From an uncultured Sphingomonadaceae bacterium (GTDB lineage Bacteria > Pseudomonadota > Alphaproteobacteria > Sphingomonadales > Sphingomonadaceae), in contig CANLQI010000002.1 of NCBI GenBank assembly GCA_947493325.1, positions 496,001 through 560,000 on the forward strand: a stretch of 64,000 nucleotides of DNA, in the 5' to 3' direction. Shown here in pieces: positions 1 through 64,000 of this stretch. Position 1 is the stretch's first letter; each line of letters starts with the position of its first letter. The position numbers and the translations under genes are program-made. Below the pieces are notes generated by a model, which was given only the letters and a program-made list of their open reading frames with translations, was not told the DNA's origin and did no database searches.

Positions 1-1916
1 GGCCCGAAAAAGTACGCATGATGCAGGAAAACTGGATTGGCAAGTCGCAGGGTCTGACATTTCGGTTCAAACTGGACCGTGCGGCAGGCGGCTTTGATGA
101 TATCGAAGTTTTCTCCACGCGGCCCGACACGATTTTTGGCGCAAGTTTCTGCGCAATTGCGGCGGATCATCCTTTGGCGCTGGCATTAGCCGAGCAGAAT
201 GAAGATCTTGCCGCCTTTGCCGATGAATGCCGCAAAACCGGCACGGCAGCAGCGGATATTGAAACGCAGGAAAAACGCGGCTTTGACACAGGGCTGACGG
301 TAACCCATCCACTCGATCCCGAATGGCATTTGCCCGTTTTCGTCGCAAACTTTGTGCTGATGGATTATGGTACGGGCGCAGTATTCGGTGTGCCCGCGCA
401 TGACCAGCGCGACTTGGATTTCGCGCGCAAATATATGCTGCCCGTGACGCGCGTTGTGGCAGAAGAAGGCGAGGAAGATACGCCGATTCATAACGAGGCT
501 TATACTGGCCCCGGCAATATCATTAATTCAAAATTCCTGAATGGCATGGAAGTCGAAGCTGCCAAAAAAGCCGTAATAGACCGTGCGGAAAGCGAAGGCT
601 GGGGCGAAGGCTCAACAGTTTACCGCCTGCGCGACTGGGGCGTCTCGCGTCAGCGCTACTGGGGCACGCCAATCCCGATTATCCATTGCGATGATTGTGG
701 GCCTGTGGGCGTTCCAAAAGCAGAGTTGCCGGTCAAGCTGCCTGATAACGTGACATTCGACAGGCCGGGCAATCCTCTGGAGCATCACGCCGCATGGAAG
801 CATGTAGACTGTCCGAAATGCGGGAAGGCGGCGCGGCGCGAAACCGACACGCTGGACACGTTTATCAACTCCAGCTGGTATTTCCTGCGCTTTGCGAGCC
901 AACCTGACGATAGGCCGTTTGATAAAGACGTGCTCGCCAAATGGATGCCGGTAGCGCAATATATCGGCGGGATCGAGCATGCGATCCTGCATCTGCTCTA
1001 CGCCCGTTTCTGGACCCGCGCATTGAAATCGCTCGGCAAAGTCGATGTGGCCGAACCCTTTGCCAGCCTTTTCACACAGGGCATGGTGACGCATGAGACC
1101 TATTCACGTGCGCAGGGTGAGGGCAAAGGTGACACATATTATACCCCTGCCGAAGTGGACCGCGATGGCAATGGCGCGAAACTGATCGCCGATGGTGCGC
1201 CTGTCGAAATCGGCCGTGTCATCAAAATGTCCAAGTCCAAGAAAAATGTCGTCGATCCCGACGAGATTGTTGATCAGTACGGCGCGGACGCGGTGCGCTG
1301 GTTCATGCTGTCGGATAGTCCACCCGAGCGTGACCTGCCCTGGTCGGAAGCCGGTATTGAGGGCAGCTGGCGCTTTGTGCAGCGGCTCTGGCGGCTGTTT
1401 GCGCAGGTGGATGATAGTGCCAGCAGCCAAGAAGCAATGGTGAGCGATAAGGCTGTAGACCGCAAGCTGCACCAGACACTGCATGGCGTGGCTGAAGATA
1501 TTGAAGACCTGTCGTTCAACAAGGCGATTGCCAAGATATTCGAACTGGTCAACCTGATCGAAAAAGCTGGGCCTTCTGCCAGCCGCAACGCGGCCATCAA
1601 AGCATTGATACAGATTGTCGCGCCTATGACACCGCATCTGGCCGAAGAGGCATGGAGGATGTTTGGAAATGAAGGACTGGTCGCCAATGCGCCCTGGCCA
1701 GATATTGACGAAAGCCTGTTGGTGGAAGATGAAGTGACCATCGCGGTGCAGGTGCGTGGGAAGCTGCGTGATACGCTGACCGTGGCCAAGGGCCTGCCGA
1801 AAGAGGAAATGGAAAAACTTGCGCTGGCGTCTGAAAAAGTCCAGCGTGCCATGGACGGGGCCGAGGTGCGCAAAGTGATTGTGGTGCCCGACCGGCTCGT
1901 CAATGTGGTGATTTAA
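1..1916 (+). CDS. leuS: leucyl-tRNA synthetase (3' part)
   Basis: Charges tRNA-Leu in the cytoplasm. The reading frame is already open at base 3 ([11 protein letters not shown]), so the N-terminal Rossmann half with the HIGH motif lies before the window; about 637 residues are visible. Present are the CP1 editing domain ([22 protein letters not shown]), a Cys pair module (CDDC and CPKC) before the conserved [10 protein letters not shown] segment, the KMSKS loop at 1224-1238, and the anticodon-binding and C-terminal domains ending in a Val/Ile-rich tail. The stop codon overlaps the ATG of lptE (TAATG), which suggests translational coupling. Identification is secure from motifs and neighbours. 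Confidence 0.97.
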
Positions 1917-2416
1917 TGCGTTATGTCCTGATTTTGCTGCTGCCTTTCCTGCTCGCCGGGTGCGGGCTAAAACCGCTCTATGCGGGCGGTACGGGCGGAG
2001 CGGTTTCGCAAAACCTGGGCCAGATCGAAGTCGAGACAATCGAGGGCAAGAGCGGTTGGCTGGTGCGCAATGCGCTCACTGATCGGCTAGCTCCGTTGTC
2101 GGGCGGCGGGCCGCAATATCTCCTGAAAATTCGGCTGGATGACCGGCTGGAAGGCTTTGGCCTGCTCGCCAATGATACGGTCAGCCGTGAACGCCGCACG
2201 CTGCGAGCACGTTATCAGCTGGTAGATGCAGCCACGGGTGAAACCGTGCTGGACGCCACGGCGGGCAGCGATGCTGGCATTGATGTGGTGAGCAGCGAAT
2301 ATGCGACTATCGCGGCGGAAAACACCGCGCTGGAAAACCTGTCACGCGAAGTTGCGGACCAGATTATCGAGCGGCTGTCGCTCTATGCCCGTCAGCGCGC
2401 CGCGCAAAACCCATGA
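1916..2416 (+). CDS. lptE: LPS-assembly lipoprotein LptE
   Basis: Outer-membrane lipoprotein expected to plug and assemble the LptD translocon that delivers LPS to the cell surface. The 166-residue product starts with a lipoprotein signal peptide ending in the lipobox LAGC (Cys16), followed by GLKPLYAGG, typical of the LptE/RlpB family. The start overlaps the leuS stop and the end overlaps holA by 4 bp. The arrangement leuS-lptE-holA is common in alphaproteobacteria and supports the call more strongly than the poorly conserved sequence does. Confidence 0.88.
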   Translation: MRYVLILLLPFLLAGCGLKPLYAGGTGGAVSQNLGQIEVETIEGKSGWLVRNALTDRLAPLSGGGPQYLLKIRLDDRLEGFGLLANDTVSRERRTLRARYQLVDAATGETVLDATAGSDAGIDVVSSEYATIAAENTALENLSREVADQIIERLSLYARQRAAQNP

Positions 2417-3447
2417 AAGTAAAGGCGGCGGATATCCGCGCCGCAATGCGGCAGCCTTCACCTGATATTATATGCTACCTGCTTTACGGCCCCGATGAAT
2501 CGACCAGCGCGGAATTTGCCGCTGGCCTGGCCAAGGCTTTTGGCGATCATGCCGAACGGGTGGATTTCACCGGGCCAGAACTGAAAAACGACCCCAGCAA
2601 ACTGGCCGACGAAGCGGCTTCCATGTCGCTTTTTGGCGACAAACGCTATATTCGCGTGACCACACAGGGTGACGAAAGCCTGGCGGCAGTGGAAAATCTG
2701 CTGTGCGCTGACAATGCTGTAAACCCTGTCATTATTCAGGCCACGGGCATGACTGACCGGGGTAAAGTCGCCAAGGCGGCGGCTGCCTCCAAGCGGGCGA
2801 TGGCCTGTATGAATTACCTGCCCGATGCGAATGAAATGGCGGGTATTGTCAGCGAATTTGGCCGCACCAAGGGCGTCAACATTCCGCGCCCGCTGGCGGC
2901 GCAGATTGCGAGCTATACCGGTATGGACCGGCGGCTGGCGGAGCAGGAGGTGGAGAAAATGTCGCTTTATCTCGACGCTTCGCCCAATGCGCCGCAGGTG
3001 GTGGAGCCGGAAATTGCACTCGCGCTTCGTGCCGAGACTGAAGATGAGGCTATGGGGCCGGTTATCAACTGTGTGTTGGGCGGCAATATCGGCAAATTGG
3101 CGGATGAGCTGGCGCGGATTGACGAGGCGGGCATTTCCGAAGTGGGGCTGGTGCTGGCGCTGCAGCGCCGCGCCATGCAGCTGGCGCAATTGGCGGGCAA
3201 GATGGGGCGCGGCGGTGACATTCATGCCTTTGTGGAGAATGAATCGCGGCGCGGGCCGATATTCTGGAAAGAGAAACCCGATTATGTGCGTCAGCTTAGC
3301 GTCTGGCGCAGCCCTGCTCTGGCGCGCCTGGGCGAGCGGCTGATTGATTTGCATGTTCGGATGATGATGGACAGCCAAAGCGGTTCGCAGCTGCTGCGGC
3401 AGGAATTGACCGAAATCACCCGCGCCGCTGCGGCAATGGCGCGATAA
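2413..3447 (+). CDS. holA: DNA polymerase III subunit delta
   Basis: Clamp-loader subunit that opens the beta clamp during replication. The 344-residue length fits HolA. The N-terminal region (CYLLYGPDES, then SLFGDKRYIRV) matches the degenerate AAA+ fold of delta; the C-terminal collar region ends EITRAAAAMAR. The start is ATGA overlapping the lptE stop, so leuS-lptE-holA reads as one transcript. Confidence 0.92.
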   Translation: MKVKAADIRAAMRQPSPDIICYLLYGPDESTSAEFAAGLAKAFGDHAERVDFTGPELKNDPSKLADEAASMSLFGDKRYIRVTTQGDESLAAVENLLCADNAVNPVIIQATGMTDRGKVAKAAAASKRAMACMNYLPDANEMAGIVSEFGRTKGVNIPRPLAAQIASYTGMDRRLAEQEVEKMSLYLDASPNAPQVVEPEIALALRAETEDEAMGPVINCVLGGNIGKLADELARIDEAGISEVGLVLALQRRAMQLAQLAGKMGRGGDIHAFVENESRRGPIFWKEKPDYVRQLSVWRSPALARLGERLIDLHVRMMMDSQSGSQLLRQELTEITRAAAAMAR

Positions 3448-3509
3448 TGCATTGCCACTCCAGACGCGCAGCGCCTTGAAACCCGCGCGGGAATTGCCAG
3501 ATATATGGC

Positions 3510-3911
3510 ATGGACCCGAAACAACTTACCGATGCAGAATGGCGTGAGCGCCTGACCCCCGAACAATATCATGTGCTGCGCGAAGCAGGCACGGAACGCG
3601 CCTTTACCGGCGAATATAATGATAACAAGGCTGTGGGCCGCTACACATGTGCAGGGTGCGGGGAAATGCTGTTTGAATCAGATGCCAAGTTCGACAGCGG
3701 TTGCGGCTGGCCCAGTTTTACGGCGCCCGCCAAGGGCGATGCCGTCGAGGAACGCACCGATACCAGTCACGGCATGATACGCACAGAAGTGCTGTGCGCA
3801 AATTGCAATGGCCATTTAGGACATGTTTTCCCCGATGGCCCCGGCCCGGAGGGGCTGCGCTATTGCATGAACAGCCTCGCGCTCGATTTCGCCGCAAAGG
3901 ATGAAATGTAA
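3510..3911 (+). CDS. msrB: peptide-methionine (R)-S-oxide reductase MsrB
   Basis: Reduces methionine-R-sulfoxide in proteins. The 133 residues contain both zinc CxxC pairs (CAGC and CANC), the GCGWPSF substrate-site motif, GHVFPDGP, and the catalytic-Cys segment [11 protein letters not shown] near the C-terminus. It stands alone between holA and the PBP gene. With the free-methionine sulfoxide reductase at 32.6 kb it covers R-sulfoxide repair of both protein-bound and free methionine. Confidence 0.96.
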
Positions 3912-4084
3912 TTACCTGATAAAAAGTGCTATTCTGGCAAAGCACATGAACGGGATTCCCATCGCCTTCAATTTAGCCTATCCCTTGTACAAGCCGGTTC
4001 GTCGCACCATGCATTTGTTTCATTCAGCAAATGTAAAGGCGCAAGACCGCTTGGTCAAAGCACAATATGATCCGAGGGCAGGAT

Positions 4085-6262
4085 ATGGCACGCGTTAAAA
4101 AACCGGCGAAGAAAAAGAGCAGGTCCAAAACTAAGGCCGCGCCGGAAGGCCGGCTTAAATTATGGCTTTGGCGTTTTTTCAAAACCGGGCTTGTGGTCGC
4201 TATAGTCGGTATTATTGGTCTGGTGTCTGCCGTCGGCTTCACCATGTCCTCACTGCCAAGTTACGAAGCGCTAAAAAAATCACCCAATGGACAGATGATT
4301 CTGGTGCGTGCGCGCGACGGTACGGAGATCATGTCGCTCGGCCCCAGTTTTGGCGAATGGCTGGATATTGAGGATATTCCCGATGTCATGAAAGATGCCA
4401 TGGTTGCTGTTGAGGACCGGCGTTTCGAAAGCCATTTTGGCATCGACCCCTATGGCATGGGCCGTGCCGGGTGGTTTGCGATTAAAAATTATGGCAACGG
4501 CCGGCGAATGCAGGGCGCATCGACCATTACGCAGCAGCTGGCCCGCAATATTTTCCTGAGCAACAGCTATACATTCTGGCGCAAGGCGCGCGAAATGGTG
4601 CTGGCGATGGCGATGGAGCGCAAGTTTAGCAAGGAACAGATTCTCGAGCTTTATCTGAACAAGGTATATTTCGGCGGCGGCGCTTACGGCATTGATTCCG
4701 CCTCACGCCGGTTTTTCAGTCACCCGGCCACCGAGCTTGATCTGGCCGAAGCGTCGATTATCGCTGGTCTTGTCAAGGCGCCCTCGCGCTATTCACCGAC
4801 CGCAGATGCCGAAGCTGCGATCGGGCGGGCTTCGGTTGTCCTTAAAGTCATGCAGGAAACCGGCAAGATTTCTGCGTCGCAGGCGGCCTCCACCAATCCA
4901 TCCGCTGTGAAGCTCGCGCCTGACAAGGCGCAGAACAGCGTGCGCTATTTTACTGACTGGGCGCTGCCACAACTTGATATGCTGCTGCCCGAAACTGACG
5001 AGCCGATAGAAGTATGGACCACGCTTGACCTGCGCATGCAGCGGGCGGCGACGGCGGCGATTCAGGCCAATGCCCCGGGCGGTGCTCAGGGTGCGATTGT
5101 CTCGCTCGACCGCGATGGCGCGGTGCTCGCTATGGTCGGCGGTACCGATTATGTGAATTCCAATTACAACCGCGCCACCAGCGCTGTGCGTCAGCCGGGT
5201 TCGGCGTGGAAGCTGTTTGTATATATGGCCGCGCTGGAAGCGGGTTATACACCCGAAGATATGGTGACAGATGAAAAAGTCACGATTGATGGCTGGACGC
5301 CGCGCAACAGCGGCGGACGTTATGCAGGGGACATTAATTTGCGCACTGCCTTTGCCTATTCAAAAAACACCGTGGCCGCGCAGCTTGGCAATGAACTGGG
5401 CTATGGCACGATCGCCAGCATGGCGCGGCGCTTTGGTGTTACGACACCGATCAACACCCATCCGTCCATGGTGCTGGGTACATCGGAAACGCGCGTGATT
5501 GACATGACCCGCGCTTTTGCGGCGGTTAATGCGCGGGGCGCGGCTGTTACCCCCTACGGTGTGACGAAAGTTACGACGATCAAGGGTGAGACCCTGTATG
5601 AGGCCGATCCCGATATGACACAGGTGCTGATCCCGCCGCACGTGGCGGCAGGGATTACCGACCTGCTGCAGACAGCGGTCAATACCGGCACCGGCCGCGC
5701 GGCGCAGATTGGCCGTCCCGTCGCAGGCAAGACCGGCACGACGAATAGCAATAAGGACGGCTGGTTCCTGGGTTTTTCCAGCGGCATTACCACAGGCGTC
5801 TGGATGGGGCGCGATGATGCCAAGGCTGTCAAAGGCCTGCAGGGCGGGCGCGCACCGGCCAAAGCCTTTGCCGACTATATGCGCGTCGCGGTTGCAGGCC
5901 GCAAAGTGGAGAAATTTGATACCGAGCTGGTGCTGCCTGAATGGCAGCTGGAACCCGATGACGAAGCTTATTTCCAAAACCCTGACGATATGATTTTTGT
6001 AGATGAATATGGCAATCCGATTGATGTGGATGGCGGCGAAACCCTACCGCCGGGTCCGAACCTGCCGCCCGCAGATACACCGGCTCCACCGGGCCCATCC
6101 GGTCCGCAGATGCTGGATCAGGACTTTATCGACCGCGCCACGGGTAACACAGATGGCGGCGGATCCGACCCGAAATCCAAGCCAAAACCAGCACCTGAAA
6201 AACGCGATCCTCCACCGCCTCCGCCCCGCGGCGATTCAGCGGTGGAAGAAGGCATTTACTAG
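4085..6262 (+). CDS. class A penicillin-binding protein (PBP1A-type)
   Basis: Bifunctional peptidoglycan glycosyltransferase/transpeptidase of the inner membrane. After a Lys/Arg-rich cytoplasmic tail there is one membrane segment (about residues 36-56), then a GT51 domain (EDRRFESHFGID, QGASTITQQLARN, RKAREMVLAM, LYLNKVYFGGGAYG). The transpeptidase domain has SAWK (SxxK), SKN and KTGTTNSNKD. The C-terminus is a long acidic then Pro-rich tail (PPPPPPRGD). Start 4085 is chosen because AGGGCAGG sits just upstream; an in-frame ATG at 4067 would add six residues and has no clear ribosome site. Confidence 0.94.
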   Translation: MARVKKPAKKKSRSKTKAAPEGRLKLWLWRFFKTGLVVAIVGIIGLVSAVGFTMSSLPSYEALKKSPNGQMILVRARDGTEIMSLGPSFGEWLDIEDIPDVMKDAMVAVEDRRFESHFGIDPYGMGRAGWFAIKNYGNGRRMQGASTITQQLARNIFLSNSYTFWRKAREMVLAMAMERKFSKEQILELYLNKVYFGGGAYGIDSASRRFFSHPATELDLAEASIIAGLVKAPSRYSPTADAEAAIGRASVVLKVMQETGKISASQAASTNPSAVKLAPDKAQNSVRYFTDWALPQLDMLLPETDEPIEVWTTLDLRMQRAATAAIQANAPGGAQGAIVSLDRDGAVLAMVGGTDYVNSNYNRATSAVRQPGSAWKLFVYMAALEAGYTPEDMVTDEKVTIDGWTPRNSGGRYAGDINLRTAFAYSKNTVAAQLGNELGYGTIASMARRFGVTTPINTHPSMVLGTSETRVIDMTRAFAAVNARGAAVTPYGVTKVTTIKGETLYEADPDMTQVLIPPHVAAGITDLLQTAVNTGTGRAAQIGRPVAGKTGTTNSNKDGWFLGFSSGITTGVWMGRDDAKAVKGLQGGRAPAKAFADYMRVAVAGRKVEKFDTELVLPEWQLEPDDEAYFQNPDDMIFVDEYGNPIDVDGGETLPPGPNLPPADTPAPPGPSGPQMLDQDFIDRATGNTDGGGSDPKSKPKPAPEKRDPPPPPPRGDSAVEEGIY

Positions 6263-6291
6263 GGGCGCCGCAACGCGCTCCCGTGCATCTC

Positions 6292-7035
6292 TTACTCTAT
6301 CACTACGGCGTGTAACGTGGCGCCATGCTCTTTTAGCCAACGGTCGGCAGCATTGCGGTCGCCTTCATAGATATGATCAAGCCATGCATAGAATGCGGCG
6401 CTGTGGTCCATATGCTGCATATGTGCGATCTCATGTGCCACTACGGAACGGCGCACGTCGTCCGGGGCCATTATCAAGCGCCAGTTGATACGGACCTTTC
6501 CCGCCGATGAGCAGCTCCCCCAGCGCCGCCTTGCGCTGGATAATGCCAGGGGCGGCGGCATGATGCCTGCGGCACTGCTGTAATAGGCAATATCATCGGC
6601 CATGATCTGCCGCGCCTGTTTTTTCAGCCATGCGGCAACGCGTTTGGGGACATTCTGGCATGGGCCCCCGACCCGTATTTCGCCATTTGCCCATATAACT
6701 CGGCGTGGCCATTCTTCCTGCCAGCGAATGATGGCCTGTTCGCCGCGAAATGCGATGATGCTGTCTGCTTCCAACCGGGAAACCGGCCCCGCTTTGGCAA
6801 AGCTGTTTTCTATCCAGTCCGATTTTTCGTGCACGAACGCAGTAATCTGATGCACGGGCACATAAGGCGGGCTGGTAACGCGGATGGTTTCCCGGGCTGG
6901 GTCAGTGCGCAAGGTGATGGAACGTGAGCGTGCATGGCGGCGGATATGCAGCGCATAATCACGGCCGTTTATGCGGATATATTCCGGCGCGGCGGGCGCT
7001 GCAGCTATGCGGGATTTAAAGTTCAGCATCGACAA
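6292..7035 (-). CDS. YgjP/SprT-like zinc metallopeptidase (M48-type fold, DUF45)
   Basis: Predicted cytoplasmic metal-dependent hydrolase. The 247 residues contain RRWGSCSS and VVAHEIAHMQHMDHSAAFY, i.e. an HExxH zinc site with downstream His, the signature of the YgjP/DUF45 family; no signal peptide is seen. Its start overlaps the end of the YcgN-family gene by 20 bp, so it is the last gene of a three-gene operon. The biological substrate of the family is not established. A start two codons later is equally possible. Confidence 0.85.
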   Translation of the reverse strand: MSMLNFKSRIAAAPAAPEYIRINGRDYALHIRRHARSRSITLRTDPARETIRVTSPPYVPVHQITAFVHEKSDWIENSFAKAGPVSRLEADSIIAFRGEQAIIRWQEEWPRRVIWANGEIRVGGPCQNVPKRVAAWLKKQARQIMADDIAYYSSAAGIMPPPLALSSARRRWGSCSSAGKVRINWRLIMAPDDVRRSVVAHEIAHMQHMDHSAAFYAWLDHIYEGDRNAADRWLKEHGATLHAVVIE

Positions 7036-7471
7036 TATGATGCTCCAGCGGCCCTGCTACAGTTTCGCTGACCACCCTGCCGGCCACAGAATTGCCGGTA
7101 TCATGGATTGTCTGACGACTACCACTGATAAGGTAGTGCCAGCCCTGCAATGGCTTTCCATCGGCGCGCAAACGATAGGCGCAGCTTGATGGCAACCAAC
7201 CGATACCTTCCAGTTTAGCGGGTGTCAGGCGCAGGCAATCGGGAACCAGCGCACGGCGGTGCCGGTAATCGGTGCATTGCGCGGTGCCCGTATCAAGCAG
7301 ACGGCACGACACATTGGTGGGATAAATACGTCCTGCGTCTTCGTCCTCGACTTTATGCAGGCAGCATTTGCCGCACCCATCGCACAATGCTTCCCACTGG
7401 CCGCGATCAAGGCTCGCCAGTGGTTTTTCCCAGAATGGAGTGTCATTCAGCGAAGCTATTTGCCCGGTCAT
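7016..7471 (-). CDS. YcgN family cysteine-cluster protein (UPF0260)
   Basis: 151-residue soluble protein of the YcgN family, function unknown. The N-terminus carries a dense Cys cluster (LCDGCGKCCLHK, then SCRLLD, C-TDYRHR, PDCLRL) resembling CxCxxCC zinc/iron-cluster proteins, followed by the family signature around GIGWLPSSCAYR and the C-terminal ISG segment. It overlaps the SCO1 gene by 4 bp upstream and the YgjP-like gene downstream. Grouping with a copper chaperone and a metallopeptidase suggests a metal-related role, but that is inference. Confidence 0.87.
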   Translation of the reverse strand: MTGQIASLNDTPFWEKPLASLDRGQWEALCDGCGKCCLHKVEDEDAGRIYPTNVSCRLLDTGTAQCTDYRHRRALVPDCLRLTPAKLEGIGWLPSSCAYRLRADGKPLQGWHYLISGSRQTIHDTGNSVAGRVVSETVAGPLEHHIVDAEL

Positions 7472-8085
7472 ATCGCCCAGCGGTCAAGCTCGGCAGCAAT
7501 TTCCTGTGGGCTGCCATCGTGTGACAATATTGCCAGCGGTTCGCCCTGTTTGCCGAATAAAATCGCCATTTGCGTATGAGAGACAAGATAACCACCCTCT
7601 TCATTCGGCTCCGACTTTTCATAAAGCACCAGATATTTTTTAGCGACCTCGGCAATTTCCTCTTCGCTGCCGGTGAGGCCGATATAGCGTGGGTGGAATG
7701 CGGCCAGATATTGCTTCATCACATCGGGTGTGTCACGCGCAGGGTCAACACTGACGAAAATGGGCTGAATGTTGTTTGCGCGTTCGGACGCCTGTTTTTC
7801 AAATTCTTTCAGGCCGAGCGCAAGCTGTTGCAAATCAATCGGGCACACATCAGGACAATAGGTATATCCGAAATAGAGCATCCGGTACTGGCCATCAAAA
7901 TCGCTAAAGGTGACCTTTTCACCGTCCTGATTGGTAAGCGTGAAATCACCGCCCATTTTCGCGCCTTTAAGCGGCGGTTCTTCGGTTTGTGCTGCGCCTG
8001 AATCCTGACCCGAGCAGGCAGAAAGTGTGAGCGCTAAGATGGCGAGGCCAATCGCGGCCAGAAGGGGGGAGAGATATTTATTCAT
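7468..8085 (-). CDS. SCO1/SenC/PrrC family copper chaperone lipoprotein
   Basis: Membrane-anchored periplasmic thioredoxin-fold protein thought to help copper delivery to cytochrome oxidase. The 205 residues begin with a lipoprotein signal (LTLSACSG, lipobox Cys24). The copper-binding CPDVCP motif and the later conserved His (VSHTQMAIL) are present, as are FVSVDPARDTP and FGYTYCPDVC typical of SCO proteins. First gene of a convergent operon with the YcgN- and YgjP-like genes; no cytochrome oxidase genes are in the window. Confidence 0.92.
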   Translation of the reverse strand: MNKYLSPLLAAIGLAILALTLSACSGQDSGAAQTEEPPLKGAKMGGDFTLTNQDGEKVTFSDFDGQYRMLYFGYTYCPDVCPIDLQQLALGLKEFEKQASERANNIQPIFVSVDPARDTPDVMKQYLAAFHPRYIGLTGSEEEIAEVAKKYLVLYEKSEPNEEGGYLVSHTQMAILFGKQGEPLAILSHDGSPQEIAAELDRWAI

Positions 8086-8177
8086 GACAGGGTCACTCTT
8101 GACCTGCTAGAACAGGTTATTCAAGGGGGCTTTTGGCTCCTTTGTTCGAATCATGTGATTTTGTATAGAGGTAGCCG

Positions 8178-8798
8178 ATGATGCGTTTTCGTTTTTTGAT
8201 CGCCCTGCTGGGTGTTTTTGCGATAACTGCGACTGCAGCGCCATTCGCGGCGCAGGCACAATTTTCAAGAAGTTACGAATTTTTGAAAGCCGTTAAGGAG
8301 CGTGATGGGACAAAAGCGACGGATTTGATCAACGGGGGAAGTTCTACTCTCGTCAATACGCGCGATTTGACGAGCGGCGAAACTGCTCTGCATATTGTGG
8401 TCGACAGACGGGACGTACCCTGGGTTGGTTTTTTGATCAGGAAGGGCGCGAACGTCAACAGTCGGGACAAAAATGGTATCACTCCGTTGCTGCTGGCGAC
8501 CAAGAATAGAAATACCGATATCGCTGAAATCCTACTACGGGTTGGCGCAGATGTAAATATGGCCAATAATTCGGGAGAAACACCTCTCATCATGGCCGTA
8601 CACCTGCGTGACTTGCCGATGGTGCGTTTGCTGCTTAAGAAAAATGCCGATCCCGACCAGACCGATAATATTGCCGGGAAATCAGCACGGGACTATGCTT
8701 CTGAAGGTGCGCGATTGGCGCCTATATTGGCAGCTATAGAAAATGCCGGCAAAGCTGATAAGAAAGAAGATGTTCAGATATTCGGCCCCAATCTCTAA
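8178..8798 (+). CDS. exported ankyrin-repeat protein
   Basis: 206 residues with an N-terminal Sec signal peptide (hydrophobic core LIALLGVFAITATAA, cleavage after AQA) followed by roughly four ankyrin repeats (GETALHIVVDRRD; GITPLLLATKNRN; GETPLIMAVHLRD; final GKSARDYA). Likely a periplasmic protein-binding scaffold; such ankyrin proteins are common in sphingomonads, but no partner can be named. Divergent from the SCO gene, convergent with mmcB. Confidence 0.85.
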   Translation: MMRFRFLIALLGVFAITATAAPFAAQAQFSRSYEFLKAVKERDGTKATDLINGGSSTLVNTRDLTSGETALHIVVDRRDVPWVGFLIRKGANVNSRDKNGITPLLLATKNRNTDIAEILLRVGADVNMANNSGETPLIMAVHLRDLPMVRLLLKKNADPDQTDNIAGKSARDYASEGARLAPILAAIENAGKADKKEDVQIFGPNL

Positions 8799-8842
8799 TT
8801 TCCTGTGCCCTGAATCGCGTCTAGATTTCAGTTCCTGCCCTT

Positions 8843-9355
8843 CTATTCGATCGGTATTGTATATGCCGGGTCGGCAATTCCCGTAAGTCGGCGCATGGCC
8901 AGTCGTGCGAGACGTGTTGTTTCTGTTTTGCGCCGTGCGGGGGCAAGAACATGTGTTGCTGCAGGGCGCACAATTTCCGCATCATAGGCATCCGCGACAA
9001 TCAGTCCGCAGCGGTCCGGCATAAAATGGTCTCGCTCAAGCGGTGATGCGTCAAAGCCCATGGGAAGAGCCCAGTAAAAACGGTCGCAACATTCTAGATA
9101 TTTGCCCCATTTATCATCGCCGAGTAAATCGGCCCGTGCAGTCTTTATTTCGACAATCACAATCTGTCCCCGCGCATCCACCCCCATGAGATCGGCACGG
9201 CGGTGATTGCGCAACGATACTTCGGGCATGACCCAGATATTGTTGCGCGCAAAAAGCCGGGTTACGCCGCGCGCGACCGCCATGGCGCCGGTCGGAGCGG
9301 GATATGCAACATCGGGAAATTGGGCGGCAAGTATCGCGGACGAATCATTCATCAC
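8843..9355 (-). CDS. mmcB: MmcB family DNA repair protein
   Basis: 170-residue PD-(D/E)xK-like nuclease-fold protein of the MmcB family, linked in Caulobacter to mitomycin C resistance as part of the SOS response. Recognisable stretches are RRADLMGVDARGQIVIVEIK (catalytic-type ADLMG...VEIK) and DRCGLIVADAYDAEIVR. A perfect alphaproteobacterial LexA box (GTTC-N7-GTTC) lies directly upstream at 9365-9379, which independently supports SOS control. Two adjacent start codons exist at 9355 and 9352. Confidence 0.88.
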   Translation of the reverse strand: MMNDSSAILAAQFPDVAYPAPTGAMAVARGVTRLFARNNIWVMPEVSLRNHRRADLMGVDARGQIVIVEIKTARADLLGDDKWGKYLECCDRFYWALPMGFDASPLERDHFMPDRCGLIVADAYDAEIVRPAATHVLAPARRKTETTRLARLAMRRLTGIADPAYTIPIE

Positions 9356-9364
9356 CGCAATTTA

Positions 9365-9379
9365 GAACAAATAAGGAAC
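9365..9379 (-). promoter_or_regulatory. LexA (SOS) box upstream of mmcB
   Basis: On the minus strand this reads GTTC CTTATTT GTTC, an exact match to the alphaproteobacterial LexA consensus GTTC-N7-GTTC. It lies 10 bp before the mmcB start codon, where LexA would block transcription start or escape. Confidence 0.75.
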
Positions 9380-9641
9380 AATGCAAATGGATTAATCACA
9401 CCTCCAAAAGCAGAGGCAGTGCTGCCCATTTATTAAGCAGTAATTTCACTTCTTGCTGCAAAAATACAACAAAATAAATATAATTTGAGCAATAATATTT
9501 TTTCTCTTGTGCAGCGCAACAAAAGCCGGCAGTTTCATGTGGTAGGAGCGAGCCACCGGCTGAATCACAGTATTGATTCAGGATAGAGCAAGCCGCTTCC
9601 ATGCAGGCGGGACGATACGCATCGACACGAAAGGAAATTTC

Positions 9642-10406
9642 ATGCGCACGTCCATTTTCGGCCTTATGGCCGCACCATTCGCGATTCTCGTTTCCACACC
9701 TGCCCTTGCGCAGGATGCCGAAACCGAAGCTGGCGATTCTTCCATTTCCATATCCGCCAATGTGGCGTTGACGAGTGACTACCGGTTTCGCGGTATCTCA
9801 TTTTCCGATGGGGATATTGCTGTGCAGGGCGGGATTGATATCGCCCACGACAGCGGTTTTTACATCGGTACATGGGCCAGTTCGATCGAGGATAGCCCGA
9901 CATTCGGCCATACCGAGCTCGACCTTTATGGAGGCTGGTCCGGTGAAATATCATCAGGCATTACCGCAGATATTGGCTTGCTTTACTATGTGTATCCCAA
10001 TGGCGAGGGCGGCCTGGCGGGCCCGAGCGATTATTTTGAGCCCTATGCCTCGGTTTCCGGCACATTGGGTCCGGCAGAAGTCAAAGCCGGTGCGGCCTAT
10101 GCATTTGATGGCCAGTCTGCTCTGGGCAATGAAGATAATCTGTATGTTTACACCGATCTGGGCGTGGGCGTACCGAATACCCCTGTCACGTTGAACGCGC
10201 ATCTGGGCTATACGGACGGCGTGCTTTCACCGGATATTGATCCGCTGACTCTGGAACAAAGCGGCGCATTTGATTATAGCTTCGGCGCCGATTATGCGAT
10301 CACCAGCAACCTGACGGCCAGTGTGGCCTATGTCGGTGTGGAAGGACCATCTGTAGACGGCTTTAGCGATGATACGGTAGTCTTCACCATCGCCGCAAGC
10401 TTTTGA
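9642..10406 (+). CDS. TorF family putative porin (TIGR02001-like outer-membrane beta-barrel)
   Basis: 254-residue predicted outer-membrane beta-barrel. Signal peptide residues 1-23 (LMAAPFAILVSTPALAQ), then alternating beta strands starting SISANVALTSDYRFRGISFS, the characteristic N-terminal motif of the TIGR02001/Gcw_chp family, and a C-terminal strand ending in Phe (VVFTIAASF) as needed for BAM recognition. Start 9642 is preferred over the upstream in-frame ATG at 9573 because it gives a clean signal peptide and follows AAAGGA. Substrate unknown. Confidence 0.85.
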   Translation: MRTSIFGLMAAPFAILVSTPALAQDAETEAGDSSISISANVALTSDYRFRGISFSDGDIAVQGGIDIAHDSGFYIGTWASSIEDSPTFGHTELDLYGGWSGEISSGITADIGLLYYVYPNGEGGLAGPSDYFEPYASVSGTLGPAEVKAGAAYAFDGQSALGNEDNLYVYTDLGVGVPNTPVTLNAHLGYTDGVLSPDIDPLTLEQSGAFDYSFGADYAITSNLTASVAYVGVEGPSVDGFSDDTVVFTIAASF

Positions 10407-10504
10407 CGCGCCATATCGTCTAGCCAAGGGCAAGGTGACGAAGTGCGGGCAGGGGTCTGTGCCAAAGGCATTTCGCGCCATATAGAGACAGGCCCAAGCC
10501 CCGC

Positions 10505-12055
10505 TCATCCGGCACGGCTCGCATTGACAAGGCGGCGGGTGATATCCGATTGCGGTTTTGCAATGATATCGTCCGCCGCACCCTGTTCCACAACCTGCCC
10601 CTGATGCAGCACGACGATGCGATGGCACAGTTTTCTGGCCAGCGCGAGATCATGGGTGATGAATAGCATGGCCAGATCCTTATCGGCCTGCAACTGCTGT
10701 AACAGCGCGACGATTTCCGCGCCTATGACGGGATCAAGCGCAGAAGCCGCCTCGTCCAGCACCAGCATTTCGGGTGCGCATACCAGCGCGCGGGCGATGG
10801 CGACACGCTGCGCCTGACCGCCTGATATCTGTGTGGGTTTGCGCTGCATGAATGCAGCGTCCAGCCCAACAGTCTCCAGCGCGTTGGCCACGCTTGCATG
10901 GCGCTGTACCTTTGTCATTTCGCGGCGCAGATGGGTGAGTGGTTCGGCGACAATATCCTCCACCCGCCAACGCGGGTCGAGGCTGGCGACGGGGTCCTGG
11001 AACACGGTTTGGATGCTGCGTTTCTGTGCCTTGCTGCGTTTGCGCGGCAGCGCCTCTTCCCGCCACAGCATCTCGCCTTCCGACCAGGGGCCGATACCGG
11101 CAATGGCCTTGCCGATGCTCGACTTGCCCGAACCTGACCCGCCAACGAGAGCCACCGCCTCGCCCGCATGAATGGTCAGGTTGGCAGGTTCGACAGCGCG
11201 GAAAGGCGTGCGGAAAATCCCCGCGCGCGGATAGTCGACCGCGACGCCGCGCATTTCCAGCAGCGGTGCGCCAATGGCGGGCAAGGCGGGTGCGGGGTCA
11301 TCCAGCTTTGGCGTCGCTTCCCACAGCTGCCGGCTATAGTCTGCCTTGGGTTGGCGGATGATCTCACTGGGCGGTCCGCTTTCGACCACTTCGCTGCGGC
11401 GCATGATGACCACGCGGTCGGCATGGCGCGCCACCGATGGCAGGTCGTGGCTGACCAGTAGCAGGGCCATGCCGCGCTCACGCCGAAGTGTGCCGAGCAG
11501 CTCCATGATCTCGCCGCGCAGGTGCGCATCGAGCGCCGATGTCGGTTCGTCCGCGACCAGCAGCACGGGGTTGTGCGCAATCGCGCAGGCGATCATTACC
11601 CTTTGCCGCTCCCCGCCTGACAGCTCATGCGGATATTTGCGCAGTTTTGTCTCTATATCGGTGAGGCCCACATTTTTGAGCATGGCAGCCAGCGTGTCGT
11701 GGTCAGGTGCATCCCCGCCCGCCTGCATCGCCGCTTCCCGCAGGTGCTGTCTCACCCGCATATGCGGCGTCAGCGCGGTCAATGGCTGTTGGAAAATGAA
11801 TCCGGCTTTTTGCGCGCGCAGCTGCCGCAATTCGCGCTCGCCGCAACTGGAAAGCTCGGTGCCGTCCAAAATGGCCGATCCTGTCATATGCGGTGCGATC
11901 AGCCCGAATGGCGCAAGGCAGCTGACCGATTTGCCCGACCCGCTTTCGCCAACCAGCGCCACGCATTCACCGGCGGCAATATCGAAATCAAGGCCATGGG
12001 ATAGCGTGTCCTTGCCGACTTTGGCTCCCAGCCCCCGGACGCTGTATATGCTCAC
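10505..12055 (-). CDS. peptide ABC transporter, fused double ATPase (YejF-type)
   Basis: Cytoplasmic ATPase of an oligopeptide/microcin C-type importer. 516 residues hold two complete ABC cassettes: Walker A GESGSGKS with signature LSGGERQR and Walker B VLLVADEP in the first, and Walker A GGSGSGKS with signature ISGGQAQR and MLVLDEAAS in the second. A GTG start at 12055 overlaps the upstream permease stop as GTGA, which sets the start; an upstream ATG at 12124 would run back into the permease gene. The second Walker B has Ala in place of the usual Pro after DE. Confidence 0.9.
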   Translation of the reverse strand: MSIYSVRGLGAKVGKDTLSHGLDFDIAAGECVALVGESGSGKSVSCLAPFGLIAPHMTGSAILDGTELSSCGERELRQLRAQKAGFIFQQPLTALTPHMRVRQHLREAAMQAGGDAPDHDTLAAMLKNVGLTDIETKLRKYPHELSGGERQRVMIACAIAHNPVLLVADEPTSALDAHLRGEIMELLGTLRRERGMALLLVSHDLPSVARHADRVVIMRRSEVVESGPPSEIIRQPKADYSRQLWEATPKLDDPAPALPAIGAPLLEMRGVAVDYPRAGIFRTPFRAVEPANLTIHAGEAVALVGGSGSGKSSIGKAIAGIGPWSEGEMLWREEALPRKRSKAQKRSIQTVFQDPVASLDPRWRVEDIVAEPLTHLRREMTKVQRHASVANALETVGLDAAFMQRKPTQISGGQAQRVAIARALVCAPEMLVLDEAASALDPVIGAEIVALLQQLQADKDLAMLFITHDLALARKLCHRIVVLHQGQVVEQGAADDIIAKPQSDITRRLVNASRAG

Positions 12056-12840
12056 GCGAACCGGTCCCGCATCCGCTCGCCCGCCAGTGTCAGGCAGACG
12101 AGAAGCAACACCATTACGCCGCACGGGAACAGAAGACCCGCGGGCGCGATATCCATATTGTCCGCGCCCTCCTTCACCAATATGCCCAGCGATGTGAGCG
12201 GCTCCTGCACGCCTAGGCCAAGGAATGACAGGAAGCTTTCAATCATGATAAGCTGCGGAATGGTTAGCGTGAGATAGGCGAGCGCCGTGCCCGCAATATT
12301 GGGCAGAATATGGCGGAACAGGATCGTGTACCCCGGCGCGCCCGATGCTTTGGCCGCCAGCACGAAGGGCCGATTCTTGAGCGTCATCACCTGCCCGCGC
12401 ACAATCCGCGCCATGGTGAGCCATTCGACCAGGCCGATGCCGACAAAGACCAGCAGGATCGAGCGGCCGAAGACAACCATCAGCACAATGACGATAAACA
12501 TAAAGGGCAGTGCGTAAAGTGCATCAACAATGCGCATCATCGTTTCATCCGTGCGGCCGCCGGTCCAGCCCGCCACTGCGCCCCACAGCACGCCCACGAT
12601 CAGAGAGACCAGCGCCGCGGCCAGCGCCACGGCGAGTGTGATCTGTGTGCCGACCGCGAGCCGTGCCAGCCGGTCGCGTCCGACATCGTCGGTGCCCAGC
12701 AGATGCCCATCGCTGCCCAGCGGTGCGCGCACACTGTCCCAGTCAATCTCGGCATGGCTGAACGGCAACACGGGCGGCAGCAGCAGCGCCAGCGCCGCGA
12801 TGATGGCGACAATGGCAAGAGGGGTGCGAACGCTCTTCAT
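12052..12840 (-). CDS. peptide ABC transporter permease (YejE/DppC-type)
   Basis: 262-residue inner-membrane permease with an N-terminal membrane helix (PLAIVAIIAALALLLPPVL), a periplasmic loop containing HLLGTDDVGRDRLARL, five further helices and the EAA loop around AKASGAPGYTILFRHILPN. Start 12840 follows a GAAGAGAAGGG ribosome site. It sits 10 bp after the partner permease and overlaps the ATPase gene by 4 bp, so the three form one operon. Confidence 0.9.
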   Translation of the reverse strand: MKSVRTPLAIVAIIAALALLLPPVLPFSHAEIDWDSVRAPLGSDGHLLGTDDVGRDRLARLAVGTQITLAVALAAALVSLIVGVLWGAVAGWTGGRTDETMMRIVDALYALPFMFIVIVLMVVFGRSILLVFVGIGLVEWLTMARIVRGQVMTLKNRPFVLAAKASGAPGYTILFRHILPNIAGTALAYLTLTIPQLIMIESFLSFLGLGVQEPLTSLGILVKEGADNMDIAPAGLLFPCGVMVLLLVCLTLAGERMRDRFA

Positions 12841-12850
12841 GCCCTTCTCT

Positions 12851-13768
12851 TCATGTCCGCGTCCTGGGATCGAGCCAGCCGTAGAGCAGGTCGGCAAACA
12901 GGTTGAACAGGATAATCAGCGCGGCATAGAGCGTGATCACGGCCATGATAAGCGGATAGTCGCGGTTGAGCGCGCCCTGCACGAAATAGCGCCCCAGCCC
13001 CGGCAGGCCGAACACCGTTTCAATCACCACTGCGCCGGTGAGCAGCCCCGCCGCCGCTGGCCCCAGATAACTTGCCACCGGCACCAATGCGGGGCGCAGG
13101 CAGTGGCGGATAATGATCTGCGATTTTGAAAGTCCGCGCGCTTTTGCGGTGCGGATATGTTCCTGTGCCAAAGTGGTGGCGAGGCCTGCGCGCGCGAGTT
13201 TCGCAATTGCGCCCGCCACCGGCAGTGCCAGCGCGATAACTGGCAATATCCAAAATTGTGGGCCATTGCCAAGACCGCCCACTGGTAACCAGCCCAGCCA
13301 GAGCGCGAAGACCAGCACCAGAAACGGCCCGGTTACGAAACTTGGCAATGCCGTCGCCATCGTGGCTTTCAGCATCAATATTTCATCGAGCCATCCGCCG
13401 GGGCGCAAAGCGGCGAATGTGCCCGCCGCAAGGCCCAGCGCCAGCGCGACGATGATTGCCAGACCGCCAAGCGTCAGCGATATCGGCAAGCTCTGCGCGA
13501 CCAGTTCGGTCACTGTGAAATCACGGTAGACCAGGCTGGGTCCAAAATCGCCCTGCACCATACGGGTGAGGTACAGCCATATCTGTTCGGACAGCGGCAG
13601 GTCGAGACCATAGCTTGCCTCCAGCGCGGCGCGCGTCTCCGCATCCAGCGGGCGCTCGCCATCAAACGGCCCGCCGGGGGCAAAGCGCATGAGCAGAAAA
13701 GACGCGATCACGACCGCGAGCAGCGTCGGTATAGCGGTTATCAATCTGCGGATTATGAGCGCCAGCAT
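12851..13768 (-). CDS. peptide ABC transporter permease (YejB/DppB-type)
   Basis: 305-residue inner-membrane permease, first gene of the yej-like operon. It shows the N-terminal helix RRLITAIPTLLAVVIASFLL, the DppB-family segment GLDLPLSEQIWLYLTRMVQG followed by GDFGPSLVYRD, five more helices and an EAA loop (RTAKARGLSKSQIIIRH). The start at 13768 gives the normal family N-terminus. No periplasmic binding protein gene accompanies the operon in this window. Confidence 0.9.
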   Translation of the reverse strand: MLALIIRRLITAIPTLLAVVIASFLLMRFAPGGPFDGERPLDAETRAALEASYGLDLPLSEQIWLYLTRMVQGDFGPSLVYRDFTVTELVAQSLPISLTLGGLAIIVALALGLAAGTFAALRPGGWLDEILMLKATMATALPSFVTGPFLVLVFALWLGWLPVGGLGNGPQFWILPVIALALPVAGAIAKLARAGLATTLAQEHIRTAKARGLSKSQIIIRHCLRPALVPVASYLGPAAAGLLTGAVVIETVFGLPGLGRYFVQGALNRDYPLIMAVITLYAALIILFNLFADLLYGWLDPRTRT

Positions 13769-13823
13769 AATCGTACAGATGCCGCAAAATCGCGCTGCCG
13801 TCACCCTGTAATTTATGAATGAA

Positions 13824-14429
13824 TTATAGCAGCACTTGGGAGACCACCAGATATACAGCGCCTGTACTAAGGGCCAGCGCAAGCAGCATAAGCACACCGT
13901 CTCGCGCCATCAAGGAGAGGCCGAACATCGCAATTGCTCCGGCAGGAAGTGCAGCTGCGAAAGGAAACAGTTCGAACGGCGGCATGATGCTACCGAGCAG
14001 TGCGCACATTGCCGCTACGACATAGCGCATATTGTTACCGGCTATGAATTCCAGCTTTGGGCCGATAAGTCTGTCAATGCGACTGGCAAAACCGGACAGC
14101 TTGTCCCGCGCCTTTTCAACTTTTGACGATTTCAGGCCCCTTTTGCTTATAAAATCCGGTATCCACGGCGTGTTGCGACCCAGCAAAATCTGCAGCGCAA
14201 CAATTACGGTCAGCACGCCCATTGTGGTCGGCACACCCGGAATACCGCCAATTGGAGGAGTCGCCGCAATCAGTCCGAACAGCACTAACAAAGGCCCGAA
14301 GCCGCGATCGCCAAAATTGCAGACCAACGCGCTGATCGTCACCGTATCGCCATCAGTGCTCTTAACTGCATCATCGAGCAGTGTTTCCAGCGGCTTGTCA
14401 AAATCATCAGGATCAGAAGCGTCGAGCAT
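13824..14429 (-). CDS. ExoD-like exopolysaccharide-synthesis membrane protein
   Basis: About 201 residues with three to four hydrophobic segments and the ExoD family pattern: an N-terminal helical region (LETLLDDAVKS), the GDRGFGPLLVLFGLIAATPP stretch, PGVPTTMGVLTVIVALQILL and C-terminal helices. ExoD proteins influence exopolysaccharide and alkali tolerance by an unknown mechanism. The start at 14429 is preferred because the longer frame begins with GTG inside a terminator hairpin (14450-14478) belonging to the upstream gene. Confidence 0.8.
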   Translation of the reverse strand: MLDASDPDDFDKPLETLLDDAVKSTDGDTVTISALVCNFGDRGFGPLLVLFGLIAATPPIGGIPGVPTTMGVLTVIVALQILLGRNTPWIPDFISKRGLKSSKVEKARDKLSGFASRIDRLIGPKLEFIAGNNMRYVVAAMCALLGSIMPPFELFPFAAALPAGAIAMFGLSLMARDGVLMLLALALSTGAVYLVVSQVLL

Positions 14430-14449
14430 ATTATTCTGTATCTTAGAAA

Positions 14450-14478
14450 ATAGGCTCCTGTTCAACACAGGAGCCTAT
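14450..14478 (-). terminator. intrinsic terminator after the PRC-barrel gene
   Basis: An 11-bp perfect inverted repeat (ATAGGCTCCTG / CAGGAGCCTAT) with a 7-nt loop, followed on the minus strand by TTTTC, 24 bp beyond the PRC-barrel gene stop. Confidence 0.75.
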
Positions 14479-14501
14479 CAAATAATACGTATCGCAAAAT
14501 A

Positions 14502-14867
14502 TTACCAGTATGGCCTGACTTCCCAATAATTATAGACTTCTGTCTGATATTCGCGGTCGTAGGCACGGTCGCATTCGTTTTCATCGAACCGAGGAGCATC
14601 TTTAAGCTGTTCTTCGGTAACATCCAGGCGGTAGCCATCAAGCTCAGTATCATAATCGAGCTTAGACCAGGGTAGGCTATGCTGTTCGATACCCATTCCT
14701 AGGAAGCCGCCGACGGATATAATTGCATCTGTTACTTGGCCGCCGCGTTTTTCGATAAGCAGGTCTTCAACAGATCCCATTTTATCGCCGTCGCGACTGT
14801 AGATGTCGGTACCCTCAACACGGGAGCTTGCAATAACATTGCCACTTTTTTCTTTCTCATATGTCAT
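14502..14867 (-). CDS. PRC-barrel domain protein
   Basis: 121 residues, almost entirely one PRC-barrel domain (SSRVEGTDIYSRDGDKMGSV, then DAIISVGGFLGMG and LPWSKLDYD). PRC-barrel proteins of this size are typical alphaproteobacterial stress proteins. The upstream sequence contains a GGAAC-N16-CGAT element at 14963-14987, close to the EcfG consensus. A terminator follows the gene, so it is probably monocistronic. Confidence 0.88.
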   Translation of the reverse strand: MTYEKEKSGNVIASSRVEGTDIYSRDGDKMGSVEDLLIEKRGGQVTDAIISVGGFLGMGIEQHSLPWSKLDYDTELDGYRLDVTEEQLKDAPRFDENECDRAYDREYQTEVYNYWEVRPYW

Positions 14868-14962
14868 GATACCGGTGTTCCTTGTATCGCCAACGGGTCA
14901 GGCTTCCTCTGGCCCAGGCTTCCTCTGGCGAAGACGGGAAATTGCCTAGCTTATATAAATTC

Positions 14963-14987
14963 ATCGCGCGAAAAAACATATCGTTCC
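14963..14987 (-). promoter_or_regulatory. possible EcfG-type general stress promoter of the PRC-barrel gene
   Basis: Minus strand reads GGAAC, 16 bp, CGAT. The alphaproteobacterial EcfG consensus is GGAAC-N16/17-CGTT, so the -35 is perfect and the -10 has one mismatch. It lies about 95 bp upstream of the gene it would serve. Confidence 0.45.
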
Positions 14988-15078
14988 ACACAGTGCAGAA
15001 TAATATTCCGATATGCTGACATATGTTAGAAACATTGCATACCATAACGTAATCTGGAGTGGAACATCTTCTGCGCTA

Positions 15079-16056
15079 TCATACGAGGGGCAGTGTGATC
15101 TTGCATTTCATACCGTCCGGTGCGAATTTGCGTACCACACGCGCGTTCAGTTCGGCAGGTAATATGCGCTCCAATATGGTGGAGCCGAAGCCAGTAGACT
15201 GCGGCGGCACAACATTTTCAAGGCCACTTTCCCTCCATAGGAAAATTATTGTCCGTGTCTCTGCGTCAGCGTCCCATCTCACATGCAGGCTACCGGCGTC
15301 CATATCGCGCAGCGCGCCGTATTTTGCCGCATTGGTGGTGAGTTCGTGCAGCGCCAGGCCCAGCGACTGGGCCTGCGCATTGGTGAGCATGATATCGGCA
15401 CCCTCGACATACACATCCTGTGCGTCATCCTCGCAATAGGGTTTGAGGGCGCTGTTGATAAGGTCCATCATCGTCAGCCCGTCCCAATTGCCATCCACCA
15501 GCAACTGATGCGTGCGTGACATCGCCCCGATGCGCTGTTCAAAAGTGCCCAAAAACGTATCGGTGGTGGTGGCAAGGCTGGCCGTGCGCCGCGCGATGGC
15601 GGATATGGTGGACAGATGGTTTTTGATACGGTGGTCAAGTTCTTGCAGTACGACATCGCGCATGCGTTCGGTTTTGACTTCTTCGGTTACATTCTGCGCG
15701 CGCTGCAATATACCGCACTGCGTGCCTTCTGTATCAAAGACGGGAATATGGTGACACGTCCAATAGTAATCCGTCATCTGACTGCCCGGGGTCTGGATTG
15801 GGTATAGCTGTTTGTGTACGGTGTTGGCTTTTCCGGACAAAGCCTTTGCAAACGCGGTTTCAAGCGTTTCAAGCCGCTCGCCTTCCTCTGGGAATGCGTC
15901 GAACACATAACGGCCCAGCAGCTCATTGCGGCTGCGTCCCACCATTTCCAGATAGGCTTCATTCATATCCGCAAAACACAAATTCATGTCCAGCACCATA
16001 TAGGCGGCAGGCATATCCTGAAACATGCGGGTGAAATCGATATCAAGCTTAGCCAT
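15079..16056 (-). CDS. PAS-domain HWE-family sensor histidine kinase
   Basis: 325 residues, no membrane segment. An N-terminal PAS domain (about residues 8-125; DMPAAYMVLDMNLCFADMNE) precedes a HWE kinase core: H-box ELDHRIKNHLSTISA with His142, the N-box ALHELTTNAAKYGAL (about 236-250) and the diagnostic Trp-x-Glu in WRESG (W274, E276). HWE kinases in alphaproteobacteria often feed PhyR/EcfG general-stress signalling; no response regulator gene is adjacent, so the partner is unknown. The product ends shortly after GFGSTILERI, as expected. Confidence 0.92.
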   Translation of the reverse strand: MAKLDIDFTRMFQDMPAAYMVLDMNLCFADMNEAYLEMVGRSRNELLGRYVFDAFPEEGERLETLETAFAKALSGKANTVHKQLYPIQTPGSQMTDYYWTCHHIPVFDTEGTQCGILQRAQNVTEEVKTERMRDVVLQELDHRIKNHLSTISAIARRTASLATTTDTFLGTFEQRIGAMSRTHQLLVDGNWDGLTMMDLINSALKPYCEDDAQDVYVEGADIMLTNAQAQSLGLALHELTTNAAKYGALRDMDAGSLHVRWDADAETRTIIFLWRESGLENVVPPQSTGFGSTILERILPAELNARVVRKFAPDGMKCKITLPLV

Positions 16057-16122
16057 TTACGGCCCTCCCAAGCCTAACAAAAACGCTATAGCATTGTTAT
16101 GGCAGAGACACGCTAATCTATG

Positions 16123-16992
16123 TTAGCGCGTGGGCACGGGTTTCTCGCCCGAATAGTCGTAAAAGCCTTTGCCCGTTTTGCGGCCAAGCCAGCCCGCCTC
16201 GACATATTTGACCAGCAATGGTGCGGGGCGGAATTTGGGGTCGCCAGTGCTGCCATAAAGCACGGAGATGATGTTGAGACAGGTATCAAGGCCGATAAAA
16301 TCTGCCAGCGTGAGCGGCCCCATCGGATGGTTCAGCCCCATGGTGATTGCGGTGTCGATATCGGTGATATTGGCCACCCCTTCACCCAGTGCGAAACAGG
16401 CTTCGTTGAGCATCGGCATCAATATGCGGTTGACAATAAAACCCGGCGCATCATTGGAATGTACGACTTTCTTGCCAATGGCGGACGCGTACTTCTCGAC
16501 TGTCTCGACCGTATTGTCCGATGTGGCTAGCCCGCGGATCAGTTCGATCAGGCCCATGACCGGCACCGGATTGAAAAAATGCACGCCAACAAAGCGTGCC
16601 GCATCGGGGCTGGCCTGCGCCATGCGGGTGATGGGGATAGAGGATGTGTTGGACGCAAGGATCGCCTGATGGCCCAGCACTTTGCCCACGTCGTCGAAAA
16701 TCTTGCGCTTGATGTCCTCACGTTCGGTGGCGGCTTCAATCACAAGTCCGGCATCCGCCATGGGCGCATATTCCCCCACCGCCTGGATGCGGCCCAGCGC
16801 GGTTTCCGCCACCTTGGCTTCAATCTTTTCCTTGTCAATCAGGCGTTGCAGCTGCTTGCCAATGCCCGCTCTGGCTTTTTCGGCAACCTCAAGGCTGATA
16901 TCGGAAAGATAGACGTTATAGCCGGATTGCGCGCTGACCTGCGCGATGCCTGCGCCCATTTGCCCTGCGCCGATAACTGCTACTGAATGCAT
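16123..16992 (-). CDS. 3-hydroxybutyryl-CoA / 3-hydroxyacyl-CoA dehydrogenase
   Basis: NAD(P)-dependent oxidation of (S)-3-hydroxyacyl-CoA. 289 residues matches stand-alone Hbd enzymes. Rossmann motif [11 protein letters not shown] at the N-terminus, catalytic His in [13 protein letters not shown], and conserved [15 protein letters not shown] and GLNHPMGPL segments. It is monocistronic with no beta-oxidation partners nearby, so whether it acts in fatty-acid or polyhydroxybutyrate/butyryl metabolism cannot be told. Confidence 0.93.
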
Positions 16993-17073
16993 GAAGAGTG
17001 TCCTTTTGCTGACGTTCGATTGGAATATTTCTGCTCTCTAGTCGAAAGCGGCATTTTGCGCTAGGCTGTAGAT

Positions 17074-18141
17074 ATGTTCATGACGTTAACCCTTGTGACT
17101 TCGGCTGCAATAATGACGCCGCAACCCGGCGCGGTTGCAGTCTATAAGGATTGGTATGCCGCCTGCGACAATGGCGCGGCGTGTGAGGCAGGCTCGATGT
17201 CCGATGGCACCGACACCGCGCTGCGTGTTGTGCGCCTGCCGGGGCGCGATGGTATGCTCAGAATCAGTATGTCAGGCCAGTCAAGTGTGGCGCAGGAAGT
17301 CGCTTTGCTGATCGATGGCAAGGAAGCGGCGCGGGGGATAATGGGCACCGACACCGTGTTTTCCATCAGCGGCGCACAAAGCCTGCCCATCGCCCGCAAA
17401 CTGGTGCGCGGATATACTGCCACCATTATCAATATAGGTGCAGACGCGGCAGGCGACGACGTTGTGGCGCGGATATCTCTCAAGGGTTCTGCAGCGGCGA
17501 TGCGGCATATGGATAGCAAGCAGCAGCGCGCAGGTACAAGACATGCACTTTCAGCTATCGGGCGGCGTCCACAGAAAGATCTGGCGCCTGTTCTGCCTGT
17601 CATCACACAGCAACCCGCAGCTGAAATTAAAAAACTCCCACGTAAAAAACAGCTCGCGATGCTGGCGGGCGCCGCAGGCTGCAGCGAAGAGCGCGAACAG
17701 GGTTTTACCACCGATCAGGTTTTCCCGCTAACGCATCAGGACGGCAAGGATGTTGCAGTTGCGCTGATCGGATGCGGGTCGGGCGCGTATAATTTTATGA
17801 GCAAGGCTTTTGTGGGCGTGCGCGATAAAGGCGGGGGGCGTGAAGACTGGAGCTTCCGGCCTGCGCCATTTGATTTCAACCCTGGCGGCGGCTTTGCCGA
17901 GGATGGCGCGCCAATACTCGTGAATGCGTTTTTCAATGAGCAGGACGGCATATTGGGCAATTATGCCAAGGGCCGGGGCCTTGGCGATTGCGGGTCGTCG
18001 CAAAGCTATGTCTGGGATGGGACCATGTTCCGCTTGATTGAGGCCACCAATATGCCCGCATGCCGCGGTGTGTGGCAATGGCCCACCGTGTGGCGCGCGC
18101 ATGTGAAACGCGAGTTCAGGCAGCTGGCGCGTATATACTGA
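17074..18141 (+). CDS. DUF1176 domain protein
   Basis: 355-residue exported protein of unknown function. A short hydrophobic leader (MFMTLTLVTSAAIMTP) precedes a DUF1176 domain starting YKDWYAACDNGAACEA and ending with the Cys-containing CGSSQSYVWDGTMFRL and MPACRGV...PTVWRAHV segments. A basic, poorly conserved linker separates the two halves (about residues 145-200). It stands alone between two minus-strand genes. Confidence 0.85.
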   Translation: MFMTLTLVTSAAIMTPQPGAVAVYKDWYAACDNGAACEAGSMSDGTDTALRVVRLPGRDGMLRISMSGQSSVAQEVALLIDGKEAARGIMGTDTVFSISGAQSLPIARKLVRGYTATIINIGADAAGDDVVARISLKGSAAAMRHMDSKQQRAGTRHALSAIGRRPQKDLAPVLPVITQQPAAEIKKLPRKKQLAMLAGAAGCSEEREQGFTTDQVFPLTHQDGKDVAVALIGCGSGAYNFMSKAFVGVRDKGGGREDWSFRPAPFDFNPGGGFAEDGAPILVNAFFNEQDGILGNYAKGRGLGDCGSSQSYVWDGTMFRLIEATNMPACRGVWQWPTVWRAHVKREFRQLARIY

Positions 18142-18162
18142 ATTATACGGTGAAGAGGGTTA

Positions 18163-19137
18163 TCAGGGTGCGTCGTGAAACGGCTGCGCCTCTGCCAGTA
18201 TCAATGCAAAATAATTGTCTGGATCAGTCCATTCGCCAATCGGAGCCCAACCACCCGCACGCAGCAACAGACGCGCATCACGCTGGCCGTATTTATGGCT
18301 GTTTTCGGTATGGATGGTTTCGCCCCTGTCCATATGGAATGAATGGCCGTCAATCGTAAAGTCCATGTCCTCCTGTGCTTCCAGATGCATTTCGATGCGG
18401 GCGTAATTGTCATTCCACCGCGCGACATGGCGGAATTTCTCCACCGGGATATCGCCGTCCAGTTCGCGGTTGATGCGGCGCAGCAGATTAAGGTTGAATT
18501 CAGCCGTCACACCGGCAGAATCATCATAGGCGGGGATCAGCACATCTTCCGATTTTATCCGGTCCATGCCGATAAGCAGCATGGCATTTTCGCCCAGCGT
18601 TCTGCGCATATTCGTGAGCAGCTTTATGGATGTCCGCGGCACCATATTGCCGATGGTGGAGCCCGGGAAAAAACCGAACTTGGGCATATCCGCAATGGCA
18701 TCCGGCAAGGCGATATCATCCATAAAATCAGCTTCCACCGGAATAATATCAAGACCGGGAAACTCTTTTTGCAGCACGGCGGCGGAATCGCGCAGGAAAT
18801 CGCCGCTGATATCAATCGGTACATAGGCGGATGGTTCCACCGCGCGCAGCAGGTGCGGCGTTTTGGCCGAGGAGCCTGATCCGAATTCGACCACCGCTTT
18901 GCCGTGCCCGCCCATATCGGCAATTTCTCCGCAATGTTTTTCCAGCAATGCCGTTTCGGTACGGGTGGGATAATATTCGGGCAGGCCGGTTATGTCTTCG
19001 AACAGCTCTGATCCCGCGCGGTCATAGAGCCACCGCGCCGGAATAGCGCGGCGCTCCGCGTTGAAACAGGCCATAACGTCACGGCGGAAAGCGGGGTCTG
19101 CCGTGCCGCTGTCAGTGGCTGTATGCATATCATTCAT
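18163..19137 (-). CDS. egtD: L-histidine N-alpha-methyltransferase EgtD (ergothioneine)
   Basis: SAM-dependent trimethylation of histidine to hercynine, first step of ergothioneine synthesis. The 324-residue length fits EgtD; visible are RAIPARWLYDRAGSELFEDI, GLPEYYPTRTE, the SAM loop VEFGSGSSAKT and LLIGMDRIKSEDVLIPAYDD (His-binding region). It lies 37 bp downstream of egtB on the same strand, so both reactions are encoded together. Confidence 0.95.
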   Translation of the reverse strand: MNDMHTATDSGTADPAFRRDVMACFNAERRAIPARWLYDRAGSELFEDITGLPEYYPTRTETALLEKHCGEIADMGGHGKAVVEFGSGSSAKTPHLLRAVEPSAYVPIDISGDFLRDSAAVLQKEFPGLDIIPVEADFMDDIALPDAIADMPKFGFFPGSTIGNMVPRTSIKLLTNMRRTLGENAMLLIGMDRIKSEDVLIPAYDDSAGVTAEFNLNLLRRINRELDGDIPVEKFRHVARWNDNYARIEMHLEAQEDMDFTIDGHSFHMDRGETIHTENSHKYGQRDARLLLRAGGWAPIGEWTDPDNYFALILAEAQPFHDAP

Positions 19138-19174
19138 GAAAGCTCTATCCTGTATGGGGAGGGTCCGGCCGGAG

Positions 19175-20428
19175 TCAAAGGTCTTTGGCGAGCCTGAGGC
19201 CGGTAAACTGCCAGCGTTGGTGCGGGTAAAAGAAATTGCGGTAACTGGCGCGGATATGGCCTTCGGGGGTCGCGCAGCTGCCGCCTTTCAGCACGAACTG
19301 CCCGCTCATGAACTTGCCATTATATTCGCCGACCGCGCCTTCGGCGGCGCGAAAGCCGGGATAGGGGCGGTAAGCGGTACCGGTCCATTCCCACACATCG
19401 CCGAACATCTGCCGCATACCGCGGTCATCACTGTGCATGCTTACCGGCCGGACGGCGCCATATTCGTGCAGGAAATTGCCATGGCCCGTGTCCTGCAACG
19501 CGGCCGCGCTTTCCCATTCTGCTTCGGTCGGCAGGCGCGCGCCGGCCCAGCTGGCATAGGCATCGGCTTCATACAGGCTGATGTGTGTGACCGGCGCATA
19601 TGGGTCGACAGAATGTTCGCCTGTCAGTGTAAACCACCGCCAGCGGCCATTATCCTGTTTTTCCCAATAGAGCGGTGCGCTGATGTTACTGCGCTGTACC
19701 CAGGCCCAGCCATCCGATAACCAGTGCTGCGGATTGTCATAGCCGCCATCTTCGATAAACTCCATCCACTCCGCATTGCTCACCGGGCGGCTGGCGAGCG
19801 CGTGCGGGGTCAGCAACGTCTCGTGGTGCGGACCCTCGCAGTCAAAGGCAAAGCCGTCGCCGTCATGGCCTATTTCCACAATGCCCTGCTTGCCCTCTAT
19901 CCACTGCAGCGGCGTTTCGGAGGATGTGTAGCGGTCATCATCGCGTGCGAACATGGCGGGTTTTAACGGGTTCTGCGCGAACATATGCTTGATATCGGTC
20001 ATCAGCAGCTCTTGATGCTGCTGTTCATGGTTCAGACCCAATATGACAAGCTGCTCGGCATTGCCGGGCTGTTCAAGCAGCGCCCGCATCGCTTCATCAA
20101 CATACGCGCGGTAGCGCAATATTTCATCCAGCGAGGGCCGGGTAATCATCCCGCGCCGGGTACGGGCGTGGCGCTGCCCCTCGGCCTCGTAATAGCTGTT
20201 GAACAGGAAATGATAATCCGGATTAAACGGTTCATATCCATCCAGATGATCGCGCAAAAGAAACGTTTCGAAAAACCATGTGGTGTGCGCCAGATGCCAT
20301 TTGGCGGGCGAGGCGTCTTCCATTGACTGTACAGTCGCATCGGCATCGGATAGCGGCCCGGTGAGCTGGGCCGTAAGCCGCCGTACCCGTGCATATTCCT
20401 GCGCCAGCGAAGGTTCTGGCATATCCAT
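19175..20428 (-). CDS. egtB: ergothioneine biosynthesis sulfoxide synthase EgtB
   Basis: Non-haem iron enzyme joining hercynine to a cysteine thiol with oxygen. N-terminal DinB-like domain with iron ligands in HLAHTTWFFETFLL and NHEQQHQELL; C-terminal formylglycine-enzyme-like domain with EAEWESAA, WEWTGTAYRPY and GGSCATPEGHIR. About 417 residues. A ribosome site GAAGGA lies 9 nt before the ATG at 20428; an in-frame ATG at 20458 has none. No egtA, egtC or egtE is adjacent, so the thiol substrate (cysteine or gamma-glutamylcysteine) cannot be decided here. Confidence 0.93.
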   Translation of the reverse strand: MDMPEPSLAQEYARVRRLTAQLTGPLSDADATVQSMEDASPAKWHLAHTTWFFETFLLRDHLDGYEPFNPDYHFLFNSYYEAEGQRHARTRRGMITRPSLDEILRYRAYVDEAMRALLEQPGNAEQLVILGLNHEQQHQELLMTDIKHMFAQNPLKPAMFARDDDRYTSSETPLQWIEGKQGIVEIGHDGDGFAFDCEGPHHETLLTPHALASRPVSNAEWMEFIEDGGYDNPQHWLSDGWAWVQRSNISAPLYWEKQDNGRWRWFTLTGEHSVDPYAPVTHISLYEADAYASWAGARLPTEAEWESAAALQDTGHGNFLHEYGAVRPVSMHSDDRGMRQMFGDVWEWTGTAYRPYPGFRAAEGAVGEYNGKFMSGQFVLKGGSCATPEGHIRASYRNFFYPHQRWQFTGLRLAKDL

Positions 20429-20605
20429 ATCGCCAAGTCCTTCATTTCTGACCGGCATTATATGTGCGTCGTTATCAATTGGTCTTTCCCGATTATTGCC
20501 GCGTCATCATATGGAACATTGTGCGAACATTTTGCTGTGGGTCAAGTGCTAATTTTGCACCATGGTGTTGCGGGATAATGCGGCGCCTGTCCAAATGTTC
20601 AATAT

Positions 20606-21181
20606 TCAGCGCGCGCCGCCCGGTACCCAGAGCGGATCGCCGCTGTCACGGTTCAGATAGCGGGCCAGCACAAACAGATAGTCGGACAGGCGGTTGATGT
20701 AGGACAGGGCCAGCGGGTTGATCGCTGCCGTATCGGACGCCGCCACAATGGTGCGTTCGGCGCGGCGGGCGATGGCGCGGGCCAGATGCACGGCGGCTGC
20801 GGCTTTGCTGCCACCGGGCAGAATAAAGCTGGTCAGCGGCTCCAGCGCGTCATTCATCGCATCGATTTCGCTTTCAAGCCGTTCCACCTGTGACACAACA
20901 ATGCGCAGTTCCATGTCAGATGGCTCAAAATCCGCGTCCTCCTGTGCCGGGGTTGCAAGGTCAGCGCCCAGATCAAACAGATCATTTTGAATAATGCTGA
21001 GCTGGCTTGCCGCATCGCCCTTGCCCATTTCGACGATCGCCATGCCAATCGCACTATTGAGTTCATCCACATCGCCAATTGCGGCCATGCGCGGGTCATG
21101 TTTGGCAATGCGCGATCCGTCGACCAGGCCAGTGGTGCCATCATCGCCCGTGCGGGTGTAGATTTTATTGAGCTTTACCAT
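20606..21181 (-). CDS. PduO-type cob(I)alamin adenosyltransferase
   Basis: Transfers adenosyl from ATP to cob(I)alamin to form coenzyme B12. 191 residues with the PduO signature: TRTGDDGTTGLVDGSRIAKH at the N-terminus (ATP site), DVDELNSAIG, and the C-terminal RAIARRAERTIVAAS and INRLSDYLFVLARYLNR. No corrin biosynthesis genes and no cobalamin riboswitch-like element are seen around it. The HIG1-like gene lies 24 bp upstream on the same strand. Confidence 0.94.
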   Translation of the reverse strand: MVKLNKIYTRTGDDGTTGLVDGSRIAKHDPRMAAIGDVDELNSAIGMAIVEMGKGDAASQLSIIQNDLFDLGADLATPAQEDADFEPSDMELRIVVSQVERLESEIDAMNDALEPLTSFILPGGSKAAAAVHLARAIARRAERTIVAASDTAAINPLALSYINRLSDYLFVLARYLNRDSGDPLWVPGGAR

Positions 21182-21205
21182 GCGCGTTCAGCATAGGACC
21201 CTAAG

Positions 21206-21430
21206 CTAGGCACGGGTCGCCATCATCAATATGACAAGCACGACGATGGCCAGTGCCTGATATTTGATGCGGTTGAACATCATCTTGTTCTGCATCTGGT
21301 GCGATTTACCGACGCCATCGGATTTCAGGTCCTCCTCCGTCATTTGCAAAAATGCGATGAGACCGCGCACCAGCGATATGACCACCATGGCCACAAGTGC
21401 GATTACGACAATGATAAGGAATGTCTGCAT
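21206..21430 (-). CDS. twin transmembrane helix small protein (HIG1-like)
   Basis: 74 residues with two membrane helices (residues 3-27, FLIIVVIALVAMVVISLVRG; and about 55-72, YQALAIVVLVILMMATRA) joined by a charged loop containing NKMMFNRIKYQA. This is the pattern of the alphaproteobacterial HIG1-domain small proteins, relatives of a mitochondrial cytochrome-oxidase assembly factor. Between gluQ (9 bp) and the adenosyltransferase (24 bp), probably one transcript. Confidence 0.85.
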   Translation of the reverse strand: MQTFLIIVVIALVAMVVISLVRGLIAFLQMTEEDLKSDGVGKSHQMQNKMMFNRIKYQALAIVVLVILMMATRA

Positions 21431-21439
21431 ACGCTCAAT

Positions 21440-22291
21440 TTAGGCATTATCCGGCGAAATGCCAGCGGGAAATATGCCCTTGCGCAGATCGCCTGCTATT
21501 TGCCGCCCGTCCGCGCCGCTTTGCCGTAGCTGCGACAGCGATGGCGCCTTTTCGCTCTTTGACAGTTTCCGGCCATCCGCGCCGGTAAGCAGCGGGTGAT
21601 GGTGATATGCGGGCGTGGGCAGTTCCAGCAGCGCCTGCAGCAACCGGTGGATGTGTGTTGCGGTGAACAGGTCCATGCCGCGCACAATGTTTGTCATGCC
21701 GTCCGCCGCATCATCCAATGTGGCGGCCAGATGATAGCTGGCGGGCGCATCCTTGCGCACCAGTACCACATCGCCAAATATGGCGGGCGCAGCCTGCACT
21801 GTGCCAGCGGCCATATCGTGCCAGTGCAATGGGCCTGCAATCTCCACCGCGCGGGCCATATCCAGACGCCAGCTATGCGGTTTGGACAAATCGGCTTTGC
21901 CGCCGCGGCAGGTGCCAGGATATACCAGACCTTCCGGGCCTTTGGTTTGCGCCGCCTTCTCTATTTGCGCGCGCGTGCAGCTACACGGGTAGAGTAGCTC
22001 CATCGCCTTTAGCTGCGCCGCGGCTGTATCATAGCTTGCGAGCCGTGCCGACTGAAACACTGGCGCATCATCCCATTCGAGCCCGAGCCAGCCGAGATCC
22101 GCATATATCGCCTCGACATATTCTGGGCGGCTGCGGCCCGCATCAATATCCTCGATCCGAAGGCAGAATTCGCCGCCCTTCGCGCGCGCCAGATCATGTG
22201 CCAGAACCGCCGAATAGGCATGGCCCATATGCAGATATCCATTGGGGCTGGGGGCAAAACGGGTGCGCATTAACGGGAACCGCTCCACCAC
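21440..22291 (-). CDS. gluQ: glutamyl-Q tRNA(Asp) synthetase
   Basis: Glutamylates queuosine at position 34 of tRNA-Asp. 283 residues: catalytic core without the anticodon-binding domain of GltX. Motifs are the HIGH variant in HMGHAYSA, FCLRIEDIDAGRSRPEY, Cys pair YPCSCTRAQ with the distal YPGTCRG (zinc site of GluQ), and KLSKS in GRKLSKSEKAPS. The length and the zinc cysteines separate it from full GltX. Confidence 0.94.
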   Translation of the reverse strand: MVERFPLMRTRFAPSPNGYLHMGHAYSAVLAHDLARAKGGEFCLRIEDIDAGRSRPEYVEAIYADLGWLGLEWDDAPVFQSARLASYDTAAAQLKAMELLYPCSCTRAQIEKAAQTKGPEGLVYPGTCRGGKADLSKPHSWRLDMARAVEIAGPLHWHDMAAGTVQAAPAIFGDVVLVRKDAPASYHLAATLDDAADGMTNIVRGMDLFTATHIHRLLQALLELPTPAYHHHPLLTGADGRKLSKSEKAPSLSQLRQSGADGRQIAGDLRKGIFPAGISPDNA

Positions 22292-22466
22292 CTATAGAGT
22301 AACCCATTCGCCACACTATCCACATATTGTGGCTGTAGCCATCTTGACCTTACCGCCATGCTCATGTTCATAGTTTCTTGCATATTGTCATGCGCGTGTC
22401 ATGAAAATGATTCATGTGCAGGCGTGACAGGCAAGGAGAAACAGCGAAAGGATGTGCGCATAAGGC

Positions 22467-23105
22467 ATGTTTGACCTGGACCAACTGAAGCAGAGCGGCC
22501 GCGATACAGCGGGCGATAATGCGAAAGAGCCGCGCTTTGACCAAAGCCCCGATGCACATCGCCATCCTGACAGTTGCCCCGCCCTGGTCCTCAACGCCGA
22601 TTATACACCCTTAAGCTATTATCCGCTCAGCCTGTGGCCGTGGCAGACATCGATCAAGGCCGTATTCCTGGACCGGGTCAATATTGTCAGCAGCTATGAC
22701 CGCATGGTGCACAGCGCGTCGATGGAAATGCCGATCCCGTCGGTGATCGCGCTGAAAGACTATGTAAAACCGTCCGAGCATCCGGCATTTACGCGGTTCA
22801 ACCTGTTCCTGCGCGACAGTTTCCTGTGCCAATATTGCGGCTCGGGAGACAATCTGACTTTCGATCATATTATCCCACGCCGGCTGGGCGGCAAGACGAC
22901 ATGGGAAAATGTCTGCGCCGCCTGCAGCCCGTGCAATATGAAAAAGGGCGGCCGCACGCCGCAGCAGGCGCATATGCAGCTGCGCGAGCGTGCGATCAAA
23001 CCCACAACGTGGCAATTGCAGGACAAGGGCCGCGCCTTCCCGCCCGGCTACCTCCACGAAACCTGGCGCGACTGGCTCTATTGGGATATCGAGCTGGAGG
23101 CTTGA
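22467..23105 (+). CDS. HNH endonuclease family protein
   Basis: 212 residues with a C-terminal HNH domain: CQYCG, NLTFDHIIPRRLGGKTTWEN, and CAACSPCNMKKGGRTPQQA supply the two zinc CxxC pairs and the H-N-H residues. The N-terminal half (LVLNADYTPLSYYPLSLWPW) matches the widespread bacterial HNH group usually found as a single chromosomal gene; function is not established and it need not be a restriction or homing enzyme. Downstream lies a 600-bp gene-free repeat region. Confidence 0.88.
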   Translation: MFDLDQLKQSGRDTAGDNAKEPRFDQSPDAHRHPDSCPALVLNADYTPLSYYPLSLWPWQTSIKAVFLDRVNIVSSYDRMVHSASMEMPIPSVIALKDYVKPSEHPAFTRFNLFLRDSFLCQYCGSGDNLTFDHIIPRRLGGKTTWENVCAACSPCNMKKGGRTPQQAHMQLRERAIKPTTWQLQDKGRAFPPGYLHETWRDWLYWDIELEA

Positions 23106-23314
23106 TGAACCGGGCAGCGGCTTTCCAACTCTTAGCTTCGCATTGCTTCGCACCTAGGAACGTGTTGATACTGCCAATGTAGGATAAATTCTGTTGGATT
23201 TGACGGATGTTGGGTTTGCGATATTGAGAAAGAGCAAGCGGCGACCTGACCATGATTGCCTATACGGCATTGGCTGATGTGTAGGACAGCGCTTTGTAAA
23301 ACATCTTCCATCTG

Positions 23315-23397
23315 TCGACAGTTCGAGCGAGCAATTGCCGTGCGCAAACGCGACCGCGCCGGGCCCTATTGGTCCAAACCCCATCGGAGGCATTCAC
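23315..23397 (-). repeat. solo copy of the arm of the 32-kb palindromic element
   Basis: Read on the minus strand it follows the order of the left arm at 32066-32150: GTGAATGCCTCCGATGGGGT, then a GG-CC rich hairpin and a GCGC-rich hairpin. The block CCCCATCGGAGGCATTCAC is identical in both places; the hairpin parts diverge. Confidence 0.65.
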
Positions 23398-23406
23398 AAT
23401 CAAATT

Positions 23407-23476
23407 GTCATTCCTGCGAAAGCGGGAATCCATCCCCCGGCCTTTCGCGGGAATGACGAGTTACATGTCGGAATGG
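23407..23476. repeat. REP-like unit, copy A
   Basis: Contains the inverted repeat GTCATTCC (23407-23414) / GGAATGAC (23450-23457) and a tail; bases 23447-23476 are identical to 23633-23662 over 30 bp. Confidence 0.7.
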
Positions 23477-23608
23477 AATAGACACCAACTTCTTTCAGGA
23501 TTCATGGCACAATCGTAAAGCAGTTTTGACGAACTGGAGAACAAACCTTGCCGCCCGTCATATCCAAAACTGCAAAAAGCTTCACAACAGCTGCATGTAA
23601 GCGCGAGT

Positions 23609-23662
23609 GTGGTGAGATAGATTCCCGCTTCTGCGGGAATGACGAGTTACATGTCGGAATGG
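23609..23662. repeat. REP-like unit, copy B
   Basis: Starts GTGGTGAGATAGATTCCCGC and continues through a CCCGC/GCGGG hairpin to the 30-bp segment shared with copy A (23633-23662). The GTGGTGAGATAGA start recurs at 41136. Confidence 0.7.
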
Positions 23663-23705
23663 TATAATTACCAAACAAGTTCATCACGACGGTTTATTGA
23701 TCGCC

Positions 23706-24515
23706 TCAAAGCTCCGTCCGTAGACTCCACAATTCCGGAAATGCCCGTTTGCTGAGTGTGCTTTGCAGATAGCTGACGCCCGAGGTGCCGCCGGTGCCCA
23801 TTTTGCCGCCGATGATGCGTTCCACGGTGATGACATGTTTGTGCCGCCAGGTGGCGAGCGCATCGTCCAGGTCGACCAGTTTTTCGGCAAGCTGGTACAG
23901 CTCCCAATATTGTCCGGGATCGCGGTAGACGGTAAGGAACGCTGCCTCGACCGCAGGTGAAGCTGTGTATGGCTTGCTCCAGTCGCGCTCCAGATGGCTT
24001 TTCGGAATATCAAAACCCTTGCGCGCCAGTGCCGCGATGGTGTCGTCCCATACGCCGGGGTTTTCCAGCGCGTGGCGCATCGCTTCCTGCGCATGCGGCC
24101 GGTCTTCCTGATATTTCAGGAAACCCTTGTCTTTCAGGCCCAGCATATATTCGACCGCGCGGAACTGGTCGGACTGGAAACCGCTGCTGGGGCCAAGTCC
24201 GGCACGAAATTCGGTATAATCGCTCGGCGTCATGGTGGACAGCACGTCCCAGCTGAGCGTCATGACCGCCTGAATCCGGCTGACCCGCGCCATTGCCTTA
24301 TAGGCAGGGACCAGATGATCCTCGGCAATCTGCCGCTTGGCAAGGCGCAGTTCGCGGATGATCTGTTTCAGCCACAGTTCCTTGGTCTGGTGAATGATGA
24401 TGAACAGCATCTCATCGCCCATTTCCGTCTGCGGGTGCTGGGTATCCAGCAACGTATCCAGATCCAGATAGCGGGCATATGTCATGGGCGAAGGGGTGGG
24501 TGTGTTTTTACGCAT
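23706..24515 (-). CDS. kynA: tryptophan 2,3-dioxygenase
   Basis: Haem enzyme opening the indole ring of tryptophan to N-formylkynurenine. 269 residues from ATG 24515 fit the bacterial enzyme. Recognisable are TYARYLDLDTLLDTQHPQ, the substrate/haem region EMLFIIIHQTKELWLKQ, LGPSSGFQSDQFRAVEYMLG and GGKMGTGGTSGVSYLQ. No kynureninase or formamidase gene is adjacent. The longer frame starting at 24623 adds a segment with no family match and crosses a terminator hairpin. Confidence 0.95.
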   Translation of the reverse strand: MRKNTPTPSPMTYARYLDLDTLLDTQHPQTEMGDEMLFIIIHQTKELWLKQIIRELRLAKRQIAEDHLVPAYKAMARVSRIQAVMTLSWDVLSTMTPSDYTEFRAGLGPSSGFQSDQFRAVEYMLGLKDKGFLKYQEDRPHAQEAMRHALENPGVWDDTIAALARKGFDIPKSHLERDWSKPYTASPAVEAAFLTVYRDPGQYWELYQLAEKLVDLDDALATWRHKHVITVERIIGGKMGTGGTSGVSYLQSTLSKRAFPELWSLRTEL

Positions 24516-24607
24516 AGTGCCGTGTAACGCTGCGCCGCGCATATGCCAAGTATGGCGCGAATTTGCAGGCGCTGCCATCCGCACTGCATTCTCTTTGCCG
24601 CAAAAGA

Positions 24608-24635
24608 AAAAGGCCGGAAACATATCCGGCCTTTT
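24608..24635 (-). terminator. intrinsic terminator after the four-helix stress protein gene
   Basis: Perfect 11-bp inverted repeat AAAAGGCCGGA / TCCGGCCTTTT with a 6-nt loop, 22 bp past the stop of the minus-strand gene at 24657; U-tract present. Confidence 0.85.
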
Positions 24636-24656
24636 CCAATAATCTATATGTCAAAA

Positions 24657-25106
24657 TTAGCTGACAAACTGGCTTTTCAGCTGGCTCATCTGGTCATGAC
24701 CTTCGCGCACAGACGTAAAGACCTGCTGTACAAGCTGACGTGATTGCGGCTCAAGATCATCGTCTTGCAATGCGCTTTCGAATTTCTCTTTGATATGGTC
24801 TTCGCCGCGCTCGACTTCGGCAATAATTGCTTCGTCATCGGTGCCGGTAACGGCGTCGCGCAAATTGGTGAACACCCGGTGTGCGCCCGCAAGGATTGTA
24901 CCATCATCTTCGGGATTCTCGCCCAGACGGCGCACCTCGTCTTTCAGCTGTTCGGCGACTTCACGGCGTTCTTGCGCGCGTTCACGGAACATTTTGGCAA
25001 AACGATCGCTGGTAGCATTATCGGCAGCTTCACGATAACCATCCACACTGTCGATGGTTGTTTCGATCAGTTCGTTAAGGGTGGAAACGTTGGTATTGCC
25101 TAACAT
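24657..25106 (-). CDS. PA2169 family four-helix-bundle protein (DUF2383)
   Basis: 149 residues, all helical and highly charged, with the DUF2383 pattern: LNELIETTIDSVDGYREAAD, FRERAQERREVAEQLKDEV and a C-terminal GEDHIKEKFESAL segment in a ferritin-like arrangement. Exact function unknown; such proteins are commonly induced by general stress. An exact EcfG-type promoter lies upstream and an intrinsic terminator downstream, so it is a self-contained stress gene. Confidence 0.88.
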   Translation of the reverse strand: MLGNTNVSTLNELIETTIDSVDGYREAADNATSDRFAKMFRERAQERREVAEQLKDEVRRLGENPEDDGTILAGAHRVFTNLRDAVTGTDDEAIIAEVERGEDHIKEKFESALQDDDLEPQSRQLVQQVFTSVREGHDQMSQLKSQFVS

Positions 25107-25153
25107 TATTTTCTCCTAAAATTGGTTGTTGAACTTTGATATTGCAACTCATT

Positions 25154-25178
25154 AACGTTAAGTGGTCATTAGGGTTCC
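25154..25178 (-). promoter_or_regulatory. EcfG-type general stress promoter
   Basis: Minus strand reads GGAAC, 16 bp, CGTT, an exact match to the alphaproteobacterial EcfG (PhyR-controlled) consensus, 48 bp upstream of the DUF2383 gene start. Confidence 0.75.
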
Positions 25179-25286
25179 GTATTTTCTGGAAAAATATTCC
25201 GTGTGATGGATGACAACGCTGCCATAATCGGAGTTCTGTCAATTTCAGCCCTTGACCGAAACCATATTGCAATGCAGCATGGCGAT

Positions 25287-27989
25287 ATGAACACGCCCAC
25301 CTCCCCCATTTCGCAAAATCCCGATATTCGCTATCTTGGCAAGATATTGGGGGACGTCATCCGCGCCTATGGCGGGGAGAAACTGTACCGGCAGACCGAA
25401 TATATCCGATCCGCCAGCGTCGATCGTTATCGCGGGATTGCGGGCACAGATGGCGAAGAAGGCGCGATTGATACCGGGCTGGATGCGCTCAGCCTGGATG
25501 ACACCTTGTCATTCGTGCGCGGTTTCATGCTGTTCTCGCTGCTGGCGAATCTCGCCGAGGACCGGCAGGGCGTGTCGCGTGAGCAGGGCGCGACTTTTGC
25601 CGAAGCGGTGGCAAAGCTGAAATCCGAAGGCGTCGATGACCGGGCGATCAGCTCGCTGCTCGACCATGCGCTTATCACGCCGGTGCTGACCGCACACCCG
25701 ACAGAGGTGCGCCGCAAGTCGATTATCGACCATAAGACGCGCATTGCGGCCCTGATGCGGATGCGCGACGGCGGCGCGGAAACCACCGAAACCGGCGATG
25801 TGATCGAGGAAGCGATTTACCGGCAGGTGGCGCTGCTGTGGCAGACGCGCTCACTGCGCAAGGACAAATTGTTTGTCACCGATGAGGTTGAAAATGCGCG
25901 CACCTATATGCGCGATGTTTTCCTGCCGGTGCTGCCCGCGCTTTATGCGAAATGGGAACGCGAACTGGGCGAACGTCCGCCAAGTTTCCTGAAACTGGGC
26001 AGCTGGATTGGCGGCGACCGGGATGGTAATCCGTTCGTCAATGCGGAATCGCTGCGCTACGCGCTGGCGCGCTCTGCCGAATCGGTTATCGGCTATTATC
26101 TGGAAAGCGTGCATGCACTGGGCGCGGAGCTCAGCATTTCCACCTATCTTTCCAATACGCCTCAGGACGTTCTGGCGCTGGCCGATGCCAGCGGTGACGA
26201 TGCGGTCAGCCGCAAGGATGAACCTTATCGCCGCGCCTTGTCAGGCATCTACGCACGGCTCAGCGCCACGCACGAAAAGCTGACGGGCAAGCCGAGCGCG
26301 CGCCCTTCGCAGATTGTGGCGCAGCCTTATGATTCGCCCGGGGATCTGCGCCGCGACCTGGTGATCATTGCAAGCGGGCTGGCCGCGGACGGCGATGGCA
26401 CTTTGGCAAGCGGCGGCGCATTGGGGCGGATTATCCGCGCGGTCGAAACATTCGGTTTTCACCTGTCCACACTGGACCTGCGCCAGAACAGCGATGTGCA
26501 TGAACGCGTGGTGACAGAGCTGTTTGCGGCTGCCGGGGTGGAGGCAGATTATGCCGCGCTGGACGAGGCGGCGCGTGTCAAACTGCTGCAATCCGAACTT
26601 TCGCACAACCGCCCGCTTGCCGATAAATGGCATGGATATTCGGAAGAGACTGAAAAAGAGCTGGGCATTATCCGTGCCGCGGCCGAAGCGCACGCGCTTT
26701 ATGGCCCGGCGTGCATCACCACCTATAATATCAGCCAGACCGAAAGTGTGTCGGACATGCTCGAAGTCTATGTGCTGCTGAAGGAAGCGGGGCTGTACCG
26801 TGCGCCGACGGGCAAGGAAACCCGGCCCAGGGCAGCGATCATGTCAGTGCCACTGTTTGAAACGGTTGCCGACCTTGAAAACGCGCCGGAGACAATGCGT
26901 GATTTCCTGTCGCTTGATGTGCCGAAATCGCTGGCGAGGCAACGCGGCTATCAGGAAGTGATGATCGGCTATAGCGACAGCAACAAGGATGGCGGCTATA
27001 TTACCTCGACCTGGGAACTGCATCAGGCGAGCCTCGCGCTGGCACCGGTGTTCGAGGAGGCCGATATCCGTATGCAGCTGTTCCATGGCCGCGGCGGTGC
27101 GGTCGGGCGCGGCGGCGGGTCCGCATTTGGCGCGATCCAGGCACAGCCGCGTGGCACGGTGCAGGGGCGCATCCGCATCACCGAACAGGGCGAGGTGATT
27201 GCCGCCAAATATGGCACAGTCGATGTTGCGATGACCAATCTGGAGGCGATGACCTCCGCGACTTTGCTGGCTTCGCTGACGCCGGAGAAACTGGCCGCCA
27301 CGGACAAAAAGCGGTTTTCAGATGCCATGACGCGGTTGTCGGCGCGTGCGTTCAAGGCGTATCGCGGACTGGTGTATGAGACCGAAGGCTTCAATACATT
27401 CTTCCGGCAGATGACACCGATCGCGGAGATTGCCGGCCTGAAAATCGGTTCGCGCCCGTCGAGCCGCAAGAAAAGTCAGCAGATTGAAGATCTGCGCGCC
27501 ATACCCTGGGTGTTCAGCTGGGCACAGGCCCGTGTGATGCTGCCCGGCTGGTACGGTGTCGGGCAGGCGCTGGATGAATTTGAGGACAAACAACTGCTGC
27601 GCGACATGGCGGCGGGCTGGCCGTTCTTTGCCGCCACGCTCGCCAATATGGAAATGGTGCTGGCAAAATCGGACATGACCATCGCGGCGCATTACAGCGA
27701 ACTGGTCGAGGATGCGGCGATGCGTGCGACAATTTTCGGACGCATCAAAAGCGGCTGGAACCTGGCGCATGATGGTCTGCTGGATGCGACACAGCAGGCG
27801 CATCTGCTGGAGAACAACACCCCGCTCGAAAATTCGATCCGGCTGCGGTTGCCCTATATCGAACCGCTCAATCTCTTGCAGATCGAACTCATCAAACGCC
27901 ACCGCGCGGGCGAAGATGACGAGCGCATATCCGAAGGTATCCAGCTATCGATCAACGCGATAGCCACGGCGCTCAGGAATAGTGGTTAG
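25287..27989 (+). CDS. ppc: phosphoenolpyruvate carboxylase
   Basis: Anaplerotic carboxylation of PEP to oxaloacetate. About 900 residues from ATG 25287; upstream in-frame ATGs at 25203 and 25272 would only add an unconserved leader. Catalytic motifs are LTAHPTEVRRKSI (catalytic His), GGDRDGNPFV, GYSDSNKDGGYITSTWEL and the FHGRGGAVGRGGG loop; the C-terminus ends in the expected short Gly-terminal tail (ALRNSG). Confidence 0.96.
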   Translation: MNTPTSPISQNPDIRYLGKILGDVIRAYGGEKLYRQTEYIRSASVDRYRGIAGTDGEEGAIDTGLDALSLDDTLSFVRGFMLFSLLANLAEDRQGVSREQGATFAEAVAKLKSEGVDDRAISSLLDHALITPVLTAHPTEVRRKSIIDHKTRIAALMRMRDGGAETTETGDVIEEAIYRQVALLWQTRSLRKDKLFVTDEVENARTYMRDVFLPVLPALYAKWERELGERPPSFLKLGSWIGGDRDGNPFVNAESLRYALARSAESVIGYYLESVHALGAELSISTYLSNTPQDVLALADASGDDAVSRKDEPYRRALSGIYARLSATHEKLTGKPSARPSQIVAQPYDSPGDLRRDLVIIASGLAADGDGTLASGGALGRIIRAVETFGFHLSTLDLRQNSDVHERVVTELFAAAGVEADYAALDEAARVKLLQSELSHNRPLADKWHGYSEETEKELGIIRAAAEAHALYGPACITTYNISQTESVSDMLEVYVLLKEAGLYRAPTGKETRPRAAIMSVPLFETVADLENAPETMRDFLSLDVPKSLARQRGYQEVMIGYSDSNKDGGYITSTWELHQASLALAPVFEEADIRMQLFHGRGGAVGRGGGSAFGAIQAQPRGTVQGRIRITEQGEVIAAKYGTVDVAMTNLEAMTSATLLASLTPEKLAATDKKRFSDAMTRLSARAFKAYRGLVYETEGFNTFFRQMTPIAEIAGLKIGSRPSSRKKSQQIEDLRAIPWVFSWAQARVMLPGWYGVGQALDEFEDKQLLRDMAAGWPFFAATLANMEMVLAKSDMTIAAHYSELVEDAAMRATIFGRIKSGWNLAHDGLLDATQQAHLLENNTPLENSIRLRLPYIEPLNLLQIELIKRHRAGEDDERISEGIQLSINAIATALRNSG

Positions 27990-28003
27990 GGCATCAGGTA
28001 GAG

Positions 28004-28396
28004 ATGGGAACGATGAATATGTACAGAATAGCAGCTATACTTATCGGCCTGGTGGCGCTACTTCATTTCTATATAGCCTGGTTTGAAATGTTCGCGTGGA
28101 CAACGCGCGGGCCTCAGGTGTTTTCCAGTTTTCCTGTGGAGTTGTTTGAACCGACCAAAGCCATGGCTGCTAATCAGGGATTGTATAACAGCTTTTTGGC
28201 TATTGGCCTTACCTGGTCACTGTTTATTAAAGATCCTGAGTGGCGTTTCAAAGTTGCCGCATGCTTTTTGCTATTTGTCATGGTGGCCGGTATTTTCGGG
28301 GCCGCTACCGTGTCGCAGCGGATATTTTTTGTGCAAGCCGTTCCGGCAGCAATTGCATTGCTATTTGCCTATCTGGCCTATCGAAAAGCGGCTTGA
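28004..28396 (+). CDS. DUF1304 membrane protein
   Basis: 130 residues with four membrane helices (AAILIGLVALLHFYIAWFEM; LYNSFLAIGLTWSLF; ACFLLFVMVAGIFGAA; VPAAIALLFAYLAY). The HFYIAWFEMFAW and NQGLYNSFLAIGL motifs match DUF1304. Function unknown. It follows ppc by 14 bp, so may be co-transcribed with it. Confidence 0.85.
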   Translation: MGTMNMYRIAAILIGLVALLHFYIAWFEMFAWTTRGPQVFSSFPVELFEPTKAMAANQGLYNSFLAIGLTWSLFIKDPEWRFKVAACFLLFVMVAGIFGAATVSQRIFFVQAVPAAIALLFAYLAYRKAA

Positions 28397-28407
28397 AATA
28401 AGCCGGA

Positions 28408-29787
28408 TTACAACCGCTCAAACCGCACTTTCAAACCGTCTTTCGGTTGCGGGATCGGCCAGGCCTGCCATTTGGGCTTATAGCCGTCTTCCACCACCAC
28501 ACGGTTTTGCGTCAGGATATGGTGCATCAGGATTTTGATCTGCATATAGGCGAAATGCAGGCCTAGGCACATATGCGCGCCACCGCCAAAGGGAACCCAC
28601 GCAAATTTGTGCCGCGCACGTACCTGTTCGGGCGTGAAGCGCATGGGATCGAATTTATACGGATCGGGCCAGTGTTCCTCCATCAAATGGGTAAAACCGG
28701 CGCTGATGCCGACAGGGGTTCCTGCCGGAACATGCTGCCCGGCAAATTCGAAATCGCGCAGCGCGCGGCGCGGGGTAGATGGGACGGGCGGGATAAGGCG
28801 GAGGGCTTCCTTGAACGCATATTCGGTGAGCTCCAGTTTGCCCAGATCATCATAGGACAGCGGCTGGCCTGGCGTGCCTACCGCCCTGCATTCCTCGCGC
28901 AGTTTTTCCTGCCAATCCGGATGCTGGGCCAGCAGGAGGAGCAGTGATGTCGCGGACGACGTGATGGTGTCATGCGCCGCCATCATCAGGAAGTTCATGT
29001 GATCGACCACTTCGTCGGTGGTCAGCAGTTCGCCATTGTCATGGGTGGCGCGGCAGAATTGGCTGAACATATCCGGCCCCTGCTGTTCGCGGCGTTTCTG
29101 TACTTCAGGGGTAAAGTAATCCACCAGATATTTGCGCCCCGCCACGCCCCGGCCCATTTTGGTGAAAGGCAGAGGGCGGCGGACAATGCCGATCGATGCC
29201 TGCACCATGTCGACAAAGGCTTTGTTGATCTTGTCGGCTTCCGGCCCCCAGGGGATGCCCAGAAAGCTGGTCGCGGCCAAATCAAGGGTGAGTTTTTTGA
29301 CTTCCGGGTAGAAGCGCAGGTCCCGGCCCGACCATTCATCCACGCGGCCCATTATCCCCTCATTCAGCTTTTCGGCATAATGGCGCATCGGGCCAGGCTT
29401 GAAAGCGATGGAAAGCGCCTTGCGGTCGGCACGGTGGTGGTCAAAATCCATCAGCATCAATCCACGCGGAAAGAGCAGATTCAGGATCGGTCCCCAGCCC
29501 TGCTCGCTGGAAAACAGTCTGTCACGATCGAACAGGACCAGCTCATTGGCTTCCGCGCCCAGCATGCCGACCTGTGTGCGGCCAAAGCTGTTGATGCGGT
29601 AGATCGGCCCGTACTTCCGATACATTTCAAACCCGAATTTATACGGATCTTTCAGTTGGCGTAGCGTCACTCCAAAAAACGGAATGCCTTCCTCACCGGG
29701 AATCGCCATCAGTGCGTCCTGATCCTGTACAGGCGTCCAGTGCGGATTACCGGCATCGGTGTCTGCATAAGCGGTGGCCATAGACAA
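28408..29787 (-). CDS. cytochrome P450
   Basis: Soluble bacterial haem-thiolate monooxygenase of 459 residues. Present are the I-helix threonine region MAAHDTITSSATSLLLLLA, the ExxR motif in KEALRLIPP, the meander PDPYKFDPMRFTPEQ and the haem loop FGGGAHMCLGLHFA with the Cys ligand near residue 400. No ferredoxin, reductase or biosynthetic partner is adjacent, so substrate and electron source are unknown; the PERF-type context resembles fatty-acid or sterol/terpenoid hydroxylases but does not decide it. Confidence 0.93.
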   Translation of the reverse strand: MSMATAYADTDAGNPHWTPVQDQDALMAIPGEEGIPFFGVTLRQLKDPYKFGFEMYRKYGPIYRINSFGRTQVGMLGAEANELVLFDRDRLFSSEQGWGPILNLLFPRGLMLMDFDHHRADRKALSIAFKPGPMRHYAEKLNEGIMGRVDEWSGRDLRFYPEVKKLTLDLAATSFLGIPWGPEADKINKAFVDMVQASIGIVRRPLPFTKMGRGVAGRKYLVDYFTPEVQKRREQQGPDMFSQFCRATHDNGELLTTDEVVDHMNFLMMAAHDTITSSATSLLLLLAQHPDWQEKLREECRAVGTPGQPLSYDDLGKLELTEYAFKEALRLIPPVPSTPRRALRDFEFAGQHVPAGTPVGISAGFTHLMEEHWPDPYKFDPMRFTPEQVRARHKFAWVPFGGGAHMCLGLHFAYMQIKILMHHILTQNRVVVEDGYKPKWQAWPIPQPKDGLKVRFERL

Positions 29788-30003
29788 TGTCCTGATCTTG
29801 GAGTTAATTGATCACTTAAATATCAATTAACATACATGTAAGCAAGAAGTAGTAAGGAATAGAGCTGATTCTCTGTAACGGGGCCACATATGTTCATATT
29901 GAATTCAACTCATCGTGCTATAACAACGTCATAACGTCAAATATTCCTTTTGGATTCGGTGATTTGTGGTGCTGAGGGGGTATATTGCTGACAAGGGGAA
30001 AAC

Positions 30004-30831
30004 ATGACTGCTTCCAAGACATTACGTACGCTCGCAATTGCCGTATCGGCAATGAGCCTCAGCGCCTGCGCCTATTATGGTGAGACAGGCTATTATGACG
30101 ATGACGGGTACGAATATGGTACGCGGGGCAGCTATTGCGATGGTTATGATGCCTATGACTATTATTATGACTGTGATTATCGCGGCGGCTTTGCCAATAT
30201 CGGCTTTGGTGGCGGCTATTATGATGATTATTACTACCCCGGCTATGGTTTTTATATTTTCGATCGCCGTGGCCGCCGTTACCTTATGCGGGACCATCAC
30301 CGTAATTACTGGGGCCGTCAGCGTTATGGATATTACAGCAAGCGTCACGGCCATCGCTATGGGCGTGATCGTCATCGCGGGAAATACCGTGACCAGCGCG
30401 ACTGGACACCGGCAGAACGCGCGAGATACGAAGAGCGCCGTGACCGCCGCCGCGCCAAACGTGCGCGTCGCGATGCTCGCGGCTATGATGATGGCGCGGT
30501 GGGTACGGCCCGCAATGCGATAGAGCGCGCACAGCGCAAAGAACGCAGAAGTGAAAGGCGAAGTCGCCGCGATAACCCTGCGGCAGCAGGCATCCGGCGC
30601 AATGCACCGCCCGTGACAGCCGGTGCTTCCCGCCGCGGTAAAAATGCGGTTACACCTGTGCGGGCTCCGCGTCCGGCACCCGCCGCGCGCAGTCGCGGTC
30701 AAAACAGCCAAGCCGCAAGGCCTGCACGAAATAAGCAGCGTGCTGCTCCAGCCCCGCGCCGCTCCTCTCCGCCTGCGCGTTCAAAGTCGCATAACCGCGA
30801 AGCACGCAATCCGAATGTGCGGCCTGATTAA
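30004..30831 (+). CDS. Tyr/Asp-rich then Arg-rich lipoprotein, unknown
   Basis: 275-residue predicted lipoprotein (signal AVSAMSLSACAYYG, lipid Cys about 22). Composition is strongly two-part: residues 23-100 are Tyr/Asp/Gly-rich (YDDDGYEYG, DAYDYYYDCDY), residues 100-200 are Arg/His/Lys-rich (RHGHRYGRDRHRGKYRD, RRDRRRAKRARRD), and the C-terminal 75 residues are Pro/Ala/Arg/Ser-rich and probably unstructured. No known domain is recognised. A hairpin at 30861-30906 follows the gene. Confidence 0.7.
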   Translation: MTASKTLRTLAIAVSAMSLSACAYYGETGYYDDDGYEYGTRGSYCDGYDAYDYYYDCDYRGGFANIGFGGGYYDDYYYPGYGFYIFDRRGRRYLMRDHHRNYWGRQRYGYYSKRHGHRYGRDRHRGKYRDQRDWTPAERARYEERRDRRRAKRARRDARGYDDGAVGTARNAIERAQRKERRSERRSRRDNPAAAGIRRNAPPVTAGASRRGKNAVTPVRAPRPAPAARSRGQNSQAARPARNKQRAAPAPRRSSPPARSKSHNREARNPNVRPD

Positions 30832-30860
30832 ACGCACGGCGAAGCGGTATAGATACTCTT

Positions 30861-30906
30861 AAACATTGCGCCGCCGCGGTCAGACTGGCATGGCGGCGCA
30901 ATGTTT
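30861..30906 (+). terminator. hairpin after the lipoprotein gene that includes the next start codon
   Basis: Perfect 15-bp inverted repeat: AAACATTGCGCCGCC (30861-30875) and GGCGGCGCAATGTTT (30892-30906), 16-nt loop, followed by GTTTT. It resembles an intrinsic terminator for the lipoprotein gene but its 3' arm contains the ATG (30901) of the RluA-type gene. Confidence 0.7.
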
Positions 30907-31608
30907 GTTTTAACGCCGCCCAAAGAATCCGAACTGCCCTATATTGACGGGGAAGCCATTGTCATCGACAAACCGGCGGGCCTTGCGGTCGATCGCCCGA
31001 AACGCGGGGGACCGTGTCTGGAGGACTGGCTGAATGAGCTGAAATTCGGGTTTAAACGCCTGCCGCGCCCCGTACACCGGCTCGACCAGGATACATCGGG
31101 CTGTCTGTTGCTATCGCGCAACCCCAAGGCGCTGAAGCGTTTTGCCAAGGCTTTTCAGGACCGGCTCGTGACCAAACGCTATATTGGTGTGATGGCGGGC
31201 ATTATCGAAGATAGCGAGGGCATGATCGAATTGCCTCTGGGCAAATATAGCACGGCGGAAACCGGGTGGAAAATGGTTGTTGATGAGGCGGGCAAGCCGG
31301 CGCGCACTGGCTGGCGCAAGGTTGCGGAGCATGAAGGGCTGACACTGATCGAATTTATGCCGGAAACGGGCCGCACGCATCAAATACGTGCGCATGCACT
31401 ATACGGTCTGGGGCAGGGTCTGATCGGTGATCCTGTTTATCGCAGCGAAGATGCGCCGCAGGACGAAGAACTGCAGCCGCTGATGCTGCACAGCCATTAC
31501 ATCCGCATAGACCGCGAGAATAAGCCGCCAATCGAAGCACATGCTGCTGTGCCTGCACGGTTTCGCAATCTGGGTTTTTCTGCAGATGACCTCGCCATCG
31601 GACAATAA
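30901..31608 (+). CDS. RluA family pseudouridine synthase
   Basis: Isomerises uridine to pseudouridine in RNA. 235 residues without an S4 domain: IDKPAGLAVDRPKRGG at the N-terminus, catalytic Asp in HRLDQDTSGCLLLSRN, and the RluA motif PETGRTHQIRAHALYG. The target (rRNA or tRNA) cannot be assigned. ATG 30901 is the only start in frame; no ribosome site precedes it and the codon sits in a hairpin arm. The 3' end overlaps arfB by 23 bp. Confidence 0.92.
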   Translation: MFVLTPPKESELPYIDGEAIVIDKPAGLAVDRPKRGGPCLEDWLNELKFGFKRLPRPVHRLDQDTSGCLLLSRNPKALKRFAKAFQDRLVTKRYIGVMAGIIEDSEGMIELPLGKYSTAETGWKMVVDEAGKPARTGWRKVAEHEGLTLIEFMPETGRTHQIRAHALYGLGQGLIGDPVYRSEDAPQDEELQPLMLHSHYIRIDRENKPPIEAHAAVPARFRNLGFSADDLAIGQ

Positions 31609-32035
31609 GCCTTCGCCGCTGCCGCCCGGCATGGCGGAGCGGCTGGACGGCCTGATGCAGGAGCGGTTTGTCACTGCATCCGGCCCCGGCGGGCAGAATG
31701 TCAATAAAGTTGCGACCGCAGTGCAGCTGCGCGTCAATATTTTTGCCCTGGGCCTCGCGCCCGATGTCTATCAAAGGTTGAAGGAAGCGGCGGGGTCACG
31801 GCTGAACAAGGATGGCGAACTGGTTATACAGGCCAGGGAGCAGCGTACACAGGAAGCCAACCGCAATGCAGCGCGCAAACGCATGGTCGAGATGGTCGAG
31901 CAAGCGCATATCCGCCCCCGCAAACGCGCCAGGACCCGTGTGAATCGGGTGGGGAAAAAGAAGCGGCTGGAAGCGAAAAAGAACCGCAGCGCAGTAAAGA
32001 AAAACCGCGGCAAAGTGGAGAGAGATTCTTTTTGA
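31586..32035 (+). CDS. arfB: alternative ribosome-rescue peptidyl-tRNA hydrolase ArfB
   Basis: Codon-independent release factor that frees stalled ribosomes. 149 residues from ATG 31586: the catalytic GGQ in ASGPGGQNVNKVATAVQLR and a basic C-terminal tail (RKRARTRVNRVGKKKRLEAK) that enters the mRNA channel. It overlaps the RluA-type gene by 23 bp, and an upstream in-frame ATG at 31541 would add residues with no family match. Confidence 0.94.
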   Translation: MTSPSDNKPSPLPPGMAERLDGLMQERFVTASGPGGQNVNKVATAVQLRVNIFALGLAPDVYQRLKEAAGSRLNKDGELVIQAREQRTQEANRNAARKRMVEMVEQAHIRPRKRARTRVNRVGKKKRLEAKKNRSAVKKNRGKVERDSF

Positions 32036-32557
32036 GGGTTTTTTGATTTCGCGACAATTCACTTCGTGAATGCCTCCGATGGGGTTCGGCCTAACCGGCC
32101 GGCGCATGGTCATGCGCTGCCGAGTTGCTGGACGCAACTCGGGACTTTCGCGAAACGTTTATGATACATCCAGATCCTCCCTGAAACTTTAGTTTCGGGG
32201 AGGGGGACCGTTTTGCGACAGCAAAATGGTGGAGGGGCACCCATGAAAGTATTACTTTTATGGGACCGGTGGAGGGGTGAGAGCGGCAATAGGCAGGCTT
32301 TGTATTTACACTGCACCCGCCCCTCCACCACTTGGCTGCGCCAAGCGGTCCCCCTCCCCATGCCTGCGGCACAGGGAGGATTTGAAACCAGCCGTCGTCT
32401 CGCGAAATCCCGGACTGCGACTAGCAATCAGGCAAAGGCTGACCGGCCGTCGGCCGTCTAGGCCGAACCCATTTGGAGGCGGCGCGCAGCGCCTTGCCGT
32501 GAAATCAAAAAAGACTCCCCCTTACAATTCCTTCCACATCCTCCTAAGTCCAGCAGC
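32036..32557. other. gene-free interval filled by a palindromic element
   Basis: Between arfB and the GAF reductase gene. Apparent open frames run through the inverted repeat and encode nothing recognisable. Bases 32039-32512 are one composite palindrome; the last 45 bp before the next ATG hold its leader. Confidence 0.75.
32039..32512. repeat. 474-bp composite palindromic element
   Basis: The left end (TTTTTTGATTTC at 32039) is mirrored by GAAATCAAAAAA at 32501-32512. Outer arms of about 115 bp (to 32155 and from 32401) share the order CCTCC..GGGTTCGGCC, two or three mini-hairpins, then the TTTCGCG end. Inner arms (about 32176-32238 and 32310-32378) share CCTCCCTG, GGGGAGGGGGACCG and TGGTGGAGGGGC. 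Between these constant blocks the mini-hairpins have different sequence but still pair: TTTTGC/GCAAAA on the left, CTTGGC/GCCAAG on the right. No transposase is encoded. Confidence 0.8.
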
Positions 32558-33040
32558 ATGTTCGATTTCAAAACCAGCTCCGAAGCACCGAAACCTCAAA
32601 TCTATACCGATCTGCTGGATGCCATAAAAGCCGTGACACATGGCGAAAGCGACAGCATTGCCAATATGGCCAATGTGGCCGCTTTGCTATGGCAGTTCCT
32701 GCCCGATCTCAACTGGGCGGGTTTTTACCGCATGGTGGATGGCGAACTGGTGCTGGGGCCTTTTGCGGGCAAGCCCGCGTGTATACGCATTGCACTGGAC
32801 AAGGGTGTGTGCGGCGCGGCGGCGCGCACTGGCGAGGCGCAGCTGGTGGATGATGTCCATGCTTTTCCGGGTCATATTGCGTGCGACGGCGATACCCAGT
32901 CCGAACTGGTTGTGCCCGTTATCCAGAACGGATCCGTCACGCATGTGATTGACCTCGACAGTCCGTCCAAAGCGCGTTTTGATAAGGATGACCTTCACGG
33001 CATCGCGGCCATCGCCAGTTATCTTGCCGACTATATCTGA
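32558..33040 (+). CDS. msrC: free methionine-(R)-sulfoxide reductase, GAF domain
   Basis: Reduces free L-methionine-R-sulfoxide. 160 residues forming one GAF domain of the fRMsr type (LNWAGFYRMVDGELVLGPF; HIACDGDTQSELVVPV). The three catalytic/resolving cysteines are Cys75, Cys85 and Cys109, with the 10 and 24 spacing of the E. coli enzyme. It complements MsrB at 3.5 kb. Confidence 0.93.
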   Translation: MFDFKTSSEAPKPQIYTDLLDAIKAVTHGESDSIANMANVAALLWQFLPDLNWAGFYRMVDGELVLGPFAGKPACIRIALDKGVCGAAARTGEAQLVDDVHAFPGHIACDGDTQSELVVPVIQNGSVTHVIDLDSPSKARFDKDDLHGIAAIASYLADYI

Positions 33041-33235
33041 TTAGGCGATAATATCCGGGATCATCTGATCCTCCAGATGGGCAATCTCGTCGCGCAGCTT
33101 GAGCTTGCGTTTCTTCAGCCGTGCAATCTGCATTTCGTCTCTCGTGCCCGCCGTGCGCAATGCTTCAATCGCCTGATCAAGATCGCGGTGCTCGATCTTC
33201 ATCAATTCAAGCTGCTTTTTCTGCGCACTGCTCAT
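33041..33235 (-). CDS. YdcH family protein (DUF465)
   Basis: 64-residue basic coiled-coil protein: QLELMKIEHRDLDQAI then ARLKKRKLKLRDEIAHLE, the DUF465/YdcH pattern of a short helical hairpin. Function unknown. Its stop abuts the end of the convergent fRMsr gene with no gap. A second, shorter DUF465-type gene lies 200 bp away on the other strand. Confidence 0.83.
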   Translation of the reverse strand: MSSAQKKQLELMKIEHRDLDQAIEALRTAGTRDEMQIARLKKRKLKLRDEIAHLEDQMIPDIIA

Positions 33236-33432
33236 AAACGAATATTTCCGTCATTCGGGATGGGGCATTGTAAATGGGACCGGAATAGAAGCCGGAAAAC
33301 TCGTGCTCTATAACCGATTATCGCACCTCATAAAAGATATAGCGCAAATATCGTGTCCCGATATGTGACAAAATCGTAATTTTATGTTTCATTGGCCGTA
33401 CAAATTTAAGTGAGTCGCAAAGGAGAAGCCAT

Positions 33433-33588
33433 ATGAGCAATAGCCATATCAATGCGTTGCAGGAAAAACACCACGGGCTGGAACAGCAAATCCATAAAGA
33501 AGAACGCCGCCCATCTCCCGATACCCAGCGACTGGCCCAGCTCAAGAAAGAGAAGCTCCGCATCAAGGAAGAACTGGCGGCGGCATAG
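33433..33588 (+). CDS. small YdcH-like (DUF465) protein
   Basis: 51-residue open frame beginning M-S-N-S-H-I-N-A-L-Q-E-K and ending ELAAA. It has a strong ribosome site (AAAGGAG, 7 nt before ATG) and the DUF465 pattern HHGLEQQIHKEERRP...RLAQLKKEKLRIKEEL, so it is very likely real despite its size. It is a paralogue of the minus-strand gene at 33041-33235. Confidence 0.8.
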   Translation: MSNSHINALQEKHHGLEQQIHKEERRPSPDTQRLAQLKKEKLRIKEELAAA

Positions 33589-33678
33589 CCAGATTAATAT
33601 TATAAATTATGGGGCACCCGGTTAAATCCGGCTGTTATATCGTGGCGCGCGGCATCCACTTCTGCTAAACGCTATTTC

Positions 33679-35952
33679 ATGCCGACACCCGCCCATGCTG
33701 CCCGCAAGATACTGACTCGCCTGCACGACGTGATGGCGGCGCGCAGTTCTGCGCAGCAGAAGCTGAATGAAGTCGTCGAAATTATCGGCAGCGCGCTCAA
33801 CAGCGAAGTCTGTTCCGTATATCTGCGGCGCGAAGGTGTGCTGGAGCTGTTTGCCACCCGTGGGTTGAACCAGTCGGCGGTGCATGTCACCAAACTGGCG
33901 TTGGGCGAAGGGTTGACGGGTACGATTGCCGCCAATGTCGAAATGCTCAACCTGGATGAAGCCGCTGCGCATCCCGATTTTCAGTACCGCCCAGAAACCG
34001 GCGAAGAGAAATTCCACAGCTTTGCCGGCGTGCCAATCGTGCGGCGTGAGCGCGCCATCGGCGTGGTCTGCGTGCAGCATGTCGAGCCGCGCAAATATGA
34101 CGATGTAGAGATTGAGGCGCTGCAGACCGTGGCGATGGTGCTGTCCGAACTGATCACCAATGCGGATTTGGTCGATACCGAAACCGATGCCCGTGAAGGG
34201 CGGACCAGCACGGCGTCCGAAAATCTGCAAGGCCTGCCACTTGTCATGGGAATTGCCAGCGGCAAAGCGGTATTCCACCAACCGCGTATCACTATCGAGC
34301 ATGTAGTGGCCGAAGATATCGAGGCAGAGCGCCAGCGCGTCTATAGCGCGTTTGACAAGATGCGCACGCAGATCGACAAAATGGCATCGCAGGCCGAATT
34401 CGGTGTCGGCGGTGAGCATGAGGAAGTGCTGCAGACCTATAAGATGTTCGCCTATGACGAGGGCTGGTCACGGCGCATTAATGAGGCAATTGACAGCGGC
34501 CTTACCGCCGAAGCCGCGATCGAACGCGTGCAGCAGCGCACCCGCATGCGCATGCGGCAGATTGACGATCCGCTGCTGGCGGACCGGATGCATGATCTGG
34601 AGGACCTGGCCAACCGTTTGCTGCGCATTGTGTCGGGGCAAATGGGTACGGCAGCGCAAATGGGGCTGCGCGATGATGCGATATTGATTGCGCGCAACCT
34701 GGGTCCTGCCGAATTGCTGGAATATGACCGGCGCCGCCTAAAAGGTGTGATTCTGGAGGAAGGCTCACTCACCGCGCATGTGATTATTGTTGCGCGGGCG
34801 CTCGGCATTCCGGTGATAGGTCGGATGCGCGGTGTGCGGCATATGGTGCGCGAGGGCGATCATCTGCTGCTTGATGTGATCGAAAATTCACTGCTGATCC
34901 GGCCCAGCGCCCATATTATCGAGGCGTTTGAAGACAAGCTGCACCAGAGCAAGGCGCGCCAGGCCCTTTATGCCTCGATGCGTGATGAAGAGCCGGTCAC
35001 GCGAGACGGCAAGCGTATCACGGTGATGGTCAATGCCGGGCTGCGTGACGATGTCTCCGCGCTGGCGACCACCGGCGCGGACGGTATCGGCCTGTTTCGC
35101 ACCGAGTTCCAGTTTCTTGTCTCCGCCACGCTGCCGCAACGTGAACGGCAGCTCAGGCTCTACCGCGATGTTCTGGAAGCAGCGGGCGACAAACCGGTTA
35201 TTTTTCGCACCGTCGATATCGGCGGTGACAAATCGCTGCCTTATATGAGCGATGATGGTGTGGAGGAGGAAAACCCCGCTATGGGCTGGCGCGCGCTACG
35301 GGTGGCATTGGAACGTGATGGACTGCTGAAGGCGCAGGCCCGGGCGCTGCTGGAGGCCGCCGCAGGCCGCACGCTCAATGTCATGTTCCCGATGGTGTCC
35401 GAGCCATGGGAATTCGACGCGGCACGTGATCTGTTTGAAAACCAGAAAAAATATCTTGCCGGGCGCAAGAAAATGCTGCCGCTGCAAATCCGCTATGGTG
35501 CGATGCTGGAGGTACCTTCGCTGTCGGAAACACTCGACATACTGGGACCGAAAATCGATTTCCTTTCCATCGGCACCAACGACCTGACCCAGTTCCTGTT
35601 CGCCGCTGATCGCGCGCATCCCAAGCTTGCCGAAAGATATGACTGGCTCAGCCCGGCCATCATGCGTTTTCTCAAGCGGATTGTGACGGGTGTCGCGCCG
35701 CATGATGTCGATCTGGCTGTATGCGGTGAGATGGCCGGACGGCGGCTGGAGGCGCTGGCGCTGATTGGCCTTGGCATCGAGCGGCTTTCCATCACGCCGG
35801 CGGCGGTCGGGCCAGTCAAGGCAATGATCCGTTCGCTGAATTACGCCGAAGTCACGCAAAAGATGGATGAATTAATTGCCAATCCGCCTGCGGACATGCG
35901 CGCGGAACTCAAAAGCTGGTCCAAAAACCATGCCGATTTGTCCCGGGCATGA
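33679..35952 (+). CDS. ptsP: phosphoenolpyruvate-protein phosphotransferase PtsP (EI-Ntr)
   Basis: First enzyme of the nitrogen-related PTS phosphorelay. 757 residues: N-terminal GAF domain (about 10-160; LNSEVCSVYLRREGVLELFA), the EI helical and phospho-His domain with catalytic His367 in GSLTAHVIIVARALGIP, and a PEP-binding barrel with GIGLFRTEFQF, GTNDLTQFLFAADR and the acid/base Cys in CGEMAGRRLEA. The GAF domain marks it as EI-Ntr rather than sugar EI. Neither ptsN nor npr is in the window. Confidence 0.96.
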   Translation: MPTPAHAARKILTRLHDVMAARSSAQQKLNEVVEIIGSALNSEVCSVYLRREGVLELFATRGLNQSAVHVTKLALGEGLTGTIAANVEMLNLDEAAAHPDFQYRPETGEEKFHSFAGVPIVRRERAIGVVCVQHVEPRKYDDVEIEALQTVAMVLSELITNADLVDTETDAREGRTSTASENLQGLPLVMGIASGKAVFHQPRITIEHVVAEDIEAERQRVYSAFDKMRTQIDKMASQAEFGVGGEHEEVLQTYKMFAYDEGWSRRINEAIDSGLTAEAAIERVQQRTRMRMRQIDDPLLADRMHDLEDLANRLLRIVSGQMGTAAQMGLRDDAILIARNLGPAELLEYDRRRLKGVILEEGSLTAHVIIVARALGIPVIGRMRGVRHMVREGDHLLLDVIENSLLIRPSAHIIEAFEDKLHQSKARQALYASMRDEEPVTRDGKRITVMVNAGLRDDVSALATTGADGIGLFRTEFQFLVSATLPQRERQLRLYRDVLEAAGDKPVIFRTVDIGGDKSLPYMSDDGVEEENPAMGWRALRVALERDGLLKAQARALLEAAAGRTLNVMFPMVSEPWEFDAARDLFENQKKYLAGRKKMLPLQIRYGAMLEVPSLSETLDILGPKIDFLSIGTNDLTQFLFAADRAHPKLAERYDWLSPAIMRFLKRIVTGVAPHDVDLAVCGEMAGRRLEALALIGLGIERLSITPAAVGPVKAMIRSLNYAEVTQKMDELIANPPADMRAELKSWSKNHADLSRA

Positions 35953-36078
35953 CATGAAAGTGAGTGTCAACACTTGTAAACTGGCTGAATTGCGTTGACT
36001 CAGGCGGGTTTTCAATGCTTTTGTCAGTGCATAACGATAAATATAGACCATGCCTAACACATCTTTCTGGAGAGAATA

Positions 36079-37062
36079 GTGGCACCCGAGGATAGCGAAT
36101 CTGGCGAATATGATTCAGGCGAGCACGCCGATCATGAAGCGGGCAGCGAAAATGAAGATACCGCCGCTCGGACAGTCGGCGAAAGATTGCATGCTGCGCG
36201 CAGCGAGCAGGGCAAAAGTATCAAGGATATCGCCGCCGTCACGCGCATCACGACGCGGCATCTCGAAGCGATTGAAGCTAGCGATTACGACGCCCTGCCA
36301 GGGCGCACATATGCGGTGGGCTTCATCAAGGCCTATGCCTCTGCGGTAGGCTTACCGGCGGTGCAGCTGGTGTCCGACTTGAAAGACGAAATGGGGCATA
36401 GCACATCCAGCCATCACGGCGGCGCAGGTCAGGAACTTGACGATCCATCGAAAATTCCATCCTCGCGGCTGGCGTGGGTTGCGGCACTGTTGGGCGTCGC
36501 CATTATCGTGGGCGGTTATACGATATGGCATACCTATTTCTATCCCCGGGCCGAAATAGACCTGGTGGGGATGGATGCCCCCGATGCGGCCGCTGAGACA
36601 GATGATGCGGGTGCAGCTGCGCAGGATGATGCTCCCGCAGCTCCAACAGGTGGTGAGGTTGTCTTTATTGCAAAAGAAGACGATGTGTGGGTGCGCTTTT
36701 ATGAACCCGATGGAACGCGCCATTTTGAAGGCACAATGAAACTGGGCGAACGGTTTGTTGTCCCCGCCACCGCGCAAAATCCGCAGATACGGACCGGACG
36801 TCCCGATGCGCTGGCAATTACAATTGACGGACAGATTGTTCCGCCGCTCAGCACGGAAGTGGAAACCGTGGGCGATGTACCGATTAATGCCGCAGCTCTG
36901 CTGGCCCGCCCGCCTGCCGGTGCACCCGCTGGCAATGCTCCTGCTTCCGGCGTGCAGCCATCCGCCGCAGCCACGCCATCGCCCGGCCCTGATGCTGCAT
37001 CCAATGCACATGCGGGCAATATATCTGCCGAAATTTCTCCCGGTGAAAATATACAGGGATAG
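36079..37062 (+). CDS. RodZ-like helix-turn-helix membrane protein (DUF4115)
   Basis: 327 residues: acidic N-terminus, Cro/RodZ-type helix-turn-helix (about 32-100; GERLHAARSEQGKSIKDIAA, ...EASDYDALPGRTYAVGF), one membrane helix (131-151), and a periplasmic DUF4115 domain (about 190-275). This is the RodZ architecture, a bitopic protein that links MreB to cell shape. The C-terminus is Ala/Pro-rich. A GTG start follows GGAGAG. Confidence 0.87.
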   Translation: MAPEDSESGEYDSGEHADHEAGSENEDTAARTVGERLHAARSEQGKSIKDIAAVTRITTRHLEAIEASDYDALPGRTYAVGFIKAYASAVGLPAVQLVSDLKDEMGHSTSSHHGGAGQELDDPSKIPSSRLAWVAALLGVAIIVGGYTIWHTYFYPRAEIDLVGMDAPDAAAETDDAGAAAQDDAPAAPTGGEVVFIAKEDDVWVRFYEPDGTRHFEGTMKLGERFVVPATAQNPQIRTGRPDALAITIDGQIVPPLSTEVETVGDVPINAAALLARPPAGAPAGNAPASGVQPSAAATPSPGPDAASNAHAGNISAEISPGENIQG

Positions 37063-37145
37063 TTCAGCACGGCTTCATGGTGGTTGCGTTAGCCGGTAAT
37101 GTGATTAGGTTCTTGCCCGGAATATTTGAATTGGAGAACTATGAG

Positions 37146-38036
37146 GTGAATGTCCCCATCATGCATAAAATATTTGCGCCCTTCGCGCTTGTCGCCCTGA
37201 CACTATCCGCTCCTGCCGCATTTGCGCAGAGCAATGATACGCAGCTGCGCGTTGAAAAGCTGGAAAAAGAAATGCGCGCCGTACAGCGCAAGGTTTTTCC
37301 GGGCGGATCGGACCGTTTTTTCGAGCCCGAGATACGCGCGCCCGAGCGCACGGCGCAACCGCGCGGCAGCACGGCGGATACAGCGGTTTCCGACCTTTTG
37401 GTGCGGGTCGACGCGCTGGAGGCACAACTGGCGATACTGACGGCGCAGACCGAAGAAAACGGATATAAACTGGGCCAGTTGACGGCGCGGATTGATGCGC
37501 TCGAAGCAGCCAAATCTGCCGAAGAAAGCGCCCGCGCAACCGCGTCATCGGACACAGTCACTCCGGCAGATATTATCGAGGAAACTTCTGCGCCGTCCGA
37601 TGACCGCGTGGCGCAGGTGGCTGCCATCATCAAACCCGATACCGGCAATGCGGGCGAGGATGAATATATCTATGGCTTCCGCCTATGGGATGCCAAATTC
37701 TATCCCGAAGCACAGCAGCAGCTTGAAAAAACGGTCAAAAATCACCCGGACCACAGCCGCAACAGCCACGCCCGCAATCTTCTGGGCCGTGCATACCTGG
37801 ATGATGGCAAACAGAATCTGGCGGCGGAAACATTCCTGCGCAATTATCAGGAAAAGCCCGATGGCGTCCGCGCCCCGGACAGCCTGTACTTTCTGGGCCT
37901 TGCCATGACGCAGCTGAATGAAAATACGAAAGCATGTGCGGCGTTCGATGAGCTGGCCGAAGCCTATCCGGGCGTCGCCACCGGGCGTTTGGCAGGCGAC
38001 CTTGGTTCAGGCCGCAGCGCGGCGCAATGCGAGTGA
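37146..38036 (+). CDS. cpoB: cell division coordinator CpoB (YbgF), Tol-Pal system
   Basis: Periplasmic protein coordinating outer-membrane constriction with peptidoglycan synthesis. Signal peptide (IFAPFALVALTLSAPAAFAQ), an N-terminal coiled coil (LRVEKLEKEMRAVQRKVFPG and LVRVDALEAQLAIL), then C-terminal TPRs (FWDAKFYPEAQQQLEK-like; AETFLRNYQEKPDG; LYFLGLAMTQLNE). Start taken as GTG 37146, 9 nt after GGAG; ATG 37161 is the alternative. tol/pal genes are not in the window, while tilS and ftsH follow as in many alphaproteobacteria. Confidence 0.88.
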   Translation: MNVPIMHKIFAPFALVALTLSAPAAFAQSNDTQLRVEKLEKEMRAVQRKVFPGGSDRFFEPEIRAPERTAQPRGSTADTAVSDLLVRVDALEAQLAILTAQTEENGYKLGQLTARIDALEAAKSAEESARATASSDTVTPADIIEETSAPSDDRVAQVAAIIKPDTGNAGEDEYIYGFRLWDAKFYPEAQQQLEKTVKNHPDHSRNSHARNLLGRAYLDDGKQNLAAETFLRNYQEKPDGVRAPDSLYFLGLAMTQLNENTKACAAFDELAEAYPGVATGRLAGDLGSGRSAAQCE

Positions 38037-38037
38037 T

Positions 38038-38985
38038 ATGGCAGAAGAGCCGTTAGCGGATCGTTTTAGAAACAGTCTGAAAAAGCTGGCCCCCGGATTT
38101 GCAGGTTCAGGTGATCTGATGGGGGTCGCGGTATCTGGCGGTCCGGATAGTATGGCGCTGCTGGCTCTTGCACAACATGTGCATAATGGACGTATCTGCG
38201 CCGCGACAGTCGACCACGGCCTGCGCCCCGAAAGCGCCGATGAAGCCACCATGGTGACGCAATATTGCGCCGCGCACCGTATCCCGCATGCCATTTTGAC
38301 ACCATCACAGCCCATTACCGGCAATATCCAGTCGGCGGCGCGCACGGCACGTTATAGACTGTTGCAGGAGTGGGCTGCGGCGCATCATTGCACCTGGATT
38401 GCTACCGCGCATCACGGCGATGACCAGCTGGAAACCATGTTGATGCGGCTGGCGCGCGGGGCTGGGATTGATGGGCTAAGCGGTGTCCGCGCGGTGAATG
38501 GCAATATCATCCGGCCGCTATTGGAGGTTCGCAAGGCCGACCTGATTGCCTATTGCGAGGCGCACGGCATTCCATATACGCATGATCCCAGCAATGCCGA
38601 CCATGATTTTGACCGTGTGCGTATGCGCACGGCATTGGACGGACTAGATATGCTGGACGTCCGCGCTGCCAACAATTCGGCGCGGGCACTGGCACAGGCG
38701 GGCGCGGCGCTGGACTGGATGGTGGCGCGCGAAGCCGCACTGAACGTGTCACGGCAGCATGATGCGGTGACGCTGCGCAATACAGACTATCCGGCGGAAA
38801 TATTGCGGCGGTTGCTGCTGCACTGTGTGCAGCTGCTCGCACCCGAATTGCAATCACGCGGCGATACGGTCACGCGCACAATCGCCGCGCTACAGGCCGG
38901 TGAAAAAACGATGATCGGCGATATTTTGTGTGAAGGCGGTGCGGTGTGGAAATTCCGACCCGCGCCTCCGCGCGGGGGGAAATAA
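38038..38985 (+). CDS. tilS: tRNA(Ile)-lysidine synthetase TilS
   Basis: Converts C34 of the AUA-reading tRNA-Ile to lysidine with ATP. 315 residues from ATG 38038, which lies one base after the cpoB stop. The PP-loop SGGPDS is at residues 33-38, with ATVDHGLRPES, ATAHHGDDQLETMLMRLARG and PLLEVRKADL. It is shorter than the E. coli enzyme, lacking most of the C-terminal domain, as usual in this group. Confidence 0.94.
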   Translation: MAEEPLADRFRNSLKKLAPGFAGSGDLMGVAVSGGPDSMALLALAQHVHNGRICAATVDHGLRPESADEATMVTQYCAAHRIPHAILTPSQPITGNIQSAARTARYRLLQEWAAAHHCTWIATAHHGDDQLETMLMRLARGAGIDGLSGVRAVNGNIIRPLLEVRKADLIAYCEAHGIPYTHDPSNADHDFDRVRMRTALDGLDMLDVRAANNSARALAQAGAALDWMVAREAALNVSRQHDAVTLRNTDYPAEILRRLLLHCVQLLAPELQSRGDTVTRTIAALQAGEKTMIGDILCEGGAVWKFRPAPPRGGK

Positions 38986-39120
38986 GCCTTTAGTTTCATT
39001 GAATCATACAGTATTTTCGCTGATATCAGGTGTTTTTACGGCTTTATGCGCGGCATTATATTGTCATTCATGATATAACACTTATCTTGAATAGCAGACC
39101 TTTTACCGAGAGATTCGATT

Positions 39121-41070
39121 ATGAATAACGAACAGGAACCATCCGGCCCCAATCCATGGATGAAAAACATGCTCATATGGGCAGGCGTCATCATTGCGCT
39201 ATTGGTGGTGGTGTCCATGTTTGACCGCAGCCAGTCTGCCGCCACGACAGAGGTAAGCTATAGCACGTTCAAGGAAAAAGTCGTGAACGGCGATGTCGAA
39301 TCCGTGCAGATCGCACCGGACAAGATTGTCGGCAAATATACCGACACCACGATGTTCGTGACCAAACAGGTTCCCAATGATCCGAACCTGATCAAACTGC
39401 TTGAAGACGAAGGCGTCGAATATAGCGGCGCGCCGCAGGAACAGACGAGCCTGCTCACGGTATTGCTGATACAGGCGCTGCCGTTTCTGCTGATTCTGGG
39501 CATTGCATTTTTTGTGCTGCGTCAGGTGCAGAAAGGCGGCGGTGCAGGCGGCGCGATGGGCTTTGGCAAGTCCAAGGCGAAACTGCTCACCGAGAAACAG
39601 GGCAAAGTAACATTTGAAGATGTGGCCGGTATCGATGAAGCGCGTGAAGAGCTGCAGGAGATTGTCGAATTCCTGAAAGACCCATCGAAATTTGCGCGCC
39701 TGGGCGGGCAAATTCCGAAGGGCGCATTGCTGGTCGGCTCACCGGGTACAGGTAAAACGCTTCTGGCACGGGCCATTGCCGGTGAGGCAGGCGTGCCGTT
39801 CTTTACGATTTCTGGTTCCGATTTTGTTGAAATGTTCGTGGGCGTCGGCGCAAGCCGTGTGCGCGACATGTTTGAACAGGCCAAGAAAAACGCGCCATGC
39901 ATCGTTTTTATTGACGAGATTGATGCTGTGGGCCGCCACCGCGGCAGCGGCATGGGCAATTCGAATGACGAACGCGAACAGACACTCAACCAGCTGTTGG
40001 TCGAGATGGATGGCTTTGAAGCGAATGAAGGTATTATCATTATCGCCGCCACCAACCGCCCAGACGTGCTGGACCCTGCATTGCTGCGTCCGGGCCGCTT
40101 TGACCGTCAGGTTGTCGTGCCGATCCCCGATATTGAGGGGCGCGAGAAAATCCTTGAAGTACATATGAAAAAAGTGCCCTTGGCGCCTGATGTCAACGCC
40201 CGCACAATTGCGCGCGGCACGCCCGGATTTTCCGGTGCGGATCTTGCCAATCTTGTCAACGAAGCGGCCTTGCTGGCGGCGCGCCGAAGCAAACGCCTGG
40301 TGGCGATGAGCGAGTTTGAGGAGGCCAAGGACAAGGTCATGATGGGCAGCGAACGCAAGTCCATGGTGATGACCGAAGATGAGAAGAAAATGACCGCCTA
40401 TCATGAAGCCGGTCATGCCATTGTGTCCGTGCACGAAGAAGCGTCTGACCCGATCCACAAGGCGACGATCATTCCGCGCGGCCGTGCGCTGGGTATGGTC
40501 ATGCGCCTGCCAGAGCGCGACAATTACAGTTATCACCGCGATAAAATGTACGCAAACCTTGCCGTGTCCATGGGTGGGCGCGTGGCCGAGGAAGTGATTT
40601 TCGGCCATGACAAGGTCTCCAGCGGTGCGAGCGGAGACATTCAATATGCCACGGGCCTTGCCAAGGACATGGTCACCAAATGGGGCATGTCGGACGAGAT
40701 GGGGCCTGTCATGTATGAGGAGCAGAATGAAGGCTATCTCGGCATGGGACAGACCCAGCGCACGATGATGTCGGGCGAAACGTCGAAGAAAATCGATGCT
40801 GAAATCCGCAAAATTATCGACGCGGGCTATGACCGTGCGAAGGAAGTTCTGAGCAAGCATGAGGACCAGCTTCACCTGCTTGCCAATGCATTGCTGGAAT
40901 ATGAAACGCTGAGCGGTGATGAAATCGACAAACTGCTGGAAACGGGCAAAGTCGACCGGCCGGATGATAATGATACACCCGCAAAATCATTGCCCACCGC
41001 AGGTAGCTCAATCCCCAAAACCGGCCCCAAAAAAGGCCCGTTTCAGGACCCTAAGCCGCAAGGCGCGTAA
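39121..41070 (+). CDS. ftsH: ATP-dependent zinc metalloprotease FtsH
   Basis: Membrane-bound AAA+ protease for quality control and regulated proteolysis. 649 residues: two N-terminal membrane helices ([18 protein letters not shown] and [19 protein letters not shown]) flanking a periplasmic domain, Walker A GSPGTGKT (206-213), Walker [13 protein letters not shown], second region of homology [20 protein letters not shown] and the zinc site HEAGH (428-432). The C-terminus is a Pro/Lys-rich tail. Confidence 0.98.
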
Positions 41071-41081
41071 AGTTATTGGTT

Positions 41082-41172
41082 GTCTTCCCGCGGACGCGAG
41101 AATCTATCTCACGAGGCTTGCATATCATTGCAACTGTGGTGAGATAGACTCCCAGTCAAGCTGGGAGTGACG
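41082..41172. repeat. head-to-head pair of REP-like units
   Basis: An inverted unit (41082-41112, ending CTATCTCAC) faces a direct unit (41136-41172, starting GTGGTGAGATAG) across a 23-bp spacer. Both are diverged copies of the unit at 23609: the GTGAGATAGA start, a CCC/GGG hairpin and a TGACG end recur. It sits just behind ftsH in a convergent intergenic gap. Confidence 0.65.
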
Positions 41173-41198
41173 TTCTATTGCTACAACCAGAGCATACA

Positions 41199-41230
41199 AA
41201 AGGGCCGCCGAAGCATATCGGTGGCCCTTT
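41199..41230. terminator. bidirectional terminator between ftsH and rpoZ
   Basis: AAAGGGCCGCCGA (41199-41211) pairs with TCGGTGGCCCTTT (41218-41230) with one G-T wobble; A and T tracts on both sides allow termination of both convergent genes. Confidence 0.75.
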
Positions 41231-41256
41231 GCATGTGCGCAGCTTGAACCCAAATC

Positions 41257-41601
41257 TTACGCTTCGAAATCCTTGCTGATCGTCGTGCTGCGTGTAGGCG
41301 CGGACGCGGTCAGGCGCAGTGCTTCAGCGGACTGGCTGATCGAACCGATTTCGTCGGCCACGTCGTCATCGTCCAGCTGCACTTTCTGCAGGCTCTGGAT
41401 CAGGTTTTCTTTCAGATCCTTGGGCTTCATGGTGGATTCGGCAATTTCACGCAGAGCCACAACCGGGTTTTTATCGCGGTCGCGCTCAATGGTCAGTTCA
41501 TCACCGCCAGAAATCTCCCGTGCACGCTGTGCAGCGACCAAAACGAGGTCAAAACGGTTGGTGACTTTATCTACGCAATCTTCAACGGTAACGCGCGCCA
41601 T
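41257..41601 (-). CDS. rpoZ: DNA-directed RNA polymerase subunit omega
   Basis: Small RNA polymerase subunit that aids assembly. 114 residues with the family N-terminus [33 protein letters not shown] and [12 protein letters not shown], followed by an acidic C-terminal extension (LDDDDVADE). Convergent with ftsH across a shared terminator. Confidence 0.96.
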
Positions 41602-41699
41602 GAATGGTGCTCCATAATCTTAAATATCGGAAAGGTGAGGAAATAGGGCGAGTCACCGCATTTGTCAATGAAATGCTATTGTGACCGGCGAGAATTGAG

Positions 41700-42326
41700 C
41701 TATTCCTTCCAGCCCCAGAAGAGCTTGCATGGCAGCACATTCCAGAATTCATAGCCGCTGTCGATCTTGCGGAAATGCGGAGTCATGAAATCACGCGCGG
41801 CGGCGGTGAATTGATACACCAGAAAGGCCCCGCCGGGCCGCAGCACATCGGCAGTTTTCTGTGCAATGGTTGGTCCCAAATCACCCGGCAGCGTCGAGAA
41901 TGGCAGGCCGGACAGCACATAATCGGCGTGTTCAAATCCATGTTCGCGGATAATATCCTCTACATCAGCGGCGGAACCATGCACTGCCTTGAACCGGCTG
42001 TCGGTAAAGGTTTTGCGCAGATATACGATGAAATCTTCATTGGTGTCGATCACGAGCAAAGTCGCATCGCCCTTCATTTTTTCCAGCACGGGGCCGCAAA
42101 ATGTGCCAATTCCGGGGCCATATTCGACGAAGAGGTCGGTGTTGTCCCAATCGACCGGTGCGAGCATTTTATTGACGGTATAGCGCGATGACGGGATGAT
42201 CGATCCCACCATGACCGGATGTTTTATAAAGCCCTTGAAAAAGACACTCCAGGGCCCGAAAAAACGGGCAACACGGGATTTGATACGATGGCCGAGCGAA
42301 CGTTCGGCCAGATCGGATGAAGACAT
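41700..42326 (-). CDS. SAM-dependent methyltransferase, PmtA-like
   Basis: 208 residues from ATG 42326 (AAAGAG upstream). The N-terminal basic amphipathic stretch (HRIKSRVARFFGPWSVFFKG), VGSIIPSSRYTVNKM and the SAM loop VEYGPGIGTF resemble PmtA-type phosphatidylethanolamine N-methyltransferases and related rRNA-adenine-methylase-fold enzymes; VLSGLPFSTLP is the catalytic loop. Likely a membrane-lipid methyltransferase, but a different substrate cannot be excluded. Confidence 0.75.
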   Translation of the reverse strand: MSSSDLAERSLGHRIKSRVARFFGPWSVFFKGFIKHPVMVGSIIPSSRYTVNKMLAPVDWDNTDLFVEYGPGIGTFCGPVLEKMKGDATLLVIDTNEDFIVYLRKTFTDSRFKAVHGSAADVEDIIREHGFEHADYVLSGLPFSTLPGDLGPTIAQKTADVLRPGGAFLVYQFTAAARDFMTPHFRKIDSGYEFWNVLPCKLFWGWKE

Positions 42327-42479
42327 ATAATTCTCTTTGTTACGCCCATGGCGGTTAAGCGCATGCCATTGCAAATATATGATGATATTGCAACAATCGA
42401 TAGATGAATACGTTACGAAGCAGGATAGAGACGCTATTTCGCTCTATTATTCCATCTGCCAAGGCGATAGAGGGATGGC

Positions 42480-42821
42480 ATGTTCGTCACTGCAGCTCTT
42501 GTTTCACGAAATATTCCGGTTGGATCGGTTGCCGTGATCTTTACCGCGCAGCGTACGGATAGGGATGACGCGGCGTATGAGGCCGCGGCGCAGCGCATGG
42601 AAGAGCTTGCATACCAACAGCCAGGATTTGTGGCCGTTGAAAGTGTGCGCGGCGATGATGGCCTGGGCATTACTGTCAGTTACTGGAAAAACGATGCCGA
42701 TGCGAAAGCATGGCGCGACAATGCCGAGCATGCGGAAATGCGGGAACAGGGCCGTGCGCGCTGGTACAGCGCCTACACGCTATATGTAGCGCGGGTCGAA
42801 CGCGGCTATCAATGGCCGTAA
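42480..42821 (+). CDS. antibiotic biosynthesis monooxygenase (ABM) family protein
   Basis: 113 residues with a ferredoxin-like ABM domain: VAVIFTAQRTDRDDAAYEAA, QQPGFVAVESVRG, ISYWKNDADAKAW-like (VSYWKNDADAKAW) and the YTLYVARVER tail. Members are often haem-degrading or quinol-oxidising enzymes or simple dimeric proteins of unknown role. The stop overlaps the start of the MFS gene, which suggests co-expression. Confidence 0.85.
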   Translation: MFVTAALVSRNIPVGSVAVIFTAQRTDRDDAAYEAAAQRMEELAYQQPGFVAVESVRGDDGLGITVSYWKNDADAKAWRDNAEHAEMREQGRARWYSAYTLYVARVERGYQWP

Positions 42822-44170
42822 ACGCGCCCTCTGTATCTGCCGCAAGAGACCGCCTGCCGAGTGACCGGATGGCGATATTGTTCCTTGTCATGCTGGTGAC
42901 GGCAGCGGGCAATACCGCCATGCAGTCGGTTATGCCGTCAATCGGTACAAAGCTGGGCGTATCCGATTTCTGGGTCTCGCTGGCCTATAGCTGGTCGGCG
43001 CTGCTCTGGGTGATGACTGCGCCGCGCTGGGCGCGCATGTCCGACCGGCGCGGCCGCAAAATGCTTATGAAGCTTGGCATGTGGGGCTTTATCAGCTCAT
43101 TCAGCCTGTGCGCACTGGCGCTCTGGTTCGGGCTACAGGGGCTGATGACGGGCGGCGTCACTATGATTATATTCGCCGTATTTCGCAGTCTCTACGGGGG
43201 TCTCGGCTCTGCAGCGCCGCCTGCGGTGCAGGCTTATGTTGCCTCACGCACCGCGCGGTCACAGCGGACCAGGGCGCTCTCCCTCATCGCGTCATCTTTT
43301 GGCCTTGGCACGGTTATCGGCCCGGCCATTGCGCCGCTGATTATCTTTCCGTCGCTAGGGCTGCTTAGTCCATTTGTGCTGTTCACGCTCTTTGGACTGC
43401 TTGTTCTAGTGGCGCTGCGGCTGCGCCTGCCCGACGACGATCCGCGCTTTGCCGCCAAAGGCCGCGTCATATCGGAGCCTTATGGCACGGCGTCTTCTTC
43501 CGCGAAATTTACTGAAGACGGCGATGAAGACAGCACTGAACCTGCCCCCGCATCTCTTATAGAAACACGGCTCAAATGGACCGATATACGGCTGCGGCCG
43601 TGGATGGTATCCGGTTTGATCGGCGGCCATGCCCATGCCATTCTGCTCGGCGTGATCGGCTTTCTGGTACTGGACCGGCTCGGCCTGCGCGATATGCCGG
43701 AACTCGGCGCACAGTCCGTGGGCATCGTGCTGATGGCGGGCGCATTTGCCACGCTTGTGTCGCAATGGGGGTTAATTCCCTATCTGGGCATGGGGCCGCG
43801 CACATCTGTATTGTGGGGCATAGCGCTGGGCGGTGCAGGTTCGCTGATCGTTGGTCTGTCGGGCGACCTGCATGGCATTACGATTGGCTATGCGCTGGCC
43901 TCGCTCGGTTTCGGGCTGTTCCGGCCCGGATTTACATCGGGTGCATCGTTGGTGCTCACACGTGCGGAGCAGGGGCAGGTGGCGGGCATGGTGGCGTCTA
44001 TCAACGGCGCTGCATTTGTATTTGCGCCCGCGCTGGGTGTGCTTATCTATGGATGGAATGAAGCGGTGGCATTCGGATTGCTGATATTCCTGTGTGCCGC
44101 ACTATTGCTATGGGGTTATAAAACGCTGCAACTCGACGCTGTTCTGGAAAAAGGCGCGATACCGGAATGA
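42812..44170 (+). CDS. MFS transporter (TetA/DHA1-like)
   Basis: 452-residue inner-membrane major facilitator with about 12 helices. The helix 2-3 loop RMSDRRGRKMLM (motif A) and YGGLGSAAPPAVQAYVA are clear; a long acidic cytoplasmic loop (about residues 205-240) divides the two halves. Probably a drug or metabolite exporter. The start overlaps the ABM stop by 10 bp; longer frames beginning at 42710 lie inside the ABM gene. Confidence 0.88.
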   Translation: MAVNAPSVSAARDRLPSDRMAILFLVMLVTAAGNTAMQSVMPSIGTKLGVSDFWVSLAYSWSALLWVMTAPRWARMSDRRGRKMLMKLGMWGFISSFSLCALALWFGLQGLMTGGVTMIIFAVFRSLYGGLGSAAPPAVQAYVASRTARSQRTRALSLIASSFGLGTVIGPAIAPLIIFPSLGLLSPFVLFTLFGLLVLVALRLRLPDDDPRFAAKGRVISEPYGTASSSAKFTEDGDEDSTEPAPASLIETRLKWTDIRLRPWMVSGLIGGHAHAILLGVIGFLVLDRLGLRDMPELGAQSVGIVLMAGAFATLVSQWGLIPYLGMGPRTSVLWGIALGGAGSLIVGLSGDLHGITIGYALASLGFGLFRPGFTSGASLVLTRAEQGQVAGMVASINGAAFVFAPALGVLIYGWNEAVAFGLLIFLCAALLLWGYKTLQLDAVLEKGAIPE

Positions 44171-44177
44171 TTCGGCG

Positions 44178-44927
44178 CTAAGATCCGCGCCAGATTTTTA
44201 TCTCGCGATTTGCGCGTTGCCGCGGGTTATGCGCGGGGCAGCGGCGCGGGCGGAAATTCTTGCCCAGACACACACGCACTTCCTCCAGCCAGCCTCTGCC
44301 ATTGGTTTTCACAAACAGCATATCATGCTCCAGGCCCGGGTTGGCGGCAGCAAATGCCTTACGAAATGCACCGATCGTCAGCGGGCGGCGTGACAATGCC
44401 GACATATCGGGATAGCGCACCGCATCGTACATGATGCGAGATATGCGGAAATATGTATCCGGTTTTCGGGTCATGCAGCTGCCGTGTTTGGCCCATTGCC
44501 TGCGCAGCAGACGTGCGGAGGGAATAGTGCACATGTTGCGCCGCACCGTTTCGCGCGGCACCTGCACCTGGCCCGCGCACCATTGCGGGTAATCTCGCCC
44601 GCGCGTTTCGGGCCACAGGCCGTGCAGAATGAAACCAAAGTCGCCAAGCGTCCCGCCGCATTGGCTTTGATGGCGGCGGCTTTCCTGCCGCGTCCGGCAA
44701 AATTCGGGCGACCAGCTGAGCGCCAGCAGATAGCCATCCACCGGTTTGACGCGGCGCGGCTCATCGGCAGGTTTGCGGACGGGCGGCGCGGCATCAATCC
44801 CGCGCGGAATGCGGCACTGATACGCCTGCGCAAGTGCCGCAGATGAACTGGCCAGCAACGTGGCAGCCGTGAAGATACAAACGCAAATGGCCAGCACACG
44901 GTTAAGCTGTGCGCTGGCATCTGTCAT
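44178..44927 (-). CDS. ribonuclease T2 family protein
   Basis: Exported endoribonuclease of 249 residues. Signal peptide (VLAICVCIFTAATLLASSSAALAQA), then the two T2 active-site blocks GFILHGLWPE and WAKHGSC, and several Cys pairs for disulfides. The mature part is unusually Arg-rich. It lies 4 bp downstream of a small membrane-protein gene on the same strand and convergent to the MFS gene. Confidence 0.92.
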   Translation of the reverse strand: MTDASAQLNRVLAICVCIFTAATLLASSSAALAQAYQCRIPRGIDAAPPVRKPADEPRRVKPVDGYLLALSWSPEFCRTRQESRRHQSQCGGTLGDFGFILHGLWPETRGRDYPQWCAGQVQVPRETVRRNMCTIPSARLLRRQWAKHGSCMTRKPDTYFRISRIMYDAVRYPDMSALSRRPLTIGAFRKAFAAANPGLEHDMLFVKTNGRGWLEEVRVCLGKNFRPRRCPAHNPRQRANREIKIWRGS

Positions 44928-44931
44928 AATA

Positions 44932-45354
44932 TCAATCGAATGTATCGGGTGAAGGCGCGGTTTCACCTTGAAACCATGCCACGGCATCGGGACGGAACAG
45001 CATATATATGGCATAGCCCGCCAGCGCCGTAGAAACCAATGATATTATCATCACCGTAGTGGGCAGCTGAAAAAGTCCGAATGGCAGGAAAATCAATCCG
45101 ATGACGAAAAATACCGTGAGTATCCATTTGCACACATTGCTGGCCTTACGCGCTGTAAAATACCACAGAAGCAGCGATATAGACACGCTGATCACTGTCA
45201 CGACAATAAGGAACCCATCGCCAAACATGGAGGCATTCGGATCTGCGGCAAGCTGTGCTTTCGTGTTGGACCAATTCAGGAATGTGTTGACCAGGCCAAG
45301 GATGATTGACCCCATATAGAATTGCTCGAATTTAAGGATGGATTGTGGTCGCAT
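44932..45354 (-). CDS. hypothetical membrane protein, four helices
   Basis: 140 residues from ATG 45354 (GGGAG ribosome site). Four predicted membrane helices: FYMGSIILGLVNTFLNW, GFLIVVTVISVSISLLLWYF, WILTVFFVIGLIFLPFGLF and VMIISLVSTALAGYAIYMLF. No family is recognised with confidence. It immediately precedes the RNase T2 gene. Confidence 0.75.
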   Translation of the reverse strand: MRPQSILKFEQFYMGSIILGLVNTFLNWSNTKAQLAADPNASMFGDGFLIVVTVISVSISLLLWYFTARKASNVCKWILTVFFVIGLIFLPFGLFQLPTTVMIISLVSTALAGYAIYMLFRPDAVAWFQGETAPSPDTFD

Positions 45355-45454
45355 GATGTTCTCCCTCTCGCTATATTGCCGCATAGCCCTCTTTTTCAGC
45401 GCAGGTCAATTGCTTTTGGATAACACTTAAGCCGGCAAATCGTTACTGTACAAT

Positions 45455-46312
45455 CTAAACCTGCGCGAAATCGAGACCGATATCGGCGGCGGGCGCGCTC
45501 TGCGTCAGGCGGCCGACCGAAATGAAATCGACGCCGGTTTCGGCAATGTCGCGGATCGTATCCAGATTAACCCCGCCCGATGCTTCGGTTGGCACGCGGC
45601 CTCCGATCAGCGTCACCGCGCCGCGCAGCACGGACGGTTCCATATTGTCAAGGAGCAGGTGCGTTGCGCCCGCTTCCAGCGCGGGTTCGATCTGGTCGAC
45701 CCGGTCCACCTCGACGATGATGCGTTCAATCCCTGCGGCCACGGCGCGGCGCACCGCCTCGCCAATATCACCCGCCACCGCGACATGGTTATCCTTGATC
45801 ATCGCCGCGTCCCACAATCCCATGCGGTGGTTTTGCGCGCCGCCCATGCGGGTCGCGTATTTTTCCAGCACGCGCAGGCCGGGAATGGTCTTGCGCGTGT
45901 CGAGCAAAGTCGCGCCCGTGCCGGCAATCCGGTCCACATAGGCGCGCGCCATGGTGGCGATGCCGGTCAGGTGCTGCACGGTATTGAGCGCGCTGCGCTC
46001 CGCCGTCAGCAGCGCCTGTCCATTGCCCTTCAGTCGCATCAAGTCTGCGCCCGCCGCGACTTTTTCGCCTTCTCGCGCCAGTATCTCAATCTCCACCCCC
46101 GGATCGCGCGCGCGGAAAAATGCCTCTGCAATCGGCAGCCCCGCAATCACCGCCTCATGCCGGCTGTCCATCACCCCGGTAAATACCGCATCCGCTGGGA
46201 TCACGGCTTCAGAGGTGATATCGCCGACAAAATCAGGCGCGGGGCCCAGGTCTTCGGCAAAGGTGGATTGCACAAAGGCGTCAAGGTCGAAACGGTCGAG
46301 TGCAAAAGTCAT
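45455..46312 (-). CDS. nadC: nicotinate-nucleotide pyrophosphorylase (quinolinate PRTase)
   Basis: Turns quinolinate and PRPP into nicotinate mononucleotide in de novo NAD synthesis. 285 residues: EDLGPAPDFVGDITSEAVIP, the catalytic RSALNTVQHLTGIAT, LDTRKTIPGLRVLEKYA, NHRMGLWDAAMIKDNHV and the C-terminal DFISVGRLTQSAPA. Last gene of the nadA-mrr-DUF2254-nadC string; its ATGA start overlaps the DUF2254 stop. Confidence 0.96.
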   Translation of the reverse strand: MTFALDRFDLDAFVQSTFAEDLGPAPDFVGDITSEAVIPADAVFTGVMDSRHEAVIAGLPIAEAFFRARDPGVEIEILAREGEKVAAGADLMRLKGNGQALLTAERSALNTVQHLTGIATMARAYVDRIAGTGATLLDTRKTIPGLRVLEKYATRMGGAQNHRMGLWDAAMIKDNHVAVAGDIGEAVRRAVAAGIERIIVEVDRVDQIEPALEAGATHLLLDNMEPSVLRGAVTLIGGRVPTEASGGVNLDTIRDIAETGVDFISVGRLTQSAPAADIGLDFAQV

Positions 46313-47640
46313 ATGCCCATATCTTTCATGGAGTGGGTGAAATTATCCAGCCTCTCCTTTAGTTCATCCATGCTTGGCCCGGCAAGACTATGTGCTGCCT
46401 GCTCCACCATTTTATGGCCTTCTTCATACAGGATGCGCCGGCGCTTGTCGGACGTGCACCCGGTCGCGGCGGCATAAAGACAATCGATGAAGTTGATCGA
46501 GGCCATTGGACTGCCAGCGGCTGATGCACGAATGGCGCCGAATCCGCGCTGCACGAAATGCGCAAAATCATCATCCAATGGCAACAGGTATTTGCGTTCG
46601 TAATCATCTTGTTCCGGGCCGCGGTCCAGATTGCGGCGGCCCAGTTCTGCGGTGGCCGCGCCCAGCCAATGCATCGCGGTAATTGCCGTAAATGGATCAT
46701 TGATACCGGGCGACAGCGCGCGCAGCGCAATCTCGGCCAGTTCGTCCATAAGGAATTCCAGATCCTGTGTCGGCGTGCGCATCCCGCCCAGATCGAAACA
46801 ATCCAGTATTTCCTCGCTGAGATCATCATTCAATTTCCCGCCAATCAGATCCGCCACCGGCATATCGGGATGCACGAAATCACCAGTGCGGACTTTCAGC
46901 GCAATGCGCGCGCCGTTTTCCTGCGCCACTTCGGACAGGGAATGAAAACCGATGATTTTAATATAACCTGCCTTGCGGGCGATCACGGGTTCGCCATCTT
47001 CGGCTGCCTCCGGCTCGTCCGGCTCAGCGTCTTCGGGAAAACGGGTTTTGACGTCATCCAGCAATCGTTCACCAATCCCTTCCAGCACCGTGTTGATACG
47101 GATGGAAGCGGGGATATGGTGCAGAAAATATACCAGAATGGCGACGGCGAATATAGCCATGCTGACCGCTGTCAGCAGCGATAATTGCGGCACAAATCCT
47201 TCGAGCACTGTGGCAGCGGCATCTGTCCCGGTGGCGGGGTCTTCATCCTCCGCGCGCACCACACGCAGCACCATCATGGCATAGACAAAAGTGGCGATAA
47301 ATACGCCCAGCGAGAGCTGGTTGCCCTTGTCCTGCATAAAATTGGTGAGCAGGCGCGGGCCGTAATTGCCCGATGCATAGGCTACAGCGGCGATCGTGAT
47401 GGAAAAAACGGTCGAGGCAACACCGATCATCGACCCCGCAATAATGGTGAGCACATTGCTGGCCCCATCAGGCCGGGCCGGATGCATCCACTCAAACTGG
47501 TTGAGCCATTCCGCCGCACCATTGCGATCAAGATAGACTGTGACAAAGGACAGCGTGAACGCCAGCAGCGAAAATATGGCGGGATAAAACCAGTAACTGG
47601 AATTGACGTCGAGCCAGAAGGAACGGAGACGGGCGATCAT
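46309..47640 (-). CDS. DUF2254 membrane protein
   Basis: 443 residues with four N-terminal membrane helices (including IFSLLAFTLSFVTVYL and LLTAVSMAIFAVAILVYFL) and a cytoplasmic region with LGVFIATFVYAMMVLR, PALSPGINDPFTA-like (RALSPGINDPFTAITAMHWL) and GFGAIRASAAGSP. These fit DUF2254, whose function is unknown. 4-bp ATGA overlaps join it to the Mrr-type gene upstream and nadC downstream. Confidence 0.88.
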   Translation of the reverse strand: MIARLRSFWLDVNSSYWFYPAIFSLLAFTLSFVTVYLDRNGAAEWLNQFEWMHPARPDGASNVLTIIAGSMIGVASTVFSITIAAVAYASGNYGPRLLTNFMQDKGNQLSLGVFIATFVYAMMVLRVVRAEDEDPATGTDAAATVLEGFVPQLSLLTAVSMAIFAVAILVYFLHHIPASIRINTVLEGIGERLLDDVKTRFPEDAEPDEPEAAEDGEPVIARKAGYIKIIGFHSLSEVAQENGARIALKVRTGDFVHPDMPVADLIGGKLNDDLSEEILDCFDLGGMRTPTQDLEFLMDELAEIALRALSPGINDPFTAITAMHWLGAATAELGRRNLDRGPEQDDYERKYLLPLDDDFAHFVQRGFGAIRASAAGSPMASINFIDCLYAAATGCTSDKRRRILYEEGHKMVEQAAHSLAGPSMDELKERLDNFTHSMKDMGI

Positions 47641-48536
47641 TCAAAAAAGTCTTCGTCTATCTTTTTAATATGCAGGATATCTTCATCACGACAGCCAATA
47701 TTATACCGGATCATGAGTTTGGCTAGCTGTAGACCATCAATTAGAACAATTCTTGTACCTAATGCAGAGGCTGTATCTTTTGCTGATGGGCTAAATTTTG
47801 AGCTTGTTACAAAAATGCCCTTTTGTGCCTTTTTGATATTTAAGGCACCAAAAAAATCTCTGATTGCCCCCGCACCTATGTTATTTCCTTCAGCATATCT
47901 TTTGGCCTGAATATATATTTGATCAACTCCTAGTGGGTCTTGATCAATGACACCATCGACACCGCCATCACCAGTTTGCCCTATGGCTTGGCCAGCATCT
48001 TCCGATGTACCTCCATAGCCCATGGCAAGCAAAAGCTGAACAATCAGGTTTTCAAAAAACTCTGGAGTACTATTCCGCACACGGTCTATTAAATCTAAAG
48101 CAAAGCTGGCATTTATCTTCTCATAAGCCTCTCGTAAGGTTTCATCAGGAGTGTCAGATAACGATGAATGTTGTGAGGCCTCATTTTTCTTTTCGTTTGT
48201 ACGGTTTTGAAAATCTATAAAATCGTCGAATTGTTCCAAAACGCCGCGGTCTATGGGGCCAACATGCTTTGCTAACACCTCTTTTCCAGCAGGAGTGATT
48301 CTGTATAAACCTCTGCCAGTTATTTCCACTAAACCAGCTTGCTTAAGGTAGCTTTTGGCCCAGTTTGTTCTATTTGCGAAGCGAGTCTGTTTTTTACTGG
48401 GCAGCAACTCTGCTCTTTCTTCGGCAGTCAGGTTAAACTGGTCAGCAAGAAATTCAATTGTATCTGAAATGCTCACTTCACCATTTTGTGCATATTCTAG
48501 AACCGGACGCATTAAGGTCTGATAATCAGGTATCAT
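47637..48536 (-). CDS. Mrr-family restriction endonuclease
   Basis: 299 residues with the Mrr layout: N-terminal winged-helix domain (about 1-95; RGLYRITPAGKEVLAKHVG), linker, and a C-terminal PD-(D/E)xK nuclease domain with MGYGGTSEDAG, GDGGVDGVID (Asp194) and QAKRY (Gln210, Lys212). Mrr-type enzymes cut methylated DNA; this is expected, not shown. The gene is much AT-richer than its surroundings (bases 48061-48120 and 48181-48240 hold 24 and 17 G/C of 60) and sits between nadA and DUF2254 with ATGA overlaps on both sides. Confidence 0.87.
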   Translation of the reverse strand: MIPDYQTLMRPVLEYAQNGEVSISDTIEFLADQFNLTAEERAELLPSKKQTRFANRTNWAKSYLKQAGLVEITGRGLYRITPAGKEVLAKHVGPIDRGVLEQFDDFIDFQNRTNEKKNEASQHSSLSDTPDETLREAYEKINASFALDLIDRVRNSTPEFFENLIVQLLLAMGYGGTSEDAGQAIGQTGDGGVDGVIDQDPLGVDQIYIQAKRYAEGNNIGAGAIRDFFGALNIKKAQKGIFVTSSKFSPSAKDTASALGTRIVLIDGLQLAKLMIRYNIGCRDEDILHIKKIDEDFFE

Positions 48537-49537
48537 CCCTTATGCGCCAAGTCCGTCGGTCCCAAATCACCTTTGCCTACAGTGCCGCTCGACATTTCGA
48601 GCATGCGGTCGAGGGATTTTTTGGCCTGCAGGCGCAGTTCCTCGTCCAGTTCGATGCGCGGTTCCAGATCGCGCAGGGCGATATACAGCTTCTCCATCGT
48701 ATTGAGCGCCATATAGGGGCAGATATTGCAGTTGCAGTTGCCGTCCGCACCGGGTGCGCCGATAAAGGTTTTTTCCGGCACCGCCTTTTCCATCTGGTGG
48801 ATGATATGCGGTTCAGTGGCGATAATGACGGTGTCGTGTTCGCTTTCCTTGGCGAATTTCAGGATCGAGCTGGTCGATCCGACATGGTCCGCATGGTCCA
48901 GGATATGCGCGGGGCATTCAGGGTGCGCCGCGACGGGTGCATCGGGATATTCCGCTTTCAGCTTGATGAGTTCCGTCTCGCTGAACTTTTCGTGCACAAT
49001 GCACACACCGGGCCAGAGCAGCATGTCACGGCCGGTTTTGCGCGCCATATAGCCGCCAAGATGTTTGTCGGGCGCAAAGATGATCTTCTGATCCTTGGGC
49101 AGCTGATCCAGGATCATTTCCGCCGATGAGGATGTGACGATAATATCGCTGAGTGCCTTCACGGCCGCCGAGCAGTTGATATAGGTCAGCGCAATGTGGT
49201 CGGGATGCTCCTCCCGGAATGCCTTGAACTTGTCAGGCGGGCAGGAATCCTCAAGGCTACAGCCGGCATCCAGATCGGGCAGCACCACGATTTTTTCCGG
49301 AGACAGGATTTTCGCGGTTTCGGCCATGAATTTCACGCCGCAAAAAGCGATGACATCGGCATCGGTTTCGGCGGCCTTGCGTGATAGCTCCAGCGAGTCC
49401 CCGACAAAATCGGCAATATCCTGAATTTCCGGCTTCTGGTAATAATGCGCGAGGATGATGGCGTTGCGGTCCTTACGCAGCCGGTCGATTTCAGCGCGCA
49501 GGTCAAGCCCGCTCAGATTTTCGGTTTGGATGGTCAT
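48533..49537 (-). CDS. nadA: quinolinate synthase A
   Basis: [4Fe-4S] enzyme condensing iminoaspartate with dihydroxyacetone phosphate. 334 residues with AIILAHYYQKPEIQDIADFV, the cluster cysteines in CGVKFMAETAKIL, VHEKFSETE region Cys (WPGVCIVHEKF) and CNCNICPYMALNT. First gene of the nad operon; L-aspartate oxidase (nadB) is absent from the cluster. Its stop overlaps the Mrr-type start as ATGA. Confidence 0.96.
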   Translation of the reverse strand: MTIQTENLSGLDLRAEIDRLRKDRNAIILAHYYQKPEIQDIADFVGDSLELSRKAAETDADVIAFCGVKFMAETAKILSPEKIVVLPDLDAGCSLEDSCPPDKFKAFREEHPDHIALTYINCSAAVKALSDIIVTSSSAEMILDQLPKDQKIIFAPDKHLGGYMARKTGRDMLLWPGVCIVHEKFSETELIKLKAEYPDAPVAAHPECPAHILDHADHVGSTSSILKFAKESEHDTVIIATEPHIIHQMEKAVPEKTFIGAPGADGNCNCNICPYMALNTMEKLYIALRDLEPRIELDEELRLQAKKSLDRMLEMSSGTVGKGDLGPTDLAHKG

Positions 49538-49622
49538 GGAATATGTCCTTAATATTTTTGCGGAAGATTTGGCCCGCCAATTTCGTTTTCAAAGTGAATA
49601 TGCCACGCCCGCCGCCAAAATA

Positions 49623-50687
49623 TCAATCATCAATACGAAATTTGACGATTTTGCCGGATACGCGCCGCGCCGCATCCATGCCGCCGACCAGATAATAGTG
49701 TCCCCGATAATGTAGTAACCCGCGATAATCCATGCCGGGTGCAGGCAATGTGCCCAGTGTTTCCCAGTTATCTGTGTCAAAATCATAGGCGAAAATGGCG
49801 TCTGAAGCTTCGGCCGGAACGCCGTCATAGCCGATGCCGTCATAATTATACGGATTATCGGCGCCGCCTGCAAAAATGACGCGCGCGGCTTGGTCGTCGC
49901 CCATTGATGCCATGCGGTAGAGGGGTTTACCAGGATGTGGCGGTAGCTTGCGCCATGTGATGTTTGTGGGGTCTGCCGGGTCGATATCGCCGCGCCAGCT
50001 TTCATTCACGGCACCGAACTGCCGCTTGCCATCTTTTACGCCCACCACCGCCACACCATCGGTCACGAGTATGGAATCCGCCGCTATCCCGCCCGCATGA
50101 CCGAATACGGGCGCGCCGGGATAATCGGTGGCCCGGCTCCAGGTGCCTGTCTCAGTGTCATATAACTGCACATGGCTGACATTCCCGTCATCATGCCAGC
50201 CGGAAATCAGGTAGATGTAGCGGTCCTGATAGACGGCGGCGACCATATCATCGACTGGTACCGGCATATCGGCGGCGCGGATATAGGTTTCGTTCCCGGG
50301 GTCAAATGCGAATACTTCCGGCGTCGATTTTTCGTCGCCATTTTCGGCAACACTATATCCGCCGAAAATATAGATTTTACCTGCCACAGTCACCGCCGCG
50401 CTGGCCAGGCGGCCTTCGGCCACTGGCACGGACGCAATTTCGCGGCAGCTGCTCTGTGCGATGGTGCAGGCAAAGGCGGCATGGCTGGTGTCATTCCAGG
50501 CCTTACCGCTTTTCAGGCCGTTAAAGCTGTAGAGGGTCGGCCCGTCCCCGGAGATACCCAGCGCCACAGCGTTATTGCTGTGCGCTTCGGGCAGCGCCAT
50601 GGATATGATGGCCTCGTCCGGCGCGCTTTGCGGCGTGCAGGCAGCCATTGCCAGCGGCATGAACAGGAACAAGAATCTATTCTGCAA
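49623..50687 (-). CDS. kelch-repeat lipoprotein
   Basis: 354 residues, lipoprotein signal FLFMPLAMAACTPQS (lipobox MAAC). Kelch-type beta-propeller repeats are visible: GKIYIFGGYSVAE, DRYIYLISGWHDDG, DSILVTDGVAVVG and GHYYLVGGMDAARR. Probably a periplasmic or outer-membrane binding propeller; sialate mutarotases share this fold but nothing shows that activity. The start overlaps the DUF4230 gene end by 11 bp. Confidence 0.83.
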   Translation of the reverse strand: MQNRFLFLFMPLAMAACTPQSAPDEAIISMALPEAHSNNAVALGISGDGPTLYSFNGLKSGKAWNDTSHAAFACTIAQSSCREIASVPVAEGRLASAAVTVAGKIYIFGGYSVAENGDEKSTPEVFAFDPGNETYIRAADMPVPVDDMVAAVYQDRYIYLISGWHDDGNVSHVQLYDTETGTWSRATDYPGAPVFGHAGGIAADSILVTDGVAVVGVKDGKRQFGAVNESWRGDIDPADPTNITWRKLPPHPGKPLYRMASMGDDQAARVIFAGGADNPYNYDGIGYDGVPAEASDAIFAYDFDTDNWETLGTLPAPGMDYRGLLHYRGHYYLVGGMDAARRVSGKIVKFRIDD

Positions 50688-51282
50688 AATCTGCCCTCAC
50701 TTCCGCATCAATTCCAACTGCGCGCAGCGGCAGGATAAAATTGGTTTCCACCGCTTTGATTGCTGCGGTGCGCGCCAGCTGCATCGGTGTTTCCGCGCGT
50801 GCCTGTTTGATAATATCGGCGCGGGCGGCCTGCCGGTTGGCCCTGTCGAAATCGGGTTCGTCGCCCGTGACGTAAAGGATGAATTCGCCGTCGACATATT
50901 CCTGCGGTGCATCTGCGCCAAATTCGGGCCCGCCCAGCTCTATGGGTGGCAGGGTGATGGTGAGCACGCCCGCGCTTTCATCCCATGACAGATCGCTGCG
51001 TTCTAGCTTCGACAGATCGAGCTCATAGCGCACTGTGCCGGGCAGGATCAGCGTTTTTTGCGAGCGGAAACCCAGCCGTTTATTCGATGTCGTGGCAATT
51101 GACACGAAACGCGCAGTGAACGGCACCAGCCGGTTTTGCTCCTTGAACGCCTCCAGACTGGTCGAAACGATCGTTTCAGGGTCAGGCGTGCGGAAATGAT
51201 CATAGGCCAGCCAGCCAACGGCCGCGATCGCCAGCAGGCCAAGGCCGATCACGAGCATGCTGATATTCTTGAATGTGTTCAT
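50677..51282 (-). CDS. DUF4230 domain membrane-anchored protein
   Basis: 201 residues: N-terminal membrane anchor (ISMLVIGLGLLAIAAVGWLAY) and a periplasmic DUF4230 domain (NRLVPFTARFVSIATTSNKR, LPGTVRYELDLSKL, LTITLPPIELGGPEFG). Function unknown. Overlaps the MBL hydrolase gene by 4 bp upstream and the kelch gene by 11 bp downstream, so the three form one operon. Confidence 0.83.
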   Translation of the reverse strand: MNTFKNISMLVIGLGLLAIAAVGWLAYDHFRTPDPETIVSTSLEAFKEQNRLVPFTARFVSIATTSNKRLGFRSQKTLILPGTVRYELDLSKLERSDLSWDESAGVLTITLPPIELGGPEFGADAPQEYVDGEFILYVTGDEPDFDRANRQAARADIIKQARAETPMQLARTAAIKAVETNFILPLRAVGIDAEVRADFAE

Positions 51283-52148
51283 ACGAGTTTCCAGTCGTCG
51301 CCATTGCTTGCCACTATATTGCGGTTCTCCAGATCAATCAGATGCGCAAGAACGGATCGCCCCGCCGCGCCAAATAGCCGGGGATCGAGCCCCTTGTACA
51401 TAAACGGCACCATATCTGTAATCTGCGTCAGCCCGCTTTCCAGATGGCGGAGTATCTGCCGCTCGCGCTGTTTGCGGTGACCCATCATGCCGCGCACAAG
51501 CTGGCGCGGCTTTTCCACCGCCGGGCCATGGGCAGGATAATAAATCCGGTCACCGCGTTCGTACATTTTCTGCATGGAGGCCATATAATCGGCCATATCG
51601 CCATCGGGCGGGGATATCACCGATGTCGACCAGCCCATGACATGGTCGCCAGTAAAAACCGCGCCGCTTTCCACCACCGCATAGCAAAGATGGTTGCTGG
51701 TATGACCGGGCGTGGCAATGGCTTCGAGTGTCCAGCCATCGCCGGATAGCTGCTCACCGTCGCCCATAATGCGGTCGGGCGCATAGCTTTTGTCAAAAGC
51801 TTCATCCGCGCGCGGACCATCATCGGCCAGAACCAGCGGCGCGCAGCCGATAATGGGGGCGCCGGTTTGCCGGGCCAGCGGCGCTGCGGCGGGGCTGTGG
51901 TCACGGTGCGTGTGGGTGCAGCAGATCGCTGTCACCCTGGCATCGCCGATTGCCGCGATGATTGCATCAATATGCGCATCTTCCGCGGGGCCGGGGTCGA
52001 TCACGGCCACGTCCGCGCCCATACCCACCAGATAGGTTTGTGTGCCGGTATAGGTATAGGGCGAGGGATTGCCAGCCAACACGCGGCGCACCAGCGGCTC
52101 CAGCTGCTCACTAATACCGGTGGGATATGGCTTGGCGGGGATATTCAT
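51279..52148 (-). CDS. MBL-fold metallo-hydrolase (LACTB2-like)
   Basis: 289 residues with the binuclear metal motif THTHRDHSPA, Asp/His partners in VFTGDHVMGW and TPGHTSNHLCYA, and a C-terminal winged-helix-like region (HRKQRERQILRHLESGLTQI). This is the LACTB2/ribonuclease-like subgroup of the beta-lactamase fold. Substrate unknown; first gene of the operon with DUF4230 and kelch genes. Confidence 0.9.
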   Translation of the reverse strand: MNIPAKPYPTGISEQLEPLVRRVLAGNPSPYTYTGTQTYLVGMGADVAVIDPGPAEDAHIDAIIAAIGDARVTAICCTHTHRDHSPAAAPLARQTGAPIIGCAPLVLADDGPRADEAFDKSYAPDRIMGDGEQLSGDGWTLEAIATPGHTSNHLCYAVVESGAVFTGDHVMGWSTSVISPPDGDMADYMASMQKMYERGDRIYYPAHGPAVEKPRQLVRGMMGHRKQRERQILRHLESGLTQITDMVPFMYKGLDPRLFGAAGRSVLAHLIDLENRNIVASNGDDWKLV

Positions 52149-52212
52149 GCTGCCTATGTGGCATGCGCGCGGGCAAAGTTAAAGGTTTGCCGAAATTGCT
52201 ATACTGCAATAC

Positions 52213-52243
52213 GAAAGGGCGCGCCTCGCGGCAGCGCCCTTTC
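52213..52243 (-). terminator. terminator after the BlaR1-like gene
   Basis: GAAAGGGCGC (52213-52222) and GCGCCCTTTC (52234-52243) form a perfect 10-bp stem, 45 bp beyond the stop of the M56 gene. Confidence 0.65.
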
Positions 52244-52287
52244 TCGCGCAATTATGATAGGCCAGAAATGCGAACAGGCCAAAGAGC

Positions 52288-54027
52288 TTAATCTATATTT
52301 GCGCGTAACCGTGATATTTCGCTGTCAAGCTGTGCCAATATGTCCTTGCGCACATCTGACGATACATCATCTTCGGATGCCACTTCCTCGCGGGCTTTTA
52401 TTAGGCTTTTCAAGACATGCTTGCGGGCCGCTTTGGCATTTTCCATGCCGCATGCGGCGATCCGCATTACATGTCTGTTGTTGTCATCGCCTGCGCTGAC
52501 TTTTACGGTTTCGCCTTTGCCCTGGCTGCAGGTTTCATTGATATGAATAGATGGAACACGTACTGCCGCGCCATCGCCTTTGCTAATGCTACGGCTTATA
52601 GAGTATGATTTTTTATGATTGTGCTTATGGTTGTGTCTGGATTTGGAAAGTTTTTTCGCGTTTTCACGGCTTAATAGAACAAGTTTCTTTCTTTGCTCAC
52701 GCGCCTCGGCACGGGCTTCTTTTGCATCTTTCCAGTCTTCTGCGCGCAATTCCTCTGCTTCCTCGCGGGCTTCACGGCGCGCTTCTTGCGCCTCCATGCG
52801 CATTTCTTCGGCTTCCATGCGGGACTCTTCAGCTTCCTCAATCGCTTCTTCGATTTCGTCTTCATTGAGTTCGCGGTCCATGCGCAGGATTATTGTGCGG
52901 CCATCCTTTTTGATTTTATGGATATATTTGGTCTCGCCGCCCTGCTCTTCTTTGCTTATCCAGACATTCTGATCCGCGCCAAATGAAGGCGGGGCGGGTG
53001 CGGCGGGTACAACGGAGGGAGCCGGTGGCGCAGGCGGCTCTGGCACATCTGCCAGGGCCAATGACACAGGAGCCTCAGGTGCAGCCGGAGCTTCCGGCGG
53101 TGCGGGCTGCACGGCATAGCTGATGGTTGCGGTCAGCGCCAGCGCGCTCACCAGTCCGCCGCCGACCAGCAGCTTGCCAGTCATATTGCGCGCACTTGAT
53201 TTTTCTTTCATGGCCATAATGGACAACCTTTCTTTCACACTGTTTTTGCTCCCCAGTGGACTTGCAAAAGCCAACCGGCGTCCGGTCGCTGCCTGCGCTA
53301 TGACGGTACCATAGGCCTGCTTTTCGGGCAGTGATTTCTGACGAATGACGCGCGCGTCGCACGCCGCTTCCTGATCGAAGCGGAACTGCCGCCATGCCAG
53401 CCATGCCACTGGATTGAACCAGTGCAGGGACAGGATGATCAGCGCACCGAAATTGGCCCATAGGTCGCCTGCATGGTGATGCGCCATTTCATGCGCCAGC
53501 ACCAATTCGCGCTGCGGCGCATTGTAACTTTGCTGAAAACCGAGTGGCAGCGCGATATATTTGCGGCGCAGGCCAAAGGCAAACGGGCTATCGACACCCG
53601 CCACTTCGATCACGTCGATATTGTCAACACTGTCGAGTGGCACCGCATCGTTCAGCAACTCGTCGCGCTGCTGTACATAGTTGATAAGCTGGACCAGCAG
53701 AAACAAAGCCGCACCGCCCAGCCACAGCACAGGCCAAAAATACGCGGTTTCGTAAAACGGGGTGGTTACCGCCTCGCTGACCGTATCTGCAGCGGGTGAG
53801 GTGAAAATAAAATAACCTGTGTCCTGAACCGTTTCTACTGGCGCTTCTATCGTGCGTGTAATTGATGGCATGATCATGCGTGCGGCAGGAATGCACCATA
53901 GAAGATAGGCGATTTGCGGTCCAAACAGCCGTGCCACAGGGCGACGGACGAGCATTACGATGACCATTAATATCGTGACAGCCACGAGTGTATCGCTGGC
54001 CCATGTGAGGAGGAATTCACTGCTCAT
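52288..54027 (-). CDS. M56 family BlaR1-like membrane metallopeptidase with coiled-coil tail
   Basis: 579 residues. Four N-terminal membrane helices surround the M56 zinc protease domain (HEMAHH, ligands His179/His183, Glu220 in FDQEAACDA), followed by a fifth helix (287-306). The C-terminal part has a Pro/Ala-rich linker (308-347), a Glu/Arg/Ala charged coiled coil (about 386-448) and a His/Lys cluster (RHNHKHNHKK, about 464-473) with two Cys (500, and about 520). There is no penicillin-binding SxxK...KTG domain as in BlaR1/MecR1. Its start overlaps the BlaI-like gene by 4 bp. It probably inactivates that repressor on an unidentified signal. Confidence 0.88.
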   Translation of the reverse strand: MSSEFLLTWASDTLVAVTILMVIVMLVRRPVARLFGPQIAYLLWCIPAARMIMPSITRTIEAPVETVQDTGYFIFTSPAADTVSEAVTTPFYETAYFWPVLWLGGAALFLLVQLINYVQQRDELLNDAVPLDSVDNIDVIEVAGVDSPFAFGLRRKYIALPLGFQQSYNAPQRELVLAHEMAHHHAGDLWANFGALIILSLHWFNPVAWLAWRQFRFDQEAACDARVIRQKSLPEKQAYGTVIAQAATGRRLAFASPLGSKNSVKERLSIMAMKEKSSARNMTGKLLVGGGLVSALALTATISYAVQPAPPEAPAAPEAPVSLALADVPEPPAPPAPSVVPAAPAPPSFGADQNVWISKEEQGGETKYIHKIKKDGRTIILRMDRELNEDEIEEAIEEAEESRMEAEEMRMEAQEARREAREEAEELRAEDWKDAKEARAEAREQRKKLVLLSRENAKKLSKSRHNHKHNHKKSYSISRSISKGDGAAVRVPSIHINETCSQGKGETVKVSAGDDNNRHVMRIAACGMENAKAARKHVLKSLIKAREEVASEDDVSSDVRKDILAQLDSEISRLRANID

Positions 54028-54395
54028 GATTTCATCTCCCGGATCAGGGCTTCAATCTCGGCAATATCGGCATCGCTCAGCTTTTCACGTTCGGCAAGGT
54101 GCGCAAACAATGGCCCGGCGCGGCCGCCGAACAGGCGATCGACCAGACGGCCGGACTCTGCGCCAACATAATCGGACTTTTCCAGAATTGGGGCGTAGAG
54201 GAAACGGCGGCCATCGCGTTCATGGCTTACTGCGCCCTTGCCAGCCAGCCGTGACAACAATGTCTTGACGGTCTGCAGGCTCCAGTCGCGGGTTTCTTCC
54301 AGCCGCCCTGCAATCTGGGACGCGGTAAGTGGTGCCTCGCCCCATAGAATTTCCATTACTGCATATTCGGCTTCGCTGATACGCTCTATCGCCAT
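54024..54395 (-). CDS. BlaI/MecI/CopY family transcriptional repressor
   Basis: 123 residues, winged-helix dimer repressor: AEYAVMEILWGEAPLTASQI, WSLQTVKTLLSRLAGKGAVS and HERDGRRFLYAPIL, then a dimerisation helix region. Coupled by ATGA overlap to the M56 gene, as in blaI-blaR1 pairs. Two TACA-N2-TGTA dyads cover its promoter. A GGGAGG ribosome site precedes the start. Confidence 0.93.
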   Translation of the reverse strand: MAIERISEAEYAVMEILWGEAPLTASQIAGRLEETRDWSLQTVKTLLSRLAGKGAVSHERDGRRFLYAPILEKSDYVGAESGRLVDRLFGGRAGPLFAHLAEREKLSDADIAEIEALIREMKS

Positions 54396-54412
54396 GTCCG
54401 CCTCCCAGATAT

Positions 54413-54428
54413 GACTACAAGTGTAGTC
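54413..54428 (-). promoter_or_regulatory. operator O1 for the BlaI-like repressor
   Basis: 16-bp dyad GACTACA AG TGTAGTC with perfect 7-bp arms and the TACA/TGTA core of BlaI-family operators; it covers the -10 box (TACACT). Confidence 0.7.
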
Positions 54429-54448
54429 TTAACGTTTACATTTGTAAA
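54420..54448 (-). promoter_or_regulatory. promoter of the BlaI/BlaR-like operon
   Basis: Minus strand TTTACA, 17-bp spacer, TACACT: a good sigma-70 type promoter whose -35 lies in one operator dyad and whose -10 lies in the other. Confidence 0.65.
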
Positions 54449-54449
54449 C
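54434..54449 (-). promoter_or_regulatory. operator O2 for the BlaI-like repressor
   Basis: 16-bp dyad GTTTACA TT TGTAAAC with perfect 7-bp arms, centre 21 bp (two helical turns) from O1; it contains the -35 box. Confidence 0.7.
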
Positions 54450-54502
54450 AATAGATTGGATAGTGGAGATTAAGCTTAGCTGAACGGTTTTTGACGTTGC
54501 GG

Positions 54503-55906
54503 TTACGCGAGGGGTTTCGGGAAGAATATTTCTGCCCTAAGCCCCTGTATTTCCAAATTTTTACCTGAACTAAGGTTTGTCAGGTGCAATTGCGCGCCAT
54601 GCTGCTCTGCGATCGCGCGGGCAAGTGTCAAGCCTAATCCAGAGCCGCCCGTTGCCTGATTCCGGGAGCTTTCGAGTCGCGCAAATGGTTCGAACATCGC
54701 TGTGATCTCAGCTTCAGGAATGCCGGGACCTTTATCGTCAATCCTGATGATAACATTGCCACCCGTGTCGTGCAGGCTTATCGCGGCGCTCTCACCATAA
54801 CGCACCGCATTGCTGACCAGATTGCGGATTGCACGGCGCATCCATGTGACGTGGAGCGGCATGACGACGCGCGGGCTGTCCGTAAAATGCACATCCTTGC
54901 CCAGATCGGCAAATTCTTCGGTCACGGTTTCAATAAGTGCCGTAAGATTTGTGGGCTCTGGGGCGCCTATCGGATGGCCGACACGGGCCAGTGCCAATAT
55001 ATCATCCAATGTGCGATTGAGGTCTTCGACTCCTGCGATCATCTGCGCGCGCTGTGCATCGTCCTCCACATTTTCAAGCCGCACGCGCAAGGCGGCAAGC
55101 GGGGTTTTCAGATCATGGCCGATAGCACCCAGCATTACGTCTTTCTCATTTATCATCGCGGAAATACGCGCGCTCATGTCATTGAAAGCGCGGGTAAGCT
55201 GACTGATATCGCTGGGACCTTCAGGTGCAACTTGCATCGGCTGCTGTGTGTCGCGAAATGCCTCCACACCTCCCCTGAGCGTGCGCATGGGTTTTGAAGC
55301 CCGCCGGATAATAAGCGCCACCGGAATCATCAGCACGAGATATAGCACCAGTGTCTGCATGGCCAGAAACCGTGTAAGATTGCCGGGCCTGCGCGGTGCA
55401 GGATAGCGTGCGGAAAGCCATTCGCCGCCGGGCCGCTGCACAGCCACCAATATGCTGCCCTGTGGTTCGTTACCGCGTTCTTCAATCTCCGCGCGGCGCA
55501 GGGGGCGCCGGTTTATGCGCGGCATGGGGTCATCCAGATATACGGTGGCGACTTCGTTCGCATCAACGCCATTGGCGGCGAGATACCCCGCCAGCTTTTC
55601 CTCTACATCGGGCATACGCTGCATATCCGCTGTTACCGGGCTATCGGCAGAAAGAGCAAACTGCGCCCGCCGCATCCAGCGCCCGCCACCCCGTCGCCCG
55701 CCTCCGCGCGTCAGCTCCCGCCCGGCCTCGATCCGGTCCCATGCCCCGATCAGACGTACCGCAGCACTGCTCGCAATCAGGTTTTCGGATGCCTGCTGCT
55801 GCGCGCGATATATCATGGCTGCATTGATGAGCTGCGCGATAAGCAGCGCAATGGCGAGCGATACCAGCAACTGCCCGGCAAGGCTTTTGGGCCAGAGCCG
55901 CGCCAT
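54503..55906 (-). CDS. EnvZ-like HAMP sensor histidine kinase
   Basis: 467 residues from ATG 55906, which overlaps the regulator stop (TGATG). Two membrane helices (LLVSLAIALLIAQLI near 15-30; LVLYLVLMIPVALII near 180-200) bracket a periplasmic domain, then HAMP, H-box GAIGHDLKTPLAAL, N-box RNLVSNAVRYGES, G1 DKGPGIPEAEI and G2 GGSGLGLTLARAIAEQHG. The periplasmic part has an Arg/Gly-rich stretch (GGGRRGGGRWMRR). Stimulus unknown. Confidence 0.93.
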   Translation of the reverse strand: MARLWPKSLAGQLLVSLAIALLIAQLINAAMIYRAQQQASENLIASSAAVRLIGAWDRIEAGRELTRGGGRRGGGRWMRRAQFALSADSPVTADMQRMPDVEEKLAGYLAANGVDANEVATVYLDDPMPRINRRPLRRAEIEERGNEPQGSILVAVQRPGGEWLSARYPAPRRPGNLTRFLAMQTLVLYLVLMIPVALIIRRASKPMRTLRGGVEAFRDTQQPMQVAPEGPSDISQLTRAFNDMSARISAMINEKDVMLGAIGHDLKTPLAALRVRLENVEDDAQRAQMIAGVEDLNRTLDDILALARVGHPIGAPEPTNLTALIETVTEEFADLGKDVHFTDSPRVVMPLHVTWMRRAIRNLVSNAVRYGESAAISLHDTGGNVIIRIDDKGPGIPEAEITAMFEPFARLESSRNQATGGSGLGLTLARAIAEQHGAQLHLTNLSSGKNLEIQGLRAEIFFPKPLA

Positions 55907-56640
55907 CAATCCGCGTCGCCCGCAATGTGCGTGACTTTGGCGGCCAGCATATATCCGCCGCCCCAAATTGTCTGGATCAGCTGTGGGTCTTTGCTATCCG
56001 TTTCTATCTTTTTGCGCAGCCGGCTGATCTGATTGTCGATCGCGCGGTCAAACAGGTTCGCCTCGCGGCCCTGTACCATATCCAGCAACTGGTCACGGCT
56101 GAGCACTTGTCCAGCATGCGCGGCAAACACGGCCAGCAGCTTATATTCGGCGGAGGAAATGGGTACAATCACCCCGTCGGGATCGGTCAGCTGGTGCTTG
56201 ACTGTATCGAGTATCCACCCGTCGAATTCATATCCGGCAATAGTATCTGTCTCTGCCTGAAGCCGTGATTTTTGCGTGCGGCGCAGCACTGTTTTGATGC
56301 GCGCCACCAATTCGCGCGGATCGAATGGTTTCACCACATAATCATCTGCGCCGATTTCCAGCCCGATAATACGATCAGTGGCTTCCGTTTTGGCGGTCAG
56401 CAATATGACCGGCATGCCGTCCTTCTCTGAAATATGGCGGCACAGGCTCAACCCGTCCTCGCCTGGCATCATGATATCGAGCAGCGCCAGATCATAGCGC
56501 GTGGTGCGCAGCAGGCTGCGGGCTTTGGCGGCATTTTCGGCCTGTGTCACACGCATATTCTGCCGCTCCAGATATTCGGCCAGAGGCGCGCGAATGCTCG
56601 GCTCATCATCGATCAGCAGGATATGGGTCTGTTCGGCCAT
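55906..56640 (-). CDS. OmpR-family response regulator
   Basis: 244 residues: receiver domain with acidic pocket DDE at 11-13, phosphoacceptor Asp55 (LALLDIMMPG), and KPFDPREL; C-terminal winged helix (EYKLLAVFAAHAGQVLSRDQ, RAIDNQISRLRKKIE, TIWGGGYML). Start 56640 follows AAAGAGAG. Operon with the downstream kinase. Upstream is the EF-hand gene, separated by a strong terminator. Confidence 0.94.
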   Translation of the reverse strand: MAEQTHILLIDDEPSIRAPLAEYLERQNMRVTQAENAAKARSLLRTTRYDLALLDIMMPGEDGLSLCRHISEKDGMPVILLTAKTEATDRIIGLEIGADDYVVKPFDPRELVARIKTVLRRTQKSRLQAETDTIAGYEFDGWILDTVKHQLTDPDGVIVPISSAEYKLLAVFAAHAGQVLSRDQLLDMVQGREANLFDRAIDNQISRLRKKIETDSKDPQLIQTIWGGGYMLAAKVTHIAGDAD

Positions 56641-56677
56641 CAGTCTCTCTTTGCATGCACGCGTTGTGCGCGCCAAG

Positions 56678-56719
56678 AAAAAACGCCGGTTTCGTATGAG
56701 GGGAGATACGAAACCGGCG
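56678..56719 (-). terminator. strong intrinsic terminator after the EF-hand gene
   Basis: CGCCGGTTTCGTAT / ATACGAAACCGGCG, 14-bp perfect stem, 8-nt loop, followed on the minus strand by six T. It lies between the EF-hand gene stop (56742) and the regulator start (56640). Confidence 0.85.
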
Positions 56720-56741
56720 CGAGGGGGAGTTGATTCAGGGC

Positions 56742-57335
56742 CTAGCCGCGATTGCCGCGGCGGCCTTTGCGCGTTTCACGGGCGGCTTTGCGTTCTTCCG
56801 CAGTAACCTGTCCGTCGCTATTGGCGTCCATCCGGTCAAACCGCTGCATCGCGGCGGCCGTGAATTCGGCTTTGCTGATGCTACCGTTATTATCGGTATC
56901 GGCACGTTTCATCATGCGGCCACCGCGCATGCCTTTTTTGCCGCGCTTACCGCGTTTGCCAGCTTTATCGCCGCGTTTCTGCATTTCTTCGGCGGAGAGG
57001 CCACCGCTGTTGTCGGTATCACGCTTGGCAAACCGCTCGGCGCGTTTTTCGGCGCGATATGCTTCCATTTCGGCCAGCGAGACTTCACCGCTGTTGTCCG
57101 CGTCCATCTCCGCGAAACGTTCGGCCTTGCGTGCTTCGCGGTCGCTCTTGTCGATTTGACCGTCCTGATTGACGTCCATTTTTGCAAAACGCTTTTCAAG
57201 CGATGCCGTCATTTCGGCGCGGGTCAATATCCCATCACCATTGGCATCGCGGCTGCCGCGGTCACCAGGTGCGGCAATGGCGGCGGTTGCGGTCAATGCT
57301 ACGGCTGCGATTGAAGTCAGATATATCTTTTTCAT
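56742..57335 (-). CDS. exported six-EF-hand calcium-binding protein
   Basis: 197 residues with a signal peptide (IYLTSIAAVALTATAAIAAP). Six EF-hand loops of DxNxDG/DxDNxG type are at about 30-41, 54-65, 78-89, 106-117, 146-157 and 170-181, with a very basic Lys/Arg/Gly insert (122-144; KRGKRGKKGMRGGR) between loops 4 and 5. Expected to bind calcium in the periplasm; physiological role unknown. A stem-loop lies in its leader. Confidence 0.9.
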   Translation of the reverse strand: MKKIYLTSIAAVALTATAAIAAPGDRGSRDANGDGILTRAEMTASLEKRFAKMDVNQDGQIDKSDREARKAERFAEMDADNSGEVSLAEMEAYRAEKRAERFAKRDTDNSGGLSAEEMQKRGDKAGKRGKRGKKGMRGGRMMKRADTDNNGSISKAEFTAAAMQRFDRMDANSDGQVTAEERKAARETRKGRRGNRG

Positions 57336-57356
57336 GTTTAAATCCTTTCAATGGTC

Positions 57357-57397
57357 GGAGCTGCTGAAAATATGGGTGGGGAGAGGCCAGCAGCTCC
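57357..57397 (-). promoter_or_regulatory. leader stem-loop of the EF-hand gene
   Basis: GGAGCTGCTG and CAGCAGCTCC form a perfect 10-bp stem enclosing 21 nt, ending about 8 bp before the AAAGGA ribosome site of the EF-hand gene on the minus strand. Confidence 0.5.
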
Positions 57398-57419
57398 TTG
57401 GAAACCTTTATAGGGCGTG

Positions 57420-57460
57420 ATTGTCGCACAAATTTGCCAGATGACACGTAAATTGTCGCA
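57420..57460 (-). promoter_or_regulatory. direct repeats, possible regulator site
   Basis: ATTGTCGCA occurs at 57420-57428 and 57452-57460 in the same orientation, 32 bp apart (three helical turns), upstream of the probable EF-hand promoter. Direct repeats of this kind are typical for OmpR-family regulators. Confidence 0.4.
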
Positions 57461-57637
57461 AATTGTATCACACGGATAGGCGCGTTCACTTTACTGAAAG
57501 GTGATATGCGGGCTGTTATGACATGACAAACGGCAGCTTCGCGTGCAAAAAGAAGATATGTTTTGCCTGAACCATCCGGCATCTTACCTGTTATCATGCG
57601 GCGACCTGCCGGTACTTACATCCACCCCGGAGACTTT

Positions 57638-58519
57638 ATGACTGACCAATCTGAATATACACCGCCCAAAATCTGGACATGGGACAAGGAAAGCGGCGGC
57701 AAGTTCGCCAATATCAATCGCCCGGTGTCCGGCGCCACACATGAAAAAGAGCTGCAGGTCGGCAAACATCCGCTGCAGCTCTATTCGCTGGCCACGCCCA
57801 ATGGCGTCAAAGTCACGATCATGCTGGAAGAGCTGCTGGCGCTGGGCCATAGCGGCGCGGAATATGATGCCTGGCTGATCAATATCAGCGAGGGTGACCA
57901 GTTCGGCAGCGGATTTGTCGGGGCCAATCCCAATTCCAAAATTCCGGCGCTGATGGACCATAGCGGCTCCAAACCTGTGCGGGTGTTCGAATCCGGTTCG
58001 ATCCTGATGTACTTGGCCGAAAAATTCGGCGAGTTTCTGCCTGCGGGCGGGACCGCGCGGACCGAAACGCTATCATGGCTGTTCTGGCAAATGGGTAGCG
58101 CGCCTTATCTGGGCGGCGGTTTCGGGCATTTCTATGCCTATGCCCCGTTCAAGATGGAATATCCGATTGACCGGTTTGCGATGGAAGTGAAACGGCAACT
58201 GCACGTGCTAGACACCCATTTGGCGGACAAGACCTATATGGCAGGTGATACCTACACGATTGCCGATATGGCGGTCTGGCCATGGTATGGCGGCATGGTA
58301 AAAGGCGTTTTATATGACGCCGCCGAATTTTTACAGGTGGATGAATATAAGAACGTACGCCGCTGGGCTGATCAGCTGGGTGACCGCCCGGCCGTGCAGC
58401 GCGGCCGCATGGTGAACCGCCCGTTTGGTGAGCTTTCGAGCCAGCTGCACGAACGCCATGATGCCAGCGATTTTGACACCAGGACGCAGGACAAGCTGCA
58501 GGGAAGCGAGGAAGAATAG
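57638..58519 (+). CDS. yghU: YghU-type glutathione S-transferase / disulfide reductase
   Basis: 293 residues from ATG 57638. N-terminal extension typical of YghU (YTPPKIWTWDKESGGKFANI, NRPVSGATHEKELQVGKHPL), thioredoxin-fold domain (YSLATPNGVKVTIMLEEL, NPNSKIPAL) and alpha-helical C-terminal domain with TIADMAVWPWYGG. YghU enzymes act as glutathione-dependent disulfide-bond reductases. Stop TAG shares its G with the GTG start of the next GST gene. Confidence 0.92.
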   Translation: MTDQSEYTPPKIWTWDKESGGKFANINRPVSGATHEKELQVGKHPLQLYSLATPNGVKVTIMLEELLALGHSGAEYDAWLINISEGDQFGSGFVGANPNSKIPALMDHSGSKPVRVFESGSILMYLAEKFGEFLPAGGTARTETLSWLFWQMGSAPYLGGGFGHFYAYAPFKMEYPIDRFAMEVKRQLHVLDTHLADKTYMAGDTYTIADMAVWPWYGGMVKGVLYDAAEFLQVDEYKNVRRWADQLGDRPAVQRGRMVNRPFGELSSQLHERHDASDFDTRTQDKLQGSEEE

Positions 58520-59148
58520 TGAAGCTTTACGATAGCGTAAGAGCGCCCAACCCGCGCCGTGTCCGCTGGTTCATGGCGGAAAAGCAGATTGACGATATCG
58601 AGATTGTGCAGGTGTCGCTGTTCGAGGGACAGCACCGCACGGCAGAATATCGTGCCAAGGCGGGGCTGCCCAATGTCCCCGCGCTGGAGCTGGATGATGG
58701 CACGGTGTTTACCGAATCCATTGCAATCTGCCGCTATCTGGAAAGCGTGTATCCAGATCCCAATATGTTCGGCCGCGATGCGAAAGAAACAGCGGTTATA
58801 GAAATGTGGACGCGCCGTGTGGAAATGATGGTGGCAACGCCATTCATGATAGCGGTGCGCCATTCGCATCCCGCCATGGCGGCGCTCGACACGCAGATTC
58901 CTGAAGTGGCCGATTCCAACAAAAACTGGGCCGAGCGCGGCCTTAATATTATCAATCGGCAACTTGCCGATAACGCGTTTATCGTGGGTGACCGGCTGAC
59001 CATTGCCGATATTATCGCTTTCACCAGTCTCGATTTCACACGAATGATAAAATATCAGATGCCGGAAACACTCACACATGTCGCGCGCTGGCACACGGCC
59101 ATGAACAGCCGCCCGGCCGCAAAGGCGGGGATGGAGAAAGTGGCATGA
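58519..59148 (+). CDS. glutathione S-transferase
   Basis: 209 residues, GTG start overlapping the yghU stop by one base. N-terminal thioredoxin-like fold (KLYDSVRAPNPRRVRWFMAE; GLPNVPALELDDG; TESIAICRYLE) and C-terminal helices (GDRLTIADIIAFTSLDF). Ser6/Asn region could serve as the thiol-activating residue. Expressed with YghU; substrate unknown. Confidence 0.9.
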   Translation: MKLYDSVRAPNPRRVRWFMAEKQIDDIEIVQVSLFEGQHRTAEYRAKAGLPNVPALELDDGTVFTESIAICRYLESVYPDPNMFGRDAKETAVIEMWTRRVEMMVATPFMIAVRHSHPAMAALDTQIPEVADSNKNWAERGLNIINRQLADNAFIVGDRLTIADIIAFTSLDFTRMIKYQMPETLTHVARWHTAMNSRPAAKAGMEKVA

Positions 59149-59163
59149 CTTCAGGATAGTTGG

Positions 59164-59234
59164 AGCGGGTAGCGGGAATCGAACCCGCATAACTAGCTTG
59201 GAAGGCTAGGGCTTTACCACTAAGCTATACCCGC
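59164..59234 (-). tRNA. tRNA-Gly (TCC)
   Basis: 71-nt cloverleaf on the minus strand: acceptor GCGGGTA/TACCCGC, D-arm GCTT..AAGC, anticodon stem CTAGC/GCTAG with loop CTTCCAA giving anticodon TCC, T-arm GCGGG TTCGATT CCCGC, discriminator T. CCA is not encoded. Confidence 0.96.
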
Positions 59235-59392
59235 CCGAGGCACGCGTAAGTCGTATTTTTGGACGCGCTTGTCAAGCGTTGTTTGATTGCCTTATACCGA
59301 CTTGCGAACGAGAGTGAGCCAAAAAGACTCCGAAATTTGAATAGGGAGTGGGATGAAATAGGCTTGTTGCAGTGAAGCGATCAGCCAAACCC

Positions 59393-59959
59393 TTAAGCGC
59401 CTTCAAACTCCATAAGGCTTTCCACCTTTATATCTGCACCGCGCAGTTTCTCTGCGCCGCCGAGGTCGGGCAGGTCGATGACAAATAAGGCTGTATCCAC
59501 TTCAGCCCCAGCCTCGCGGAGCAGTTGTACAGTGGCAAGCGCGGTGCCGCCCGTGGCGATCAGGTCGTCGACGATGATCACATTGTCGCCAGGCTCAATC
59601 GCATCGGCAGCAATTTCCAAGCGGTCCGTGCCATATTCCAGTGCGTAATCAATGCCGCGTGTTGCCACAGGCAATTTGCCGGGTTTGCGCACGGGCAGAA
59701 AACCGATGCCCAAATGCGCCGCGACAGCCGCGCCAAAGATAAAGCCGCGTGCCTCCATGCCGACAATATAGCGCGGACGGGATTGCCCAGCTACTGCTTG
59801 GCCGACTATTTTCGCCAGATGCTCTATGGTGGAAGCCAGCCCCGCGCCATCGCCGATTAATGTGGTAATATCACGGAACATGATGCCCGGCTCCGGAAAG
59901 TCCGGGACTGTGCGCACCAGTTTTTTAAGGTCACCAGATGGCAGTGGCTTGTTCGTCAT
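59393..59959 (-). CDS. apt: adenine phosphoribosyltransferase
   Basis: Salvages adenine to AMP with PRPP. 188 residues from ATG 59959: VRTVPDFPEPGIMFRDITTL at the N-terminus and the PRPP-binding loop VIIVDDLIATGGTA. An ATG at 59974 would add five residues. The petABC operon begins upstream; the gap to petC is 33 bp, so read-through is possible. Confidence 0.95.
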   Translation of the reverse strand: MTNKPLPSGDLKKLVRTVPDFPEPGIMFRDITTLIGDGAGLASTIEHLAKIVGQAVAGQSRPRYIVGMEARGFIFGAAVAAHLGIGFLPVRKPGKLPVATRGIDYALEYGTDRLEIAADAIEPGDNVIIVDDLIATGGTALATVQLLREAGAEVDTALFVIDLPDLGGAEKLRGADIKVESLMEFEGA

Positions 59960-59992
59960 ATGATGTTCCAACAAGCCATGCCGAAATGGCGA

Positions 59993-60829
59993 TCAATGCT
60001 TTTTGTCAGCCCAGATATTGCGGTAGGACAAATAGGCAAGCACCGTAAAGATAAGCAGGAAGGCAAGTACGGCCAGGCCGGTCTGCTTGCGTTTTTCCAG
60101 CTTCGGCTCCGCTGTCCAGGTCAGAAATGCCGTCACATCTTTCGCCATCTGGTCGACAGTGGCTTTTGTGCCATCCGCATAGGTTACCTGATCATCAATA
60201 ACAATCGGCTGCGCCATGGCGATGTTCAGATTTTCAAAATACGGATTATAATGCGTTGTCGGTCCCGGCACATCATCCGGGAAGTTTTTGGCAAGCTCTG
60301 CGGGTGGTTCCTGATATCCGGTCAGCAATGAATACAGATAGTTGGACCCATCTTTGCGCGCTTTTGTGATGAGCGACAGGTCAGGCGGAATGGCGTTGTT
60401 ATTCGCGGCAGCCGCAGCAATATTATTGGGATAGACAGCGGGAAATTTGTCGGCGGGAAGCCCGTCGCGTGTCGTTGCCTCACCGGTGTCGGGGTCAACT
60501 GCCGGTACCTGAAAGCTTGCGGCGATGGCTTTAACTTCGTCTTCGTTATAGCCGATGTCTGTGAGGTTGCGGAATGCCACCTGCTCAAGCGAGTGACAGG
60601 CGGAACATACTTCCTTGTACACGCCGTATCCGCGCTGCAACTGCGCCTTGTCGAATTTTCCGAATATACCGTCGCTGGGCATGCCTGCATCGCGCGGATA
60701 TTTGTGGAACACTTTCTTGGCCGTTTTGGTCGCAGGCTCCGTAATATGCGTATAGGCGCCAACCCCGAATGAATAGAGCAGCACGACCGTAAAGAACAGT
60801 CCGATTACAATACCGAGATTCCTAATCAT
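59993..60829 (-). CDS. petC: cytochrome c1
   Basis: Haem c subunit of the cytochrome bc1 complex, facing the periplasm. 278 residues: N-terminal membrane/signal helix, haem site CSACH (Cys75, Cys78, His79), the Met-ligand region near NLNIAMAQPIV, and a C-terminal membrane anchor (GLAVLAFLLIFTVLAYLSY). Third gene of petABC. Confidence 0.95.
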   Translation of the reverse strand: MIRNLGIVIGLFFTVVLLYSFGVGAYTHITEPATKTAKKVFHKYPRDAGMPSDGIFGKFDKAQLQRGYGVYKEVCSACHSLEQVAFRNLTDIGYNEDEVKAIAASFQVPAVDPDTGEATTRDGLPADKFPAVYPNNIAAAAANNNAIPPDLSLITKARKDGSNYLYSLLTGYQEPPAELAKNFPDDVPGPTTHYNPYFENLNIAMAQPIVIDDQVTYADGTKATVDQMAKDVTAFLTWTAEPKLEKRKQTGLAVLAFLLIFTVLAYLSYRNIWADKKH

Positions 60830-60855
60830 CTGAAATGCTTCCTTGTCTTCGGCTA

Positions 60856-62175
60856 TTATTCGGCGGGCTGCGTGGCAGGGCCGTCACGGGTTTCGGGGAT
60901 GCCTACAGGCGCACTGTCATCGCTGTCTTTGCCAAGCACGGCTTCGGTAATCGAAGCGGGCAATGGATCAGGACGCTCAATCCTCGATATGATCGGCAGG
61001 ATGATGAGGAAGTGCGCGAAGTAATAGGCCGAGGAAATCTGGCTTATCATCACGTAAGGCTCCTCCGCCGTAGCGCCGCCACAATAGGCCAGTACGATGA
61101 TGTTCGCGACGAATATCCAGAAGAATATACGGAACAGCGGGCGGTATTTTCCGGAACGGACCGGGGAACGGTCGAGCCATGGCAGGAAAAACAGTAGCAG
61201 GATTGATGCGAACATTGCCAACACGCCGAGCAGTTTGGCCGGAATGAACAGAAAGTCGACCGTAAAGGCGCGTAAGATGGCGTAGAATGGCCAGAAATAC
61301 CATTCAGGTACAATGTGTGCAGGCGTCGATATCGGGTTCGCCGGAATATAATTGTCGGCGTGGCCAAGGAAATTCGGCGCAAAGAACATCACGGCACAGA
61401 ATATCAGCAGATATACGCCCAGTCCGAAACCGTCCTTTGCAGTGTAATAGGGGTGGAAAGGCACCGTGTCGGATTGCTGTTTCACTTCCACACCGGTGGG
61501 ATTGGATGATCCCGGAATATGCAGCGCCCATACATGCAGGATGATGACACCGGCAATCACGAACGGCAATAGATAGTGCAGCGAAAAGAAACGGTTCAGC
61601 GCGGCATTGTCCGGTGCAAATCCGCCCAGCAGCCATTCCTGCAGCGTCGGTCCGATCAGCGGGATAGCCGAGAACAGACCGGTAATAACTTTCGCGCCCC
61701 AGAAGCTCATTTGACCCCATGGCAATACATAGCCCATGAATGCGGTCGCCATGGCCAGCAGATAGATGACCATGCCCAGCAGCCAGATCATCTCGCGCGG
61801 TGCCTTGTAAGAGCTGTAATACAGCCCTCGGAACATATGGATATATATGACGATAAAGAAGAAGCTGGCACCATTGGCGTGCATATAGCGCATCATCCAG
61901 CCCCAGTTGACGTCGCGCATGATATGTTCAACAGAATCAAAAGCCACCAGCGCATTGGGTGCATAATGCATGGCGAGAATAACACCGGAAATAATCTGCA
62001 CGACAAGCGCAAATCCGGCCAATACGCCGAAGTTCCAGAAATAGTTCAGGTTGCGCGGCACGGGATAACCGGCACCGATCGCGTTATAGACAAGGCGCGG
62101 CAAAGGAAGACGTTCGTCAATCCACTGCATCGCAGGATTTGTCGGGTTATACTGTTTTGCCCAGGGAAAACTCAT
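60856..62175 (-). CDS. petB: cytochrome b
   Basis: Di-haem membrane subunit of the bc1 complex. 439 residues with eight helices. Haem-ligand His are in helix 2 and 4 (ILAMHYAPN and [40 protein letters not shown]), and the Qo-site loop has [13 protein letters not shown]. Middle gene of petABC. Confidence 0.97.
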
Positions 62176-62186
62176 AATCTCTTACC

Positions 62187-62780
62187 TTACCCGATTTTGA
62201 TAACTGTATCGGAAACAAACGCGACTTCCGGCACTTCAAGGTTGGTCGGCGCCGGGCCTTTGCGGATACGGGCCAGCGAATCATAGTGCGAACCATGGCA
62301 GGGGCAGAAATAACCGTTATATTCCCCCTTTACCTCACCCTGCGCCGCGCCTGACGGCACACAGCCAAGGTGCGTACATACGCCCATGGTGACCAGCAGA
62401 TCATCGGAGCCGGGCACAACGCGTTCTTCAAACGACTGCGGATCACGGAGGCCTGCTGCATCAACAGCTTTTTCGCGCGCGATTTCTTCGGCGGTCAGGC
62501 GGCGGATAAACAGCGGCTGCTTACGAAATGTGGTTTTAATGGCCTGTCCCGGCTCAAGCGCAGCCACATCCTGTTCGATAGAGGCCAGCGCCAGAACATC
62601 TGCGGAAGGAGCCATCTGCGTGATGAGCGGGTAAAGCGTTGCGAGGCCGCCAACGCCCGCAAAGCTAACTGCAGCCACGTTGATAAAGTCGCGGCGGTCT
62701 ACGCCGTCCTGCGTCTGTGTTTCCGCATGTTCAGCCTCAGTCGCCTTTGCGTCTGTATCTGTGGTAACTGTTTCCGCCAT
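62187..62780 (-). CDS. petA: ubiquinol-cytochrome c reductase, Rieske iron-sulfur subunit
   Basis: [2Fe-2S] subunit of the bc1 complex. 197 residues: twin-arginine-like start (DRRDFINVAAVSF), membrane helix, then cluster ligands in CTHLGC (Cys135, His137) and CPCHGSHYD (Cys159, His162), with Cys140 and Cys161 forming the disulfide. First gene of the operon. Confidence 0.97.
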   Translation of the reverse strand: MAETVTTDTDAKATEAEHAETQTQDGVDRRDFINVAAVSFAGVGGLATLYPLITQMAPSADVLALASIEQDVAALEPGQAIKTTFRKQPLFIRRLTAEEIAREKAVDAAGLRDPQSFEERVVPGSDDLLVTMGVCTHLGCVPSGAAQGEVKGEYNGYFCPCHGSHYDSLARIRKGPAPTNLEVPEVAFVSDTVIKIG

Positions 62781-62997
62781 TATTTGCCCTACTTCGATCC
62801 GCTAAAAATCAAGAACCTCAAATGCTTTAACAGCCGGGCATTACTGCCAGGCCACCCCGCTTAACACAGGACTTTACAGGAATCCATATGCTTTAGAGGT
62901 GCATTGGAGCGCCACATAGCCGTAAAATGCATGGCTTGCCAACAGTGAATTTTGCATCTGTGGTGACATAATTTGCAAGACGATATAAAGCGCGATC

Positions 62998-63450
62998 ATG
63001 CGGCTTGCACTTTACCAACCCGATATTGCCGGAAATCTGGGCACGACCATGCGGCTGTGCGCCTGTCTGGGCGTGGGGCTTGATGTGATCGAGCCTTGCG
63101 CATTTCCGCTGGGCGACCGTCAGCTTAAGCGCGCAGCGATGGATTATGGCGACGGGGTTGATGTGGTGCGGCACACCGACTGGGACAGCTTTTTGGATCA
63201 GGCGCAAGGGGCGGGCCAGCGTATCGTGCTGATGAGCAGCAAGGGCGACGCGGCGCTATATGATACCGAATTTCGCGGCGACGACATTATCCTGATGGGC
63301 AGTGAAAGCGCGGGCGTGCCGGAAAGCGTGGCAAAACAGGTAAATTTGATTTCGCGCATAGAAATGCAGCCGGGAATGCGCTGTTTGAATGTCGCGGTGG
63401 CGGCTGGCATTGCACTTGGCGAGGCTTTGCGCCAGATGCAATACAGGTAA
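62998..63450 (+). CDS. trmL: tRNA (cytidine(34)-2'-O)-methyltransferase TrmL
   Basis: SPOUT-class methyltransferase modifying the wobble base of tRNA-Leu. 150 residues: ALYQPDIAGNLGTTMRLCAC, FPLGDRQLKRAAMDYGD, and the knot motifs LMGSESAGVPE and GMRCLNVAVAAGIALGEAL. Divergent from petA. Confidence 0.94.
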   Translation: MRLALYQPDIAGNLGTTMRLCACLGVGLDVIEPCAFPLGDRQLKRAAMDYGDGVDVVRHTDWDSFLDQAQGAGQRIVLMSSKGDAALYDTEFRGDDIILMGSESAGVPESVAKQVNLISRIEMQPGMRCLNVAVAAGIALGEALRQMQYR

Positions 63451-63493
63451 ATATCGCGGCAGGCATAACTATCTTGATACAGACAGGAACATG

Positions 63494-64000
63494 ATGAACG
63501 ACTGGACTTCGCAAAAACAATCCGCCCGGACATGGTTTGAAAAACTGCGCGATGATATATGCGCCGAATTTACCGCTATCGAGCGCGAAGCGGGCAGCGA
63601 AGCTGAATTCGACTATAGTGCATGGGACCGGGAAAACCATGACGGTGCTGAAGGCGGCGGGGGTGTCCGCGGCCTGATCAAAGGCAAGGTGTTTGAAAAA
63701 GCGGGCGTAAATGTTTCGACCGTGCATGGCAGTTTCAGCCCCGAATTTGCCAAGTCGATCAACGGCGCAGAGGAAGATCCGCGATTTTTTGCAACCGGCA
63801 TTTCGCTGGTGGCGCATATGGCCAATCCGCATGTGCCCGCGGTGCATATGAACACGCGGTTCCTGGTGACGACAAAGGCGTGGTTTGGCGGCGGCGCAGA
63901 TCTGAACCCGCCTATTCCTTATGAAGAGGATACCGCCGATTTCCACGCGCGCATGAAAACCGCCTGTAATGCTCATGAAGTCGCGGACCATGGCCGCTAT
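63494..64000 (+). CDS. hemF: coproporphyrinogen III oxidase, aerobic (5' part)
   Basis: Oxygen-dependent decarboxylation in haem synthesis. 169 residues are visible before the window ends in frame. Family segments are AWDRENHDGAEGGGGVRGLI, KAGVNVSTVHG, FATGISLVAHMANPHVPAVH and MNTRFLVTTKAWFGGGADLN. ATGs at 63491 and 63494 are adjacent; 63494 sits better behind AGGA. Confidence 0.95.
   Translation, partial: MNDWTSQKQSARTWFEKLRDDICAEFTAIEREAGSEAEFDYSAWDRENHDGAEGGGGVRGLIKGKVFEKAGVNVSTVHGSFSPEFAKSINGAEEDPRFFATGISLVAHMANPHVPAVHMNTRFLVTTKAWFGGGADLNPPIPYEEDTADFHARMKTACNAHEVADHGRY

Follow-up and report, generated by a model that had tools for sequence, protein, structure and literature searches.

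The window analysed here, the whole stretch of 64,000 nucleotides from the genome of an uncultured Sphingomonadaceae bacterium (G000), carries on its minus strand a co-directional NAD-synthesis operon in which a Mrr-type nuclease gene and a membrane-protein gene lie between nadA and nadC. The same region was compared with that of a sister species of the same genus (G001) and a third species of that genus (G002), and the features that matter for what follows are these:

48533-49537, minus strand: nadA (quinolinate synthase), the upstream gene, whose last 4 bp are shared with the nuclease start
47637-48536, minus strand: intact gene for a Mrr-type nuclease of 299 amino acids (Pfam, PADLOC)
46309-47640, minus strand: gene for a DUF2254 membrane protein, downstream, whose first 4 bp are shared with the end of the nuclease gene
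45455-46312, minus strand: nadC (quinolinate phosphoribosyltransferase), the end of the operon, with a 4-bp overlap with DUF2254
48532-48536, minus strand: ATGAT at the nadA stop and nuclease start
47636-47640, minus strand: ATGAT at the nuclease stop and DUF2254 start
47622-48556, minus strand: maximum-likelihood tract of near identity to the sister species G001, with 8 differences, flanked by sequence that differs at 7-8% of sites

An earlier, sequence-only reading had set a nuclease reading frame between nadA and DUF2254, with ATGA overlaps at its junctions and ATGAT at both edges, and it had located all of these correctly. Further out, a kelch-repeat gene upstream of nadA (49623-50687) is absent from that place in G001 and kept in G002, and a 150-aa ORF downstream of nadC (44932-45384) is absent from the corresponding place in G001. 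A transposon-like insert is ruled out, as none of the 12 listed inverted pairs connects both edges of the nuclease gene (the nearest, 14 nt at 79%, pairs its 3′ end with a spot 74 bp inside nadA) and Pfam detects no transposase or integrase families among six window proteins examined near it. A tRNA landing site is ruled out too, the window's sole tRNA lying at 59161-59234.

Pfam resolves the nuclease into a winged-helix-type, DNA-binding Mrr_N domain (PF14338; residues 5-89, E 6.5e-30, above cut-off) and a PD-(D/E)XK-type Mrr_cat nuclease domain (PF04471; residues 154-275, E 2.5e-33), and its best PADLOC model is mREase_IV, type IV methyl-directed (2e-81). The residues D194 ... Q210-A-K212 are invariant in a five-row nuclease alignment, so that the Q-x-K of the Mrr_cat motif, given as (D/E)..(D/E/Q)xK in PMC3874153, is intact; no relatives were found in the PDB with profile A1 at E <= 0.01. 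The protein is presumably, to judge from its domains and motif, a modification-dependent (type IV) restriction enzyme, whose N-terminal domain would bind DNA and which would cut at a base modification foreign to the cell. In that source, EcoK Mrr is held to cut foreign-modified DNA in vivo, and Mrr-like nuclease domains alone are said not to set the modification preference (PMC3874153).

The gene has a G+C content of 41.0%, 16 points under its 2-kb flanks, with 300-bp windows at 40-43% inside the nuclease as against about 55-57% in nadA and DUF2254, and a GC3 of 0.33 versus 0.63-0.74 in its three neighbours, so that the contrast drawn earlier between an AT-rich nuclease and nadA was correct. 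In 80 nuclease relatives elsewhere the difference between gene and flank G+C averages -0.026 (sd 0.061), with only three of the 80 reaching -0.14, and judged against these the step at the window's nuclease exceeds chance. The corresponding mean for 19 relatives on viral contigs is -0.117, and 11 of them reach -0.14.

The sister species G001 has the same gene order and junctions identical to those of the window, and the divergence between the two genomes changes abruptly at the nuclease: DNA identity is 92.8% in nadA, 92.0% in DUF2254 and 93.3% in nadC, versus 99.1% (892/900) in the nuclease, and the corresponding dS values are 0.335, 0.348 and 0.248, versus 0.036. This last value is the lowest among 182 reciprocal-best gene pairs drawn from about 597 and 595 kb of G000 and G001 (next 0.110, median 1.06), and the nuclease is likewise the most identical 900-bp window of 1806 (229,765 aligned bases, mean 82.5%). 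Given this contrast in dS and identity, the two nuclease copies are far younger in ancestry than their flanks. A change-point fit lets the tract of near identity reach 20 bp into nadA and 15 bp beyond the nuclease stop; lengthening it costs 0.5 lnL for 139 bp on the nadA side, and 1.2 lnL for 30 bp and 2.3 lnL for 42 bp on the DUF2254 side. Since the tract ends 15-20 bp outside the gene, the recent exchange between the two species involved the gene almost alone, and the flanks are in turn younger than the bulk of the genome, so that repeated recombination at the locus is probable. Horizontal acquisition of the nuclease gene, proposed in the sequence-only reading, is thus supported by its composition together with the dS contrast with nadA and DUF2254, and neither a donor nor strain-level polymorphism was seen among three genomes of the genus, one per species. 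Outside the window, a block of five neighbouring genes with low dS (0.11-0.30) on G000 contig C2, at about 609-616 kb, perhaps records another exchange between G000 and G001.

Sites without the nuclease were sought among 44 DUF2254 loci, two of which carry it (those of the window's genome and of G001) and 42 of which do not, nadA being counted as a direct neighbour when at most 130 bp upstream. It lies directly upstream of DUF2254 in 23 of the 42 nuclease-free loci, with nadC next in several. Relatives lacking the nuclease had been expected to join nadA and DUF2254 directly through an ATGA overlap, and that expectation held for the empty site itself but in a minority for the form of the junction: 20 of the 23 direct junctions are gapped, by 4-130 bp, and three show a 4-bp overlap, namely ATGA in G070 and G149 (of another genus, with 65-66% DUF2254 identity) and TTGA in G584, the start codons having been taken from the alignment, so that a few may be off. 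A single overlapping ATGAT accordingly occurs at two of the 23, plus one TTGAT. In G002, third species of the window's genus, nadC follows nadA after 10 bp, with neither nuclease nor DUF2254 between them. A tandem DUF2254 pair follows nadA in G028, G034 and G011 (L082, L085, L093), with a four-base overlap between the two copies in G028 and G011.

Nucleases of this kind are rare in the family and recur behind nadA. Profile A1 at E <= 1e-85 finds matches in 21 of 397 family genomes, only five of which, G000, G001, G203, G379 and G249, belong to the close nuclease group, as delimited across these genomes by scores of at least 518 bits against a five-row profile (next 390). In G203 and G379, which belong to two other genera, the nucleases are 54-58% identical to the window's and begin, respectively, 2 and 4 bases after the nadA stop, with a spacer and no overlap, and each fills the space that separates nadA from a convergent EamA gene and that holds DUF2254 in five congeners of G203 and four of G379, the nine compared having been chosen for carrying DUF2254. 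The flanks of G203 follow its own genus (nadA is 93-96% identical to that of five congeners and 87% to that of G379), while for G379 only NemA gives a clear signal of this kind (85-86% with three of four congeners). DUF2254 was not found anywhere in G002, G203 or G379 and is patchy in the genera of the latter two (5/8 genomes in g59 and 40/114 in g63, 39 of the 40 over the cut-off), so that the nuclease may have 'replaced' it or the two may have been gained and lost independently. A Sphingomonadaceae metagenome-assembled genome, L202, carries a nuclease copy with an early in-frame stop (L202:5001-5903) downstream of nadA at a distance of about 0.7 kb, an interval that includes a Gp49-like gene and a further small ORF; the G249 copy was not found beside nadA. 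In the wider genome collection, nadA is within reach in two of 80 loci, both from Sphingomonadales (L202 and L209, the latter equivalent to G203), as seen in flanks of up to 5 kb that were often ended by contig ends.

That other genes might sit at the same place had also been foreseen, and relatives do carry PIN/Phd, GIY-YIG, Gp49-like and other genes at the nuclease site or behind nadA. Across 24 loci behind nadA the occupants include Mrr, PIN/Phd, GIY-YIG, Gp49-like, DUF2254 or none, few being proven defence genes. Between nadA and nadC, Pfam identifies an opposite-strand PIN/Phd pair resembling a toxin-antitoxin system in G023 (L078) and a GIY-YIG gene together with a beta-lactamase-family gene in G025 (L076), and some relatives have nothing there. 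With nuclease, DUF2254, other genes or none found in it, the place behind nadA constitutes a small variable slot.

The history of the nuclease was followed in two trees, a first of 111 rows, which left out 16 of the 19 viral loci, L209 as a duplicate of G203 and a broken copy in G196, and a second of 84 rows, from which 27 more long or remote rows had been removed. The copies of G203, G379 and L202 group together with support of 100 (bootstrap) and 97 (SH-aLRT), and free trees do not join the G000/G001 nuclease to the other nadA-linked ones; constraining all five nadA-linked rows to one clade costs 0.40 lnL and is not rejected (AU p 0.489). One arrival behind nadA followed by spread, and several separate arrivals, are both compatible with these phylogenies. 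A source among sampled phages and plasmids was tried and rejected, the best viral relatives being 55% identical (19 loci) and all of 66 plasmid records and 3 phage records lying under 60%. Relatives often stand beside type I restriction-modification genes, whereas the window's nuclease is solitary: the immediate neighbours in 80 relative loci include 11 HsdM-like, 9 HsdR-like and 2 HsdS-like genes, one representative of each having been confirmed by Pfam. The PF02384 methylase occurs in three of five genomes (G000, G001 and G203; not G002 or G379) and PF01555 in all five, and no nuclease-linked pattern emerges from these five genomes. The type I restriction-modification loci of G000 and G001 (L372, L373) differ from one another, the HsdM-like protein of G000 being nearest the neighbour of L185 (36%) and the HsdR-like protein of G001 nearest the neighbours of L208 and L217 (55-59%).

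How the gene first came to lie between two coupled neighbours is a separate question from how it spread, and the sequence-only reading had answered it with microhomology at ATGAT. On that model, which concerns the first arrival and can hold alongside recombination-based spread, the ATGAT at the nuclease start and the ATGA at its end would have paired with the one ATGAT present where nadA and DUF2254 ancestrally overlapped, so duplicating ATGAT and preserving the coupling. Excising the nuclease with one ATGAT does yield the junction of G070 and G149, of which G584 has a TTGA version, and the nuclease family and nadA-linked DUF2254 genes share starting bases before any insertion: 47 of 80 nuclease relatives in the genome collection start with ATGAT, in quite different surroundings (residues 2-3 are Ile-Pro in 57 of the 80), and ATGATCG is a frequent start of the DUF2254 genes that follow nadA in relatives. 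The repeat is compatible with microhomology and yet weak evidence for it, because it has a coding origin at each edge; the two ATGA overlaps dictate four of its five bases, and the fifth, T, is the start of an Ile codon, both nuclease and DUF2254 beginning with Met-Ile. The motif occurs 228 times on both strands of the 64 kb. A crude set of 474 ORFs from 597 kb of G000 contains 292 co-directional neighbour pairs, of which 160 overlap or are separated by less than 60 bp and 47 could accommodate an ATGA overlap. Against the model stand also the gaps at most empty sites, the nadA-adjacent copies of G203 and G379 with their spacers and a third species of the genus that has no DUF2254, and overlaps can arise later, with junctions varying even inside one genus (g96). 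Entry through ATGAT, as originally suggested, therefore lacks clear support, and we regard the microhomology model as rather unlikely.

Three further accounts place the origin of the pattern elsewhere. The high identity between G000 and G001 might reflect no transfer at all but an ordinary resident gene whose DNA sequence is exceptionally constrained, and the differences are indeed uneven, five of the eight falling inside one 100-bp stretch; but synonymous sites are conserved too (7 synonymous codon differences in 299 codons, versus 59 in 334 for nadA), and no comparable constraint is seen in relatives at 54-62% protein identity, which makes this account hardly credible. An ancestral nadA-nuclease-DUF2254 operon inherited vertically, with loss of the nuclease in most lineages and of DUF2254 in some, would agree with the unrejected single clade of nadA-linked nucleases, with G203 and G379 keeping the nuclease without DUF2254 while the window's pair keeps both, and with the patchiness of DUF2254 itself. 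For G000 and G001 its plain form is refuted by a nuclease dS tenfold lower than that of the neighbours, and the scarcity of the nuclease in the family would call for very many losses, so that we consider descent of this kind improbable. Precise self-movement from gene edge to gene edge, site-directed or homing-like and using the gene's own nuclease or its start and stop sequences, would in turn explain why the identity tract matches the gene to within 15-20 bp on each side and why the nuclease sits directly behind nadA in several genera. The two gene edges are not joined by any inverted repeat, two target-side bases are enough to account for the ATGAT repeat, nadA is near in only two of the 80 relatives, both of them Sphingomonadales, and short recombination tracts fit equally well; we give such movement little credence. 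A broader version, in which the solitary nuclease is a gene-sized unit that moves within and between species and lands repeatedly behind nadA, replacing or joining DUF2254 through start/stop microhomology or homing-like action and without mobile-element machinery, seems to us similarly doubtful.

The reading we prefer, with a probability of roughly 0.6, is that of a variable slot behind nadA into which the nuclease was acquired horizontally and through which it was exchanged across species, probably by homologous recombination. The identical junctions of two species suggest a single insertion in the window's genus, with exchange between species later, and the transferred segment would have comprised almost nothing beyond the gene. 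Most likely the gene travelled by homologous recombination with the common nad genes as anchors, on donor flanks that either were very short from the start or have since been overwritten right up to the insert; such overwriting could have proceeded by recombination with nuclease-free strains, while selection retained the nuclease. Once in place, the gene probably relies on stop/start coupling for its translation from the nadA message, and its product would cut incoming DNA bearing foreign base modification. That recombination normally brings more flank than the 20 and 15 bp of the best fit counts against this explanation, although about 139 bp on the nadA side and about 30 bp on the DUF2254 side are tolerated at the small lnL costs given above. 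As the nadA-nadC block is itself young for G000 and G001, several events may be layered, and since the free tree keeps the window's nuclease apart from the other nadA-linked ones, separate arrivals may have occurred.

The enzyme type, horizontal transfer into operons and the presence of defence genes between core genes are already known. A narrow literature search returned no account of a Mrr gene behind nadA (a paper matching both names deals with a restriction-minus E. coli strain), the part of PMC2395238 seen holds nothing bearing on insertion into operons, and gene-limited recent exchange within a coupled housekeeping operon, together with recurrence behind nadA, appears undescribed as far as that search goes. 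If the preferred reading is true, a defence gene can cross species as a near gene-sized segment within a housekeeping operon, without an island or mobile element, and methods looking for islands would miss such passengers, which the contrast in dS between a gene and its immediate flanks offers a simple way of finding. It would also make the minimum size of a recombination tract, or the speed at which flanks are overwritten, testable in strain collections.

Several known systems offer points of comparison. In bacterial populations, gene-specific sweeps or introgression leave a single gene with a much more recent coalescence than its flanks, and the nuclease shows the same signature, although here it is seen between two species with one genome each. 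With Mrr and other type IV enzymes (EcoK Mrr, the mREase_IV model of PADLOC) the window's nuclease shares domain order, length and the Q-x-K motif, and it differs from those systems in standing alone in an operon for NAD synthesis. Similar in arrangement are the core defense hotspots of Pseudomonas aeruginosa (PMC10250203), where defence genes likewise lie between conserved core genes and have apparently spread by recombination in the flanks; unlike those hotspots, the slot behind nadA holds one or a few genes, lies inside a co-directional operon and has few alternative occupants that are defence-like.
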